The notes beneath the pieces were generated by a model. It was given only the letters and a program-made list of their open reading frames with translations, had not been told where the DNA came from and searched no databases. The position numbers and the translations under genes were made by a program. Positions 1 through 64,000 of a stretch of 64,000 nt of DNA are shown piece after piece. How positions within the stretch are numbered: position 1 is the stretch's first letter; each line of letters opens with the position of its first letter. Source of the stretch: Marinobacterium halophilum (GTDB lineage Bacteria > Pseudomonadota > Gammaproteobacteria > Pseudomonadales > Balneatricaceae); the NCBI RefSeq assembly GCF_003014615.1, contig NZ_PYGI01000005.1, positions 1 to 64,000 on the forward strand, given 5' to 3'.

Positions 1-340
<340 letters not shown>

Positions 341-344
341 ACCA

Positions 345-360
345 CAGTCACTTGTTACGT
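345..360 (-). repeat. Partial attC site next to the IS
   Basis: The sequence ACTTGTTACG at 350-359 matches the end box shared by the intact attC sites of this array (CTTGTTAGC or CTTGTTACA). The rest of the attC is absent because insertion-sequence DNA lies directly to the left. The stop codon of the neighbouring cassette gene (355-357) falls inside the GTTA of the box, as it does in other cassettes here. I infer that the insertion sequence landed in this attC. Confidence 0.6.
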
Positions 361-1074
361 GTTTTCGGAAGCCGCATTATTGGCCTTATACGCTTGGACC
401 TTTTCATAGATCTTACGAACTGTATTATCAATAATTCTTTGCGCACTTTCCCTAGAGGTGTATCTAAGCTCTCCAGGTGTTTGACCTTCCTGAACCAGCT
501 TTCTAAATAGGTCATCTCTCTGGCTTTCTGCTATTCCAGCTTGATCACATAGATCGTCAAATGGGCTAGATGCGCCAGTAAGGGCAATAATCTCAGATGC
601 TTTAAGCGGCGAAGTTAGTACAACCTCGCCTTGTGAATCTTTAAAGTGAAATAAAGGCTTAGACTCTTCTGGAAAATTCTCTTTGAATTTGTCCGCCGCC
701 TCTATGAATTCCTGATTTTGCCACAACGCACAAATATTAATTACCACCTCTTCATCCGTAGGCTTATGCTCAAATATAGCCCCTGAGACTGCTCCTTCTT
801 TTTGGAGGTCTTTGAATCGCTCAGCAAACTCTTTGTCTATGGTCCAGCTAACGACCCCCTCGCTCTTTTCATCTTTCAGGATTATGTCAACGAGCTCTCC
901 TTCATGCAGGAAGCGTTTTCGATAGCATATAGAAGGTACCTTTCTAAAAGTCGGATCGAGCCCCTTTGTGGACTCAAGCAATTTCTCAGAGAGCTCAATC
1001 CGCTTTGATTGATCCTCCCTCCAACCTTTTTGCCAATTTGCGATAGCGCGCAATAACTCTTCTGAAAAATTCAA
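355..1074 (-). CDS. Integron cassette protein of unknown function (239 aa)
   Basis: I do not recognise this soluble, charged protein of about 239 residues. It has no signal peptide, membrane segment or catalytic motif that I can name; the C-terminal 40 residues (RYTSRESAQRIIDNTVRKIY) look helical. The longest frame starts at a TTG at 1072-1074 with only a weak ribosome-binding site, so the start is uncertain. The gene is the leftmost cassette: its stop codon overlaps the attC remnant at 345-360, and an intact attC follows its 5' side at 1107-1198. Base composition is clearly more AT-rich than the chromosome after 4490. Confidence 0.72.
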   Translation of the reverse strand: MNFSEELLRAIANWQKGWREDQSKRIELSEKLLESTKGLDPTFRKVPSICYRKRFLHEGELVDIILKDEKSEGVVSWTIDKEFAERFKDLQKEGAVSGAIFEHKPTDEEVVINICALWQNQEFIEAADKFKENFPEESKPLFHFKDSQGEVVLTSPLKASEIIALTGASSPFDDLCDQAGIAESQRDDLFRKLVQEGQTPGELRYTSRESAQRIIDNTVRKIYEKVQAYKANNAASENT

Positions 1075-1106
1075 ATCAAAAACCCATACTCTAATTTAGC
1101 GGGACA

Positions 1107-1198
1107 CGTAACGCCGCAATAAACGGACCGAAAAGCGTAGCTTTTTTGGTCCGGTGGAGGCCCAAAGGGCCGGAACGAATTTCATTGCCTTGTTAGCC
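1107..1198 (-). repeat. attC recombination site
   Basis: About 92 bp of imperfect dyad symmetry separate two cassette genes. On the minus strand it begins GGCTAACAAGGC and ends GCGGCGTTACG, the R-box pattern of attC sites. A long inner hairpin arm is visible (GGACCGAAAAGC at 1125-1136 against GCTTTTTTGGTCC just after). It belongs to the cassette 1199-1579, whose stop codon touches its end. Confidence 0.85.
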
Positions 1199-1579
1199 TC
1201 ATAAGAGACTACTTCCGTATTTTATTACCGTAGAGACTAAGCTCTTGATTAGCTCTTTTTTTCCAGTTTCAGCAGCGTCCTTAATTGCACCAACCAAATT
1301 AGATTCAATTTCTAATTTCACGGGAGCCTCAATATTTAAAATAGAGAAACCTTTCGAAGTTAGCCTTACTCCAAAAAATCCACCATATAATTGATCATCA
1401 TATTTTATGTAACCCTCATCAAAATAAAAAGAAACCGTATTAATAAATATGCTAGAACTCTCTTCATTATCAAAATCAGGGTAATCACTGACACGAAGAT
1501 CCAATTTACTTGGGAATACCTCATAAAGCTTAGGAAATATTAAAGCAGAAATCTCGTTAAACTGCGATATATTACTCAT
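1199..1579 (-). CDS. Integron cassette protein of unknown function (126 aa)
   Basis: This small soluble protein is unknown to me. The segment YGGFFGVRLTSKGFSILN near residues 65-82 resembles the wing of a winged-helix fold seen in many small regulators, but that is only a resemblance. The C-terminal 35 residues are predicted helix with alternating hydrophobic residues. The ATG at 1577-1579 has a good ribosome-binding site (GAGG, nine bases upstream). It is one complete cassette, bounded by attC sites at 1107-1198 and 1604-1687. Confidence 0.75.
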   Translation of the reverse strand: MSNISQFNEISALIFPKLYEVFPSKLDLRVSDYPDFDNEESSSIFINTVSFYFDEGYIKYDDQLYGGFFGVRLTSKGFSILNIEAPVKLEIESNLVGAIKDAAETGKKELIKSLVSTVIKYGSSLL

Positions 1580-1603
1580 TTAAAGCCACCTCTTAGATAG
1601 GAG

Positions 1604-1687
1604 AGCTAACGCTCAATTAAGGGGCCGAAAAAGCATAGCTTTTGAGGTCCCAGCCCGCTTGCGGGCGCCTTGAATTTCTTGTTAGCA
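1604..1687 (-). repeat. attC recombination site
   Basis: About 84 bp with the end boxes GCTAACGC (1605-1612) and CTTGTTAGCA (to 1687). The inside contains a GCCCGC-TTGC-GCGGGC type hairpin at about 1653-1667 and a second arm around GGGGCCGAAAAAGC. The stop codon of the cassette gene 1682-2026 lies inside the GTTA of its end box. Confidence 0.85.
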
Positions 1688-2026
1688 TTTTTTGAAATTC
1701 TTCATATACTCGTAATTTCTAACTGCGTTTTCATACTGACTTAAAGCATTTAGTTTTTGGGGCTGACCTTGAATCAAGGTAAATGATGCTGCTTCATCTA
1801 AGCAAATACACCTCACTGCTCGAATGCAAGAAGAAACAACAGCTTCGGCGCACATGTATTCTTCATTATGCTCACCACCACGATTAATAAGCCTACAAGC
1901 ATCTTTAAAAATTGATACAAGATTAACCTTATCTATTTCATGAGAGTCCCAAGAAAAACCATATAATCCGTCATGTAGCAGGTCCGCAGCTTTATGTTCG
2001 TATTGTAAATCTGTGATCTTATCCAT
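1682..2026 (-). CDS. Integron cassette protein of unknown function (114 aa)
   Basis: I do not recognise this 114-residue soluble protein. It is cysteine-rich in its middle (C at about 44, 59, 67, 73 and 75), with a segment VSSCIRAVRCICLDEAA that could form a helix, and it ends in Cys. No signal peptide or membrane segment is seen. The ATG is at 2024-2026 with a weak ribosome-binding site. The TAA at 1682-1684 is embedded in the attC end box, so gene and recombination site overlap. Confidence 0.75.
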   Translation of the reverse strand: MDKITDLQYEHKAADLLHDGLYGFSWDSHEIDKVNLVSIFKDACRLINRGGEHNEEYMCAEAVVSSCIRAVRCICLDEAASFTLIQGQPQKLNALSQYENAVRNYEYMKNFKKC

Positions 2027-2050
2027 AATTCCAGCTCACATCTTCCTGAA

Positions 2051-2119
2051 TGCTAACGCCTGGCTCTGGGGCCGCATGGAGCGAAGCGTAGTGCGGTCCG
2101 TAGCAGCCACTTGTTACAT
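2051..2119 (-). repeat. attC recombination site
   Basis: A short site of about 69 bp with end boxes TGCTAACGCC (2051-2060) and CTTGTTACA (to 2119). The inner part is the dyad GGGGCCGCATGGAGCG against CGTAGTGCGGTCCG. It follows the 3' end of the HEPN-like cassette gene that stops at 2120. Confidence 0.83.
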
Positions 2120-3034
2120 TTATAGCTGTTCATAATATTCAATCAAACCAGAACAAAAATTCTTTCCAGCTTTATAAGCACCGAATCGGCCCAATTCCTT
2201 TTTTAGAAGGTTAACCCTCACTTTATGATTTTTATTATGGTCCGTATCTGGGAGATCAGAAGCCAACTTATGGTAAAAATAGAGTGTTTGATACTCCCCG
2301 ATATGGTTTTCAAGAAGATGCCTATCAATGTCTTTTGCGACCGCATAGATCAAACTCTGGTACTCAATAGTATTTTCTCGTTGCAGTTTCTCAATAGGCA
2401 TAATATCAATTACATCGTGGTTTCTACTTTTCTCAATATCTCTGCCAAAAGAGTGACCCACTCTATTTCTTAAATTTCTAATTTTTTCGAGCGTTGAAAC
2501 ATTATCTTTTAACTTACCAGGAACTTTCCCGAACACACGTTCATAGGCAGCGACACGACTACCCCATTCACCTTTTGTACATGATATAACCTTATCTTCA
2601 AAGTCGAATGGTTGCGACTTTCCGTGCTTTAATATCGACGCGCCATCTATTTTTCGATTAGCTCCATATAAAACCCCTACATCCGACTCCAAAGCCAATT
2701 TTATTACTGTAGCCATATAGGTTTCTAAGTTGGAAGCCATAGCCATAACAGAATTTAGGTTAATCCAATTGTCAAACGAATTAAACGAATCGGACCAACT
2801 GCGAAGATTTTCAAATGAATTTTCATGTGTCGGATCAGAAAATGAGAAGTGTTTAGTAACTCCATCATCCCACTTGGCAGATTTCCCAAGATTTGTATAT
2901 ACATAAGAATGTGCAGCAATATGCGCGATATACATCCTGCTTAATTCACGATTATGTTTCTGAAAAACCTGAAATGTCCAAGAGCTGAGTTCTCGAGATT
3001 TCCATCTTTCAAATCTTAATTGGCTACGAGACAC
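2120..3034 (-). CDS. Integron cassette protein with HEPN-like ribonuclease motif
   Basis: A soluble protein of about 304 residues. Near residues 184-197 it has IRNLRNRVGHSFGR, which contains R-N-x3-H (Arg189, Asn190, His194), the Rx4-6H signature of HEPN ribonucleases with the usual polar residue after the Arg. A helix with NLETYMATVIKLALES about 90 residues earlier fits the first helix of RiboL-PSP-type HEPN domains. The open frame extends to 3121, but the extra codons run through attC DNA. The GTG at 3032-3034 has GAGGA five bases upstream and is the likely start. Function as an RNase in defence or toxin-antitoxin is inference from the motif only. Confidence 0.7.
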   Translation of the reverse strand: MSRSQLRFERWKSRELSSWTFQVFQKHNRELSRMYIAHIAAHSYVYTNLGKSAKWDDGVTKHFSFSDPTHENSFENLRSWSDSFNSFDNWINLNSVMAMASNLETYMATVIKLALESDVGVLYGANRKIDGASILKHGKSQPFDFEDKVISCTKGEWGSRVAAYERVFGKVPGKLKDNVSTLEKIRNLRNRVGHSFGRDIEKSRNHDVIDIMPIEKLQRENTIEYQSLIYAVAKDIDRHLLENHIGEYQTLYFYHKLASDLPDTDHNKNHKVRVNLLKKELGRFGAYKAGKNFCSGLIEYYEQL

Positions 3035-3049
3035 GATATTCCTCAGGAA

Positions 3050-3120
3050 TGTAACGCCCGCATTTGCGGCTTGTTTGGAGCGCAGCGGAAAACCAGTCCG
3101 ACAACATGCGCTTGTTAGCA
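3050..3120 (-). repeat. attC recombination site
   Basis: About 71 bp with end boxes TGTAACGCCCGC (starting 3050) and CTTGTTAGCA (to 3120). The inner dyad includes CATTTGCGGCTTG and CGCAGCGG/CAGTCCG arms. The stop codon of the next cassette gene (3115-3117) lies in its GTTA. Confidence 0.83.
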
Positions 3121-3657
3121 TTGTAAGTACATTTCTGGTTTTGCCTTATAGCTTGGAGTTAAAGGGATACCCGATTCAAATTTTTGGTATGCCTCTGGAC
3201 CAACACTGTATGACTTTACCTTTTTAAAGTTCTTTAGAAACACTTTCCTGAAGGTTTTATAAAGTGATGTAGAAAAATCACTGATACCAGGAGAAAACTC
3301 ACCTGGAATAAGGTATGCCTCTTCATACTCCCCAGAAGGTACGAATCTAAAACAGATTTCCATTTGTTTATTCATATCATTTACTGAATACTTGATACCA
3401 CCTCTACGCTGTGGAACTTCTTTTGGCACCACTTTAAAGTCGCTCGGATAGATTAGGTAGATCGGTTGAGAATTAGTGGTGCCTTGCGTTGAAAGCCCGA
3501 AGTCAGGAAAATCTTTGTACGTCTTATACTCAGTTGTCTCTGGCGAATCAAATAAACCAAGTCTGGTATATTTAATTGATACCTCTGATTCAATTTTTTC
3601 AAGTCCTGATTCCATATCTGCTTTGGTCGCAAAATAGAATATTCCTTTTCTAGGCAT
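3115..3657 (-). CDS. Integron cassette protein of unknown function (180 aa)
   Basis: This 180-residue soluble protein is unknown to me. It starts MPRKGIFYFATKADM and has a mixed alpha/beta pattern with many aromatic residues; FSPGISDFSTSLYKTFRKVFLKNFKKV near residues 120-146 is basic. The ATG at 3655-3657 has a strong ribosome-binding site (GAGGAGAG, three bases upstream). The stop codon lies in the attC end box at 3114-3120. No secretion or membrane signals are seen. Confidence 0.75.
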   Translation of the reverse strand: MPRKGIFYFATKADMESGLEKIESEVSIKYTRLGLFDSPETTEYKTYKDFPDFGLSTQGTTNSQPIYLIYPSDFKVVPKEVPQRRGGIKYSVNDMNKQMEICFRFVPSGEYEEAYLIPGEFSPGISDFSTSLYKTFRKVFLKNFKKVKSYSVGPEAYQKFESGIPLTPSYKAKPEMYLQC

Positions 3658-3672
3658 GAACTCTCCTCATGA

Positions 3673-3758
3673 TGCTAACGCCGTGTTAAGGGGCCGAAGC
3701 AGCACAGCTGCGAAGGTCCCAGTGAGTGCAGCGAACGAACTTGAACACCTTGTTATAA
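3673..3758 (-). repeat. attC recombination site
   Basis: About 86 bp with end boxes TGCTAACGCC (about 3673-3682) and CTTGTTATAA (to 3758). The inner hairpin pairs GGGGCCGAAGC with GCGAAGGTCCC around AGCACAGCT. It follows the 3' end of the cassette gene 3762-4064. Confidence 0.83.
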
Positions 3759-3761
3759 AAT

Positions 3762-4064
3762 CTAATCCCCTGCACAGATTATCTCTTGGTTTTTTCTAAC
3801 GGCAATACTAAAAAAGCTTGATAAGCGAAGGATAAGTAATTTGAATTGTGCATTTGAATAAATATTTAATGAATTCAATTTTAGCAATTCAAATATGAGT
3901 TCGCTTGCTTCAAGTGAAGAAAAAACAACATTTCCATAAAAATTCAAATGCATTTTATTTAGCTGAGGATATTCTTTCTCGTCGCCATCGATCATGGATA
4001 GTATGTATTCTTCTTGAACATCAATCGAATCATGCTGGTTACCGATGTACATATCAAAAGCCAT
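3762..4064 (-). CDS. Integron cassette protein of unknown function (100 aa)
   Basis: A 100-residue acidic protein beginning MAFDMYIGNQHDSIDVQEEY, then a helix-rich second half (SLEASELIFELLKLNSL). I cannot assign a family; the opening looks like that of some small immunity or hypothetical proteins, but I would not name one. The ATG at 4062-4064 has AGGGAG four bases upstream. It is the rightmost recognisable cassette, and therefore the first one if the array reads leftward from a lost attI. Confidence 0.72.
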   Translation of the reverse strand: MAFDMYIGNQHDSIDVQEEYILSMIDGDEKEYPQLNKMHLNFYGNVVFSSLEASELIFELLKLNSLNIYSNAQFKLLILRLSSFFSIAVRKNQEIICAGD

Positions 4065-4078
4065 ACATTCTCCCTGAT

Positions 4079-4126
4079 TTATAACAGCCTATTTATGAGG
4101 TCTAATACCTCATAATAATTATTAGC
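4079..4126 (-). repeat. Possible attI or degenerate attC at the right edge of the array
   Basis: On the minus strand the cassette gene 3762-4064 is preceded by GTTATAA (4079-4085), the same core as the attC ending at 3758. Next to it lies a perfect 9-bp stem with a 5-base loop (4093-4101 with 4107-4115). The far side (ATTAGCG) is only weakly like an attC end box. The place is right for an attI or an eroded attC, but the site is shorter and more AT-rich than the others. Confidence 0.4.
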
Positions 4127-4425
4127 GGGTATACCTTTTAATTCTGGCCACCAATATAATATTTCTTTAAAAACAACAGGTTATATTTTCCATATATTGA
4201 AAAAAGGTAATTTTCATGATGCCATAGCATCCAGCGGGTATTGAGCAAACAGGTACTCACAGCCGCAAACAACGGGCTGTTCGGGTAGTCATATGTGCCG
4301 CTTTGGGCTGTGGATGTGGCTGGCATGGCCTCTTCCCTGTTATCTGCCTGAGGATGGTCCCTTACAGTGGCCAACTCCATGCCACTGTTTAACTGAGCTT
4401 AACCTGATTGAGTGTTTGAATAAAG
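4127..4425. other. Region without a convincing gene between cassette array and ABC operon
   Basis: About 300 bp. An open frame of 80 codons runs on the minus strand from 4380 to 4138, but it has no recognisable family and no good ribosome-binding site, and its base composition shifts from chromosomal (upper half) to AT-rich (lower half). It may span the junction of chromosome and integron. No integrase fragment could be recognised here on either strand. Confidence 0.5.
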
Positions 4426-4467
4426 CAACAGAGTGCTCAAGACGACCAAGGTCTCAGCACTCTGTTG
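4426..4467 (-). terminator. Stem-loop terminator after the ABC importer operon
   Basis: A perfect 12-bp inverted repeat, CAACAGAGTGCT (4426-4437) and AGCACTCTGTTG (4456-4467), lies about 20 bases beyond the stop codon of the ATPase gene. The run of T after it on the minus strand is short (CTTTATT), so termination efficiency is uncertain. Confidence 0.6.
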
Positions 4468-4486
4468 TGGTTGGGCCTGTGCTGAA

Positions 4487-5290
4487 TCAGGCCCCCAGCA
4501 GCAGTTTGTCGTCGTCCAGTTCTTCCCCGTCGGGACGCATCTGGGCGAACAGGTTTAGCAGGTCTTTTACACCGTAGTTGCTGCGCTCTTCACCGGCCAA
4601 ATCAAACGCGACCTTGCCTTCATGCATCATGAGGGTGCGGGTGCCGTGGTCCAGCGCCTGACGCATGGAGTGAGTGACCATCAGCACGGTGAGCTTTTTC
4701 TCCGTGACGATCTGGTCGGTAATTTCCATCACCAGTGCGGCTGTTTTCGGGTCCAGTGCGGCGGTGTGTTCGTCCAGCAGCAGAATTTTACTGGGCTGCA
4801 GCGCAGACATCAGCAAGCTAACAGACTGGCGCTGGCCACCCGACAGCAGGCCCATCTGGGCGTCCAGCCGGTCTTCAAGGCCCAGGTTCAAACGCGACAG
4901 CTGCTCGCGGAACAGTGTGCGCAGGCGATCGTTCAGCGCCAGTTTCAAACCGCCCCGCTTGCCGCGGCCATAGGCCAGTGCCATGTTCTCTTCAATGGTC
5001 ATCTCGCCACAGGTGCCCGCCAGCGGGTCCTGAAATACGCGGGCCACATCGCGGGTACGCGCAGCGGCTGACAACGCGGTTACGTCACGGTCATCAAAGT
5101 AGAGACGCCCGCCAGAGCTGCGAATGTCACCGGCAATGGTGTTGAGCAGGGTCGATTTACCCGCGCCGTTGGAGCCGATCACGGTGATAAACTCGCCCTG
5201 GGGAATGCTCAGATCAACACCGCACAGAGCGCGTTTTTCCGTCGCCAGGCCGGGATTGAAGGTCACTTTAAGCTGTTCACAGCGGATCAT
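4487..5290 (-). CDS. ABC importer ATP-binding protein, TrpZ-like
   Basis: Cytoplasmic ATPase of a three-part ABC importer; it powers uptake of the ligand caught by the binding protein encoded at 6278-7249. Visible motifs are Walker A GSNGAGKS, signature LSGGQRQSV and a Walker B LLLDEHTAALD, where His replaces the common Pro as is usual in this subfamily. The start is the ATG at 5288-5290, which overlaps the permease stop codon as ATGA, showing translational coupling; a longer frame to 5326 exists but lacks such support. The ligand is probably a small amino-acid-like molecule; the sequence does not say which. Confidence 0.85.
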   Translation of the reverse strand: MIRCEQLKVTFNPGLATEKRALCGVDLSIPQGEFITVIGSNGAGKSTLLNTIAGDIRSSGGRLYFDDRDVTALSAAARTRDVARVFQDPLAGTCGEMTIEENMALAYGRGKRGGLKLALNDRLRTLFREQLSRLNLGLEDRLDAQMGLLSGGQRQSVSLLMSALQPSKILLLDEHTAALDPKTAALVMEITDQIVTEKKLTVLMVTHSMRQALDHGTRTLMMHEGKVAFDLAGEERSNYGVKDLLNLFAQMRPDGEELDDDKLLLGA

Positions 5291-6192
5291 GCGGCATCTC
5301 CCTTGGCGGCTTTGCGGGCTTTCCACTCACGGCGCAGCTGCGGCAGGATAAGCGCCAGGCCAACCAGTACAGCGGTAATCAGGTTGAGATCGGATGTAGT
5401 GAAGCCGATAAAGTCGGCGTTCAGGGCCACTGCGATGGCCAGTCGATACAGCAACGAGCCAATGATGCAGCTGAGTACAATGACCAGCATGGAGCGGCTG
5501 TTGAACAGGCTCTCGCCCACGATTACCGCCGCCAGGCCGACGACAATGGTGCCGACGCCCATGGTCGAGTCGGCAAAGCCGTTGGTCTGGGCAAATAATG
5601 CACCCGCCAGTGCGACCAGTCCGTTGGACAGTGCCAGCCCGGCATAGATTTTCTGGTTTACGACGATGCCGTTGGCCTGCGCCATGCGCGGGTTGGCACC
5701 TGTGGCGCGCATCGCCATGCCGTACTGGGTATTGAGGAACCAGGCCAGCAGCAGGCCGATCGCAATCACCACTACCGCTACGAATATGACCTTGAGGTAC
5801 ATGCTCGGAATACCCAGCGACTGGAACGGCGACAATACAGTCGGTTCCATGATCAGCGCCAGGTTGGGCTTGCCCATGATGCGCAGGTTGATGGTGTACA
5901 GCGCCGTCATGGTCAGGATACTGGCCAGCAGGTGCAGGATGTTGAAGCGCAAGTTGAGCCACGCGGTCACCAGTCCGGCGGCGGCACCACCAAAGACTGC
6001 GCTGATTGTGGCAAGGTAGGGGTTCACCCCGGAAATGATCAGTGCCGCCGCCAGTGCCGCACCCATCGTGAAGCTGCCGTCGACCGTGAGATCAGGAAAA
6101 TCGAGCACGCGGAAGGTCAGGTACACGCCGAGAGCAACCAAGCCAAAAATAAAGCCGATTTCCAGCGTACCCATAAAAGAGAAGAGAGACAT
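5287..6192 (-). CDS. ABC importer permease, TrpY-like
   Basis: Integral inner-membrane permease of 301 residues with about eight to nine hydrophobic segments, of the branched-chain amino acid permease fold (BPD_transp_2). It starts MSLFSFMGTLEIGFIFGLVA and contains the FTMGAALAAALI and GLVALAGALFAQ blocks usual for this family. It lies between the genes for the binding protein and the ATPase and overlaps the latter by four bases. Such systems with a PF04392-type binding protein are called TrpXYZ in some bacteria. The substrate is not evident. Confidence 0.85.
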   Translation of the reverse strand: MSLFSFMGTLEIGFIFGLVALGVYLTFRVLDFPDLTVDGSFTMGAALAAALIISGVNPYLATISAVFGGAAAGLVTAWLNLRFNILHLLASILTMTALYTINLRIMGKPNLALIMEPTVLSPFQSLGIPSMYLKVIFVAVVVIAIGLLLAWFLNTQYGMAMRATGANPRMAQANGIVVNQKIYAGLALSNGLVALAGALFAQTNGFADSTMGVGTIVVGLAAVIVGESLFNSRSMLVIVLSCIIGSLLYRLAIAVALNADFIGFTTSDLNLITAVLVGLALILPQLRREWKARKAAKGDAA

Positions 6193-6277
6193 TTGAATCT
6201 ACCGTGTCAGGTGTCGCAGCACGGCGCATGCCCAGGCTCACTAAGTACTCGTGGCCTCGGCAGCGCCGGTTCGGGTG

Positions 6278-7249
6278 TTACTGGATCACTTTAGTCGCAC
6301 GCGCCAGCACGGCCGCAGGGATTTCGATGCCCATCAGCGGGGCCATTTTGGTGTTCACGTACAGGTCGGAACCACTGGCCACACGCACGGGGATATCACC
6401 GGCCATTTCACCTTTCAGGATACGTACGATGACGTCACCGGTTTGACGGCCAATATCGAAATAGTTGAAGCCCAGTGCCGCAACGGCTCCTCGCTTGACT
6501 GAGTCAGTATCAGCAGAAAACACCGGAATACGCCCATCAATACCGACTTTCACCACCGACTCCAGCGCCGTCAGGATGGTGTTGTCTGTCGGGCAGTAAA
6601 TGGCTTCAACGTCACCGATCAGTTTCTGTGACGCCATCATCACGTCGGATGATTTCGGGGCCGGTGCTTCAACAATGGTGATGCCCTGCTTGGCCGCTTC
6701 TTCCTTCAGCAATGCCACGATCGCGACGGCGTTCGGCTCACCCGGATTATAGGGCACGCCCAAGCGGGTCAACTCGGGTACAAACTCGCGGATCAGTTCA
6801 AGATGCTGGGCAACCGGGGTTTTGTCCGACAAACCAGTGACGTTGCCACCCGGCGCATCCAGGTTGGCAACGAGTTTCGCTGACAGAGGGTCGGTTACAG
6901 CCGAGAATACGATAGGTATGTCACGGGTTGCGCTCACCAGGCTTTGCGCCGAGGGTGTAGAGATACCGACGATAACATCCGGTCCGTCACCCACCAGTTT
7001 ACGAGCAATCTGTGCCGCTACGGCGGGGTTGCCCTGGGCGCTCTCGTAGGTGAATTTCAGGTTTTGATCGGTGTAACCGCTCTCTTCCAGAGTCTGTTTG
7101 ATGCCGTCACGTACAGAGTCCAGTGCCGCATGTTCCACAATCGCTGTCGTGGCCACATAGACAGACTCTGCCTGTGCGGTTGAGAGTGTCAGGGTGGTAG
7201 CGGCCACAGCGGCGGCGCACAGTTTTTTCAGGGTCATTGAAGCTTTCAT
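6278..7249 (-). CDS. ABC importer periplasmic binding protein, TrpX-like
   Basis: A secreted solute-binding protein of the ABC_sub_bind family (PF04392), about 323 residues. Residues 1-28 form a signal peptide (basic start, hydrophobic core, AQA cleavage motif). Family blocks seen are GPDVIVGISTPSAQSLV, DIPIVFSAVTDPLSAKLV and GAVAALGFNYFDIGRQTG. The ATG at 7247-7249 has GGAG eight bases upstream and is preferred over the in-frame GTG at 7256-7258, which would overlap that site. It is the first gene of the three-gene importer operon; members bind amino acids such as tryptophan or tyrosine, but the ligand here is unknown. Confidence 0.85.
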   Translation of the reverse strand: MKASMTLKKLCAAAVAATTLTLSTAQAESVYVATTAIVEHAALDSVRDGIKQTLEESGYTDQNLKFTYESAQGNPAVAAQIARKLVGDGPDVIVGISTPSAQSLVSATRDIPIVFSAVTDPLSAKLVANLDAPGGNVTGLSDKTPVAQHLELIREFVPELTRLGVPYNPGEPNAVAIVALLKEEAAKQGITIVEAPAPKSSDVMMASQKLIGDVEAIYCPTDNTILTALESVVKVGIDGRIPVFSADTDSVKRGAVAALGFNYFDIGRQTGDVIVRILKGEMAGDIPVRVASGSDLYVNTKMAPLMGIEIPAAVLARATKVIQ

Positions 7250-7397
7250 CGATAACACTCCGGTCAGTTATCTGTAGCCAGAAATGCAACGGCGCACGGG
7301 CATTCTTGCATTTGCCTGCGGTGCTTGGCCGCGCATATCTGCTGCTTGTCTTGCGAGACTGGCTCGGTTACATGGATACTTGGCGCAACAGTTTACC

Positions 7398-7443
7398 AGA
7401 GCTGCGCGCAAGTGATTAGCAGAGCTGCGCGCAAGTGATTAGC
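7398..7443. repeat. 23-bp perfect tandem duplication
   Basis: The unit starting AGAGCTGCGCGCAAGTGATT occurs twice head to tail (7398-7420 and 7421-7443), and two further bases start a third copy. It lies in the 235-bp spacer between the importer operon and the EAL gene; no gene overlaps it. It probably arose by replication slippage. Confidence 0.9.
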
Positions 7444-7484
7444 AGCACGCTGATTTCTCGGAGCATTGTTATAAGCCCTCAGGC

Positions 7485-8252
7485 TCAATGAGACAGAAAA
7501 TCCACTTCGGGGAGACTTTCAAATCCGGGCTTGGCGAAGAGATACCCCTGCATCAGCTCTATACCGGCATCCTTCAACCACAGGTACTCTTCACGCGTCT
7601 CTATGCCTTCAGCCAACGGCGTAATATCAAGATCACGGAATATTCTCAAACAGTTCGTCACAATGGATTGACGCGCCTTGTGCTGATCGATGTTGCGGAT
7701 CAACTCCATATCCAGCTTTATGATGTTTGTTTGGAAATCCGCCAATAAATTCAGGCCTGCATAGCCGGATCCAAAATCATCAATGGCGGTTTTAAAGCCC
7801 AGTGACTGATAGTATCGGACGATGCGCTCAACATGAGCGCTATCTTCAATACGCTCAACTTCCGTAAATTCGAACATGATCTGCTCTGTCGGAAAGCTAT
7901 ATTTATTGGCGGCTTCCAATGTTGTGCGGATGCATCGTTCAGGCTGATAGACGGCATTGGGAAGGAAGTTGATACTTAACATCGAACGTATGCCCAGCCT
8001 TGAAGCTAGGGCGATAGCCTTGATTCGGCAAAGTTGATCAAATACATAGCGGTTTTCATCGTTGACTCGAGAAATAATTGAATAGGCCGATTCATTATTC
8101 AAACCTCGAACCAGTGCTTCATAGCCAAAAACAGTCTGTTTTTTACAATCAATAATGGGCTGAAACGCCATTGTGAAATTAAAATCCAAATTATTGTCTT
8201 CAGAGCAATTACCACACACCACCCTGTCACAACCTGTTGATTTATTGATCAT
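7485..8252 (-). CDS. Standalone EAL-domain cyclic di-GMP phosphodiesterase
   Basis: A cytoplasmic protein of 255 residues that is almost only an EAL domain, expected to hydrolyse c-di-GMP to pGpG. The key residues are present: EALVRG (45-50), Asn95 in LSINFLPN, ExxE at 128-131, DDFG (158-161), Lys179, Glu215 in AEGIET and QGYLF. This suggests an active enzyme. The N-terminus has a CysX4CysX2Cys cluster (residues 8, 13, 16) before the domain, which could bind a metal or sense redox state; this is inference. The start codon at 8250-8252 has AAAGG eight bases upstream. Confidence 0.9.
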   Translation of the reverse strand: MINKSTGCDRVVCGNCSEDNNLDFNFTMAFQPIIDCKKQTVFGYEALVRGLNNESAYSIISRVNDENRYVFDQLCRIKAIALASRLGIRSMLSINFLPNAVYQPERCIRTTLEAANKYSFPTEQIMFEFTEVERIEDSAHVERIVRYYQSLGFKTAIDDFGSGYAGLNLLADFQTNIIKLDMELIRNIDQHKARQSIVTNCLRIFRDLDITPLAEGIETREEYLWLKDAGIELMQGYLFAKPGFESLPEVDFLSH

Positions 8253-8263
8253 AAATCTGGCCT

Positions 8264-8283
8264 TTTAGGTTTTCAAACCTAAA
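8264..8283 (-). promoter_or_regulatory. Dyad upstream of the EAL gene
   Basis: A perfect 9-bp inverted repeat with a 2-base centre (TTTAGGTTT and AAACCTAAA) sits just upstream of the ribosome-binding site of the EAL gene. It could be an operator or a small RNA hairpin that controls translation. No matching regulator is apparent. Confidence 0.45.
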
Positions 8284-8747
8284 GATTAGCCGCCTCTTTG
8301 GACTAACGCAACTACTACTAGTAGGCGATAGCAGACACTGGCTTATTACCGTATTTTACCCCCAAACCAGAGCACAAAAACCTACTGTACTGTGACTATC
8401 TAAGCGAGATAGCGCGACGCTTTCAGTCTGCCGCATGTTCGATCAATCGTTGCAGGATATAACCACCTACATCCCGTAACCTGGTACATGATAGGTGCCC
8501 GATAAGCCTCAGCGACCAGTGTCTCAGGAAGATGCGACCGACTTGAGCACTCCGCCATTTAGTGACACTAAATTATTAGTTTATTGGTATAATATGTATC
8601 ATAACAGTACCGATGAGCTGACTACCCCGTGCCGATCCTTGATGATCACCTCAGGGCCACTTAGAATCCATTGCCTGCTGTCTGCTGCGTGACTGTCGAA
8701 TACGCCGATATGGACAACAGCCAGTACCGACTACACAGAATCGAGGC
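8284..8747. other. Long spacer between divergent EAL and paaX genes
   Basis: About 465 bp with no supportable gene; a 65-codon open frame at 8495-8692 has no family features. It contains the dyad CTACTAGTAG near 8320 and a likely paaX promoter at 8585-8593. The left half should also hold the promoter of the EAL gene. Confidence 0.6.
8562..8593 (+). promoter_or_regulatory. Probable promoter of paaX
   Basis: A consensus -10 box TATAAT at 8588-8593 is preceded by TGG, giving an extended -10. A -35 element is poor (GTGACA at 8562-8567 is 20 bases away), which is tolerated by extended -10 promoters. Transcription would start near 8600 and leave a leader of about 150 nt. Confidence 0.5.
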
Positions 8748-9668
8748 ATGACAAAAATACGCTGTATAGAAGAGCTCATTCAGGAATTCCAGGAACAGAG
8801 GCCCATCCGCGGAGGCTCGCTGATCATCACCATTTTTGGTGATGCCATTGCTGCGCGTGGCGGTACCGTCTGGCTGGGTAGCCTGATCAACCTGCTGGAA
8901 CCGCTGGGGCTCAACCAGCGTCTGGTCAGGACGTCCATTTTCCGTTTGACCAAGGACGGATGGCTCACGTCCAATCAGATCGGCCGACGCAGCTATTACA
9001 GCCTGACGGATTCAGGCCGCCGCCGTTTTGAAAGCGCCTTCCGCCGCATCTATGCCGAGCTGTATCCCGAATGGGACGGCAAATGGGACATGGTGCTGGC
9101 CAACCAGCTGGACAACGAGCTGCGCAAGGTGCTGAAGAAAGAGCTGGAGTGGCAAGGTTTCGGCAATATTGCTCCCAGCATCATGGCGCATCCGATGGCT
9201 GATGCCCAGGAACTGAACAACACACTGCAGGAGCTGTGCGTCCAAAACGACGTTATTCACATGCGCTCCGAACTGGTTGATAGCCAAACGTCTGAAGCAC
9301 TCAAGCAGCTGGTACATGAGTGCTGGAGCCTGCAACAGCTGGCTGAGGACTATCAACAGTTCCTTGACCGCTTCCGCCCGATCCTGCGCGCACTGAAATC
9401 CGCCGACACACTGGAGCCGGAGCAGTGCTTCCAGCTGCGCACACTGTTGATTCATCATTATCGACGTCTGTTGTTGCGCGATCCGCTGCTGCCGGAAAAA
9501 CTCCTGCCCGCCGATTGGGCCGGTACGTCGGCGCGGGTGCTGTGCCGCAACATCTATCGTCTGATCTATGCTCAGGCTGACCATTGGCTATCCGAAACAC
9601 AGGAAACTGCCGATGGCCCGCTGCCAGAGCCTGCGCCACGCTTCTATAAGCGTTTTGGCGGTCTCTGA
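8748..9668 (+). CDS. paaX: PaaX-family transcriptional repressor
   Basis: A 306-residue DNA-binding repressor that in other bacteria is released by phenylacetyl-CoA. The N-terminal winged helix (about residues 20-90) has the family blocks RGGSLIITIFGDAIAARGG and LVRTSIFRLTKDGWLTSNQIGRRSYYSLT; the middle and C-terminal PaaX domains follow with YPEWDGKWDMV and the final PRFYKRFGGL. The length is typical. It is followed after 33 bases by a DUF2889 gene on the same strand. No phenylacetate catabolic genes are in the window, so its targets lie elsewhere or differ from the usual ones. Confidence 0.9.
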   Translation: MTKIRCIEELIQEFQEQRPIRGGSLIITIFGDAIAARGGTVWLGSLINLLEPLGLNQRLVRTSIFRLTKDGWLTSNQIGRRSYYSLTDSGRRRFESAFRRIYAELYPEWDGKWDMVLANQLDNELRKVLKKELEWQGFGNIAPSIMAHPMADAQELNNTLQELCVQNDVIHMRSELVDSQTSEALKQLVHECWSLQQLAEDYQQFLDRFRPILRALKSADTLEPEQCFQLRTLLIHHYRRLLLRDPLLPEKLLPADWAGTSARVLCRNIYRLIYAQADHWLSETQETADGPLPEPAPRFYKRFGGL

Positions 9669-9701
9669 ACCCGTTCAATCATTTCCGAGGTACGTTTTAT
9701 C

Positions 9702-10274
9702 ATGCCCTTGTCCACACCTGTTGAGCGTGAGCCGCTACACACCCGATATGTTACCTGTAACGGCTACAAGCGTGCCGATGGGCTCTGGGATATCGAAGGC
9801 GAGCTGATTGATATCAAAAGCTTTGACCTGGAGGTCGCCGAGCGTAACGATGGCGTGATCCCAGCGGGTGAGCCCCTGCACAAAATGTCACTGCGGCTGA
9901 CTATCGACTACGACCTGAATATTCTCGATGTTGAAGCGTGCATGGATTACACGCCATTCCAGTATTGCCCCAGCATTGCAGATAATTTCCGCAAGCTGAT
10001 TGGCCACCGTATTGCACCCGGTTTCACCCGCCTCACGCGTGAACTGCTTGGCGGTACCCAAGGCTGCACCCACCTGCTGGAAATGCTGGGCGTTCTTGCA
10101 ACCACCGCGTATCAGACGACCCATCATGAACGCGAAAAGCGTGAAGACTATGGCGCTCAGGGCGGTAATCGGCCGCCCATGTTGAATACGTGTCATACCT
10201 TCGATACTCACGGGCCTGTTGTCCAGCGCTACTGGCCACAGTTCCACGAAGGCGACACATCGACCGATAGCTGA
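9702..10274 (+). CDS. DUF2889 domain protein
   Basis: A cytoplasmic protein of 190 residues with the DUF2889 signature: an opening HTRYVTCNGYKRADGLWDIEGEL, a basic-free central part with DYTPFQYCPSI, and GFTRLTRELLGGTQGCTHLLEML. The biochemical role of this family is not known to me; it is often found near aromatic-acid or acyl-CoA metabolism genes. Here it directly follows paaX, probably in the same transcript, so it may be regulated by phenylacetyl-CoA. The GAGG of its ribosome-binding site is eleven bases from the ATG. Confidence 0.8.
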   Translation: MPLSTPVEREPLHTRYVTCNGYKRADGLWDIEGELIDIKSFDLEVAERNDGVIPAGEPLHKMSLRLTIDYDLNILDVEACMDYTPFQYCPSIADNFRKLIGHRIAPGFTRLTRELLGGTQGCTHLLEMLGVLATTAYQTTHHEREKREDYGAQGGNRPPMLNTCHTFDTHGPVVQRYWPQFHEGDTSTDS

Positions 10275-10317
10275 TCGTGATGGGTGGCGGCATCCGCGAT
10301 GCCTCCACCCACTCCCG

Positions 10318-10929
10318 TTATTCGGCAGTCTGTTTGACCTGATACAACGGCACCACATCTTCCTCGAAACTGAGACGTTTCCGATCCGCCTCCACTTCGG
10401 TCAGCGGCTCCACCGCCTGCATGGTGTTCAGACTGCGCACGGCCAAATCCTGATACTGGCGGGTCCCTGCCGTTTTCCAGGCAATCTCTTTTTCGCCCAA
10501 CTCGCGCACGATACGAGCCGGTGATCCTGCCACCAACGTACGATCAGGCACTTCAAACTTGGCTTTTACGAACGCCATCGCGGCAACAATCGAAGACTCA
10601 CCCACCACGGCACCATCCATGATCACGGCATTCATGCCGACCAGCGCATTACGCTTGACCACACAACCATGCAATACGGCACCATGACCGATGTGCCCAT
10701 CCTCCTCCACCACGGTATCCGTACCCGGGAAACCATGCATCACACAGGTATCCTGAATATTGGCACCCTCTTTCAACACCAATCGACCAAAGTCACCGCG
10801 TAAACAGGCGGCTGGCCCGACATAGCAACGAGGGCCGATAATGACATCACCAATCAATACCGCACTGGGATGCACAAAGGCTGTCGGGTCAATCACCGGC
10901 GTAATGCCGTCAATGGAATACACTTTCAT
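10318..10929 (-). CDS. paaY: PaaY, hexapeptide-repeat thioesterase/carbonic anhydrase-like protein
   Basis: A 203-residue left-handed beta-helix protein. Hexapeptide repeats run from about residue 15 to 125 (for example [19 protein letters not shown] and [18 protein letters not shown]), with the metal-binding histidines expected of gamma-carbonic-anhydrase-like proteins. The C-terminal tail (residues 150-203) matches PaaY rather than the shorter YrdA. PaaY is a thioesterase that removes dead-end CoA products in phenylacetate breakdown. The ATG has AAGGAG five bases upstream. It converges on the paaX-DUF2889 pair. Confidence 0.9.
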
Positions 10930-11089
10930 GGGGTCTCCTTGACTACGGATTTATCATTATTGTGGCTATTTCATAGCACGCGCCGTGATCCGACTCCAGT
11001 ACCGCAAGCCAAACCCTAGCCGCTTAAGTGATACACTAATATATATTAAATATAAAAAACTGTATCTTTTATGGCTTTATGCTAGCATG

Positions 11090-11206
11090 GTTTCAACTGC
11101 TGGAAGGGCACGCCTGCCAGCAGGTTCATCTCCTTTCGGGTATTGTTCACCCGATGCACACATTGCAGCTTTGCCCTTATATGGCAGACCCAGGTCTGCC
11201 TTTTTT
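11090..11206 (+). ncRNA. Candidate small RNA ending in an intrinsic terminator
   Basis: A gene-free stretch holds three stem-loops in a row: CTGCTGG/CCAGCAG (11097-11123), TCGGGT/ACCCGA (11136-11154) and an 8-bp terminator hairpin followed by six T (11183-11206). Between the first two is CTCCTTTC, which is complementary to ribosome-binding sites and is the kind of unpaired C/U-rich seed seen in regulatory RNAs. No protein gene on the plus strand precedes the terminator. The 5' end is a guess; the AT-rich stretch at 11035-11085 would be the promoter. It could instead be a leader of the hydrolase gene at 11310. Confidence 0.45.
11183..11206 (+). terminator. Intrinsic terminator without an upstream protein gene
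   Basis: GGCAGACC (11183-11190), a two-base loop and GGTCTGCC (11193-11200) are followed by six T. It is one of the clearest Rho-independent terminators in the window. Confidence 0.85.
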
Positions 11207-11251
11207 ACGTCTGTATCTCTTAATGCGCCGCCCTCAAAACGCGCCATGCAA

Positions 11252-11280
11252 TTCACGACAGGCATTGTTCAGGCTATGCT
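11252..11280 (+). promoter_or_regulatory. Possible promoter of the isochorismatase-type gene
   Basis: TTCACG (11252-11257) and TATGCT (11275-11280) match four of six bases each of the -35 and -10 consensus with a 17-base spacer. Transcription would start about 23 bases before the ATG at 11310, downstream of the terminator at 11206. Confidence 0.4.
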
Positions 11281-11309
11281 GCAGCGACGCATAACAAGAG
11301 GACGAGACT

Positions 11310-11855
11310 ATGCTGATTCATCCCGACAACTCATGCCTGTTGGTCATTGATATCCAGGACAGGATGGCACCGGTTATTCATGACGTTGAAGTGACGGTGA
11401 CAAACTGTCAATGGCTGATCGATATTGCCAACCGCCTGAACGTTCCAGTACTGGCGACCGAGCAATACCCCCAAGGCCTGGGTACCACCGTACCTTCCAT
11501 ACGTGAGCGCATCCAACCGGAGAATATCGTCGAGAAGATCCACTTCTCTGCAATCTCCGACGCCGAGCCCAACCAGTTAATCAGTGCAGGCAAACACCAT
11601 CAGATCATTTTGATCGGCATGGAAACCCACGTTTGCGTTCTGCAAACCGCCATTGAGCTGAAGCAACAAGCCCATGAAGTGTATGTTGTCGAAGACTGCG
11701 TTTCATCACGTTCGCCAGCGGACAAGGCTGCTGCCCTTGAACGCTTCCGCCAATGTGGCATTTTTGTCGTAACCCGCGAAATGGTCGCCTTCGAATGGCT
11801 GCGCCGAGCCGGTACCGACACATTCCGCGAAGTCAGCAAGACCTACCTGCGCTAA
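11310..11855 (+). CDS. Isochorismatase-family cysteine hydrolase
   Basis: A cytoplasmic alpha/beta hydrolase of 181 residues in the isochorismatase/nicotinamidase superfamily, YcaC-like subgroup. The catalytic triad is visible: Asp14 in LVIDIQDRM, Lys76 in VEKIHFSA and Cys109 in GMETHVCVLQTA, followed by EVYVVEDCVSSR. The substrate of this subgroup is generally unknown. AGAGGA lies about seven bases before the ATG. It stands alone between a terminator and the operator upstream of the acetoacetyl-CoA synthetase gene. Confidence 0.88.
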   Translation: MLIHPDNSCLLVIDIQDRMAPVIHDVEVTVTNCQWLIDIANRLNVPVLATEQYPQGLGTTVPSIRERIQPENIVEKIHFSAISDAEPNQLISAGKHHQIILIGMETHVCVLQTAIELKQQAHEVYVVEDCVSSRSPADKAAALERFRQCGIFVVTREMVAFEWLRRAGTDTFREVSKTYLR

Positions 11856-11889
11856 TCTTTCCCGATGCTCTTGACTCCACCGCGCATAT

Positions 11890-11923
11890 CAATGAAAGTT
11901 TACGTTAACGTAAACTTTCATTG
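11890..11923. promoter_or_regulatory. 34-bp perfect palindrome, probable LiuR-type operator
   Basis: A perfect palindrome without a loop is centred at 11906/11907. Its core TTTACGTTAACGTAAA (11899-11914) matches the motif I recall for LiuR, the MerR-family regulator of leucine/isovalerate and acetoacetate breakdown genes. It lies 53 bases before the acetoacetyl-CoA synthetase gene, a known LiuR target class. The long arms could also form a cruciform or hairpin. Confidence 0.7.
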
Positions 11924-11975
11924 TCTATCGGCTTGATTGCCATCTCACTCATAATAATTAGATCAGGAGAGATCG

Positions 11976-13925
<1,950 letters not shown>

Positions 13926-13939
13926 GCCAATAAGCCCTG

Positions 13940-13978
13940 AACGCAGCAGGCCCCGCCATTGACGGGGCCTGCTGCGTT
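13940..13978. terminator. Bidirectional terminator between aacS and the cytochrome gene
   Basis: A perfect 16-bp GC-rich stem (13940-13955 with 13963-13978) with a 7-base loop lies between two converging genes. On the plus strand it is followed by TTATTCTT. It overlaps the last codon of the minus-strand gene by two bases. Confidence 0.85.
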
Positions 13979-14294
13979 ATTCTTCGAAGCGGTAGTACGT
14001 TGCATTCATCCAGCTGGCAACGGCCGACACTTCATCCGGAAACCAGCCCACATCAAGGTTGGTATTACAGCCTTCGACAAATGCCTCCAATGACGCGTAG
14101 CTGTGTACCTTGCGGTCAGCACGCTGATAAAACGCATCATCATGACAGGTTTCACAGTTGGCATCGGTGTAATCAACGCCCTGAATGGTACGTTCAATTT
14201 CCACACCGTAATACAGCATACGTCCCTGCTCCCCATCATCAGCCACTACACCTCCGGCATAGAGCGCCAGTATCAGAACCATTCCCCTGCTCAA
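13977..14294 (-). CDS. Small periplasmic monoheme cytochrome c
   Basis: A mature cytochrome of about 85 residues after a signal peptide (hydrophobic segment MVLILALYAGGVVA, cleavage near VVADD). One CETCH haem-binding motif is at residues 47-51, counting from the preferred start. The TTG at 14292-14294 has GGAGG six bases upstream and gives a basic N-terminus; a GTG at 14307-14309 is possible but overlaps that site. It follows dsbD by about 17 bases, so both are likely co-transcribed. The redox partner is unknown; a link to DsbD-driven cytochrome c maturation or thiol reduction is inference. Confidence 0.78.
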   Translation of the reverse strand: MSRGMVLILALYAGGVVADDGEQGRMLYYGVEIERTIQGVDYTDANCETCHDDAFYQRADRKVHSYASLEAFVEGCNTNLDVGWFPDEVSAVASWMNATYYRFEE

Positions 14295-14311
14295 GGGCCA
14301 CCTCCGCACAA

Positions 14312-16156
14312 TTAATGCTGGACGCGACCCACCTGGGCAATGAAATCTTCGGGGTCGATTACACCGATAAACGTCAGCTCGGGTCGCACCTGACCGCTGG
14401 CATCATAGAAGATAATCGCCGGCGGCCCGATAATGGAGAAACGACGATACAATGATTTGGCATCTGCATCGTTGGCTGTCACATCCAGTTTGATCAATTT
14501 GAAGGGTGCCAGCGCCTGCTGCACCCCCGCATCACTGAAAGTAACATAGTCCAATTCAATACAAGCGACACACCAATCGGCATAAAAATCGAGCATCACC
14601 GGCTGGCCTGTCTGCTTGGCTTCAGCCAGCAACCGATCCAGATCCGCTTCTCGACTCACCACCTCAAAGGGCAGTTTTGTAGCCTGAGCACTTTGGGCTG
14701 AAACGCCGCCCACAACGCCTTGCAGCGGATAGAGCAGGCTGTTACCGCCAGACAGCACACCGATCATCAGCGCTGCACCGTACACCAGCAAAATGACACC
14801 CACACCTTTCCAGAAACGGTGCCAGCCGCGTGCATGCTCCTGCAGTCGGTCCAGTGCGCCCAGATAGACCGCACTGATCAACAGAATCAGACTGATCAGT
14901 AACATGGTGATTTCGGTTGCCATGATCCGGTCCAGCATCCAGACCGCCATCAACAGCAGGACCACACCGAAGCCGGCTTTTACGCCTTCCATCCAGGCTC
15001 CTGCGCGTGGCAGCAACTTACCGGCAGACGCGCCCACCAACAGCAACGGTACGCCCATCCCCATGGAGAGGCTGAACAAGGCACTGCCGCCCAGAACCGG
15101 GTCACCACTCTGGCCGATGTAGATCAACGCACCCGCCAACGGGGCTGCCATACAGGGGCCGACAATCAGTGCCGACAATAGACCCATCACGGCAACGCCG
15201 GTCAACGTTCCACCTTTCTGGCGGTGGCTGACATTACTCAAACGGCTCTGCAGTGCAGACGGCAACTGCAATTCATAAAAACCAAACATGGAACAGGCGA
15301 GCAGCACAAAGACAATACTGAAGCTGCCGATGATCCAGGGGTTCTGGAAAGCGGCCTGCAGATTCTCACCGAACAGACCGGCGGCCACACCTGCCACGGT
15401 ATAGGTCAACGCCATCGCAAGCACATAGACCAGCGACAACATGAACGCACGAATCGTGCTGATATGATGCCCCTGCCCAGCGATGATGCTGGATAAAATG
15501 GGAATCATCGGCAACACGCAAGGGGTCAATGAAAGCGCCAGCCCAGCCAGGAAAAACGCGCCCATCATCAGCAGCCAGTCATCGCCGGATAACAGCTGAG
15601 CAAACTGATCCTGTTCGCTTAGCGGTACAGCCGATGCCGGCGCGTCGGAATTCTCAGTCGCACCCTCAGCCAAATCTTCGGGCCAGCTCAAACCTGCTGC
15701 CGCCGGTAAGTGGCTGACACTGACTGTTTTAGTCACCGGAGGATAGCAAACGCCACCATCCCAACACCCCTGATAGGTCACGGCCAACTCGGCGCTGCCC
15801 GATGCTCCAGCCGTATGGCCCAGCAACAGGGCAACACTGGCTTCGTTATGGTAAACCTCAACCGTACCGAACAGTGGGTCATCCTTCATGTCGCCACTGG
15901 CATCGCGACGTTCGATCAGCTCGACGCCATCCGGTACTTCGATCTGAATACGTTCACGGTACAGGTAGTAGTCCGGCTCCACCGACCAGACCAGCCGTGT
16001 CACTCCGGTGTCGGTCGCTTCAACCCGCAACTGGAACGCCTCATCCACATGCATAGGCTGGCCACTGGCCGCACCAAACAGACTGGCATGCGCCGTGACG
16101 GCAAACAACAGGGAAACCAACAGCAGCAAAGGCCGCAACAATCCACGCATCAACAA
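14312..16156 (-). CDS. dsbD: Thiol:disulfide interchange protein DsbD
   Basis: Carries electrons from cytoplasmic thioredoxin to periplasmic DsbC/CcmG-type proteins. The 614 residues follow the full DsbD plan: signal peptide (1-24), periplasmic alpha domain with Cys131 and Cys137 (CWDGGVCYPP), eight membrane segments with redox Cys213 (TPCVLP) and Cys335 (GPCMAAP), and a thioredoxin-like gamma domain with WCVAC (Cys529, Cys532). All six redox cysteines are present. The start is either the TTG at 16154-16156, with AAGGA eight bases upstream, or the ATG six bases later. Confidence 0.93.
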   Translation of the reverse strand: MLMRGLLRPLLLLVSLLFAVTAHASLFGAASGQPMHVDEAFQLRVEATDTGVTRLVWSVEPDYYLYRERIQIEVPDGVELIERRDASGDMKDDPLFGTVEVYHNEASVALLLGHTAGASGSAELAVTYQGCWDGGVCYPPVTKTVSVSHLPAAAGLSWPEDLAEGATENSDAPASAVPLSEQDQFAQLLSGDDWLLMMGAFFLAGLALSLTPCVLPMIPILSSIIAGQGHHISTIRAFMLSLVYVLAMALTYTVAGVAAGLFGENLQAAFQNPWIIGSFSIVFVLLACSMFGFYELQLPSALQSRLSNVSHRQKGGTLTGVAVMGLLSALIVGPCMAAPLAGALIYIGQSGDPVLGGSALFSLSMGMGVPLLLVGASAGKLLPRAGAWMEGVKAGFGVVLLLMAVWMLDRIMATEITMLLISLILLISAVYLGALDRLQEHARGWHRFWKGVGVILLVYGAALMIGVLSGGNSLLYPLQGVVGGVSAQSAQATKLPFEVVSREADLDRLLAEAKQTGQPVMLDFYADWCVACIELDYVTFSDAGVQQALAPFKLIKLDVTANDADAKSLYRRFSIIGPPAIIFYDASGQVRPELTFIGVIDPEDFIAQVGRVQH

Positions 16157-16388
16157 GACAATTTTCCTTATGCAGTCATATCACTGTGGGTAAGACCGGG
16201 CCAACGCGTAAATGTTCGCCGCCCTTTGCTTATTACGTAAAGTTTATCATCTCGGCCCTCGCTTCCGGTATTCAGCAAGATCTAACACCTTCAGAGACTT
16301 ATAACCGCAGCAGTGATGTGGTAAAACAGAATGGATTGTTTGCGCATAAGCCGACAACCAGCATTTCAGCCGCTGTCAGGACGATAAG

Positions 16389-17456
16389 ATGACCGATACA
16401 CGCGTAGAAGACCTCAATATAGAATCCAACATCCGCTTGATCACTCCGGAAGAGCTCAAAGCCAAGCTGCCGATCACTGAAGCCGCTGCGGCAACCGTGA
16501 TGCAGGGCCGCCAGGTGATCAAGGACATACTCGACCGTAAGGACAAGCGCCTGTTTGTGGTCGTCGGCCCCTGTTCCATCCATGACCCGGAAGCGGCCCT
16601 GGAATATGGTCGCAAGCTGAAAGCCCTGGCGGAAGAGGTCAAGGACAGCCTGTATCTGGTCATGCGTGTCTATTTCGAGAAACCCCGCACCACCGTGGGC
16701 TGGAAAGGCCTTATCAACGATCCGCACCTGAATGATTCCTTCGATATCGAAGAGGGTCTGCATATTGCGCGCAAGCTGCTGATCGACCTTTCTGAAATGG
16801 GCCTGCCGCTGGCAACCGAAGCACTGGACCCGATTTCACCGCAGTACATTCAGGACTTGATCAGCTGGTCAGCCATTGGCGCACGTACCACCGAATCCCA
16901 GACTCACCGCGAAATGTCATCCGGCCTGTCTTGTGCAGTCGGCTTCAAGAACGGCACCGACGGTGGCCTGGATGTGGCCGTCAACGCCATGAAATCCGTC
17001 AGCCATCCGCACAACTTCCTCGGTATTAACGGTAATGGCGAAGTGTCCATGGTCCGCACCCGAGGCAACCGTTACGGGCATGTCGTACTGCGCGGCGGCA
17101 ACGGCAAGCCGAACTATGATTCCGTGAGCGTTAAGCTTTGTGAACAGGCGCTGGAAAAGGCCGGACAGCAGAGCAATATCATGGTTGACTGCAGCCACGC
17201 CAACTCCAGCAAAGACCCCGCCCTGCAGCCGCTGGTCGCCGAAAACGTGGCTAACCAGATCCTGGAAGGCAACGGCTCCATTGTCGGCCTGATGATCGAA
17301 AGCAACCTTGGCTGGGGCAGCCAGTCCATTCCGGATGACCTGAGCCAGCTCAAGCACGGCGTGTCTGTTACTGATGCCTGCATCGATTGGGATGCAACTG
17401 AACAGTGCATGCGTGATATGAACAACAAACTGAAGACCGTGCTGCCGAACCGTTAA
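16389..17456 (+). CDS. aroG: 3-deoxy-7-phosphoheptulonate synthase (DAHP synthase, class I)
   Basis: First enzyme of the shikimate pathway; joins phosphoenolpyruvate and erythrose 4-phosphate. The 355 residues match class I AroF/G/H proteins with VVVGPCSIHDP (57-67), KPRTTVGWKG (98-107), SQTHREMSSGLS, LRGG and DCSHANSSKDP. Which of the AroF, AroG or AroH feedback types it is cannot be decided safely from sequence alone; the AroG symbol is the closest guess. The ATG has AGGA seven bases upstream. A GC-rich hairpin follows the stop. Confidence 0.92.
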   Translation: MTDTRVEDLNIESNIRLITPEELKAKLPITEAAAATVMQGRQVIKDILDRKDKRLFVVVGPCSIHDPEAALEYGRKLKALAEEVKDSLYLVMRVYFEKPRTTVGWKGLINDPHLNDSFDIEEGLHIARKLLIDLSEMGLPLATEALDPISPQYIQDLISWSAIGARTTESQTHREMSSGLSCAVGFKNGTDGGLDVAVNAMKSVSHPHNFLGINGNGEVSMVRTRGNRYGHVVLRGGNGKPNYDSVSVKLCEQALEKAGQQSNIMVDCSHANSSKDPALQPLVAENVANQILEGNGSIVGLMIESNLGWGSQSIPDDLSQLKHGVSVTDACIDWDATEQCMRDMNNKLKTVLPNR

Positions 17457-17473
17457 GACCGGCACAGACTTCA

Positions 17474-17505
17474 TGCGGAGCGGCACCCCTCAGGGCCGCT
17501 CCGCA
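17474..17505. terminator. Hairpin between converging aroG and GGDEF genes
   Basis: An 11-bp GC-rich perfect stem (17474-17484 with 17495-17505) and a 10-base loop follow the DAHP synthase stop codon by 17 bases. There is no strong T run, so it may be a weak or bidirectional terminator. Confidence 0.55.
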
Positions 17506-17527
17506 CTCTACCCTTACCACCCCGCTT

Positions 17528-18901
17528 TCAACCTTCGCCTTCCTGCTTTTTTTCCAGCTGCTTCTTTTCGCGCTTGCGCTCATACATCCGGCTGTCGGCC
17601 AAATTGATGATTTCATCAGCCGAATGACCATCATCCGGGAAAACCGCATACCCCACACTGGCCGAAATGGAGAGCGTCAGTCCATCAATGATGAATGGCT
17701 CTGCCATCAGCTCCTCTATTTTGCTCGCCAGTTGCTCCACATGTTCCCGCGCAACGCCCGGCTGCAACACAATAAATTCGTCACCACCATTGCGCGCAAG
17801 CGTATCGCTGACTCGGGTATTCTGCTCGATGCGCGCGGCTGCCTGAATCAATAACTGGTCACCCACTTGGTGACCGAAGGTATCGTTGACCTGCTTGAAA
17901 TGATTGAGGTCGATGAATAGCAGCGCAAAGCCATCACCGGTTCTGGCATACAATTGGCTCAGTTGCTCGGCGCGATACATCAGCAAACGACGATTGGCGC
18001 TGCCGGTCAAGGTATCGGTCAACGATTGCTTGTGAGCAAAACGGTACAGCTGAAACATGAGCACAGCTCCGCCCGCCAAAATGGCAATGATCAACCATGA
18101 CACCAGTCTCAAGATCACCACAGACGGCAACGTATGTCGCGTCAGACTGGCAGCCATCACCCAGCTACCGCTGGGGAAATACACCGACATTTTAGCCAGT
18201 GCCTGCTCGAAGACAACTTCCTCACCAAAGAACAGGTCACCCTGTTCGCCTTCCCCATCTGCACCACGGATGGCAATATTGAACCCACCCAAAACCTCGT
18301 GAACATCGGCCTGTCCAAGCAGTCGATCATAGTCGACAACAATAGACGCCAGCCCCCAATAGCGACGCACCGCATCGTCCTGGTAATAGATCGGCGTACG
18401 AGCAATCAACCCATGCCCACCCTGAATCAACGGCACCGGCCCTGCCAGCTTCATCTTGCCACTGCTCATGGCTTCCTCAACAGCAGGCCACTGCTGTGCA
18501 TTCGTGCGGTAATCCAACCCGATTGCCGCTTCGTTTCCTTGCAACGGATACACGAAACGAATCACATTGTCAGGAGCAAGACCAATATTGCGAACCAACG
18601 GCGCCTCACCCACAATTTCTCGCGAGAGCTCACGCCAGCGTTCAGGGGTACTCTGCGGTTGGACCGCAATAAATGTGGTTAAACTGCGGGAGAGGTAAAG
18701 CACCGAATTGATTTCACTCTCCATTCTGGCACGCATGCGCGCCAGCACAACAGTCGCTTCCATCTGAAGGATCTGTTCGGCGCGCTGTTGTGCCAAACCC
18801 GCCACATACTCAGTCAGACCCAAGCACACAATCAACATCACACCAATCAGGCTATACACCGGTGCGGCCGAAAGGCCTGCCCTGAGTAACTTCTGCTTCA
18901 T
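17528..18901 (-). CDS. Membrane CHASE-GGDEF diguanylate cyclase
   Basis: An inner-membrane sensor that makes c-di-GMP. From the preferred ATG at 18899-18901 (AGGGAG nine bases upstream) it has 457 residues: a membrane segment at about 12-32, a periplasmic CHASE-type sensing domain (about 45-230), a second membrane segment (about 267-290) and a C-terminal GGDEF domain with RNGGDEFIVL near 370. The inhibitory site RVSD lies five residues before GGDEF, so product feedback is expected. The signal it senses is unknown. It ends in a Lys/Glu-rich tail. The neighbour on the right, prpF, is separated by a terminator. Confidence 0.9.
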   Translation of the reverse strand: MKQKLLRAGLSAAPVYSLIGVMLIVCLGLTEYVAGLAQQRAEQILQMEATVVLARMRARMESEINSVLYLSRSLTTFIAVQPQSTPERWRELSREIVGEAPLVRNIGLAPDNVIRFVYPLQGNEAAIGLDYRTNAQQWPAVEEAMSSGKMKLAGPVPLIQGGHGLIARTPIYYQDDAVRRYWGLASIVVDYDRLLGQADVHEVLGGFNIAIRGADGEGEQGDLFFGEEVVFEQALAKMSVYFPSGSWVMAASLTRHTLPSVVILRLVSWLIIAILAGGAVLMFQLYRFAHKQSLTDTLTGSANRRLLMYRAEQLSQLYARTGDGFALLFIDLNHFKQVNDTFGHQVGDQLLIQAAARIEQNTRVSDTLARNGGDEFIVLQPGVAREHVEQLASKIEELMAEPFIIDGLTLSISASVGYAVFPDDGHSADEIINLADSRMYERKREKKQLEKKQEGEG

Positions 18902-18998
18902 GGGAAACCGCTCCCTGCCACCGTGCTGGCATAAAAACTTATCCAGACAATATGGCATACTCTTGCGCACAGTGCATTGATATAAAAGCACTAACGCA

Positions 18999-19025
18999 AA
19001 ACGCCCGCTATCTTAGCGGGCGTTT
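18999..19025 (-). terminator. Intrinsic terminator of the prp operon
   Basis: A perfect 12-bp stem (18999-19010 with 19014-19025) with a 3-base loop lies 27 bases beyond the prpF stop codon. On the minus strand it ends in a short T run. Confidence 0.8.
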
Positions 19026-19052
19026 GAAGCATGCTTGGTCATCATGGTGATA

Positions 19053-20231
19053 TCAGAAGATATCACCTGGCACACGCACCAACCCTTCCATCAATACGCG
19101 AGCACTACGGCTCATGACCGCTTTCTTTGCGGTCCATTCACCATTGACTTCTTCCGCCGCTGCGCCTACACGCAAGGTGCCAGAAGGATGGCCAAAGGTA
19201 ACGGCATCGCGATCAACACCACCGGCAGCAAGGTTGACCAGCGTACCCGGCACGGCAGCCGCCGTTGCGATGGCAACAGAGGCGGTCCCCATCATTGCAT
19301 GGTGCAACTTGCCCATGGACAAGGCACGCACACAAACATCGATGTCATTGGTCGTAATCTGCTTGCCACTGGACGCTTCATAGTCAGTAGCCGGGGCGAC
19401 AAAGGCGATCTTCGGCGTATGCTGACGAGCAACGGCTTCAGAGATATCCTGAATCAGACCCATCTTCACCGCACCGTAGGCACGCATGGTTTCAAAACGT
19501 GCGAGCGCTTCAGCATCGGAGTTGATGTCTTTCTGCAGCTCGGTACCGGTATAACCGATATCAGCCGCGTTGACGAAGATTGTCGGGATACCCGCATTGA
19601 TCATCGTTGCCTTGAACGTACCGACACCCGGCACTTCCAAATCATCAACCAGATTGCCGGTCGGGAACATGGAACCTTCGCCATCGGCCGGGTCCATGAA
19701 TTCGATAACCACTTCGGCAGCCGGGAAGGTCACGCCATCCAGCTCGAAATCACCGGTTTCCTGCACCTCACCATGGGTGATAGGCACATGAGCGATGATC
19801 GTCTTCTGGATGTTTTTCTGCCAGATCCGCACGGTGCAGATACCGTTTTCAGGGATACGGTCAGCGTCAACCAGACCGCCACTGATGGCGAATGCACCGA
19901 CCGCTGCGGTCAGGTTACCGCAGTTACCGGACCAGTCCACAAACGGTTTATTGATGGCAACCTGCCCGAACAGGTAGTCGACATCGTGATCCGGCTGGGT
20001 ACTTTTATCCAGAATGACCGTCTTGGAGGTGCTGGAGGTCGCGCCACCCATGCCGTCGATCTGCTGACCATAGGGATCAGGACTGCCGATTACACGCTGC
20101 AGCAGCTTGTCACGGGCTGCACCGGGCTCCTGACACGCGGCAGGCAGATCCTGACGGCGAAAGAAGACGCCCTTGCTGGTACCACCACGGATGTACGTGG
20201 CAGGTACTTTAATCTGGGGAACACTGGACAT
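19053..20231 (-). CDS. prpF: PrpF, 2-methylaconitate cis-trans isomerase
   Basis: A 392-residue cytoplasmic isomerase that works with AcnD in the AcnD/PrpF variant of the 2-methylcitrate cycle. It starts MSSVPQIKVPATYIRGGTSKG and has the family blocks GGATSSTSKTVI, WSGNCGNLTAAVGAFA (with the conserved Cys) and ATMINAGIPTIFVNA of the diaminopimelate-epimerase-like fold. GGAG lies seven bases before the ATG. It is the last gene of the operon, 65 bases after acnD, and a terminator follows. Confidence 0.95.
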   Translation of the reverse strand: MSSVPQIKVPATYIRGGTSKGVFFRRQDLPAACQEPGAARDKLLQRVIGSPDPYGQQIDGMGGATSSTSKTVILDKSTQPDHDVDYLFGQVAINKPFVDWSGNCGNLTAAVGAFAISGGLVDADRIPENGICTVRIWQKNIQKTIIAHVPITHGEVQETGDFELDGVTFPAAEVVIEFMDPADGEGSMFPTGNLVDDLEVPGVGTFKATMINAGIPTIFVNAADIGYTGTELQKDINSDAEALARFETMRAYGAVKMGLIQDISEAVARQHTPKIAFVAPATDYEASSGKQITTNDIDVCVRALSMGKLHHAMMGTASVAIATAAAVPGTLVNLAAGGVDRDAVTFGHPSGTLRVGAAAEEVNGEWTAKKAVMSRSARVLMEGLVRVPGDIF

Positions 20232-20296
20232 GGATATGCTCCACGAAAGAAACAGAAAATACCCGAACCATCAGCGATGGCTCGGGCAAATGGGGA

Positions 20297-22903
20297 TCAG
20301 CTGGTGGTTTCAGACTGCAGGAAGTCCTGTGCGAAACGCTGCAGTACACCGCCGGCGTTGTACACGTTGACTTCAGCCGCAGTATCCAGACGGCAGGTCA
20401 CTGCAACTTCAACGGTTTCGCCATTGCGACGGTTGATAACCAGTGTCAGCTCAGCGCCCGGTGAAATGTCGCCTTTCACATCGTAGGTTTCAGTCCCATC
20501 GATGTTGTAGGTGTGACGCGTTTCGCCCGCTTTGAACTGCAACGGCAGTACGCCCATGCCCACCAGGTTGGTGCGGTGAATGCGCTCGAAGCCTTCAGCC
20601 ACGATCGCTTCAACACCCGCCAGACGCACGCCCTTGGCCGCCCAGTCACGGGACGAACCCTGACCATAGTCGGCACCGGCCACGATGATCAGCGGCTGCT
20701 TACGCTCCATGTAGGTCTCAATCGCTTCCCACATGCGGGTGACTTTGCCTTCCGGCTCGACACGCGCCAGCGAACCCTGTTTGACTTCACCATCAACCAC
20801 GGCCATTTCATTGATCAACTTCGGGTTAGCGAAGGTTGCACGCTGTGCGGTCAGGTGATCACCACGGTGAGTCGCGTACGAGTTGAAGTCCTCTTCCGGC
20901 AGACCCATCTTGTGCAGGTACTCACCTGCAGCACTGTCCATCATGATCGCGTTGGACGGCGACAAATGGTCAGTGGTGATGTTATCCGGCAGTACTGCCA
21001 GCGGACGCATACCGGTCAGGGTACGTTCAGCGGCCAACGCGCCTTCCCAGTATGGCGGACGACGGATGTAGGTAGACATCGGACGCCAGTCATACAGCGG
21101 GCTTTCAGCTTCTTCAAACTTGCCCAGATCGAACATCGGGATGTAGATCTGGTTGAACTGTTCCGGCTTGACGCTTTCTTTTACGATTGCATCGATTTCT
21201 TCATCCGACGGCCACAGATCTTTCAATGTGATCGGGTTACCCGCCTGATCGGTACCCAGCACATCTTTCTCGATATCGAAGCGCATGGTACCGGCAATCG
21301 CGTAGGCAACAACCAGTGGCGGAGACGCCAGGAACGCCTGCTTGGCATACGGATGGATACGACCATCGAAGTTACGGTTACCGGACAGTACGGCAGTTGC
21401 GTACAGGTCACGATCGATGATCTCCTGCTGGATTTCGGGGTCCAGTGCGCCAGACATGCCGTTACAAGTGGTGCAGGCATAGGCAACGATACCGAAACCG
21501 AGCTTTTCCAGCTCAGGCAGCAGGCCAGAATCTTCCAGATACAGACGCGCTACTTTGGAACCCGGTGCAAAAGAAGATTTCACCCACGGCTTGCGGACAA
21601 GACCCAGCTCGTTGGCTTTTTTGGCCAGCAAGCCAGCCGCGACCACGTTACGCGGGTTGGAGGTATTGGTGCAGGAGGTAATCGCTGCGATGATCACCGC
21701 ACCATCCGGCATCAAGCCTGCTTTCTCTTCCGCCTGCGCTTCTGCCAAATGACCTGAAATACCACGTTCAGCCAGTTCAGAAGTCGGCAGACGACGGTGC
21801 GGGTTGGACGGACCTGCCATGTTGCGCACAACACTGGACAGATCGAACTCCAGTACACGCTCGTATTCGGCTTCAACCAGGCTGTCTGCCCAGAGACCGG
21901 TTTCCTTGGCGTACTGCTCAACCAGCGCAACCTGTTCCGGTTCACGACCGGTCAGTCTCAGGTAATCCAGCGTCTGGTCATCGATGTAGAACATGCCGGC
22001 AGAGGCACCGAACTCCGGCGTCATGTTGGAGATGGTCGCACGGTCACCGATGGTCAGGCTATTGGCACCTTCACCGAAGAACTCCAGATAGGCACCCACC
22101 ACGCGCTCCTGACGCAGGAACTCGGTGATCGCCAGAACGATATCCGTTGCCGTGATGCCCGGCTGACGCTTGCCCACCAGCTTCACGCCGACGATATCCG
22201 GCAGACGCATCATGGAGGGCAGACCCAGCATGACGGTTTCAGCTTCCAGTCCACCAACGCCGATGGCAATAACGCCCAGACAGTCTATATGCGGGGTATG
22301 GGAGTCAGTACCCACACAGGTGTCCGGGAATGCAACACCGTCACGCGCCTGGATCACCGGAGACATTTTCTCCAGGTTGATCTGGTGCATGATGCCGTTA
22401 CCGGCCGGGATTACATCCACGTTTTTGAATGCGGTTTTAGTCCACTCGATGAAGTGGAAACGGTCTTCGTTGCGACGGTCTTCAATGGCGCGGTTCTTTT
22501 CGAACGCGTCCGGATCGAAACCTGCCGCTTCAACGGCCAGCGAGTGGTCAACGATCAGCTGAGTCGGCACTACCGGGTTGACCTTGGAAGGGTCACCGCC
22601 CTTTTCAGCGATCGCATCACGAAGACCCGCCAGATCGACCAGTGCGGTCTGACCCAGAATGTCATGGCAGACCACACGGGCCGGGTACCATGGGAAGTCG
22701 AGGTCACGCTTGCGCTCGATCAGCTGCTTCAGCGAGTCGGTCAGCGCTTCTGGCTCACAGCGACGTACCAGCTGCTCGGCCAGTACACGCGAGGTGTATG
22801 GCAGTGTAGCGTATGCGCCCGGCTGGATCGCTTCGACGGCCGCGCGGGTGTCAAAGTAGTCCAGATCGGTACCGGGCAGGGATTTACGGAATTCTGTATT
22901 CAT
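20297..22903 (-). CDS. acnD: AcnD, Fe/S-dependent 2-methylcitrate dehydratase
   Basis: An aconitase-family [4Fe-4S] enzyme of 868 residues that dehydrates 2-methylcitrate in propionate breakdown, replacing PrpD. Cluster ligands are in ITSCTNTSNP and CTTCNGMSG; DYGQGSSRDWAAKG in the swivelling domain is also seen. The ATG at 22901-22903 gives the usual AcnD opening MNTEFRKSLPGT; upstream in-frame ATG (22933) and GTG (22948) codons lack better ribosome-binding sites, so the start is moderately sure. No prpD gene is present in this operon. Confidence 0.94.
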   Translation of the reverse strand: MNTEFRKSLPGTDLDYFDTRAAVEAIQPGAYATLPYTSRVLAEQLVRRCEPEALTDSLKQLIERKRDLDFPWYPARVVCHDILGQTALVDLAGLRDAIAEKGGDPSKVNPVVPTQLIVDHSLAVEAAGFDPDAFEKNRAIEDRRNEDRFHFIEWTKTAFKNVDVIPAGNGIMHQINLEKMSPVIQARDGVAFPDTCVGTDSHTPHIDCLGVIAIGVGGLEAETVMLGLPSMMRLPDIVGVKLVGKRQPGITATDIVLAITEFLRQERVVGAYLEFFGEGANSLTIGDRATISNMTPEFGASAGMFYIDDQTLDYLRLTGREPEQVALVEQYAKETGLWADSLVEAEYERVLEFDLSSVVRNMAGPSNPHRRLPTSELAERGISGHLAEAQAEEKAGLMPDGAVIIAAITSCTNTSNPRNVVAAGLLAKKANELGLVRKPWVKSSFAPGSKVARLYLEDSGLLPELEKLGFGIVAYACTTCNGMSGALDPEIQQEIIDRDLYATAVLSGNRNFDGRIHPYAKQAFLASPPLVVAYAIAGTMRFDIEKDVLGTDQAGNPITLKDLWPSDEEIDAIVKESVKPEQFNQIYIPMFDLGKFEEAESPLYDWRPMSTYIRRPPYWEGALAAERTLTGMRPLAVLPDNITTDHLSPSNAIMMDSAAGEYLHKMGLPEEDFNSYATHRGDHLTAQRATFANPKLINEMAVVDGEVKQGSLARVEPEGKVTRMWEAIETYMERKQPLIIVAGADYGQGSSRDWAAKGVRLAGVEAIVAEGFERIHRTNLVGMGVLPLQFKAGETRHTYNIDGTETYDVKGDISPGAELTLVINRRNGETVEVAVTCRLDTAAEVNVYNAGGVLQRFAQDFLQSETTS

Positions 22904-23032
22904 GGCGTCGGGCATCCATCGAGTAGTATTCATTGACGCGGGGCACACGCAAACACGTTGCTAGCGCATGCACCCAGGTGATTATGCCGCTGAGACGGCG
23001 ACTGCCACGGCAGCCACCACTCAAGGACAGAA

Positions 23033-24163
23033 TCAGGCGCGATCTTCGATCGCAACCCACTCGGCCGACTCGGGGCCGGTGTAGTCCGCGGACGGACGGA
23101 TGATGCGGTTATTGGCACGCTGTTCCATGACATGCGCGGTCCAGCCTGCGACACGCGAACATACGAAGATCGGCGTGAACAGCTCGGTCGGGATACCCAT
23201 GAAGTGGTAAGCCGACGCGTGGAAGAAGTCTGCGTTGCAAAACAGTTTCTTTTCACGCCACATGACGGCTTCAACACGCTCGGAAACCGGATACAGCACA
23301 GTGTCACCCACCTGCTCAGCCAGCTTCTCGGACCATTCTTTAATGATCGCGTTGCGCGGGTCGGAGTCACGGTAGATCGCGTGACCGAAGCCCATGATCT
23401 TGTCTTTGCGTGCCAGCATGCCCATGATCGCGTCTTCCGCTTCATCAGCAGATTTCCAGCTCTCGATCATCGCCATGGCCGCTTCATTGGCACCACCATG
23501 CAGCGGGCCGCGCAGTGAGCCGATCGCGGCAGTCACGCAGCTGTGGATGTCAGACAATGTAGAAGCACATACACGTGCCGTGAACGTAGAGGCGTTGAAC
23601 TCGTGCTCGGCATACAGGATCAGCGAAGCGTGCATCACTTTAACGTGCAGCGGCTCCGGTTTCTTGTCGTGCAGGGTCCAGAGGAAGTGCTCGCCAATGG
23701 AGTCCGCGTCGGTCTCGGTGTTGATACGCTTGCCGTTGTGGGCAAAGTTGTACCAGTAGTTGATGATCGACGGGAATACAGCCAGCATGCGATCGATATG
23801 ATCGTGCTGTTCAGAGAAGTCCTGCTCGGTTTCCAGGTTACCCAGCATGGAGCAACCGGTCCGCATAACGTCCATCGGGTGGGCGTCTTTCGGGATCTGC
23901 TCAAGCACGACTTTCAGCGCTTCAGGCAGCGCACGCATGTTCTTCAGTTTGGCTTTGTATGCATTCAGCTCAGCCTGATTCGGCAGCTTGCCGTACAGCA
24001 ACAGGTAGGCCACTTCTTCGAATTCGGCCTTGTCAGCCAGTTCCTTGATGTCGTAGCCACGGTATGTCAGGCCGGCACCACTTTTGCCGACAGTACAGAG
24101 TGCGGTTTCACCCGCTGACTGGCCACGCAGGCCTGCACCACTGAGTTTTTTAGCTTCAGCCAT
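23033..24163 (-). CDS. prpC: 2-methylcitrate synthase
   Basis: Joins propionyl-CoA and oxaloacetate to 2-methylcitrate. It is a citrate-synthase-fold protein of 376 residues with the PrpC-type blocks GLTYRGYDIKELA, GPLHGGANEAAM (219-230, with active-site His222) and GFGHAIYRDSDPR (258-270, with His261). The ATG at 24161-24163 follows GGAG by six bases; a longer frame to 24178 would start inside this ribosome-binding region. It lies between prpB and acnD in the operon. Confidence 0.94.
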   Translation of the reverse strand: MAEAKKLSGAGLRGQSAGETALCTVGKSGAGLTYRGYDIKELADKAEFEEVAYLLLYGKLPNQAELNAYKAKLKNMRALPEALKVVLEQIPKDAHPMDVMRTGCSMLGNLETEQDFSEQHDHIDRMLAVFPSIINYWYNFAHNGKRINTETDADSIGEHFLWTLHDKKPEPLHVKVMHASLILYAEHEFNASTFTARVCASTLSDIHSCVTAAIGSLRGPLHGGANEAAMAMIESWKSADEAEDAIMGMLARKDKIMGFGHAIYRDSDPRNAIIKEWSEKLAEQVGDTVLYPVSERVEAVMWREKKLFCNADFFHASAYHFMGIPTELFTPIFVCSRVAGWTAHVMEQRANNRIIRPSADYTGPESAEWVAIEDRA

Positions 24164-24247
24164 CTGTATCTCCTTCATCTGTTGTCGGGAGGGCGCACCC
24201 TCCCTGTATCTGTCATCTTTCCGGTTGCCCGGATGATCACAGTGTTA

Positions 24248-25138
24248 TTATTTGTTTTTGCCTTCTTTAAAGAGGGCGTCCAGCTTCTGCTCGAAATCGT
24301 GATAGTTAAGGAAGTCGTACAGGTCCATGCGGGTCTGCATGCTGTCAACAACCGCCTTCTGATCACCGTCTTTCAGCAGGTGTTCGTAGACATTCAGTGC
24401 CGCCTTGTTGGCTGCACGGAAAGCGGACAGCGGGTACAGCACCATGGTAGCACCCGCGTCAGCCAGCTCGGCCTTGTTGAACAGCGGCGTAGCACCGAAC
24501 TCGGTGATATTGGCCAGCAGGTGCGAGCCGTTGATGCCTTTGGAAAAGGCCTGGTAATCATCAAGCGTATGCACGGCTTCAGCGAAGATACCGTCGGCAC
24601 CGGCTTCCAGACACGCCTGGGCACGTTCAACTGCAGCATTCAGACCTTCCATCTGGAACGCATCGGTACGGGCCATAATGAAGAAATCTTCATCGGTACG
24701 AGCGTCTACAGCAGCCTTGACGCGGTCAACCATCTCTTCCAGAGACACGATTTCCTTGTTCGGGCGGTGGCCGCAACGCTTCTGCGCAACCTGATCTTCG
24801 ATATGAACAGCGGCCGCGCCGCCTTTAGTCATCTCTTTCACGGCACGGGCAATGTTGAATGCACCACCCCAACCAGTGTCGATGTCGACCAGCAGCGGCG
24901 TATCAACTGCGCTGGTGATACGGCACACGTCTTCCAGCACATCATTCATGGAAGTCATACCCAGGTCAGGCAGGCCATACGATGCGTTGGCGACGCCGCC
25001 ACCGGACAAATAGATCGCCTGATGACCCACACGCGTTGCCATCATTGCATTGTACGCGTTAACAGTACCTACGATCTGCAGCGGCTGGTTTTCAGTCAAT
25101 GCTTTACGGAAGCGCGCACCTGCGGTCAAATTAGACAT
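24248..25138 (-). CDS. prpB: 2-methylisocitrate lyase
   Basis: Splits 2-methylisocitrate to pyruvate and succinate. It has 296 residues from the ATG at 25136-25138, which has AAGGGG six bases upstream; this start overlaps the end of the upstream regulator gene by eight bases, indicating coupling. Family features are [15 protein letters not shown] (Mg-binding aspartates), the catalytic loop KRCGH (120-124, Cys122), and FIMARTDAF. It is the first enzyme gene of the prp operon. Confidence 0.95.
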
Positions 25139-25853
25139 GTTCATCCCCTTCTGGTTTGGTCTCGACATCCAGCTTGGCTTCGATGTTGCGACGGGCCGCA
25201 CTGATGTGACGACGCATCAACATTTCGGCCAGCTCTTCATCCCGGGACTCGATCGCATCGATAATCTGGCGATGCTCTTTGAGTGCCCGCTTGGGACGAG
25301 AACTGGATACACTGAATTGATAACGGTACATACGTACCAGGTGATACAGGTCATCTCCCAGCAGCTCCAGCAGCTTGGAGTTTTTACTGCCCTGTACGAT
25401 TCGGTAATGGAAATCGAGATCGCCCTCTTTCTGAAAGTAGGACCGACCCTCGCGTTGTTCGACAGAGGTTTCATGCTCGTCCAGCAAGCGTTTGAGGCTC
25501 GCGATCTCTTCATTCGTCATGTTCTGTGCGGCCTGACGGCAGGCCATGCCTTCAAGTGCTTCGCGCACTCGGTAGATCTCGATCAGTTCACGTGTTGATA
25601 ACTGAACGACCCGCGCACCCACATGGGCCTTGCGCTCAACAAGACGCCAGCCTTCCAGGCGACGAATCGCCTCACGCAACGGACCACGGCTAATGCCGTA
25701 GGTGCGTGCCAGCTCAGGCTCACTGATCTTGTGTCCGGGCGGTATATCGCCCTTGACGATCGCCGTTACGATCTGACGGCAGACCTTGTCAGCCAATGTC
25801 CGTGCTTCAGGTTCCAGTGGCGCCGTTTTCGGCTGCCCGCTTTTATCACTCAC
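25131..25853 (-). CDS. GntR-family (FCD) regulator of the prp operon
   Basis: A DNA-binding regulator of about 240 residues. The winged helix (about residues 15-85, with [20 protein letters not shown]) is followed by an FCD ligand domain. The longest frame begins at 25916, but that would place a perfect palindromic operator within the gene; GTG codons at 25851-25853 (giving MSDKSG) and 25860-25862 are more likely starts, and I cannot decide firmly between them. Its position as first gene and its coupling with prpB argue that it controls the operon, probably through a methylcitrate-cycle metabolite. Confidence 0.85.
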
Positions 25854-25875
25854 GTTCTGCACAACCCCGATCAAG

Positions 25876-25887
25876 ATTGTCGACAAT
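25876..25887. promoter_or_regulatory. Palindromic operator before the prp regulator gene
   Basis: ATTGTCGACAAT is a perfect 12-bp palindrome of the type bound by FCD-class GntR proteins. A related half-conserved copy, ATTGTCAACAT, lies at 25947-25957. Their place upstream of the regulator gene suggests autoregulation of the whole operon. Confidence 0.6.
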
Positions 25888-25982
25888 ATTTTAAGAAACA
25901 ACCATACCGATGCCAAATCCGAGCGTCAACTCAACCAGACTGAAAAATTGTCAACATCATACAAAAGTCTAGGGGGATTCCC

Positions 25983-26849
25983 TCAGACGGCATCCAGGTA
26001 ACGTTCCAGCTCTGCGCCCATGATCCTTGCGATCTGTCGCGGCTTTTGAAAAGGCAGTGAATGATCCGTGCCCGACACCATGAAATAGTGCCAATTCGGC
26101 ATCCTTTCCGCCAAACTCAAATGTAGCTGATGCATCAATTCGACGCTTTGCCCACCAATAAAGCTACTGACATCCCCCTGTGCAGCAACCAACGCATTAC
26201 GATCAATGCTGTTAATGGCAGCTGTGACCGCATCCAATGAGTGCGCAAAACCAAGAGGACGACGCGCCAAGCGACTCACTGCGGCGGCATCAGCCTGCTC
26301 GGACACCCTCCGGTTCGGCGAGATGGTATTCAGAAATTGTCGAATACCCTGTTCGCGATCAACTGATCGCAGGTGTACCGCCGCTTCCGAATACCGCTGA
26401 CGCAACTCGACGGTGCTCTGCCAATCCGGACGATCCAACACTGCAGACTCGAGCAGGAACTGCTTGCCAACCCGGTCAGGGTAACGCTGCTTGAGCAGCA
26501 TACTGACCAAACCACCCAGCGAATATCCTCCGAGGTCGAATTGCCACCATCCCAGATGATCGACCAATACCCCCATATCATTGACCAGCTCATGCACATC
26601 AAACGCATGCTCTTGATGATCCGGAAAATGACTGTGCCCGGTACCGCGCAGGTCGGGTACCAGTATTTCACTCCAATGGTTCAAACAGGCCGTCAGCATA
26701 TGCCAGGTATCTTCGCCTGCCACGCCGGCACCATGAATCAATAACAGCCGACGCGACGACAACGCGCCCCGATTGCGATACACGCGGTAGTGCAAATGCT
26801 GATCCGGTAGCGTGAGCACGGCGTCCTGATGTTCAAAAGGGTGTTTCAT
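25983..26849 (-). CDS. Alpha/beta hydrolase of unknown substrate
   Basis: A cytoplasmic alpha/beta-hydrolase of 288 residues. The oxyanion region LLLIHGAGVAGEDTWH, the nucleophile elbow GGYSLGGLV (Ser) and a late SGTDHSLPF (His) outline a complete triad; DLRGTGHS is also typical. The substrate cannot be inferred. The ATG at 26847-26849 has AGGA eight bases upstream; the frame open to 26927 is not needed. It is divergent from pabB with about 108 bases between the starts. Confidence 0.85.
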   Translation of the reverse strand: MKHPFEHQDAVLTLPDQHLHYRVYRNRGALSSRRLLLIHGAGVAGEDTWHMLTACLNHWSEILVPDLRGTGHSHFPDHQEHAFDVHELVNDMGVLVDHLGWWQFDLGGYSLGGLVSMLLKQRYPDRVGKQFLLESAVLDRPDWQSTVELRQRYSEAAVHLRSVDREQGIRQFLNTISPNRRVSEQADAAAVSRLARRPLGFAHSLDAVTAAINSIDRNALVAAQGDVSSFIGGQSVELMHQLHLSLAERMPNWHYFMVSGTDHSLPFQKPRQIARIMGAELERYLDAV

Positions 26850-26957
26850 CTTAAATGTCCTGTAGGTACAACCAGTCATATTATAAACACCGATGCCCCC
26901 AAGGCTCGCACAGACTCCCCTGAACACGCTAAAATAGGGATTTTCCGGGGCTTAAGG

Positions 26958-28331
26958 TTGATTCAACAGCTGTTCATTGATTACACACTGGATGCGCATG
27001 CCGTGCTGGAATGCGTTCGACCGCTTGGCCATGCCGTACTGCTCGACAGCAGTCATCCACAGGCAGCAACAGGTCGCTATGACATTATCAGTGCTGCACC
27101 CGACCGCATCATTCGCTTTGGCCCCGAGGGGCTATATGTTGAAGATGGACAGCAGCAGCCTGTTACACCCACAACTACCGAGCCTTTTGGTTATCTGGAA
27201 CACTGTCTCGGCGAACTCGGTCAGCATGCTGCTGAGGCAAACCTGCCATTCTGTGGCGGCCTGATCGGGATCTTCGGTTATGACCTGGGCCGAGCCGTCG
27301 AGGTATTGCCACAGCAGGCCGAAGCCGATATTGATTACCCCTGGATGCAGGTGGGACGCTATCTGTGGGCCATCGTGATTGATCACCAGCAACGCACCAG
27401 CCGCCTGGTCAGCCACCCGCTCGCCGAGCCCGCAATGCTGAAGCAGGTTGAACAACGCTTACAGGCACATACAGTCGCAACCGATTCACCCTTCACACTG
27501 ACCGAACCCTTTCACAGCAACCTCAGCCCTGCAGCGTATCGCCACGCACTCGAACAGATCGATGATTACATTCATGCCGGTGACTGCTACCAGATAAATT
27601 TTGCCCAGCGCTTCAATGCTCGCTTTCAGGGCGACCCCTGGCATGCCTATAAAGCCCTGAGACAGATTGCCCCAACACCCTTTGCGGCTTATCTGGAATC
27701 ACCGCTGGGCTCCATCCTGTCATTGTCACCCGAGCGACTACTCCTGGCCGACCACTATGGCGGCGTTGAAACACGCCCGATCAAAGGCACCCGCCCTCGC
27801 GGTAACACCCCTGCCGAAGATGCCGCACTGGCGGCCGAACTCGCCGCTTCAACCAAGGATCGGGCCGAAAATCTGATGATTGTGGATTTGTTGCGCAATG
27901 ACCTAAGCAGAAGCTGTCAGGCCGGCAGCATAAAAGTACCCGAGCTGTTCAGCATCGAGCAGTATCCGAACGTCCACCACATGGTCAGCGTCATTAGCGG
28001 CCAGCTCAGGGATGGGGCAACACCGCTACAGCTACTCAAAGATTCATTCCCCGGGGGCTCGATTACCGGCGCTCCCAAGATACGCGCCATGGAAATTATT
28101 GATGAACTGGAGCCACATCGACGCTCAATCTATTGCGGATCGATTGGCTACATCAGCTGCTGCGGACGTATGGACACCAGCATCACCATTCGTACGCTGC
28201 TGTGCCAGGAGAAGAATATCTATTGCTGGGCCGGAGGCGGCATAGTTGCCGACTCACGGATAGAGGATGAGTATCAGGAAACGTTCAACAAGGTGGACAA
28301 CCTGCTCAACTGCCTGCAGGGACTGAACTGA
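26958..28331 (+). CDS. pabB: Aminodeoxychorismate synthase component I
   Basis: Makes 4-amino-4-deoxychorismate from chorismate for folate synthesis, with a PabA glutaminase encoded elsewhere. It has 457 residues, the usual length, from the TTG at 26958-26960, which has GGGG seven bases upstream. The frame is open to an ATG at 26829, but that region belongs to the divergent spacer. Chorismate-binding motifs ETRPIKGTRPRG, ENLMIVDLLRNDLSR and GGSITGAPKIRAMEIID are present, the last with the PIKGT lysine typical of PabB/TrpE enzymes. Its stop codon directly abuts the stop of the next gene on the other strand. Confidence 0.93.
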   Translation: MIQQLFIDYTLDAHAVLECVRPLGHAVLLDSSHPQAATGRYDIISAAPDRIIRFGPEGLYVEDGQQQPVTPTTTEPFGYLEHCLGELGQHAAEANLPFCGGLIGIFGYDLGRAVEVLPQQAEADIDYPWMQVGRYLWAIVIDHQQRTSRLVSHPLAEPAMLKQVEQRLQAHTVATDSPFTLTEPFHSNLSPAAYRHALEQIDDYIHAGDCYQINFAQRFNARFQGDPWHAYKALRQIAPTPFAAYLESPLGSILSLSPERLLLADHYGGVETRPIKGTRPRGNTPAEDAALAAELAASTKDRAENLMIVDLLRNDLSRSCQAGSIKVPELFSIEQYPNVHHMVSVISGQLRDGATPLQLLKDSFPGGSITGAPKIRAMEIIDELEPHRRSIYCGSIGYISCCGRMDTSITIRTLLCQEKNIYCWAGGGIVADSRIEDEYQETFNKVDNLLNCLQGLN

Positions 28332-29564
28332 TCAGCCGTTGCCTGTTGTCGACATCTGCGTCAACAGGCGCTCTTTAAGCGCATTGAATGCGACTCGATC
28401 TTCGTCACCGACAGCATCCGCGACAGGTATCGGCGCTTTCATGGCATTGACCGGCCGGCCATTGATATGCAACTCATAATGCAGATGCGCACCCGTTGAA
28501 CGACCGGAGTTGCCCGACAGTGCAATTTTCTGCCCACGACTCACCGTTTGCCCCTTGCTGACCAACGCCTTGCTCAGATGAAGGAAGCGCGTTTTGTACT
28601 TCTCGCCATGTTCGATAACGATGTAGAGACCGGCATAGGGATGTTTGGTCACGCGGGTCACAACACCATCACCGGTCGCCAATATGGGGGTACCGATAGG
28701 TGTCGCAAAATCGGTGCCGTTGTGCGGACGCACACGACCAGTAACCGGATGCTTGCGGTATGGATTGAAATGCGAGCTCAAACGGAACTGGCGCTTGGTC
28801 GGGACACGCATAAATGCACGCGCCAGACTTTCGCCATTGAGATCGTAATAGTTACCGTCAAACATGAAGGCCGTCAGTTCACGCGCACGATTAAGTACTC
28901 GCAGCCCTTCCAGGCGGGTGTTGCCGGTTGGCTGACCATCAACGAATTGCTCAGCCCGCACCACCTGAAAACGATCGCCGGCACGCAAATCGCGACGGAA
29001 GTTAATCTTGTCCTGCAACAGGGCCGACACACGCTGCACTTCGGCTGCACTCAAACCCGCCGCTTTCGCAGACGTATAAAAACTGCCGTTTATCTCACCG
29101 GCAACAACCTGTTCGCGCCATTCGCCATCCACATGCACTTCATCGTACTCGAACGCCTCATCCGCTACCTTGCTGAACACTACCTGATGCGCCGGACTGA
29201 AGCGCAATTCCAGCTTCTGCAAACGGCCCTGCTTCAACCAGAACCCGAGCTTATCACCCGGCTTAAGCGTATCCAGCGCCAGAATGGAAACATCACTTTC
29301 CAGCACCTGATACATCTCTTTCTGAGATACGCTCAAGGTCTGGAAAATGGTGCTTAAGGTATCACCCGATTGAATCGTGTAGACATAATCAGGAATGCTG
29401 ATGTCTGCCAGCTCTTGCAATGACGCTTCAGCCGACACTGTCAATTGCGGCAGCTCAAGCGGCAATGAGTACTTGAGTGGCTGGTAGGAGAATGCACCCA
29501 GCGTTAACACTGCAGCAGGCAGGAAGACCCCAAGCATCAACGGCTTGCGTAAATATCGTTTCAT
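28332..29564 (-). CDS. M23-family peptidoglycan endopeptidase (OapA/LysM-M23 type)
   Basis: A periplasmic cell-wall hydrolase of 410 residues. It starts with a membrane anchor or signal (LMLGVFLPAAVLTLGAF), then a LysM-like segment YTIQSGDTLSTIFQ (about 62-75), an OapA-type middle domain, and a C-terminal LytM/M23 domain with zinc ligands in RPHNGTDFATP (about 278-288) and HLHYELHINGRP (about 360-371). Such enzymes cut cross-links during cell growth (MepM-like). It converges on pabB with no bases between the stop codons. Confidence 0.9.
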   Translation of the reverse strand: MKRYLRKPLMLGVFLPAAVLTLGAFSYQPLKYSLPLELPQLTVSAEASLQELADISIPDYVYTIQSGDTLSTIFQTLSVSQKEMYQVLESDVSILALDTLKPGDKLGFWLKQGRLQKLELRFSPAHQVVFSKVADEAFEYDEVHVDGEWREQVVAGEINGSFYTSAKAAGLSAAEVQRVSALLQDKINFRRDLRAGDRFQVVRAEQFVDGQPTGNTRLEGLRVLNRARELTAFMFDGNYYDLNGESLARAFMRVPTKRQFRLSSHFNPYRKHPVTGRVRPHNGTDFATPIGTPILATGDGVVTRVTKHPYAGLYIVIEHGEKYKTRFLHLSKALVSKGQTVSRGQKIALSGNSGRSTGAHLHYELHINGRPVNAMKAPIPVADAVGDEDRVAFNALKERLLTQMSTTGNG

Positions 29565-29622
29565 GGTTTGAGGTCTCCTGTCACTGCCCCGACATTAACC
29601 CGAGGCAGTCGTTACTGGCAGC

Positions 29623-30240
29623 TTAAACGGTCAGGTCACGCACACTGGCTTTAACAAATTCAGCCTTGAGATCTTCATAGGTGTGAACGGCCGGATACTG
29701 AGGAAACTCCTCGATCACATTCTTTGGCGCATGGAACAAGATTCCGGCCTCGGCCTGTGACAGCATGGTGGTGTCGTTGTAAGAGTCACCGGTCGCGACT
29801 ACACGATAGTTCAACAGCTGGAACGCACGCACAGACTGACGCTTGGGATCACGCTGACGCAAAGTATAGTCAGTGATACGACCTTCTTCATTCACCTCAA
29901 GCTTGTGGCACAGCAGCGTCGGGTAACCCAACTGCTTCATCAGCGGCTCAGCAAATTCGTAGAAGGTGTCGGACAGTATCACGACCTGATAACGCTCGCG
30001 CAGCCAGTCGACAAATTCACGTGCACCCTCAAGCGGTGACAAACGACTGATGGTGTCCTGAATCTGCGGCAGGGTCAGACCATGCTCATCCAGAATACGC
30101 AGACGCTGCTTCATCAGCACGTCATAATCGGGAATATCCCGGGTTGTGGCCTTCAGTTCCTCGATACCGGTTTCTTCCGCAAACGCGATCCAGATTTCGG
30201 GAATCAGTACACCTTCCAGGTCAAGACAAGCCAGTTCCAC
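29623..30240 (-). CDS. thrH: ThrH, phosphoserine phosphatase / homoserine phosphotransferase
   Basis: A HAD-family cytoplasmic enzyme of 205 residues matching ThrH of Pseudomonas, which removes phosphate from phosphoserine and can pass it to homoserine. HAD motif I is LDLEGVLIPE (with Glu in place of the second Asp position, as typical of ThrH), motif II VILSDTFYEF, and the C-terminal motif GDSYNDTTML. The start is GTG at 30238-30240, with GGAGG eight bases upstream. The gene lies about 60 bases downstream of cysB. Confidence 0.93.
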   Translation of the reverse strand: MELACLDLEGVLIPEIWIAFAEETGIEELKATTRDIPDYDVLMKQRLRILDEHGLTLPQIQDTISRLSPLEGAREFVDWLRERYQVVILSDTFYEFAEPLMKQLGYPTLLCHKLEVNEEGRITDYTLRQRDPKRQSVRAFQLLNYRVVATGDSYNDTTMLSQAEAGILFHAPKNVIEEFPQYPAVHTYEDLKAEFVKASVRDLTV

Positions 30241-30300
30241 GCGGGACGCCTCCAGTCAATTATTAATAGCCGCACAATTTACCCTGTCACCTGCATCCTT

Positions 30301-31278
<978 letters not shown>

Positions 31279-31337
31279 TTACGCTCTAATCAGGTTATAA
31301 ATATTTTTTTAATATAACACCAGGGCATAAAGAATCA

Positions 31338-31360
31338 AAACCCTATTCCATAAAGGGTTT
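31338..31360 (-). terminator. Terminator-like hairpin after the coiled-coil gene
   Basis: A 7-bp perfect stem, AAACCCT (31338-31344) and AGGGTTT (31354-31360), begins four bases after the stop codon of the coiled-coil gene. On the minus strand it is followed by TGATTCTTT. The stem is short and AT-rich. Confidence 0.45.
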
Positions 31361-31363
31361 AAT

Positions 31364-32464
31364 TCACACTCGCTGCTTGAGGCGACGCATCTCTTCCTCA
31401 AGCGCACCCGCACGCTTTTCAAAACCTTGCGCGCGCGCCTGGGACTTCAACAGCTCTTCTTCACACTGTTTAAGCTGTGAACGCAATTGACTTTCCCGGC
31501 GTGCGCTTTCGCTATTGTTGCTGACCTGCTTCTGATTGAGCTTTTGCAAAGATTCTTCCAGCTGGCGAAGCTGCTCTTCATAGCGTTTACTTTTATTGGT
31601 TTCGGTCAACAATTGCGCACTGATTTGCGTCTGCTCACGCTGCTGCTGCGCATCCCTCGACTTCAGGCCACGCAGTGCTTCATCCTGGCTCTTCACCTGA
31701 GTTGTCAGTGTCTCGATTTTGACATCACGACGAGCCAGCACGCCCTGAAGCTCATGCAGTTCACGCGTCATTTCGGCTTCACGACGACCACTCTCATCCC
31801 GCAACTTTTCCAGCGCATTACGGTAGTGGCGTGTGTCCACGTCCACCTTGGCAAGGGCTTCCAGGTTATGTCGCTGCTCATCGCGTACACGCTGATCAAA
31901 GACGCGCTTGTTTTCTTCGTACGAGCGCCGCAGCTGAGCCAATTCTTGCTCGGCGTTCGCTCTCAGCTGCTCTTCTTTTTTGCGCTGGGTCGTTTCATTG
32001 GCAAGGTTGTGACGCAACACCTGCAACTCGGCACCCAGTGCTTCATACTGCTCATGGGCTTCATCCAGTTTCAGCGCCTGCTCACGGTAGCGCTGCTCCA
32101 GCTCCCCAATCTCCCCCTGCGAGCGCTTCAGTGCATCATCCCTTTCCCGCTGCATGACATCGGCTTCAAGATCAGGCCGTTTGACCTGCGCATTCAACTC
32201 GACCGATGCTTCCTGCACCGCTTGCTGCCACACGCGGGTGAACACCTGGCGCATTGCCTCAGGCATATCCGGAGACGATGCGGTCTCATCACGCAAGTGC
32301 AGACGTGAAGGCAGCTGTTGCCACCACTCGGCAAGTATCGCTGCAATCGACTCCATTGAAGCCTCGGGTGAAAGCGATAGCAAACGCGAGGCATGCGGTG
32401 CTTCACCGGTCAGCAGGCACTGATCGGCGGCGGTAAAAATTGCAACCTTGAGCTGATTATCCAT
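31364..32464 (-). CDS. Coiled-coil protein with KfrA-like N-terminus
   Basis: A 366-residue cytoplasmic protein. The first 60 residues (AADQCLLTGEAPHASRLLSL, then MESIAAILAEWWQQLP) resemble the KfrA_N DNA-binding region of plasmid and chromosomal KfrA-like proteins. From about residue 100 to the end the sequence is a continuous Glu/Gln/Arg/Leu-rich coiled coil. No membrane segment or enzyme motif is seen. KfrA-type proteins bind DNA and polymerise, so a nucleoid or chromosome role is possible but not shown. It lies between cysB and rluC; AAGGA is ten bases before the ATG. Confidence 0.75.
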   Translation of the reverse strand: MDNQLKVAIFTAADQCLLTGEAPHASRLLSLSPEASMESIAAILAEWWQQLPSRLHLRDETASSPDMPEAMRQVFTRVWQQAVQEASVELNAQVKRPDLEADVMQRERDDALKRSQGEIGELEQRYREQALKLDEAHEQYEALGAELQVLRHNLANETTQRKKEEQLRANAEQELAQLRRSYEENKRVFDQRVRDEQRHNLEALAKVDVDTRHYRNALEKLRDESGRREAEMTRELHELQGVLARRDVKIETLTTQVKSQDEALRGLKSRDAQQQREQTQISAQLLTETNKSKRYEEQLRQLEESLQKLNQKQVSNNSESARRESQLRSQLKQCEEELLKSQARAQGFEKRAGALEEEMRRLKQRV

Positions 32465-32478
32465 GAAGACGTGTTCCT

Positions 32479-33447
32479 TTATTCAGCGTAGCGATCGGCC
32501 AACTGGGCCAGAGCTTTTTCGGTGTCAGCATCCAGTGGTGCCTCGACGCGCAAACGTTCACCATCCGGCAGATTCAATTCCAGCCTGGCCGCATGCAACA
32601 TTAAGCGTTTAATACCCTGTTGCCTGAATTGATTATTAACATCATCAGGGGTGTATTTCACATCACCCACAATCGAATGACCGGCAAACTGGGTATGCAC
32701 ACGAATTTGGTGCGTACGCCCGGTTAACGGCCGTGCCTCAACCAGGGTGGCAAGGTCCTGATAACGGCGCAATACCGTAAAGTCCGTCAAAGAGGCCTTG
32801 CCGTCCTGCTGGACCTTGACAATACGCTCACCGGATTTGAGCTCACAACGCAGCAAAGGCGCATCAATCCGCTCTTTACGCTTGACCCAACGTCCGACGA
32901 CCAACGCATGGTAAATCTTGTTGACCTTGCGCGACCGTAACGCATCATGCAGATACCGCAGCATGCTGCGTTTTTTGGCAACCATGATGCAACCGGATGT
33001 ATCCCGATCAAGACGATGGACCAATTCCAGAAAACGGCAATCCGGGCGCACCTGTCGCAACGCTTCGATCAAGCCGAGGCTGACGCCACTGCCACCATGC
33101 ACGGCCAAACCTGCCGGTTTGTTGATAACCATCAGGCTATCGCTTTCATACAGTACGGCACCGTCGAGATGATCCGCCAAACCGGTACCCACCGGAGTCG
33201 GCTCACCGGGTTCAGATACCCGTATCGGCGGAATGCGGATCATATCACCGGCATTAAGCCGGGTATCGGGCTTGACCCGCTTCTTGTTTACACGAATTTC
33301 GCCTTTGCGCACGATACGATAGATAAGACTTTTCGGCGCGCCCTTGAGCGCGGTGCGCAAAAAGTTATCAATACGCTGACCGGCCTGATCCTCATCGACT
33401 TCCACGAAACGGACCTGATTCTGTTGCTGCTCTTGTTTATGCGCCAT
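32479..33447 (-). CDS. rluC: 23S rRNA pseudouridine synthase RluC
   Basis: Forms pseudouridine at positions 955, 2504 and 2580 (E. coli numbering) of 23S rRNA. It has an S4 RNA-binding domain (about residues 18-75) and an RluA-family catalytic domain with the aspartate in HRLDRDTSGCI (about 143-153), plus GRTHQIRVHTQFAGHSIVGD. Its 322 residues and opening fit RluC. It is divergent from rne, as in many gammaproteobacteria. Confidence 0.93.
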   Translation of the reverse strand: MAHKQEQQQNQVRFVEVDEDQAGQRIDNFLRTALKGAPKSLIYRIVRKGEIRVNKKRVKPDTRLNAGDMIRIPPIRVSEPGEPTPVGTGLADHLDGAVLYESDSLMVINKPAGLAVHGGSGVSLGLIEALRQVRPDCRFLELVHRLDRDTSGCIMVAKKRSMLRYLHDALRSRKVNKIYHALVVGRWVKRKERIDAPLLRCELKSGERIVKVQQDGKASLTDFTVLRRYQDLATLVEARPLTGRTHQIRVHTQFAGHSIVGDVKYTPDDVNNQFRQQGIKRLMLHAARLELNLPDGERLRVEAPLDADTEKALAQLADRYAE

Positions 33448-33467
33448 AAAGACGTGTTGACTCTCAA

Positions 33468-33496
33468 TTGATGCCTTAGGGGTTAGCTGTTATATT
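33468..33496 (+). promoter_or_regulatory. Sigma-70 promoter of rne
   Basis: TTGATG (33468-33473) and TATATT (33491-33496) match the -35 and -10 boxes at five of six and five of six positions if the last base is relaxed, with a 17-base spacer. Transcription would begin near 33503, about 410 bases before the rne start codon. The rluC promoter must overlap on the other strand. Confidence 0.7.
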
Positions 33497-33502
33497 CTAC
33501 CG

Positions 33503-33911
33503 ATGCCGCAGGCGGTTGGCTTTAGTAAATTTCAAATCCATGCAGCCGGCCCCGCCATTCATTCCGGACGAGTGGCCGCTCAAGACCCGACCGACGGCAG
33601 TACACAACATATATCGTGAAATACAACACTTTCACGTAACGCTTTCACGACCTTCGTATGACGGAAGGTTCAGTTGGAGGTGAAGATGCACGCTGACCAG
33701 GAACCTGCCTACCTCACGATAATCAGGCAGCCACAGCCAGAAACCATAAAAATATAGGTTCGCGTTTCCTTCACTGACGATAGTGGCAGCCCGCCGTTTG
33801 CGAGGCTGCACGAGGGTTTTTGCATTTTAGCCCCTCATCCAAAGACTGGACATTGATTTATCTCCCTCACAGCCAGGGCGAGAAGCGTTGCGTTTATGAG
33901 AACGCACCAAC
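33503..33911 (+). promoter_or_regulatory. Long structured 5' leader of rne
   Basis: About 410 bases without a gene precede rne. Stem-loops are visible at 33650-33669 (ACCTTC/GAAGGT) and 33786-33809 (GCAGCC/GGCTGC), the latter followed by GAGGGTTTTT. In E. coli the rne leader of about 360 nt lets RNase E control its own mRNA; the length and position here suggest the same, though I cannot align the structures by eye. Confidence 0.55.
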
Positions 33912-36900
33912 ATGAAAAGAATGCTAATCAACGCAACTCAGCCTGAAGAGTTGCGCGTTGCACTGGTCGATGGCCAGCGCCTGTTCGATCTTGATATCGA
34001 ATCCGACAGTCGTGAACAGAAAAAAGCCAATATATACAAAGGCCGTATTACCCGTGTAGAGCCCAGCCTTGAAGCCGCTTTTGTCGATTTCGGTGCCGAG
34101 CGCCACGGTTTCCTGCCCCTGAAAGAGATCTCCCGCGAATATTTCTGCAAGCAGCCTGAACGTGGCCAGCGGCCAAATATCAAGGAAATGGTCAAGGAAG
34201 GCACTGAGGTTATCGTGCAGGTCGACAAGGAAGAGCGTGGCAACAAAGGCGCTGCCCTGACCACCTTTATCAGCCTGGCGGGCCGATACCTGGTCCTGAT
34301 GCCGAACAACCCGCGTGCCGGCGGCATTTCACGTCGCATTGAAGGTGATGATCGTACCCAGCTCAAGGAAGCCCTGTCTGGCGTCAACATCCCGAACGGC
34401 ATGGGCGCCATCGTGCGCACCGCTGGCATTGGTCGCAGCTCAGAAGAACTGCAGTGGGACCTGGACTACCTGATCACCCTTTGGGATGCCGTTCAAGCTG
34501 TCAACGAACGCCCTGCTCCGTTCCTGGTTTACCAGGAAAGTGACGTCGTGATCCGCGCGATCCGTGACTATCTGCGCGCCGACATTGGCGAAGTGCTGAT
34601 CGACAACCCCAGTGTGTACGAACAGGCACAGCAGTTCGTACAGCAAGTGATGCCGAGCTATGAGAGCCGCATCAAGCTGTACAAGGAACAGACACCTCTG
34701 TTCAACCGCTTCCAGATCGAAAGTCAGATCGAAACCGCCTTCGAGCGCGAAGTGAAACTGCCTTCCGGCGGCTCAATCGTCATCGACCCGACCGAAGCAC
34801 TGGTCTCCATCGATATCAACTCCGCACGCGCCACCCGCGGCAGTGATATCGAAGAAACCGCCCTGCAGACCAACCTGGAAGCGGCTGAAGAGATCGCCCG
34901 CCAGTTGCGTCTGCGCGATATCGGCGGCCTGATCGTGATCGATTTCATCGACATGACACCCATCAAGAACCAGCGTGAAGTTGAAAATCGCCTGCGTGAC
35001 TCCCTTAAGCTGGACCGCGCCCGCGTACAAATGGGCCGTATCTCCCGCTTCGGCCTGCTGGAAATGTCGCGCCAGCGTCTGCGCCCTTCTTTGGCCGAAT
35101 CACGCGGCAGTGTTTGCCCGCGCTGCCACGGCCAGGGCAGCATCCGTGACACCGAGTCCTTGGCTTTGTCCATCCTGCGTCTGATCGAAGAGGAATCTTC
35201 AAAAGATCGTACCGCACAGATTCGGGCCATTTTGCCGGTAACGGTGGCGACTTATCTGCTGAATGAAAAGCGCCATGAGGTACATAGCATCGAACTGCGC
35301 CACCAAGTGCGCATCGTGATTGTGCCCAATCCAAACATGGAAACACCGCATTACGAAGTCGTACGTCTGCGCGACGACCATACGGTGATCACTACTCAGG
35401 ATCCGAGTTACAACCTGCAGCCGGAAGCAGAGCCTGAAGTACTTGAAACTACACGTGCGCCAGCACCCAAGCGTGAAGAAGCGGCCGTCAAAGCGGTTGC
35501 TCAGCGCAAACAGGCTCCCAAGCCCACCACACCTGAGCCAGCTGCCAAACCAGCATCAACACCAGCTCCTGCGCCTGCACCGCAAGCAAAGGCTGCACCT
35601 CAGCGTTCAGCTGCAGAACCACAGCGCAGCGCAGCCACTGCCCGCCCAGAGCCACAGAAGCGCACACCGTCGTTCGGTGAACGTATTCTTGGCACTCTGC
35701 GCGGCCTGTTTGGCAGCAAGCCCGAAACAACCGTCGCCCCCAAGCCTGCCGCACAGCCCAACGCGGAAAGCACGCCGCCGGCAAGGGAAAAAAGCGATGT
35801 GCGCAGCAGTGTCAGCAAGGACGCGCGCGATAATCGCCAGCGTCGTCGCGAACATGATCGCCGCCGCAGCAACCGTGACAAGCGCGAGAAACGTGATAAC
35901 GACGAGATCATCACAGTAGAGCGTGACTCGAACTTGCCGACCATTGGTGCCAGCGAAACGCAGGATAAGCCGGAGAATACCCGTCGTCGTCGCAGCCGCA
36001 GCCGCAGTCGTAACCGTCGTGACGACACTCAGGACACCAATGCCGTTGAAAGCACTACAACCGACAACGTGCAGCCAGCCGATGCTGCCGTAGTGGAAGA
36101 AGGTACACAAACAGCCAAGCAGGAAGATAGCAGCCGCGCCCGCCGTCGTGGTCGTCGTCGTCGCAACACCGAGCAGCGTAATGCAGTACGCACACCGCTG
36201 CCGGAAGAGATGCGCGACGCCACTGCAGAGAGCGAAATCCAGGCTCTGCTGGCAGAAGAAAAAATCACCAATGCTACGTTCGGTGGTGACAGCACGGCTG
36301 AAACAGCTACCGAAACTGCAGCAACGACAGATGCAACGGTCGAGCAGAAAGTCGAAGCAACCAGCGACGCTGTTACAGCGACAACTGCCGAAAGCTCTGC
36401 AATTGCCACTGAGGCAGACAATGAAGCGGAGGCACCTGCAGCTGATGTCGCCACACCTGTCGAACAGCAGACTGAAGCCGTTGAAGCGTCAACTGAAGCG
36501 ACTGAACAGGCAGAAGAAGCCACAGAACAGGCACCGGTTAAAACCGAAAAGCGCAGCTCTCGTAGCCGTCGCAAGCCTGCACGCGGACGCGGCAAATCCG
36601 AGAAAAAGGAATCAGCCGATAGCACACCTGCAGCTCAGACTGAAGACAAGTCCGGCGAAGTTCAGCAGGAACTTCAACTGAACGAAGCTGAAACCAGCGC
36701 AAGCGTGACTGAAGTTACAGATGCGCCCGTAATGGCTGAAACAACAGAAGCTGAGGCAACTGAGGTGACCGCCGCAGAACCCGAAAAAGCGACTGAGAGC
36801 GCTACTGAAGCGGCTGTAGAGCCTGTTACAGAAGCACCTGAGCAGCTGGCTACTGAAGAAAAAGCTGCTGATGCAGAAAAACCTGCCGAATCGGCCGTGA

Positions 36901-37241
36901 AAACCGCTGCCGAAGTGACGCCGGTTGAAACAGCCGAACAGGAGCAGACATCAGCACCTGTCGACAGCGATACGGCTACTGAGACTGAAGCATCTGCAGA
37001 ATCGACACCGGCACCGGCACACCCGGCAGCAGTTGTAGAGGAAGACACTGCACAGGCCGATACAGCGGAGAAAGCAGCCTCCACTGATGAGCAGTCAGAG
37101 CCCGAGGAAACCGCAGCGGTACAGGCAGATGAAAATGCCCAGCCCGCCGCCAAACCGGCTCGCTCACGTCGCCGTGCAGGACGCGCACCCAACGACCCAC
37201 GTGAAGTACGTCGTCGCGAGAAGATGGAAGGCGATCAGTAA
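33912..37241 (+). CDS. rne: Ribonuclease E
   Basis: The main endoribonuclease for mRNA decay and rRNA/tRNA processing and the scaffold of the degradosome at the inner membrane. The N-terminal half (about 1-510) holds the S1 domain, catalytic aspartates in [12 protein letters not shown] (about 300) and IVIDFIDM, and the zinc-link CPRCHGQG (Cys402, Cys405). The C-terminal half is disordered: Pro/Ala-rich, then Arg-rich clusters (about 640-760), then a long Thr/Glu/Ala tract with weak TEATE-like repeats (about 790-1080), ending in a basic [20 protein letters not shown]. At 1109 residues it is a long member. Confidence 0.95.
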
Positions 37242-37257
37242 AAACTGATCGCCCATT

Positions 37258-37294
37258 AAAAAGCCGCTGCAGTTAACGCTGCAGCGGCTTTTTT
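37258..37294 (+). terminator. Intrinsic terminator of rne
   Basis: A 15-bp stem (37258-37272 with 37279-37293) with a 6-base loop ends in a run of T to 37294. A second perfect hairpin, GGCGATCAG/CTGATCGCC (37230-37253), straddles the stop codon just before it. Confidence 0.92.
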
Positions 37295-37345
37295 GTATCT
37301 AATCATTAACGGCGTTAATACTGATCGAGATGAGTCACCAAACCG

Positions 37346-38359
37346 TCAGGGATAAAAGCGTGGCTCTGGCTCAAGCCATACACCGAAGCGTGCCATTACT
37401 TGCTGCTGAATATAATCGGCAAGCTGCTCCACTTCCGTACGGTTACCACGCCCCCAATTAACCACAACCAGTGCCTGCTCTGGATAAGTACCGACATTCC
37501 CTTGACGATAACCTTTCAACCCACAGCGATCGATCAACCACCCAGCCGCCAGCTTATAGCCACCACCCACATCAGGATATGCCACCAGGTCGGGCTCCTG
37601 TGCCTTGAGCACCAAACCCTGCTCGACACTCACCAGCGGATTCTTGAAGAAACTGCCCGCATTGCCTAACACTTCTGGCGAAGGCAGCTTTTGTCGACGC
37701 ACCCTGCACACAGCATCAAACACTTGCCGAGGCGTAACTGGACCATCTTTCTCAATTGCAGCATCCAGCGCCGCATAGCCGACCTGAACACCCGCTACGC
37801 GACTGAGCCGAAACTCTACCGCCGTGATGATATAGCGGTCAGGCTCACCAGACTTGAACAGACTGTCGCGATATGCAAAAAGACAGTCAGCATTATCCAG
37901 CAGCTTCAATACCCTATTCTGCCGGTCGAATACTTCTACCCGACCCAGGCGGTCCTTGATTTCGACACCATAGGCACCGATATTCTGCACCGGCGCAGCT
38001 CCGACCGTGCCGGGAATAAGCGCAAGATTCTCGAGTCCGTAAAAGCCCTCGAACAGCGTCCTTTCTACCGTCTCGTGCCAGTTCTCGCCAGCCCCCACCC
38101 AGACACTGACTTCATCACCCTTAAACGCCACATCCCAGCGCCTGATCGCCATACGCGCGACAACACCCGGTATGTCAGCCGACAGTACCAGGTTGCTGCC
38201 TCCACCCAACACCAGCAATGGCTGCGGGTTGCGTTCAAGCCATTCCTGCAGCTCAACAAGCTGCCCAGGCTCTGTAATGGTAACCAACTGCTCGGCCTCT
38301 ACATCAAAGCCGAACGTGTTGTGCTCACTCAATGGCACATGATTCTTGAACTGCAGCAC
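37346..38359 (-). CDS. murB: UDP-N-acetylenolpyruvoylglucosamine reductase
   Basis: FAD enzyme that makes UDP-N-acetylmuramate for peptidoglycan. The 337 residues match the E. coli-like MurB type: LSEHNTFGFDVEA at the start, the FAD loop LVLGGGSNLVLS, GAYGVEIKD, and the catalytic serine in GNAGSFFKNPLV. The start is GTG at 38357-38359 with GGGAG about nine bases upstream, inside the previous gene. It is the last gene of the lpxK-kdsB-murB cluster and converges on rne. Confidence 0.94.
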   Translation of the reverse strand: MLQFKNHVPLSEHNTFGFDVEAEQLVTITEPGQLVELQEWLERNPQPLLVLGGGSNLVLSADIPGVVARMAIRRWDVAFKGDEVSVWVGAGENWHETVERTLFEGFYGLENLALIPGTVGAAPVQNIGAYGVEIKDRLGRVEVFDRQNRVLKLLDNADCLFAYRDSLFKSGEPDRYIITAVEFRLSRVAGVQVGYAALDAAIEKDGPVTPRQVFDAVCRVRRQKLPSPEVLGNAGSFFKNPLVSVEQGLVLKAQEPDLVAYPDVGGGYKLAAGWLIDRCGLKGYRQGNVGTYPEQALVVVNWGRGNRTEVEQLADYIQQQVMARFGVWLEPEPRFYP

Positions 38360-38361
38360 GC

Positions 38362-38850
38362 TCAGGCTCTCCCTTCCTGCTGCAGGTGTCGATATAACCC
38401 CTGACTGGCCAACTCCACCAAATCCAGCACTTCGTCAAAGCCACGCTCACCGGCAGTGTAATAAGGGTCTGGCACTTCTTTCAGCTTACTGCCCTCGGCA
38501 AATTCAAGAAACAGCCCCAAATGACCGCCAAAATCTCCCGGACACAGGCTGCGCAGCTCACGCAAGTTGGCTGCATCCATCGCCAACACGTAGTCAAATC
38601 GTTCAAAATCGGAAGTATCTACCGCACGGGCACGCAAGTGCTCTAGGTCATACCCGCGCCGGCTCGCGGCTGCACGGGTTCGTGGATCAGGTGCTTTGCC
38701 AATATGATAAGCCGCCGTGCCTGCCGAATCGATCAGGAGACGATCGCCCATATCGTGCGCCTGCACCATCTGCTCAAACACACCATGCGCAGTGGGCGAA
38801 CGACAGATATTCCCCAGGCATACGAACAGGATGGATGTCTGCTTTTTCAC
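38362..38850 (-). CDS. Low-molecular-weight protein tyrosine phosphatase
   Basis: A 162-residue cytoplasmic phosphatase. The P-loop CLGNICRS (11-18) carries the nucleophile Cys11 and Arg17, and the acid is in DPYY (128-131). The start is GTG at 38848-38850 with AAGG seven bases upstream. Homologues dephosphorylate tyrosine kinases of capsule systems, but no such kinase is in the window. It sits two bases before murB in the same cluster. Confidence 0.92.
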   Translation of the reverse strand: MKKQTSILFVCLGNICRSPTAHGVFEQMVQAHDMGDRLLIDSAGTAAYHIGKAPDPRTRAAASRRGYDLEHLRARAVDTSDFERFDYVLAMDAANLRELRSLCPGDFGGHLGLFLEFAEGSKLKEVPDPYYTAGERGFDEVLDLVELASQGLYRHLQQEGRA

Positions 38851-38886
38851 ATCGATACCTTCAACATCATTCAGTACAACAAGGCG

Positions 38887-39648
38887 TCACTTGCCCGCCA
38901 ATAACTCGGCAATACGCGCCAGATCTTCCGGGGTATCAACACCTGCAGGCGGCGCTTCATCAGCCGCATCCACGTGAATACCCACGCCATGCCAAAGCGC
39001 ACGCAGCTGCTCCAGACACTCGGTCTGCTCCAGCGGAGCCGGTGGCCAGGCAACGAAATCGTTCAACATTTTGACCCGGTAGGCATATAGCCCGATATGG
39101 CGCTGCCACGAGAATCCTCCCGGCATTTCGCCCTGCCCCTGCATGAAGGCATCACGTGGCCATGGAATCGGGGCGCGACTGAAATACAACGCCATTCCCT
39201 GATGATCCGTCACCACCTTAACCACATTCGGGTTAAGCAGTGATTCGACCGTTTCGATCGGCTCGGACAGCGTTGCGATACCTGCCGCCGGTAGCGCCAT
39301 CAAATTATGCGCAACCTGATTGATGATACGAGGCGGGATCAGTGGCTCATCACCCTGCACGTTGACGACGATATCATCCGCATAGAACCCAAGCGTATGA
39401 ACAACTTCCTGCAAACGATCCGTACCTGAAGGATGGTCCGACGAGGTCATGCACACTTCGGCACCGAAGCCACGGGCAACCGCTGCAATGCGCTCATCGT
39501 CCGTCGCAATGACAACACGTACCGCTTCACTTTCGCAGGCGCGCTCATAGACATGCTGCAACATCGGTTTACCGGCAAGATCTGCCAGCGGCTTGCCCGG
39601 GAAACGGCTGGATGCATACCGGGCAGGGATAACCACAGAGAAGCTCAT
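38887..39648 (-). CDS. kdsB: 3-deoxy-manno-octulosonate cytidylyltransferase
   Basis: Makes CMP-Kdo from CTP and Kdo for lipopolysaccharide core synthesis. The 253 residues begin with the nucleotidyltransferase block [19 protein letters not shown]; also seen are [24 protein letters not shown] and HIGLYAYR. It lies between the small Trm112-like gene and the phosphatase gene. Confidence 0.95.
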
Positions 39649-39652
39649 GACG

Positions 39653-39844
39653 TTACTTGCTCTCCTTCAGTCGCTCATCGGCCGTCAGCGTACGGGCTTC
39701 AGATTCCAGCATCACTGGAATATCATCACGAATCGGGTATGCCAGGCCACTGGTACGACAGATCAGCTCATGCGTTTCTTTATTCCATTCCAGAGGTGCT
39801 TTGGACACGGGGCATACCAGAATATCAAGCAGTTTGGGATCCAT
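39653..39844 (-). CDS. Trm112/YcaR-family small zinc-ribbon-like protein
   Basis: About 63 residues starting [20 protein letters not shown], the Trm112p-like (YcaR) family. Only the first of the family's usual cysteine pairs is kept (VCPVSK; Cys only once), and [21 protein letters not shown] follows. Members may activate methyltransferases or act with LPS genes; the role here is unknown. Two adjacent ATG codons (39842-39847) are possible; the second has AGGA seven bases upstream. It overlaps the end of lpxK by about 20 bases and precedes kdsB, as in E. coli. Confidence 0.88.
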
Positions 39845-40871
39845 CATTCTGTCCTGTCTGTTGCGCCGACAGCTGTGCCAGGCGCTGAATAAGTTGTTGT
39901 TCAAAGCCTTCAGGCAGCTGCGCATCCACACGCAATGCCCAGCAATTTTCAGGCGTTAACTGCCGACATTTTACGGCATCCTTTTCCGTCATGATAATGG
40001 GCAATTGCGGTTCCAGTTCAAGCATCTCCGGCTGTATCTCGGCATGGTCCATCAGCGGATGCTCAATCGGATCAAACCCCATTAGCCGCAGAGTATCAAA
40101 AAAGCGCGATGGATTACCTATACCCGCCAGGGCATGCACCCGGCGCGAGTACGGCCAGCCGTCACCTGTCAGCACTGGGCCATCCTGTAACGGCACCAGC
40201 GCCATCGGTGCCAATTGCATCTGCACTGCGTCAGCGGCCAGTACTGGCAAGCCTTGCACGCCTTGCATTCCATCACCGCCGTTAATGACCACCCAGTCAA
40301 CCGACGCCAGCCGCTCAGGAGGCTCTCGGAGCGGCCCTTCCGGCAGACAGCGCCCATTACCCAACCCACGAACGCCGTCCACGACCGCTATTTCAATATC
40401 GCGCGCCAATGCGTAATGCTGCAGGCCATCATCACTGATAATCAGATTACACGCATGGTCCTGCAACAGGGTACGCACGGCTTCGACACGGTTTGGGTCG
40501 ATGACCAGAGGCACGCCCGTGCGCTGCACAATCAGACAGGGTTCATCTCCCCCCTCACTCGGGCGACTATCAGCCGTGACAGTCCAGGGATATGTGGGTG
40601 GTTTGGCACCGTATCCACGACTCACCACACCAGGGCGATAGCCGTGCCGACGCAATATCTCGATCAATACAATCGTCAGCGGTGTCTTGCCCGTCCCGCC
40701 GATGCTGATGTTGCCCACAATAATGACCGGCACCGGAATACCAGCCGCTGCTGCGCCGAGCTGCCGCAAACGACGACAACGACGACGCACCAGATGTGTA
40801 AACAGTGCTGACAATGGACGCAGTAGCCGCAGCCATCCCGCCCGCGCATACCAGGCATGCTGCAACGACAT
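39825..40871 (-). CDS. lpxK: Tetraacyldisaccharide 4'-kinase
   Basis: Phosphorylates the lipid A precursor at the inner membrane, the sixth step of lipid A synthesis. The 348 residues carry a hydrophobic N-terminus ([16 protein letters not shown]), the Walker A loop [39 protein letters not shown] and SDDGLQHY. The ATG at 40869-40871 overlaps the exbD stop as TGATG, so it is coupled to exbD. Confidence 0.94.
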
Positions 40872-41293
40872 CACTCAGCTGTTTTCCGGGTCGCTATGCT
40901 CAACTGCTTAAAGCCAAGCTGACCGGCAACATCCATCACGGTCACCACCGACTGATGACTCGCAGCGGCATCTGCCGTAATGATAAAGGGGATGTCACGC
41001 TGCTCACCGGTCAATTTAACCACTGCCCGCTTGAGGGTCGCGGCATCGCTGGTGACCAGTGGCTGGCCATTGACTGAGTATTGTCCCTGGGTACCCACGA
41101 CAACATCAATGCTGTCCGTTTCAGCAGCTACCGCTCGCGGTTCGCTCGAAGCGTCAGGCAAGCTGATGCTCAAATGTGATTCCTGGGTGAACGTGGTTGT
41201 TATCATGAAGAAGATCAGCAGCAGAAACACCACATCGATCAGCGGTGTCAGGTTAATGCTGATCTCTTCACGTCGTTGACGTTGAAATTTCAC
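40871..41293 (-). CDS. exbD: ExbD/TolR-family energy-transducing protein
   Basis: A 140-residue inner-membrane protein with one N-terminal membrane segment (LIDVVFLLLIFFMITTTF, about 17-35) that contains the conserved Asp of the proton path, and a periplasmic domain. With the product of the neighbouring exbB-like gene it forms a proton-driven motor. The start is GTG at 41291-41293 with GGAG six bases upstream. As in pseudomonads, this pair precedes lpxK; its energised partner (TonB-like or other) is not in the window. Confidence 0.9.
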   Translation of the reverse strand: MKFQRQRREEISINLTPLIDVVFLLLIFFMITTTFTQESHLSISLPDASSEPRAVAAETDSIDVVVGTQGQYSVNGQPLVTSDAATLKRAVVKLTGEQRDIPFIITADAAASHQSVVTVMDVAGQLGFKQLSIATRKTAE

Positions 41294-41307
41294 CGCACTC
41301 TCCGCGA

Positions 41308-41928
41308 CTATTGGATATCGACTTCGCGATCACCATGAATCGCTTCCACCAGTTTGATGGATTCCTGCTCCATGGTCAGAACCAGCGTATCGATTCGGCG
41401 CTGGAAGTAACGGTGCATCACCAATGCGGGAATGGCCACCGACAGGCCAGCAGCGGTAGTAATCAGCGCTTCCGAGATCCCTCCCGCCAAAATACTGGCA
41501 TTACCGGTCCCCTGAACCATGATCTCCATGAAGACCTTGATCATGCCTATAACAGTACCCAGCAAACCCAGCAAGGGTGTGATTGCCGCGATCGTACCCA
41601 AAGGATTCAGAAAACGCTCAAGGTCATGAATGACATGAGAGGCCTCTTCCTGAATGCTTTCTTTCATGATGTCCCGACCATGACGCGAGTTATTGAGTCC
41701 CGCGATAATGATCCGCCCCAACGGACTCGCACCACGAATGGCAGACAGACGTTCGGCGGTCATATTGCCGCTTTGCGTCAGCTCCCACACTTCCGCCAAC
41801 AAACCCGGCGGAGTAATCAGACCTGGACGCAGAACCAACAGACGGTTGCCACAAATTGCCAACGCAGCAATCGAGCAAGCCACGATGGGCAACATCAGCC
41901 AGCCACCCGCAACAATAATCTCAAACAC
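41308..41928 (-). CDS. exbB: ExbB/MotA/TolQ-family proton channel
   Basis: An inner-membrane protein of about 206 residues with three membrane segments (about 5-25, 110-130 and 155-178). It contains the family block LGTIAAITPLLGLLGTVIGMI and ALITTAAGLSVAIPALV. The GTG at 41926-41928, with GGAGG ten bases upstream, gives the common opening FEIIVAGGWLMLPI; the longer frame to 41967 would include that site. It pairs with exbD 15 bases downstream. Confidence 0.9.
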   Translation of the reverse strand: MFEIIVAGGWLMLPIVACSIAALAICGNRLLVLRPGLITPPGLLAEVWELTQSGNMTAERLSAIRGASPLGRIIIAGLNNSRHGRDIMKESIQEEASHVIHDLERFLNPLGTIAAITPLLGLLGTVIGMIKVFMEIMVQGTGNASILAGGISEALITTAAGLSVAIPALVMHRYFQRRIDTLVLTMEQESIKLVEAIHGDREVDIQ

Positions 41929-41991
41929 CTTGGATTCACCTCCTGTTGAATTGGTAAACTTTATCACAGCAACACTAGCGGGAGTAAGGCG

Positions 41992-44226
41992 TTAACCAGC
42001 TGTCCAATAACGCTTTTCCTGCTCTCTGTAGCGATTGATCCGACACTGTCCCGCATCGGCAACCATTTCCACAGCACCGGTCTCCGCCGTCAGCACCCAA
42101 GGTATTTGACGATGACTGAGACGCGCCAATACCTGTTCGTGCGGATGCCCGAAACGGTTGTAACGACCTGCACTGATCAACACCTGCGCCGGCTGCAGCA
42201 GATCAAGAATCGCAGCTGTCGTGGAATCTCGACTGCCATGATGCCCAGCCACCAACCACGTTAGCGGCTCCTGAAAGCCACCCGACAGCAGCCGGTATTC
42301 ACCACTGACATCCAGATCACCCGTCAGCAGCAGACTGCAGTTATCATTGACCACATGCAGGACACAGGAGCGATTGTTCGCCGTTGGCTCAGCGGTAACA
42401 TCAAATACCGGCAGGAAGCCAAACGCTACACCACCCAGATGCCAACGCTGCGCCCGGCACTGTATCGCACCCGGAGCTTGCTCCGGTTCACCGGCATAGA
42501 CACGCCCTATCGCGAGAGTATCGATCACTGCCGGATATCCACCACTGTGGTCAGCATCACCATGACTGAGCACCAGGTACTCCAGTCGCTTAATGCCACG
42601 CGCCCTCAGCCAGGGTTCCACTGCAAACGCAAAGGCCGACCCACCACTGGAATAACCGGGTCCGGTATCATACAGCACCGCCCCTTCGGCCGTTTCGATC
42701 AGCACCGCCTGCCCTTGCCCTACATCAAACATCCATGCATTGAAATCCCCTGATTCCGGCACAGGCCCTCGCACCGACAGCAAGGGAATCAAGAGCGGTA
42801 ACACCAGCATGCGGTATAGCATCGGCATGGGCAGCAGCAACAGTGCGATGGCGACACTTGCCAACATCAGGGTTATCGTCGACGGCGCAGCGACTTCAAC
42901 ATACAGCCCTGGCACCTCGGCACACCACGACAGCAGCTGCCACAGGAGCCCAATACCCGACTCAAGTACCTGAGCCACCAGCGGGCTGAACAGTGACGAT
43001 ACCAATAGTAACGGCAGCGACCAGACCAACAACGTGACCACGGGCACCGCGATCAGGTTGACCGGCACCGACACCAGGCTCATCTGGTTGAAAGATGCCG
43101 CCATTAAGGGCAGCATGCCGAAAAAAAGTACACCCTGCAGACGTAACCACACATGCACCGGCAAACGCGCCGCAGGGCCGTCGTCACGTACTTGAAATAA
43201 CCAGAGAATCAGTGCTACCGCACCGAATGAAAGCCACGTCCCCGCCTCCAGCACCGCCAATGGTTGCAGGCTGATAACAACGACCAGAGCCACTCGCCAG
43301 CGTTGCCAGCCCGTTAATGGCTGCAGAAACCAGCCTCCCAGCACAAAAATGGCCAGCATCAGCCAGGCCCGCTGCACCGGCACCCCCCAACCCGAAAGCC
43401 CTGCATACGCACCGGCAATCGCCAGTGCACAGAGTACTGGCACGAAGCGCACCCACCGTGCAGAAAAGCCCAACAGCAGCCCGGGGAGCATCAAGCCGCG
43501 TCCCACACACCAGCCCATAGCCGCGACGACGGCTACATGCAGGCCACTGACCACAAACAGGTGTGCGGTTCCCGTCATCCGCAACACGTCCCATTGCTCA
43601 CCCGTAAGCTGACTGCGGTCACCCAGCAGCAACGCTCTCAGAGTCGCCGCCGCCACCGGTTCGAAGCTGGACTGTAGATAATCAGCCAACGACTGCCTCA
43701 GGTAACGCAGCTCTCCCTGCGCCGGGACACGGGACAGCACCTGTTTGATATAGCCTCGCGCATCTATCCCTCGACTCAGATAAAAGCGCTCCAGATCAAA
43801 TGCAGCCGGGTTACTCAACCCTCGCGGTGGACTGACCCGCACAACCACGCGCAACCGATCACCCTCGGCGAAATCATGATCGGTACCGTAATAGCTGACC
43901 CTAAGCAACCGCAGGCGCTGCAGTTGCGGCTGATCAGAGTCAACAACCAGGGGTTTGAGCAATAAGCGGTAACGGCCATCCTGAAGGTGCGGTAACGTAA
44001 CGATCTCAGCTTCCATATTCACGTCTTGAGGTGGCAAGGTGAAGCGATATGACAACTGCCAGCCACCATATACCGTCGCCAGCAGTACGCCGACTGCACA
44101 TAACAGGAGGGGTTTGCGGATACGTTTGTATAACGCCCCCGACAGCAGAATCAATAAGCACCACCCCGCCCAATACAGATCCGGCAGAAGGGCAACACAC
44201 ACAATTCCGAACAGATAAGCGATCAT
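41992..44226 (-). CDS. comEC: ComEC/Rec2 DNA uptake channel
   Basis: Inner-membrane channel that brings single-stranded DNA into the cell during natural transformation. The 744 residues have an N-terminal membrane pair and OB-like domain, the Competence domain with many membrane segments (about 215-480, including LFVVSGLHVAVVAAMG), and a C-terminal metallo-beta-lactamase domain with HGDADHSGG and GHHGSRDSTTA. All expected parts are present, so the organism may be competent. The gene is divergent from a DUF2062 gene. Confidence 0.93.
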   Translation of the reverse strand: MIAYLFGIVCVALLPDLYWAGWCLLILLSGALYKRIRKPLLLCAVGVLLATVYGGWQLSYRFTLPPQDVNMEAEIVTLPHLQDGRYRLLLKPLVVDSDQPQLQRLRLLRVSYYGTDHDFAEGDRLRVVVRVSPPRGLSNPAAFDLERFYLSRGIDARGYIKQVLSRVPAQGELRYLRQSLADYLQSSFEPVAAATLRALLLGDRSQLTGEQWDVLRMTGTAHLFVVSGLHVAVVAAMGWCVGRGLMLPGLLLGFSARWVRFVPVLCALAIAGAYAGLSGWGVPVQRAWLMLAIFVLGGWFLQPLTGWQRWRVALVVVISLQPLAVLEAGTWLSFGAVALILWLFQVRDDGPAARLPVHVWLRLQGVLFFGMLPLMAASFNQMSLVSVPVNLIAVPVVTLLVWSLPLLLVSSLFSPLVAQVLESGIGLLWQLLSWCAEVPGLYVEVAAPSTITLMLASVAIALLLLPMPMLYRMLVLPLLIPLLSVRGPVPESGDFNAWMFDVGQGQAVLIETAEGAVLYDTGPGYSSGGSAFAFAVEPWLRARGIKRLEYLVLSHGDADHSGGYPAVIDTLAIGRVYAGEPEQAPGAIQCRAQRWHLGGVAFGFLPVFDVTAEPTANNRSCVLHVVNDNCSLLLTGDLDVSGEYRLLSGGFQEPLTWLVAGHHGSRDSTTAAILDLLQPAQVLISAGRYNRFGHPHEQVLARLSHRQIPWVLTAETGAVEMVADAGQCRINRYREQEKRYWTAG

Positions 44227-44305
44227 CCTTGATCCTTACAGTTGGCTTAACGACGTTCTGGCGGCATAATGGCCGCACTCATCAGAACCGGTAAATCAGT
44301 CCTCG

Positions 44306-44842
44306 ATGCCTCGCAAGCTGCTTAGAAAATACATGCCCGATGAAAAAACGCTGCGCAGCCATCGTCACCTCAGCTGGCTCGGGCGTCATTTGCATGATCC
44401 CAACCTATGGCACCTGACGCGCAAATCCGTTGCACGTGCCTTTCTCGTCGGGATCCTGTGCGCGTTCATGCCGATCCCGGGACAAATGGTCGTCGCCGCT
44501 GTACTCGCGATCATAGCGTCCAGCAACTTGCCGATCTCGATTGGATTGGTCTGGATTACCAACCCCATAACCATACCGCCAATATTCTATGCCTGCTACC
44601 GCCTGGGTACATGGATATTGGGAACGGGGTCTCGAGTCGATGCGGGGTGGGCATGGGACCTGGCGACCATTCAGAGTGAGTTTGCATCCATCTGGTGGCC
44701 GTTATTGCTGGGTAGTCTTTTGTGCGGTGTGGTATTTGGCATTGCCGGCTACGCACTGATCAGCCGTTTCTGGATTTGGCATGTAAATCGCAGCTGGCGC
44801 AAGCGCGCGCAACTGCGTACCAAACATCCTCGTAAAAAGTAA
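44306..44842 (+). CDS. DUF2062 membrane protein
   Basis: A 178-residue protein with three to four membrane segments and a basic N-terminus (MPRKLLRKYMPDEKTLRSHR). The DUF2062 features are SVARAFLVGILCAFMPIPGQ, ITNPITIPPIFY and a final basic tail. Its function is not known; it is often next to comEC in pseudomonads. It is the only plus-strand gene between rne and the small protein gene at 46972. Confidence 0.85.
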   Translation: MPRKLLRKYMPDEKTLRSHRHLSWLGRHLHDPNLWHLTRKSVARAFLVGILCAFMPIPGQMVVAAVLAIIASSNLPISIGLVWITNPITIPPIFYACYRLGTWILGTGSRVDAGWAWDLATIQSEFASIWWPLLLGSLLCGVVFGIAGYALISRFWIWHVNRSWRKRAQLRTKHPRKK

Positions 44843-44854
44843 GAGAGTGCCGGG

Positions 44855-45541
44855 TCAGGTGCCACGATCCGTCAGCACACCGTCTACAAGTTCCATTGCC
44901 CGCCCCATACGCTCAGCCAGCTGCATATCATGCGTCACGATGACAAACGCCGTATCCAGCGTACGATTGAGCTCATCCAGATAGCTCTGCACATCAGCTG
45001 CCGTATGGCGATCAAGATTACCCGTTGGCTCATCCATCAGCACACAGGCAGGCTCGGTCACCAGCGCCCGCGCAATGGCAACACGCTGACGTTCGCCCCC
45101 GCTGAGCTGCGAAGGCTTGTGACGCACGCGATGACTCAACCCGACGCGTTCCAGCAAGGCACTGGCACGTTCAGCCGCCAGACGGCTGGATTGTCCTGCA
45201 ATCAACAAGGGCATCGCCACGTTTTCAAGTGCCGTGAATTCATGCAACAGGTGATGAAACTGATAAACAAACCCCAGCGACTGGTTACGCAGACGTGAAC
45301 GCTGACGCTCACTGACTGTATACAGGGATTGTCCAAGTACACTGACACTGCCCTCATCCGGCGTATCAAGCCCACCCAGAATATTCAGCAGTGTACTTTT
45401 GCCACTGCCGGAGCTGCCGATGATTGCAACCCGCTCACCAGGCGATACCGACAGTGCGACCGATTTAAGAATATGAATCGGCTGACCCGCTTCCTCATAG
45501 CTTTTACTGATGCCCTCACAGCTCAGTACAGGATTATTCAT
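44855..45541 (-). CDS. lolD: LolD, lipoprotein-releasing ABC ATPase
   Basis: ATPase of the LolCDE complex that lifts outer-membrane lipoproteins from the inner membrane. It has 228 residues from the ATG at 45539-45541, which overlaps the end of lolC by eight bases. Motifs are Walker [13 protein letters not shown], the LolD-type [11 protein letters not shown]-loop, signature [15 protein letters not shown] and Walker [12 protein letters not shown] longer frame to 45604 lies inside lolC and is not needed. Confidence 0.94.
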
Positions 45542-46784
45542 AACGCAGAGCCTCCGCTGGCTGAGTCCGCGATGCACGCCAGGCCGGGTATAAAGTGGCC
45601 ACAAAACTGATCGCGAATGCGGCCAGTGTAATCATGCCAACATCCGACCAGATCAATTGTGACGGCAAGTAACTGATGAAATACACATCGGCCGACAGGA
45701 ACTCGATACCCAGCATGCGTTCAATCCAGGCCACCAGATCCGTAACGGTCAGTGCCAATGTGACACCCAGCACCACTCCCAGCGCCGTACCAATCAGCCC
45801 AATCACGATCCCCTGCACCATGAAAATGCGCAATATCGTCGAAGGCGTCGCCCCCATCGTACGCAGAATGGCAATATCGGAACGCTTGTCCGTCACCACC
45901 ATCACCAGGGTAGAAACAATATTGAATGCTGCAACAAACACAATCAGCAGCAAAAGCAGACCGATCATGCGCTTTTCCATTTGAATGGCCTGAAACAGGT
46001 TGCCATGTGTACGCGTCCAGTCATTGACATACAGCGGACGCGATTGGCTCCGTGCGATCTGCTGTGCCTGTTGCGGCGCAGTAAACAGGTCATCAAACTT
46101 CAGGCGCAAGCCATCGACACGTTCAGCAGGCATGCGTTTGATGCGGGCGGCATCCGTCATGTGGATATAGGCAAGATTGGCATCCAGCTCAGCCCCAACC
46201 GAGAAAATCCCGATCACATCAAAGCGTTTAAGCCGGGGAATAACACCCGCAACACTGATCGAAGCTTCCGGCAACACCAGTGTCACCTTGTCACCAACCT
46301 CAACACCAAGAAAACGGGCCAGCAGCTCACCCAGTACGATACCGTACTCGCCGGCAACCAGATCATTCAGCTCACCGGCCTGCATGTGCTGCGCAATAAT
46401 CGATACGCCCGGCTCCAGTACCGGGTCTATACCATTAACCAATACACCCTGTACGCGGCCACGACTGGTGAGCATGCCCTGGGCCTGCACATAGGGAGCC
46501 GCACCAGCGACACCAGACTGCGCAAGCACCTGCTCACGCAACACGGACCAGTCATCTAGGCCCTGATCCGCATAACCGGCCAGTGTGGCATGAGGTACCA
46601 TGCCAAGAATCCGCTGGCGCAGTTCACGATCGAAACCGTTCATCACGGACAGCACGACGATCAAGGCTGCTACGCCCAGCATCAAGCCAAGCATCGACAC
46701 CAGGGAAATGAAAGATATGAAATGGTTGCCGCGCTTTGCAGCGGTATAGCGCAAGCCGACAAAAATCGATAGTGGTCTAAACAT
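45534..46784 (-). CDS. lolC: LolC/LolE lipoprotein-releasing membrane protein
   Basis: A 416-residue inner-membrane protein with four membrane segments (about 25-48, 270-295, 317-345 and 380-400) flanking a large periplasmic MacB-like domain and an FtsX-type C-terminal part. The start [27 protein letters not shown] and [22 protein letters not shown] are typical. Only one such gene is present here, so it may serve in a LolF-type homodimer or pair with a lolE elsewhere. Confidence 0.92.
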
Positions 46785-46971
46785 GGTGCAGGATTAAAGC
46801 ACAGTTATCGCCCGAGCTCTAACAGAATCAGCAAAATCCTGCCGGAAGACAGTTACTTGAACCACCGCTCATCAACAACGAGGAATCATCTGTATATACA
46901 GCCTTAGCCGCAACCGTATCAGGCTGTTATTATGCCCCAACGTATTTTGTAACCCGAGCGGACCTTTACCC

Positions 46972-47283
46972 ATGAGTCACAAACCCCTGGATACACCACA
47001 CCCCAGGCTATATCTGCTTGCCACTGGCGCAGGCTTTGTCGGCCTTATCGCCTGGTTCTATACCGGCCGCCAACTGGGTGTCTTGCAGTGGATTATTGAT
47101 CTTTTCCCTGCTTCTCATGCAGGCGCTGGCCTGATGATTGCTATCATGCTGATGATGACACCGGGATTTCTGCTGTGGAAGCTCTTCAACCGCTGGGTAG
47201 AAGCAAAACTGAAAGTAAAGGGACGTTTTCTCGAAGACGACATCTACTTGCCGCCCAAAAACAAAAAACACACGCCGAAGTAA
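46972..47283 (+). CDS. Small membrane protein of unknown function
   Basis: A 103-residue protein with two membrane segments (about 12-32 and 49-68), then a basic tail ending PPKNKKHTPK. I do not recognise a family with certainty; small two-span proteins next to lolC occur in related bacteria. The upstream 187 bases to lolC hold its promoter region, with no clear boxes. Confidence 0.7.
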   Translation: MSHKPLDTPHPRLYLLATGAGFVGLIAWFYTGRQLGVLQWIIDLFPASHAGAGLMIAIMLMMTPGFLLWKLFNRWVEAKLKVKGRFLEDDIYLPPKNKKHTPK

Positions 47284-47314
47284 GCAACCTCGACGTGCGT
47301 TGATAGCCGCTCTA

Positions 47315-48715
47315 TTACAGGTTGGCGATACGGTTCAGACCCGAAATCGCTGCCACCCGGTAGGCCTCGGCCATAGTCGGATAGTTGAAGGTCGTGTTGA
47401 TGAAGTACTTCAAGGTATTGGCCTCACCTTTCTGACCCATGATGGCCTGACCGATGTGGATGATCTCCGACGCCTGATCACCAAAACAGTGAATACCCAG
47501 GATCTGTAATGTCTCCCGGTTAAACAGAATCTTCAACATGCCAACCGGCTCACCGGAAATCTGTGCCCGCGCCGTGTCCTTGAAGAACGCCTGCCCCACT
47601 TCATAGGGCACACACTCTGCCGTCAACTCCTCTTCAGTTTTACCGATGGAGCTGATCTCCGGAATGGTATAGATCCCGGTCGGTACGTCATTGATGTAAC
47701 GGAAGTCATCCGCCGACAGCATATCAGCAGACGCCGAACGCCCCTGATCCAGCGCGGCCGATGCCAGACTCGGCCAGCCGATGACGTCGCCTACCGCATA
47801 AACTCCATCTACCGAGGTACGGTAGTGCTCATCAACAGCCACCTGGCCACGGCTATTGATATCAAGACCAATGATATCCAGACCGAGATTCTGGGTATTG
47901 CCTGAACGACCATTACACCAAAGGAAAGCATCAGCACGAATACGCTTACCGGATTTCAGTGCAACGGTCACGCCATGGGCATCGCCAGTGACAGACTCAT
48001 AGTCTTCATTATGGCGAATTTTCACCGCGTTGTTGCGCAAGTGATAGCTCAGCGCATCGGAAATCTCGTCATCCAGGAATGACAACAAACGATCACGCAT
48101 GTCGATCAGATCGACCTTTACACCCAGCCCGCTGAAAATGGACGCATACTCGCAACCGATAACACCGGCACCGAAGATAACCAGTGTACGAGGAGTATGA
48201 CTGAGCTTCAGGATAGTATCAGAGCTGTAGATACGCGGATGGTCGAAGTCGATATCCGGCGGACACCAGGGACTGGAACCGGTGGCGATCACAACATTCT
48301 TGGAACGTAGCAGCTCACGCCCTCTGTTGTGCCCCTCAACTTGAATTTCGCCCTGCTTCAGAAACGTGGCATGACCGAAGAACACATCCACACGATTACG
48401 TGCATAGAAGTTGGTGCGCAACATTACCTGATTGGAGATCACTTTTTCAGCACGGTTGAGCACTTTGGGGAATGAGAACCAGCGCGGCTCACCGATATCA
48501 CGGAACATCGGGTTAGTGTTGAATTCAATGATCTGCTTGACGGAATGACGCAGTGCCTTCGACGGAATGGTCCCCTTATGGGTGCAGTTGCCACCGACGG
48601 TATCCTGCTCTTCCACAATCGCAACCCGACGCCCCTGCTTGGCCGCATTGATTGCAGCACCTTCACCCGCAGGACCGGAACCGATTACCACGACATCATA
48701 GTCATATACAGCCAT
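47315..48715 (-). CDS. sthA: Soluble pyridine nucleotide transhydrogenase
   Basis: Flavoprotein that moves hydride between NADPH and NAD+ in the cytoplasm. The 466 residues start at the ATG 48713-48715, with AAGGGG six bases upstream. Motifs are the FAD loop [30 protein letters not shown], where Thr stands in place of the second redox cysteine as typical of SthA, the NAD loop [15 protein letters not shown] and a C-terminal dimer domain. It sits between a small membrane protein gene and the nqr operon. Confidence 0.95.
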
Positions 48716-48803
48716 TCTTTTCCCCTTAGTTGAGCAAACCTGGTGCAGACCCAAACACGTAATGGCCTGTCACCAGCTTAGAGATCTCAATACCAACAAC
48801 CAA

Positions 48804-49043
48804 TTAACCTTTAGATTTAATCTCGTATGCAAGATCAGCCGGTGCAGACACTGCAGCCGTGCGTTCCTGCTCTTCATCGCATTTATTGGGATCACCACCA
48901 CAAATATCGCAGACGGTATCCATGCCCAGAGCACTCATGCCCCCGCAAGAACCGGCGATCGGCTTACCGCCCAACAACACGCCCACCGACATGGCGATGA
49001 TAATGCACAGCAACGCGGCAAACGTCAGAATCATTGTATCCAT
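48804..49043 (-). CDS. nqrM: NqrM, Na+-NQR maturation factor
   Basis: A 79-residue protein of the DUF539 family, needed to assemble the iron centre between NqrD and NqrE. It has one membrane segment (about 5-26) and the four conserved cysteines in SCGGM and CDICGGDPNKC. The ATG at 49041-49043 has GGAGG five bases upstream. It is the last gene of the nqr operon, directly after apbE. Confidence 0.93.
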   Translation of the reverse strand: MDTMILTFAALLCIIIAMSVGVLLGGKPIAGSCGGMSALGMDTVCDICGGDPNKCDEEQERTAAVSAPADLAYEIKSKG

Positions 49044-49060
49044 CACAACCTCCCAAAGGG

Positions 49061-50095
49061 TTATTGCAGATAAGGTGCAAAGCCCGGTGTAGAACGCACA
49101 TCAAACCCGGCACTGCCCTTGCTGATAAATAAAGCGTTGATGCCCTGTTCAAGGGCAAAATTGTAACCTTGTTCGTCTCCCATCACCATCAAGGCCGTAG
49201 CCAATGCATCAGCCTCTGCACAGGTTTCACTGATAACCGTGACGGACGCCAACTTGTGGCGAATAGGATACGCCGTACGTGGATCAATGGCATGGGAGTA
49301 ACGCACACCATCTTCTTCAAAGTAATTGCGATAATCCCCGGATGTCGCCACAGCACCGCGCTGAATACTGATCACCCGCTCCACCGTGCGTTCGCCGATT
49401 TCAGGTGCTTCAATCGCCAGCCGCCAGGGATCGTCTCCGGGCTTCAGCCCCTTGATTCGCAACTCACCGCCAATTTCTACCAGGTAACGCTGGATACCAT
49501 AAGATTCCAGCAGTTCCGCCAACTGGTCGACGCCATAGCCCTTGGCGATCGCGGACAGATCTATGTACTGGTCGTGCTCTTTGGTCAGCGTAGACTCGGC
49601 AGAATCCAGGTGTACGAACTGGTAACCGATGCGGGCTTTCAGCTGATTGACCTTGTCTTGATCCGGCTGATGAGTAATACGGCCATCCGGCCCGAACCCC
49701 CATAAATTGACCAACGGCCCAACCGTTACATCAAAAGCACCTCCCGTACGCTGACTGATCTGCTGTGCGAGCACCATCACCTGCATCAACTCAGGTCCGA
49801 TATGATGCGGCACGCCCGCCTCAGCACGATTCAGACGTGACAGTTCGGACTCTTCGATATAAGTCGACATCTGCTGATTTACGTCACTCAGCAACGCCGC
49901 TGCAGCCTTACGGATCACCGGCACACGACCGTCATCAACATCAACCCACTTCATACTGAAGCTGGTGCCCATGGTCAGCCCCTGAAAGCCGACGACACGT
50001 TCCGGCGGTGTCTGATTACATCCGAGCAAGCCCAAAACAAAAACGGCCAGCAGCGAGGCTGCCAGCCATTTAGTCAGACGTATCTGATCAACCAT
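49061..50095 (-). CDS. apbE: ApbE, FAD:protein FMN transferase
   Basis: Periplasmic lipoprotein that attaches FMN to threonines of NqrB and NqrC. The 344 residues begin with a lipoprotein signal ending in LLGC (Cys26). Family features are GTSFSMKW near residue 43, GAFDVTVGPLVNLWGFG, LDLSAIAKGYGVD (here DLSAIAKGYGVD) and the late ADALATALMVMG. It starts five bases after nqrF and precedes nqrM, so enzyme and modifier are made together. Confidence 0.94.
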   Translation of the reverse strand: MVDQIRLTKWLAASLLAVFVLGLLGCNQTPPERVVGFQGLTMGTSFSMKWVDVDDGRVPVIRKAAAALLSDVNQQMSTYIEESELSRLNRAEAGVPHHIGPELMQVMVLAQQISQRTGGAFDVTVGPLVNLWGFGPDGRITHQPDQDKVNQLKARIGYQFVHLDSAESTLTKEHDQYIDLSAIAKGYGVDQLAELLESYGIQRYLVEIGGELRIKGLKPGDDPWRLAIEAPEIGERTVERVISIQRGAVATSGDYRNYFEEDGVRYSHAIDPRTAYPIRHKLASVTVISETCAEADALATALMVMGDEQGYNFALEQGINALFISKGSAGFDVRSTPGFAPYLQ

Positions 50096-50100
50096 TAATA

Positions 50101-51333
50101 TCAGCCACCAAAGTCATCCAGCAGGATATTGTCAGGCTCGACACCCATATCTTCCAGCATTTTGACAACGGATGCGTTCATCATCGGCGGACCACACATG
50201 TAGTATTCACAATCCTCAGGCGCATCATGATCGCGCAGGTATTGCTCGTACAGTACGTTATGGATGAAGCCGGTATAACCGGTCCAGTTGTCTTCCGGTT
50301 GCGGATCAGACAGTGCCAGATGCCAAGTGAAGTTTTCGTTCTCTTCCGCCAGCTTGTCGAACTCTTCCACGTAGAAAGCTTCACGGACGGAACGAGCACC
50401 GTACCAGAAGGAGATCTTGCGTGTGGAGTTCAGACGCTTCAGCTGATCGAAGATGTGTGAACGCATCGGGGCCATGCCCGCACCACCACCGATAAACACC
50501 ATCTCGTTGTCGGTATCCTTGGCGAAGAATTCACCGAAGGGTCCGTACACCGTGATCTTGTCGCCCGGCTTCAGGCTGAACACATACGAGGACATCTGGC
50601 CCGGCGGAATACCCTGACTACCCGGAGGCGGAGATGCGATACGGATGTTGAACTTGACCACACCACGCTCTTCCGGATAGTTCGCCATGGAGTACGCACG
50701 AATGACAGGCTCATCGACCTTGGACACAAACTGCCACATGTCGAACTTGTCCCAATCACCACGGAACTCAGGCTGGATATCGAAATCCTTGTAGTTGACC
50801 ACATGTGCCGGCGCTTCAAGCTGCACGTAACCACCCGCACGGAAATCAACGCTTTCACCTTCAGGCAGACGCAAAGTCAGCTCTTTGATGAAGGTTGCCA
50901 CGTTCGGGTTGGACTCGACCGTACATTCCCACTTCTTCACGCCGAAAACATCATCTTCAACATGAATTTTCATGTCCTGCTTGACGGCTACCTGGCACGA
51001 CAGACGCCAGCCTTCCTTGCCTTCACGCAGGGTGAAATGGGATTCCTCTGTCGGCAGCATGGAGCCGCCGCCATCGGTCACCTGACATTTACACTGTGCA
51101 CAGGTACCACCGCCGCCACATGCGGACGCCAAGAAGATACCCTTGTCGGCCAGGGTCTGCAGCAGCTTGCCACCGGCCGGAACAGTGATCGATTTTTCCG
51201 GATCATCGTTGATCTCGATGGTCACATTACCGGAACTGACCATCTTGGCTCGGGCTGCAAGGATGACGGCAACCAGTGCAAGCACCACTGCCGTAAACAT
51301 CACAACACCGAGGATAATGACTTCTGTATTCAT
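50101..51333 (-). CDS. nqrF: Na+-NQR subunit F (NADH entry)
   Basis: The subunit that oxidises NADH. The 410 residues have one N-terminal membrane anchor (about 5-27), a 2Fe-2S ferredoxin domain with Cys72, Cys78, Cys81 ([10 protein letters not shown]) and a fourth Cys near 113 (LSCQVAV), an FAD domain with RAYSMANYP, and an NADH-binding part with [13 protein letters not shown] and [10 protein letters not shown]. All groups needed for electron entry are present. AGGAT lies a few bases before the ATG. Confidence 0.95.
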
Positions 51334-51371
51334 CTGTTTATCCTATCCTTTAGGCATTTCATGTCGGCTGC

Positions 51372-51980
51372 TTACAGCTGAACGCCGGAGAACGACATGA
51401 AGCCAAGAGACATCAGACCCACAGTGATGAAGGTGATCCCCAGACCACGCAGACCGTGCGGCACGTCACTGTACTTGAGCTTCTCACGAATACCTGCCAG
51501 GGCGGCAATCGCCAGCGCCCAACCGATACCTGCACCCGCACCGTAGACCACACTTTCACCGAAGGTGTAATCGCGCTCTACCATGAACAGAGCAGCACCC
51601 ATGATGGCGCAGTTCACGGTGATCAGCGGCAAGAACACACCCAGCGCGTTGTAAAGCGCAGGTACGAACTTGTCCAGGAACATCTCCATGATCTGTACGA
51701 TCGCAGCAATTACGCCGATGTAGGAGATATAGCCCAGGAAGCTCAGATCCACTTCCGGGTAACCGGCCCACGCCAGCGCACCTTCGCGCAGCAGATAATT
51801 GAAGATCAGGTTATTGACCGGCACGGTAATGACCAGCACCACGATAACCGCGATACCCAAGCCAATAGCCGTCTGCACCTTCTTTGAAATCGCCAGGAAT
51901 GTACACATCCCCAGGAAGAAGGCCAGCGCCATGTTTTCAACGAAAATCGCCTTGACCGCAAGGCTGATCAGCTGTTCCAT
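51372..51980 (-). CDS. nqrE: Na+-NQR subunit E
   Basis: A 202-residue inner-membrane subunit with six membrane segments. Cys26 (GMCTFLA) and Cys124 (VNCAIMG) correspond to the cysteines that bind the iron centre together with NqrD. It starts [20 protein letters not shown], as usual in this family, and lies three bases after nqrD. Confidence 0.95.
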
Positions 51981-51983
51981 GAT

Positions 51984-52643
51984 TTACACCGCCCCCTTCT
52001 TGGTGTTCGGAGCCATCTCGAAGTCAGGTTTTTCAACCTGATCCGGCTTCCATGTACGGATGATCCAGATAAAGATACCGATCAGGAAGAACGCACTCGG
52101 CGGCAACAGCATCAAGCCATTACCCTGGTACCAGCCACCATTGTTCACCAACGGCAGGATTTCGACACCAAACAGTGAACCGGAGCCGAACAGTTCGCGG
52201 AAGAAACCGACGAATAGCAGTACCACACCGTAGCCGAGGCCGTTACCGATACCATCCATGAAGCTCTGTACCGGCGGATTCTTCATCGCGAAGGCTTCCG
52301 CGCGCCCCATAACGATACAGTTGGTAATGATCAAGCCAACGAATACCGACAGCTGCTTGGAGATCTCATAGGCAAACGCCTTGAGGATCTGGTCAACCAC
52401 GATTACCAATGATGCAATGATCGTCATCTGCACGATGATACGAATATTGCCTGGAATGTGATTACGAATCAGCGATACGAAGAAGTTGGAGAATGCGGTT
52501 ACGGCTATTACCGCAAGCGTCATTACCAACGCAGTCGCCATGTTGGAGGTAACCGCCAACGCAGAACATACACCCAGGATCTGCAGTGCAATCGGGTTGT
52601 TCGTAAAGATTGGCGATACCAGAACGTCTTTAGTCTTTGACAT
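51984..52643 (-). CDS. nqrD: Na+-NQR subunit D
   Basis: A 219-residue inner-membrane subunit with six membrane segments, homologous to NqrE in inverted topology. Cys26 (LGVCSALA) and Cys109 ([13 protein letters not shown]) are the expected iron-centre ligands. The gene sits three bases after nqrC and three before nqrE. Confidence 0.95.
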
Positions 52644-52646
52644 GGA

Positions 52647-53423
52647 TTAAGCCTCCCCTGCACGCAGGTTGTTCAGGAAGGGCGCATAGCCGTTCTCACC
52701 CATCCAGAACTGAACCAGGTTAGTCACGCCATTGGCCGTCAGGGTTGCGCCCGACAGACCATCGACCTTGTACTCGGCATTAGATGTAGACGCATCAACA
52801 CTGCCCTTGATCAGGCCAATCTTCGGATCAGTGGTGTCTTCGCCATATACCTTTTTGCCGGGCCAAAGTGCTTTCCAGTCCGGGTTATCGACTTCGCCAC
52901 CCAGACCCGGTGTTTCAGCATGGGAGTAGAAGCCCAGACCGACAACAGTATTCAGGTCACCTTCCAGTGCCAGAAAACCGTACAGCGTTGACCAAAGACC
53001 CTTGCCATGAACCGGCAGAATGACACGCTCAACCTGACCGTCGGCACCTTCAACCAGGTAAACCGGCATGATCTTGGCCTGGTATTTGATACCGGCGATA
53101 TCGGCTTTACGCGGCAAGGATTCGCCCAATTCGGCGTCTTTTGCTGCCTTGCCTTCATCATAACCGGCCGGCGGCTCTACAAACTTGCCGCTGTCCAGCT
53201 CGACGTAGCGGGTCGTGATCTGTTCGAACAGTTCATCGACGCTTTTGTTGGCATCAGTGATACCTGCCGCCGCAAGAATATTGCTCTTGCGGTCGACTTC
53301 CTTGTTGGCTACCTGCTTGGGCTTCAGAATTACCGCTGCGCCCGATACCACTACTGAGCAGATAACGCACAGCAGAATGGTTACCAGCAGGGTTTTGCCC
53401 ATAGTATCGTTATTAGACGACAT
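52647..53423 (-). CDS. nqrC: Na+-NQR subunit C
   Basis: A 258-residue subunit with one N-terminal membrane segment (about 9-33) and a periplasmic FMN-binding domain. The SGAT motif at 224-227 ([12 protein letters not shown]) gives Thr227 as the site of covalent FMN attachment by ApbE. The gene overlaps the end of nqrB by eleven bases. Confidence 0.95.
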
Positions 53424-54621
53424 TACGTTTCATCCTCCGCTTGATATTCGCCTGCACGACAAAGTTGTCAATCAGCGGCGCAAACAGGTTGGCAAACAGA
53501 ATGGCCAGCATCATCCCTTCAGGAAACGCCGGGTTGGCAACACGAATCAGTACAACCATCACACCGATCAACGCACCAAACGCCCATTTGCCAGCGCTGG
53601 TCATTGAAGCCGAAACCGGATCCGTCGCCATGAAGAACATGCCGAACGCAAATCCGCCCAGCACCAGGTGCCACCAGAACGGCATATTGAACATCGGGTT
53701 GCTGTCCGAGCCGATCATGTTGAACAGGCTCGACATGGCTACCATGCCCAGGAATACACCGGCCACAATCCGCCAGGCTGCGATACGGGCAAACAGGATC
53801 ACCGCACCACCGATCATGATCGCCAGCGTCGAGGTCTCACCAACAGAGCCCTGGATCGTACCCACAAAGGCATCAAACCATGTCAAATTGGTATTCAGGA
53901 TCGCTTCCACGCCACCCATCGCTGCCAGGCCCAGAGGCGTAGCACCGGAGAAACCGTCAACGGCAGTCCAGATCGCATCACCCGACATTTGTGCCGGGTA
54001 GGCAAAGAATAGGAATGCACGACCTGTCAGCGCCGGGTTCAGGAAGTTTTTGCCGGTACCACCGAACACTTCCTTACCGATCACGACACCGAAACTGATA
54101 CCCAGTGCAACCTGCCACAGCGGGATGGTCGGCGGCAGAATCAGGGCGAACAGGATCGAGGTCACAAAGAAGCCTTCATTGACTTCATGACCACGCTTCA
54201 TGGCGAACATCACTTCCCAGAAGCCGCCCACAATGAATGTGGTCAGATAGATCGGCAACCAGTAGACAGCACCATGAATTATGTTGTCCCAAATGCTTTC
54301 GGGGTTGAACCCGGTCAGGGATGCCGCCAACGCTCCACGCCATCCGGTTGACTCGGCCAAGCCGAGCTCAGCCATGGCGGTATTCGCCTGCAGACCCACG
54401 TTGTACATCCCGAAGAAGATCGCCGGGAAGGTACACATCCACACCAGAATCATGATGCGCTTCAAGTCGACACCATCGCGCACATGTGCAGCGGCTTTGG
54501 TGACATGACCCGGGGTATAGAAAATGGTATCGACTGCTTCATACAGTGCGTACCAGTTTTCGTACTTGCCGCCTTTGTGGAAATGCGGCTCCATTTTATC
54601 CAGAACGGTTCTCAAACTCAT
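53413..54621 (-). CDS. nqrB: Na+-NQR subunit B
   Basis: A 402-residue inner-membrane subunit with about ten membrane segments that binds FMN, riboflavin and quinone and takes part in Na+ transport. The SGAT motif at 225-228 ([11 protein letters not shown]) marks Thr228 as the second covalent FMN site. The N-terminal cytoplasmic part reads [20 protein letters not shown]. It lies twelve bases after nqrA. Confidence 0.95.
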
Positions 54622-54633
54622 GACCAGCCTCTC

Positions 54634-55974
54634 TTACGCCTCTTTCTCGATGCGCGTCAGGTTGTCGCGAAGAATCGGACCATATTCATACTTGCCCGGG
54701 CACGCAAACGTACACAAAGCGAGGTCTTCTTCATCCAGCTCAAGACAGCCGAGCTGCATCGCGGTCACGATATCGCCGGTTACCAGCGCACGCAGCAACT
54801 GGGTGGGCAAGATATCGAGCGGCATCAGTGCTTCAAACTGACCTACGGGAATCATGGCCCGTTCAGATCCGTTTGTTGTAGTAGTAAAGTTGAACAGCTT
54901 GCGCGGAGACAGCGCAGAGGCAAACATGTTCAGCACGGAGAACTTGTTGCTGCCAGGCACGATCCAGCCCAGGAAGTCACGGCTATCACCTTCCAACAAC
55001 ACACTGAGCTGGTTGGCATAGCGCCCCAGATATCCCTGCGGACCGGAAGCAGCGTGACCGTTCCAGACAGATCCGCTGATAACGCGGTTCTTACCGGACT
55101 TAAGACGACCGGCAGTCAACTCTTCAGTCGACACACCCATACGGGTGCGGACAAGCAACGGCTGTTCAACCTGAGGACCTGCCAACGCGACGACACGATC
55201 CGTCGGCAGACGTCCGTCGATGAAGAGCTTACCGAACGCAATTACGTCCTGATAGCCGATAGACCAAACGGTTTTATCCGCAGAGACCGGGTCAAGGAAG
55301 TGAACATGTGTACCAACGTTGCCCGCCGGATGTTTGCCCGCGAACACTTCGACACTCACACCCTCAGTGGTCGGGATGCTGACACCTTCAGCCTGACACA
55401 GGAACACCTTGCCGCCGCTCAGCTGCGTCAGCAACTTGAGGCCATTGGTGAACGCTTCCGGCTGCGCATTGATGATCAGCTCAGGACTGGCCGCCAATGG
55501 ATTGGTATCAATCGCGGTAACGAAGATAGAGCTGGGCGTTGTACCAACCTGCGGCACACGACTGAACGGACGTGTTCTGAAAGCAGTCCACAAGCCGGAA
55601 GCCAGAAGATTTTCTTCAATCTTCTCGCGAGACAGTTTACCCAGCTCGGCCGCTGAATAACTGGCAAATTCGACTGACTCTTCCTGATCATCCAGTTCAA
55701 TGACCACAGATTGCAATACACGACGATCACCACGGTTGATGGCACGCACTGTACCGGCACCGGGAGCCGTATATTGAACCCCTTCTGTTTTTTTATCGGT
55801 AAAGATCACCTGACCGAGTTTCACTCGATCACCCTCTTTGACCATCATTGTCGGCTTCATACCAACATAATCCTGGCCAAGCAGGGCCACAGTCCGCACC
55901 TTGGGACCATCCTGGATGGTCTGTTCAGGCGCACCTGCGATTGGTAGATCCAGACCCTTATTGATCTTGATCAT
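54634..55974 (-). CDS. nqrA: Na+-NQR subunit A
   Basis: The soluble first subunit of the complex, 446 residues, facing the cytoplasm near the quinone site. It starts [20 protein letters not shown] at the ATG 55972-55974 with GGGTGAG upstream; the frame open to 56142 is not coding-like. Conserved blocks include HVHFLDPVS and RSLEEC-type C-terminal [20 protein letters not shown]. It opens the nqrABCDEF-apbE-nqrM operon. Confidence 0.94.
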
Positions 55975-56104
55975 GCGTCTCACCCAACTTTCTAAAATAT
56001 TCAGGAGGCTCCGTACAGACAGCATAACAGTCGAGCAGACCCGCTCTAAAACGATCCGCACACTGCTGCCGGCACTGGAGATTTCCCACCAAAAAATCCC
56101 TGCA

Positions 56105-56110
56105 AGTATA
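56105..56110 (-). promoter_or_regulatory. Possible -10 box of the nqr operon
   Basis: On the minus strand TATACT at 56110-56105 lies about 130 bases before nqrA in the spacer after the GAPDH terminator. No convincing -35 box sits at the right distance, so this is only a candidate. Downstream on the minus strand is an A/T-rich block. Confidence 0.3.
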
Positions 56111-56201
56111 ACCGAGTCGGTCAGCCTTTTGCTACAAACCACTGTTTTACTTGGACGAATGGCCGAGAAATTCTAAACCCCGCGATAGACTTTTTTTGAA
56201 C

Positions 56202-56228
56202 CTGCATATTTCTTAATGGAATATGCAG
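56202..56228. repeat. Perfect 9-bp inverted repeat between GAPDH terminator and nqr promoter region
   Basis: CTGCATATT (56202-56210) and AATATGCAG (56220-56228) are separated by nine bases. It lies directly beyond the GAPDH terminator and upstream of nqrA, so it might be an operator for nqr; no regulator is evident. Confidence 0.4.
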
Positions 56229-56243
56229 TAACACCTATAAAAA

Positions 56244-56265
56244 AAGGCCGCTTTTCAGCAGCCTT
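56244..56265 (-). terminator. Intrinsic terminator of the GAPDH gene
   Basis: On the minus strand AAGGCTGC, a 6-base loop and GCGGCCTT (one mismatch) are followed by a run of T and A-rich DNA (TTTTTTT). It starts 19 bases after the GAPDH stop codon. Confidence 0.8.
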
Positions 56266-56283
56266 CTATCATCCCGCCGGCGC

Positions 56284-57726
56284 TTAGTGCTTGGCCTTCG
56301 GGAAGGCATCCAGCGTACACTTGGCCAGATGCTGAGCCATGCGAATAACCTGACAGCTATAGCCGAACTCGTTATCGTACCAAACGTAGAGTACGCAGCG
56401 GTTACCATCAACGATGGTTGCCAGCGCATCAACCACACCGGCAGCGCGCGAACCGACAAAGTCAGACGAAACCGCTTCCGGTGAGTTGCTGTAATCGATC
56501 TGCTTCTGCAGCTCGGAATGCAGCGCCGCGTCACGCAGATATGCGTTCAGCTCATCCTTGTCAGTCGCCTTCGACAGGTTCAGGTTCAGGATAGCCATGG
56601 ACACGTTCGGTGTCGGTACACGAATTGCGTTACCGGTCAGCTTGCCTTCCAGCTCAGGCAGCGCCTTGGCAACGGCCTTGGCAGCACCCGTCTCGGTCAA
56701 CACCATGTTCAACGCAGCAGCGCGACCACGACGATCACCTTTATGGTAGTTGTCGATCAGGTTCTGGTCGTTGGTGTAGGAGTGAACGGTTTCAACATGA
56801 CCATTCACAACGCCGAACTGATCGTTAACGGCCTTCAGCACCGGCACAATCGCATTAGTGGTGCAGGACGCTGCTGACAATACGCGATCATCATCGCATA
56901 CATCGCCATGGTTCACGCCCATTACAATGTTCTTGACGCCTTTGCCCGGAGCGGTCAGCAATGCACGCGCAACGCCCTTGGATTGCAAGTGCAGGGACAG
57001 GCCTTCCTCATCACGCCACTTACCGGTGTTGTCGATAACCAGTGCGTTCTTGATACCGTACTGGGTGTAATCCACCTTGTCCGGCCCGTCAGCGAAGATC
57101 ACCTGAATGTAGTTGCCATTGGCAATGATCGCATTGTTTTCTTCATCGATCTGAATGGTGCCCTTGAAGGAACCGTGTACAGAGTCACGACGCAACAGGC
57201 TGGCACGTTTTTCAATATCGCTATCAGCACCGCCGTTACGCACCACGATGGCACGCAGACGCAGAGAGTGTCCGCCACCGGCACGATCCAGCATCAGGCG
57301 CGCCAACAGGCGACCGATGCGACCAAAGCCGTACAGGACAACGTCGGTAGATTCGTGAGCTTCAGCCGGCTCGGTAGAAGCATCTGCCAGCTCAGCCTGC
57401 AGAAATTCCTGCAGCGTGCGGCCATTGCCTTCATTGCGGAATTCTACCGCCAGCTTGCCAATGTCGATGTGCGCATTGGTAACATCCATTTCAGCAACAG
57501 CTTCAAGGATCGGGAAGGTGTCAACGACTGACAACTCTTCTGCTTCCAGCTGACGCACAAAACGGTGTGCTTTCAAAATATTGATCACAGACCGCTTGAC
57601 GATCAGACGACCGTAAACAGAGATCTCGATGTTTCGGTCACGGTACAGACGACCAACCAGGGGTACCATCGCCTCGGCGATCGCTTCACGGGCTTTCCAG
57701 TCTGCAAAAATCAGTTCTTGGCTCAC
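56284..57726 (-). CDS. gap: Glyceraldehyde-3-phosphate dehydrogenase, long form
   Basis: A 480-residue GAPDH with an N-terminal extension of about 125 residues before the NAD-binding start VVLYGFGRIGRLLARL (GFGRIG at 133-138). The catalytic Cys288 is in SAASCTTNAIVPVL, and WYDNEFGYSCQVIRM near the end is typical. This long form is found beside nqrA and mfd in Pseudomonas and Vibrio relatives and is thought to act in gluconeogenesis or redox control rather than main glycolysis; that is from family knowledge. The start is GTG at 57724-57726 with GGAG seven bases upstream. Confidence 0.92.
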   Translation of the reverse strand: MSQELIFADWKAREAIAEAMVPLVGRLYRDRNIEISVYGRLIVKRSVINILKAHRFVRQLEAEELSVVDTFPILEAVAEMDVTNAHIDIGKLAVEFRNEGNGRTLQEFLQAELADASTEPAEAHESTDVVLYGFGRIGRLLARLMLDRAGGGHSLRLRAIVVRNGGADSDIEKRASLLRRDSVHGSFKGTIQIDEENNAIIANGNYIQVIFADGPDKVDYTQYGIKNALVIDNTGKWRDEEGLSLHLQSKGVARALLTAPGKGVKNIVMGVNHGDVCDDDRVLSAASCTTNAIVPVLKAVNDQFGVVNGHVETVHSYTNDQNLIDNYHKGDRRGRAAALNMVLTETGAAKAVAKALPELEGKLTGNAIRVPTPNVSMAILNLNLSKATDKDELNAYLRDAALHSELQKQIDYSNSPEAVSSDFVGSRAAGVVDALATIVDGNRCVLYVWYDNEFGYSCQVIRMAQHLAKCTLDAFPKAKH

Positions 57727-57898
57727 GGGGTAACTCCGAAATTGTCAATGCTCAATTTGGGTGCGCGCATTATCCTCTTTTCGGCGATCCGGAGCAAACC
57801 CAACAACGTAGACTTTCGTCACGCCTGCGCGTCAAGGCTGCGCTTAGCGCCGCCAGCAGGTACACTTCACTTTTTTCAGCAGGATCAAGGAGCCAGAG

Positions 57899-60800
57899 TT
57901 GTCAACGGTATTCAGCATCCCAACACCCAAAGGCCCTGGCGACCAGAAACGACTGGGACAGGTGATCGGCAGCGCGACCGGCCTGCTCGTCGAACAGATC
58001 AGCCGCCAACATGCGGGCATGATTCTGCTGATCAGTCAGGATATGGAAAGCGCCGAGCGCCTTCTGCAGGAAGTCCGCTTCTTTTGTGGCCCATCGCTGC
58101 CGGTCACGCTTTTGCCTGACTGGGAAACACTGCCCTATGACAGTTTTTCGCCGCATCAGGATATCACCTCAAGTCGTATCCAGACGCTGCATCAACTTCC
58201 CGAGCAACAGCGCGGCGTATTGATCGTCCCGGCGTCAACACTGCTGCACCGCCTGCCACCGGTGCGATTCGTTTCGACAAATGCCCTGTTTCTTGAAACA
58301 GGTCAACGCCTGGACAGCATTGCATTGCGCCAGCGCTTTATTGATGCCGGCTACCACGCCGTGGATACCGTGTATGAACATGGCGAGTTTGCGATCCGCG
58401 GTGCCATTATCGACCTCTTCCCGATGGGCGTTGAACAGCCGCTGCGTATTGATCTGTTCGATGATGAAATCGATACCATCCGCACCTTCGACCCCGACAC
58501 TCAACGCTCAATCGAGAAAGTCGAACGCATTCACTTATTACCTGCACGCGAATTCCCGTTCGATCAGGATGCCATCACCCGCTTCAAGCAACGCTGGCGT
58601 GAACGCTTCGATGTCGACCATACCCGCTGCACCATCTACCAGGATGTTGCCAGCGGCCTGACACCACCGGGCATTGAATATTATGCGCCCCTGTTTTTCG
58701 AACAGATGTCGACTCTGTTTGATTATCTGCCCGCACAGACATTGGTGCTGTACGATCAGGCACTGAAAGTCGTCGCCGACCAGTTTGGCAACGACGCCCG
58801 CCATCGTCATGATGAACGCAGCGGTGACCTGCAGCGCCCGGTCCTCACTCCGGCAGAGCTGTTTTTATCAGCGGATGAACTGTTCACCCGCTTGCGTGAA
58901 TACCCGCTGGTACGCCTTAACGCCGATGCGGAAGAGGTTAAGCCCGGCCGTGACAACCTGCCCTGTGAACAGCCGCCAGACCTCAGCAGCCCGGACGCTC
59001 AAAGTCCGCTGGCCGGACTGGCCTCATTCCACCAGGCAGACTCAACTCCCCTACTGATCTGCGCCGAGTCAGCCGGCCGCCGCGAGGCGCTGCTGGAGCA
59101 TGCGCGCAAGATCGGCATGGATCTTGTTGAATGCCGCGACTGGGCAGAGTTCAGAGACAGCCGCCCGGCACTAGCCATCACCACCAGCACGCTCGAGCAG
59201 GGACTAACGGTTCGTGGCCAGGCAATCGTAGTCACCGAAAGCCAACTGTTCGGACGCCAGGTTTTCCAGCGTCGACGCCGCGACAAGGAACAGATCGACG
59301 CCGATCAGGCGATACGCCACCTGTCTGAACTGACACTGGGCGCGCCCGTCGTACATATCGACCACGGTGTTGGCCGCTACCAGGGCCTGCAAACCATCAG
59401 CGTCGACAACCAGGCTGCAGAGTTTCTGGTACTGGAATATGCCGATGCCGCCAAACTCTATGTTCCGGTTTCCTCACTGCATCTGATTGGTCGCTATTCA
59501 GGTGCCAGCGACGAGTCCGCCCCCCTGCACCGCCTGGGTACCGAGCAATGGAGCAAGGCCCGCCGCAAGGCCGCCGAGAAGGTACGCGACTCGGCCGCCG
59601 AACTGCTGGATATCTATGCCCGCCGTGCAGCCCGCAAAGGTTTCAGCTTCGACTGCAGTGACGCGGAATATCAGCAGTTTTCGGCCAGTTTCCCGTTCGA
59701 GGAAACGCCCGATCAGGCCAACACCATTCAAGCCGTTGTCGCGGACATGCGCGCACCCGCGCCGATGGACCGTCTGGTGTGTGGCGATGTCGGCTTCGGC
59801 AAGACGGAAGTGGCGATGCGAGCCGCCTTCATCGCGGTGCAAAGCGGCAAACAGGTTGCCGTTCTGGTACCCACCACTCTGCTTGCACAACAGCACTTCG
59901 AGAATTTCCGCGACCGTTTTGCCGACTGGCCCGTTGAAGTTGAGCTGATTTCTCGCTTCAAAAGCGCCAAACAACAGCAGGCGACCCTCACCGCCCTTAG
60001 TGAAGGTAAAGTCGACATTCTCATCGGCACACACAAGCTGCTGCAGGGCGACATTCGTTTCAGCGATCTCGGCCTGTTAATCATCGATGAAGAACACCGC
60101 TTTGGCGTACAGCAGAAAGAACGCCTCAAATCACTGCGCTCCGAGGTTGATATCCTGACCCTGACCGCCACACCGATCCCGCGCACGCTGAACATGGCCA
60201 TGTCCGGCATCCGCGACCTGTCGATCATCGCCACACCGCCTGCGCGCCGCCTGTCGGTCAAGACATTCGTGCGTCAGAGCGAGAAGCCGATGATCAAGGA
60301 AGCCATTCTGCGTGAATTGCTGCGTGGCGGTCAGGTGTACTACCTGCATAATGAAGTCAAAACGATCGAGAAAACGGCCGCCGAGATCAGCGAACTGGTA
60401 CCTGAGGCACGGGTTGCGATTGGCCATGGCCAGATGCGCGAGCGCGAGCTTGAACAGGTGATGAGCGACTTTTACCACAAACGCTTCAATGTTCTGGTCT
60501 GCACCACCATCATCGAAACCGGCATCGACGTCCCCAGCGCCAATACCATCGTCATCGATCGCGCTGACAAATTCGGCCTGGCCCAGCTGCATCAGTTGCG
60601 CGGACGGGTCGGCCGCTCACACCACCAGGCCTACGCCTACCTGCTGACACCACCGCCGAAGCTGATCACCACCGATGCTGCCAAACGCCTGGAAGCGATT
60701 GGTCAGTCCAGCACTCTGGGGGCCGGTTTCACCCTGGCCACACACGATCTGGAAATTCGTGGTGCCGGCGAGCTACTGGGTGAAGATCAGAGCGGACAGA

Positions 60801-61348
60801 TGCAAAGTATCGGCTTCAGCCTGTACATGGAAATGCTGGATCAGGCGATCAAGTCAATACAGGAAGGCAAGACTCCCAACCTCGACAAGCCGCTGCACCA
60901 TGGCTGCGAGGTCAACCTGCACATTCCGGCCCTCATCCCCGAAGACTATCTTCCCGATGTTCATAATCGCTTGATCATCTACAAACGGATCGCCAATGCC
61001 GCCGATGCTGCCGCACTGGATGAACTGCAAGTTGAAATGATCGACCGCTTTGGGCTATTGCCGGAACCGACCCGCAATCTGATCCGCCTCACCCACGTCA
61101 AACTGCGCGCCGAAGCACTAGGCATTATCAAGCTCGATGCCGGTGATAAAGGCGGCCGCCTCGAATTTGAGGCGGAGCCCAACGTCGACCCTCTGGCACT
61201 GATCACCATGATTCAACGCCAGCCACAGCGTTTTCGTCTGGACGGCGCCAGCATATTGCGTTTTACTCAGCCCATGGAAAAGGTCGCCTCCCGTTTTGAA
61301 GCGGTCGAGACCCTGCTGACCCAACTGTCATCCAAGGAGAACGCTTAA
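57899..61348 (+). CDS. mfd: Mfd, transcription-repair coupling factor
   Basis: DNA translocase that removes stalled RNA polymerase and recruits UvrA. The 1149 residues include the UvrB-like N-terminal region, the RNAP-interaction domain, and the RecG-like motor with Walker A GDVGFGKTEVAMRAAF (about 629), DEEH (about 730), TATPIPRTLNMAMSG and GRVGRSHHQAYAYLL. The C-terminal UvrA-masking domain follows. The start is TTG at 57899-57901 with AAGGAG six bases upstream. It is divergent from the GAPDH gene with a 170-base spacer. Confidence 0.95.
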   Translation: MSTVFSIPTPKGPGDQKRLGQVIGSATGLLVEQISRQHAGMILLISQDMESAERLLQEVRFFCGPSLPVTLLPDWETLPYDSFSPHQDITSSRIQTLHQLPEQQRGVLIVPASTLLHRLPPVRFVSTNALFLETGQRLDSIALRQRFIDAGYHAVDTVYEHGEFAIRGAIIDLFPMGVEQPLRIDLFDDEIDTIRTFDPDTQRSIEKVERIHLLPAREFPFDQDAITRFKQRWRERFDVDHTRCTIYQDVASGLTPPGIEYYAPLFFEQMSTLFDYLPAQTLVLYDQALKVVADQFGNDARHRHDERSGDLQRPVLTPAELFLSADELFTRLREYPLVRLNADAEEVKPGRDNLPCEQPPDLSSPDAQSPLAGLASFHQADSTPLLICAESAGRREALLEHARKIGMDLVECRDWAEFRDSRPALAITTSTLEQGLTVRGQAIVVTESQLFGRQVFQRRRRDKEQIDADQAIRHLSELTLGAPVVHIDHGVGRYQGLQTISVDNQAAEFLVLEYADAAKLYVPVSSLHLIGRYSGASDESAPLHRLGTEQWSKARRKAAEKVRDSAAELLDIYARRAARKGFSFDCSDAEYQQFSASFPFEETPDQANTIQAVVADMRAPAPMDRLVCGDVGFGKTEVAMRAAFIAVQSGKQVAVLVPTTLLAQQHFENFRDRFADWPVEVELISRFKSAKQQQATLTALSEGKVDILIGTHKLLQGDIRFSDLGLLIIDEEHRFGVQQKERLKSLRSEVDILTLTATPIPRTLNMAMSGIRDLSIIATPPARRLSVKTFVRQSEKPMIKEAILRELLRGGQVYYLHNEVKTIEKTAAEISELVPEARVAIGHGQMRERELEQVMSDFYHKRFNVLVCTTIIETGIDVPSANTIVIDRADKFGLAQLHQLRGRVGRSHHQAYAYLLTPPPKLITTDAAKRLEAIGQSSTLGAGFTLATHDLEIRGAGELLGEDQSGQMQSIGFSLYMEMLDQAIKSIQEGKTPNLDKPLHHGCEVNLHIPALIPEDYLPDVHNRLIIYKRIANAADAAALDELQVEMIDRFGLLPEPTRNLIRLTHVKLRAEALGIIKLDAGDKGGRLEFEAEPNVDPLALITMIQRQPQRFRLDGASILRFTQPMEKVASRFEAVETLLTQLSSKENA

Positions 61349-61351
61349 CTC

Positions 61352-62002
61352 ATGGCTCCCCTATTGCGCCGCTCAATCGCATTGGCCACGCTCGCTGCAT
61401 TACCGGCAATCACCCAGGCCGCAAGCTTGTACAAGGTTGAAATGCTGGTTTTCAGCCACGAAAATCCTGCCAACCTGGGCGAGGAATACTGGCCGGACGA
61501 CTTGCCAGCCCTGGACCTGAGCGCAAGCCTCCTCCCTTCAAGCTGGGATGGCTATCCTCTATCGAGATTCGAAGAGCTGCCGCAGAACGACTTGCAGCTC
61601 GGCGGTGATGCCGCCGCTCTGTCGCGCTCGGCCGACTACAAGCTGCTGTATCATCGCGGCTGGCTGCAATCGATCGGCGGGAAATCACGGGCGCGCGAAG
61701 TCCGCATCAAGGCTGACTTCGATGATCTACAGCTGGACGGGAGTATCAAGATCTACAAGAACCGCTTCCTGCATGCACAACCCCGACTGGAGTTCAGCAG
61801 CACAAACATGAACGGCAATTACACAGCGGAAAACCCGGACACACCCGCTACCGTAAGCAATATTACCGTACCGGTAGTGGTTGATGCTGATAACACGCAA
61901 CGCTGGCGCATGGACCAGTCTCGCCGCATGCGCTCCAACGAAACCCATTACATCGACCACCCCCGCTTCGGGGTTCTGTTGCGCATACGCGCATTGAATT
62001 GA
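61352..62002 (+). CDS. CsiV-like periplasmic protein
   Basis: A secreted protein of 216 residues with a signal peptide (SIALATLAALPAITQA, cleavage near residue 23). It begins the mature part with YKVEMLVFSHENP and ends with HYIDHPRFGVLLRIRAL, both typical of the CsiV family, named for a periplasmic partner needed for a cell-wall stress response in Vibrio. The gene follows mfd by three bases and is probably co-transcribed. Its exact role here is unknown. Confidence 0.8.
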   Translation: MAPLLRRSIALATLAALPAITQAASLYKVEMLVFSHENPANLGEEYWPDDLPALDLSASLLPSSWDGYPLSRFEELPQNDLQLGGDAAALSRSADYKLLYHRGWLQSIGGKSRAREVRIKADFDDLQLDGSIKIYKNRFLHAQPRLEFSSTNMNGNYTAENPDTPATVSNITVPVVVDADNTQRWRMDQSRRMRSNETHYIDHPRFGVLLRIRALN

Positions 62003-62007
62003 GCTAA

Positions 62008-63738
62008 CTAGAGCGCCCGCAGCTGGTTGTAACGGCTATCAGGGCGCTCGGCCAATTCAACCGGCGTGCCCGCCTCGATAACACAACCACGGTCGAGCAC
62101 TATGATGCGATCAAAGTGGTTCGCCATCTGTAAATGATGACTGATCATAAGCACCGTGCGCCCCTGGCAGCTATCCAGCACACCCTTGATGACGGCTGCT
62201 TCTGTCACTGCATCCAGACCCTCGGTTGGCTCATCCAGCACCAGCAACGGTGATGGCTTGAGCAATGCACGCGCCAACGCAAGGCGCTTGCGCTGCCCTC
62301 CCGACAGACGACTGCCTGACTCACCAATCTGATATTCCAGAGGATTGTCGCCCAACACCTGATCCAGGCAAACACGACGCAACACCTCCAGCAGCTCTGA
62401 GGGCGAGGCATCCGGCAGCGCCAAAGACAAATTATCCGCGACGCTGCCGGCAAATAACTGCACTGGCTGCGACAGAACACTCATCTGCGCTCTGAGCGTG
62501 GTTTCGGAGTAACTCCGAACCGGACAGCCACTCAACTCCACAGCACCCGCTTCAGGATCATAAAAGCGCGCAAGCAGGTTGATCAAACTGCTCTTACCAC
62601 TACCCGTATGCCCCAATACCAGCACATGCTCACCAGGCGCGACCGACAGCGACAATTGATCCAGTGCCAGCGGCGCATGCTCCGTGTAGCGCATACACAC
62701 ATCGCGCAACATGATCTGACCGGGGATAACCGGCACCTCAAGATCAGCATCGGGATAGCAGACACCAGCAGAAGCGCCCGATACTTCATTCAAGCGCTCC
62801 GCAGCCGTAATGGTTTTGCTCAAATATTGATACGCCAGCGGCAACGGAGCCACTGCCTCAAACACAGCCAAGACACAAAACAGCAACATGGCCAGATGTG
62901 CCGGCGCAATCACATCACTCAGCACCAGCTCGGTACCCAACACCAACGCACCCACCCCCGCCACACCAGCGATGATGGTCAAGACTGCCGTTGTCAGCCC
63001 ACTGATCAACGCCATACGTAACTGCGTCCGTTGCAGCTGCCGCTCAACCGCCTGCGCTTCCTGTATTGATGTATCCACACCGCCATAGATGTGTAGATCA
63101 GCCTGCCCCTGCACCAGCGCCAACAGGCGCACACGCAGACGGCTGAGCAGCAGTAGCTGGAGCCGCCCCAAACGGCGACCGGCGTACTGCGCCAGCATCG
63201 GCAGCAATACACCCGCCAACAACAACGCAACGGTAGTCAGCAGCGCAATAGCCGGGCTGTAGCGAGCGATAAATAACACCACCAAAATACTGACCGCCAG
63301 TGCCACCAGTGTCGGCACCAATACACGCAAGTACAGATTGTCGAGTGCATTGATATCGGCCACCAGCCGGTTGAGCAGATCGGCCGAGCGGAATGCTTGC
63401 AGCCGCGCCGGTCCGAGCACCTCCAGACGCCGGTAGAACCAGCTACGCAGTTCCGCCAACATCCGAAAGGTTGCCTCATGCGTCGTGACCCTCTCAAAAT
63501 AGCGACCAACAGTGCGCGCAATGGCAAAACCACGCACGCCAGCCCCAGGGGTGAAGTAATTGAATTGACGGGCACTCAACACACTCACGCCCGCCAGCGC
63601 AGACGCCGAAATAAACCAGCCGGACAAGGTCAGCAATCCTATTGCCGCCAACAGAGTAAGCAAACTGAGCAACATGCCCGCAAATACCCAACCACGATGT
63701 GCCAGCAACATGCGTACAAATGGCAGCAACGCTTTCAT
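62008..63738 (-). CDS. cydC: CydC, thiol-reductant ABC exporter subunit
   Basis: One half of the CydDC exporter that moves glutathione/cysteine to the periplasm and is needed for cytochrome bd assembly. The 576 residues have six membrane segments (about 14-300) and an ATPase domain with GHTGSGKSSLINLL, LSGGQRKRLALARALLKP and LVLDEPTEGLDAVTE. The CydC-type opening reads MKALLPFVRMLLAHRGW. Its ATG overlaps the cydD stop codon by four bases. Confidence 0.93.
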   Translation of the reverse strand: MKALLPFVRMLLAHRGWVFAGMLLSLLTLLAAIGLLTLSGWFISASALAGVSVLSARQFNYFTPGAGVRGFAIARTVGRYFERVTTHEATFRMLAELRSWFYRRLEVLGPARLQAFRSADLLNRLVADINALDNLYLRVLVPTLVALAVSILVVLFIARYSPAIALLTTVALLLAGVLLPMLAQYAGRRLGRLQLLLLSRLRVRLLALVQGQADLHIYGGVDTSIQEAQAVERQLQRTQLRMALISGLTTAVLTIIAGVAGVGALVLGTELVLSDVIAPAHLAMLLFCVLAVFEAVAPLPLAYQYLSKTITAAERLNEVSGASAGVCYPDADLEVPVIPGQIMLRDVCMRYTEHAPLALDQLSLSVAPGEHVLVLGHTGSGKSSLINLLARFYDPEAGAVELSGCPVRSYSETTLRAQMSVLSQPVQLFAGSVADNLSLALPDASPSELLEVLRRVCLDQVLGDNPLEYQIGESGSRLSGGQRKRLALARALLKPSPLLVLDEPTEGLDAVTEAAVIKGVLDSCQGRTVLMISHHLQMANHFDRIIVLDRGCVIEAGTPVELAERPDSRYNQLRAL

Positions 63739-64000
63739 TTACTCACCTCGGTTAGCACCGCCGTCAAGCTGCCGGCATCCAGCTGCCAGACTTCATCCGC
63801 CTGCAACACCGAACGCTGCCGGTGAGTCAACATCAAGACCAGCCGCCCCTGACAAAGCACCCGCAGGGCAGCCAACACTTTCACCTCACTGTCGCGATCC
63901 AGATTCGCGGTTGGCTCATCCAGCAACAATACCGGCGCATCCTTTAAAAAAGCACGCGCCAACGCCAGGCGCTGAATCTGCCCACCCGATAAACCAACAC
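63735..64000 (-). CDS. cydD: CydD, thiol-reductant ABC exporter subunit, C-terminal end
   Basis: The frame is open to the right window edge, so only the last 88 residues or so are seen: VGLSGGQIQRLALARAF, the Walker B VLLLDEPTANLDRDSE, the H-loop LMLTHRQ and a short tail. The gene order cydD-cydC with a 4-base overlap is the usual one. The membrane domain and Walker A lie outside the window. Confidence 0.9.
   Translation of the reverse strand, partial: VGLSGGQIQRLALARAFLKDAPVLLLDEPTANLDRDSEVKVLAALRVLCQGRLVLMLTHRQRSVLQADEVWQLDAGSLTAVLTEVSK

Follow-up and report, generated by a model that had tools for sequence, protein, structure and literature searches.

The window analysed here (the first 64,000 nucleotides of contig C5, NZ_PYGI01000005.1, of Marinobacterium halophilum) is the start of its contig, and the view of the surroundings described below begins at base 1. 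It contains an array of six minus-strand cassettes, followed by an attI and a core gene; five of the attC sites are intact, and an IS110-type element has cut the sixth. We call an attI "solo" when the opposite strand, up to 1.5 kb away, has no intI match that reaches E 1e-25. The attC motif scores given below are from our own R''/R' and L''/L' score (threshold 14), which is distinct from the IntegronFinder model. The features, with matches in the compared genomes (G numbers), are:

3-326, plus strand: IS110/IS1111-type transposase gene, 3' part (PF02371, E 1.5e-12); the contig starts within the gene
351-359, minus strand: R'' remnant of cassette 6's attC, which the insertion sequence has cut (from the sequence)
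355-1074, minus strand: cassette 6 gene, an ORF with no assigned function (no Pfam, NCBIfam or PADLOC match of weight)
1106-1198, minus strand: attC of cassette 5 (motif score 16; 1109-1195 has a 97% match in G004)
1199-1579, minus strand: cassette 5 gene, an ORF with no assigned function
1604-1687, minus strand: attC of cassette 4 (motif score 17; matches in other genomes up to 95%)
1682-2026, minus strand: cassette 4 gene, an ORF with no assigned function (relative in G028, 71% over about 455 bp)
about 2049-2118, minus strand: attC of cassette 3 (recognised by eye, score under the threshold; 81% match in G080)
2120 to about 3034, minus strand: cassette 3 gene, an ORF with no assigned function (GTG start at 3034 likely)
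3050-3121, minus strand: attC of cassette 2 (motif score 14; several other genera have stretches with 97-98% identity to 3052-3117)
3115-3657, minus strand: cassette 2 gene, an ORF with no assigned function
3673-3758, minus strand: attC of cassette 1 (motif score 16; 89% match in G007)
3762-4064, minus strand: cassette 1 gene, an ORF, first behind attI (relative in G004, 87% over 324 bp)
4081-4241, minus strand: solo attI (crossover 4084/4085 in the core; model R1 match)
4095-4113, no strand: palindrome (dyad) within attI (DNA fold z -5.1, 0 of 200 shuffles as good; covariation)
4487-5326, minus strand: ABC-transporter ATPase gene, the flanking core gene (PF00005, E 4.4e-26)

The alternation of genes with five intact attC sites and one partial site, which the first-pass annotation had described, was borne out, and all attC lie in gene orientation. 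Four of the five intact sites were scored on the minus strand of 327-4090, where dinucleotide shuffles gave a mean of 0.24 attC by the same score and none of 200 reached four. For all five, overlapping DNA has a counterpart in one or more further genomes of the family, with 81-98% identity in the best short matches. The outer R and L pairing expected of attC was obtained with RNA parameters in all but 3050-3121, the minimum free energies of DNA folding were indistinguishable from those of shuffles (z -1.5 to +0.2 for the five sites), and an Rfam scan for attC returned no relevant hit. A CALIN has at least two attC in one orientation and no integron integrase nearby; both are found here (four sites by score, one by eye). 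The array was also correctly read as AT-rich against the chromosome, with GC of 0.31-0.45 in the 500-base windows starting at 251-3751 vs 0.55-0.62 in those starting at 4251-6001. New defence or toxin functions, which had been suggested for the cassettes, are neither supported nor excluded by Pfam, NCBIfam and PADLOC: none of the six proteins has a match above the curated cut-off in Pfam or NCBIfam, and PADLOC matches are weak (E 0.0084 and 0.012).

At its left edge, the array is cut where the partial attC adjoins the end of the transposase gene, and window positions 1-357 have four further copies in the genome. This resembles the insertion sequences of the IS1111-attC group in that an IS110-family transposase adjoins a cut attC (the family placement here is by PF02371), and targeting of attC by IS1111-group insertion sequences is documented (PMC11616780).

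At the right end the first-pass annotation saw no attI, which was wrong, as the array starts from one. Sites of this kind adjoin intI in relatives, and the one here abuts the first cassette at the GTT crossover and stands at the 5' end of the array as in a complete integron; the functional intI that would adjoin it there is missing. Model R1 matches it at C5:4081-4145 (76.9 bits, E 3.9e-21), and 4081-4176 matches the intI-adjacent attI at C1:184415-184510 with 85% identity over 96 bp. In alignments its parts are the core, the AAAAGGTATACCCGCT segment, the TACCTTTTTT box at about 4200-4209 and the distal TACCCGCTGG box at about 4231-4241; the TCAAT..GTTAT box is lacking in this copy. The site is common to the same locus in another species, G007, and is absent from the orthologous ABC-transporter ATPase locus in G005 and G004. 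A simple L box, a spacer and a GTTRRRY R box are shared with attI1 of class 1 integrons, which likewise carries a short inverted repeat beside its L box. The dyad here differs in being perfectly paired over 8-9 bp and conserved across genera; attI sites have reportedly been called non-palindromic (in the title of Hansson 1997).

That no intI lies beside the array had been noted before and holds: tblastn of the 64-kb window finds none, and the sole clear intI match of the genome, on contig C1, is fragmentary and covers residues 1-163 of 315 (171 bits). The genome has five full-length attI matches, four of them without intI. In the genus Marinobacterium, model R1 gave 34 matches in 8 of 8 genomes (1-7 each); across the family it gave 137, spread over 48 of the 116 genomes, with one genome per species compared, many of them drafts in which many contigs stop just behind attI. 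Of the family matches, 17 have an intI match no more than 1.5 kb away and 120 have none; in this tally, attI beside small intI remnants (as in G002) are included among the solo ones, as are partial attI matches. Several solo loci are orthologous across species: the clpB locus (6 genomes), the thiolase locus (4), the SnoaL-like locus (4), a methyltransferase/spermidine-synthase-like locus (3), the window locus (2) and one more (2).

Solo sites keep the attI layout of about 175 bp with a covarying palindrome while their spacers diverge. Between orthologous solo loci, identity is 75-93% in the 40-bp core and 33-59% in the spacer at 63-110 bp (the decayed G007.C26 and G000.C1c omitted), and the TACCCG, TACCTTTTT and TCAAT..GTTAT boxes and the dyad core are kept in 20 solo sites, five decayed sites having been omitted. 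In the five genomes that encode a full-length IntI, all intI-linked sites have this same attI core. M. sediminicola (G005) encodes its full-length IntI at C1:1237052-1237999 and, besides the intI-linked attI, has two solo attI, at C1:1040099 and C1:3284661. Set A3 comprises 60 of the 69 candidate sites (L107, L108, L109, L110, L111 and L116 were omitted for length or register, and L131, L147 and L153 because the script had picked the wrong place). The dyad was not significantly better preserved in the presence of an intact IntI (9 of 12 perfect vs 8 of 18; one-sided Mann-Whitney p 0.055, Fisher p 0.14), and covariation and conservation may come partly from homogenisation between copies and not from selection.

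attC-like sites were counted within 6 kb of attI, for 32 sites in Marinobacterium, of which seven belong to the intI locus, and for 20 in other genera. Downstream there were 36 on the same strand in 119 kb, vs 1 in 188 kb upstream. Between species, orthologous solo arrays mostly hold unrelated cassettes, as expected if insertion at the solo attI continued after speciation. The intI array of G000 and a solo array of G007 share a 584-bp stretch at 96% identity. No ordinary cassettes common to the arrays of one genome were found, only insertion-sequence-like repeats, and duplicated ordinary cassettes were dropped as proof of movement within a genome. Four G003 arrays and one G006 array carry a repeat at the crossover, which is ambiguous as evidence because the unit bears a transposase.

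We consider it likely that the window holds one platform of a distributed integron, i.e., an array on its own complete attI, apart from the integrase gene. For the wider proposal the balance tips only slightly in favour: one trans-acting IntI would stably serve several attI platforms at conserved loci, an arrangement ancestral in Marinobacterium and related marine Gammaproteobacteria, with an attI that has a conserved, covarying palindrome. A single IntI, encoded at one locus, would have inserted and removed cassettes at all solo attI in trans by ordinary attI x attC recombination, and a putative attI-proximal promoter would express the first cassettes of each array. Because the only intI found here has lost its C-terminal half, the array in this genome is probably frozen unless an integrase arrives from elsewhere.

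Arrays without an integrase are usually explained by off-target insertion of cassettes by an IntI at a secondary genomic site (attG). That an IntI elsewhere in the genome can produce CALINs by this route is published (Cury et al., as cited in PMC8618304), but for this window we regard it as highly improbable; it is already contradicted by the attI match at 4081-4176, the insertion point being a full attI with a leader of about 160 bp, not a short random site, and one also present in G007. For the same reasons the earlier suggestion that an integrase in trans had moved the array there stands only in part: it comes near the best-supported reading, but the site is non-random and the array has its own attI. 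The other suggestion of the first-pass annotation, loss of an adjacent integrase, was not supported, as a tblastn search of 26 solo loci of the genus, with the G005 IntI as query, detected no trace of intI.

This null result also weighs against the notion that the solo arrays are relics of ordinary complete integrons, each having lost its adjacent intI by deletion while attI persisted by inertia. We think this unlikely, although intI has commonly decayed (it is truncated in G000 and 5'-truncated in G007, is reduced to an 80-aa remnant in G002, and occurs as further fragments in G001 and G004), and the leaders of solo and intI-linked sites are alike up to about the start of intI, as if the former had once bordered it. 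Moreover, several genera have solo attI without an intact intI (genera such as g5, plus genomes G103 and G052, have 2-7 solo sites with intI absent or broken only). On the other hand, the same loci are without intI in every species where they are found, the core is conserved though spacers diverge, and array contents were replaced after speciation. The survival of solo sites in genomes without intact intI would also suit old, only decaying arrays whose attI are retained chiefly for a role as promoters of the cassettes or as regulated 5' leaders; promoters are expected close to attI (PMC9024848), and the dyad might act as an operator or form a hairpin at the mRNA 5' end. This appears improbable, since conservation reaches the crossover and includes distal boxes about 145-175 bp away, and orthologous arrays have different first cassettes. 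Because an IntI match above the family cut-off, in some cases a broken one, is present in only 24 of the 48 genomes that have attI matches, relics and promoter selection each keep a share of the probability.

The distributed integron proposed here differs from known systems in its platforms. Integrons are described as one integrase, one attI and one array. Marinobacterium resembles sedentary chromosomal integrons in having one intI with attI and a cassette array at a locus conserved in the genus, but extra attI platforms with their own arrays occur here elsewhere in the genome. CALINs share the attC array without adjacent intI but differ from the arrays here, each of which starts at an attI of its own, with several such attI per genome. 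In Xanthomonas, CALINs are reported to occupy conserved positions in the chromosome (PMC12444791), with no attI reported at CALINs in the available parts of the sources, and attI outside class 1 integrons are undetected by IntegronFinder 2.0 (PMC9024848). No description of a multi-attI arrangement with one intI was found in searches of an open-access library.

The attI class is recognisable by sequence and lies outside the scope of current software beyond class 1 integrons, and with it the origin of CALINs becomes directly testable. If the proposal is true, many arrays filed as degraded CALINs would be working parts. One IntI feeding several attI platforms would give each bacterium several expressed first-cassette positions and several loci able to take up foreign genes at once.

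The window forms the opening 64 kb of contig C5 in a draft genome of 3.65 Mb (47 contigs, 99.87% complete). Between its positions 355 and 4064 six genes, all on the minus strand, are interleaved with five attC sites. Four of the five sites were detected by the attC motif score (shuffled mean 0.24; four reached in 0 of 200 shuffles), the remaining one being a by-eye reading outside the motif-score detections, and each of the five is overlapped by a short match elsewhere in the family (81-98% identical). The array is richer in AT than its flank. Both the cassette array lacking an adjacent integrase and its AT-rich composition against the neighbouring chromosome, as proposed in the first-pass annotation, were borne out. 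Searches of Pfam, NCBIfam and PADLOC gave no match of weight for any of the cassette proteins. Several genera of the family carry sequence 97-98% identical to the attC at 3052-3117, which suggests wide cassette exchange.

The absence of attI from the right end of the array, assumed in the same annotation, did not hold. When positions 1-4500 were searched against their own genome, 4081-4176 proved 85% identical to a stretch of contig C1 (184415-184510) that is flanked by a truncated intI on one side and a cassette array on the other. The features concerned are as follows.

Window 3-326: IS110-type transposase gene, end only (PF02371)
Window 4081-4241, minus strand: attI
C1:183808-184296: truncated intI (covers residues 1-163 of the 315 in TIGR02249; 171 bits, cut-off 265)

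Full-length intI genes occur in five genomes of the genus (G001, G003, G004, G005 and G006, the integrases of the species compared being 87-93% identical to that of G005, M. sediminicola), and in all five the attI-type sequence adjoins intI. This makes it the attI belonging to this lineage of integrons, and a copy of it begins the window array, with the crossover at 4084/4085, where the minus strand reads G|TTATAA. No complete intI was found in the window genome, and the arrays there have probably become fixed.

Using a sequence model of 67 positions (R1), we found 34 attI matches in the genus, in 8 of 8 genomes (1-7 per genome). The window genome has five at full length, of which one adjoins the broken intI and the other four have no intI (solo attI); in addition it carries a decayed copy and, within the main array, a shortened one. 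The 16-kb contig C34 of this genome (stretch L044) has four tyrosine-recombinase matches and is perhaps a mobile island. The family has 137 matches in 48 of 116 genomes; an intI match lies no more than 1.5 kb away from 17 of them but not from the other 120. An even sample of the order gave matches in 36 of 390 genomes and a sample of the class in 4 of 369 (the window's own among them), which limits this attI type to part of the Gammaproteobacteria; a shorter exact pattern scanned over named genomes returned 38 stretches, including Marinobacterium, Nitrincola, Neptuniibacter and Methylophaga and MAGs of Porticoccaceae, Spongiibacteraceae and Cellvibrionales. The genomes of genus g5 (G027-G033), together with G103 and G052, mostly carry 2-7 solo attI (G029: 1) and either no intI or only broken ones.

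In tblastn with the G005 IntI against the 34 genus stretches, matches were obtained at six intI loci, at the intI locus of G007 and as an 80-residue remnant in G002; at E 1e-4 no intI trace was found at the other 26. Several solo loci recur across species.

Solo attI loci grouped across species by the 4 kb on the side away from the array
clpB: 6 genomes
Thiolase: 4 genomes
SnoaL-like: 4 genomes
Methyltransferase/spermidine-synthase-like: 3 genomes
ABC (the window's): 2 genomes
One further locus: 2 genomes
Singletons: four loci

The ABC gene is also present in G005 and G004, but in these two species similarity to the window breaks off short of the leader, at 4474 and 4486, indicating that they have no attI at this locus. 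Between orthologous solo loci, mean identity is 75-93% in the 40-bp core and 33-59% in the spacer 63-110 bp away, as against 72-88% in flanking coding DNA. Besides the core, 20 solo sites have in common a TCAAT..GTTAT box and two distal boxes, TACCCG and TACCTTTTT; the window attI has every one except TCAAT..GTTAT. Judged from these alignments, the solo attI sites appear ancestral and constrained. The integrase-less window array is real and better founded than first stated, since it owns an attI that is one of a conserved family of solo platforms.

Sites resembling attC were counted within 6 kb of 32 Marinobacterium attI sites and 20 of other genera. Downstream of the former (119 kb) 36 lie on the same strand and 5 on the other, as against 1 and 4 upstream (188 kb); in the other genera the counts are 32 and 6 downstream (119 kb) and 4 and 2 upstream (67 kb). 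Arrays at orthologous loci have almost nothing in common between species (tblastx, E 1e-8): at clpB there are matches in 2 of 15 pairs (an attC-sized stretch in the first, a far-out segment, probably flank, in the second), and matches at the SnoaL-like locus comprise an IS, short pieces, far flank and one block of ~590 bp (G005/G006). A 584-bp stretch is 96% identical between the intI array of the window genome and a solo array of G007. The first window cassette has an 87% relative in G004, followed there by a shortened attI-like site instead of attC.

Within arrays, attI copies cut down to roughly their last 44 bp are also present at gene ends or where an attC would be expected:

L017:10399-10442
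L126, second match: 5474-5504 or 3459-3489
L113:2566-2604

They resemble the Delta-attI gene cassettes reported, as outlined in PMC12901181, in class 1 and 2 integrons. One transposase-bearing unit (by eye IS91-like) occupies the exact attI crossover in the intI-linked array and three solo arrays of G003 (L105, L106, L108, L109) and in one solo array of G006 (L119); it is either an attI-targeting IS or a cassette that has entered several attI.

The attI core contains an eight-pair palindrome, also present in the shortened copies and paired in 96.3% of cells (54 distinct sequences); the DNA fold of the window copy has a z of -5.1. Covariation scores 0.104, whereas shuffled alignments average 0.063 and 0 of 500 reach the observed value, and ten cells are changed on both sides against a shuffled mean of 2.0 (0 of 500). 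Eight of these ten are a single T-A to C-G change common to g5, in which most sites read have GAGGCC..GGCCTC, and finding 2 pairs with a double change is nothing out of the ordinary (106 of 500). Independent covariation support therefore amounts to about three separate double changes, which is modest. Three solo attI of G003 at different loci (L107, L108, L109) have a common 3-bp deletion in the palindrome loop that the intI-linked attI does not have, which suggests exchange between attI copies; such homogenisation could mimic constraint.

An open-access literature search, with subscription journals mostly outside its scope, returned no description of several attI per genome with integrase-less arrays; an earlier description may exist elsewhere.

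In integrons as established, IntI joins a cassette's attC to attI. Solo arrays as old relics, and solo attI kept by selection for a promoter, are both live explanations, and several results speak against IntI acting in trans: IntI exceeds the cut-off in only 24 of the 48 attI-bearing genomes, some of those 24 being broken; complete genomes such as G031 have two solo attI and zero intI matches at E 1e-25; intact palindromes showed no significant excess where IntI is intact; no ordinary cassettes common to separate arrays within one genome were found; and homogenisation is possible. For a single intI together with several conserved attI, each leading into unrelated cassettes, we infer that action in trans is the simplest account. 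One IntI would then serve every attI, linked and solo alike, and solo attI would be expected to recombine as well as linked ones.
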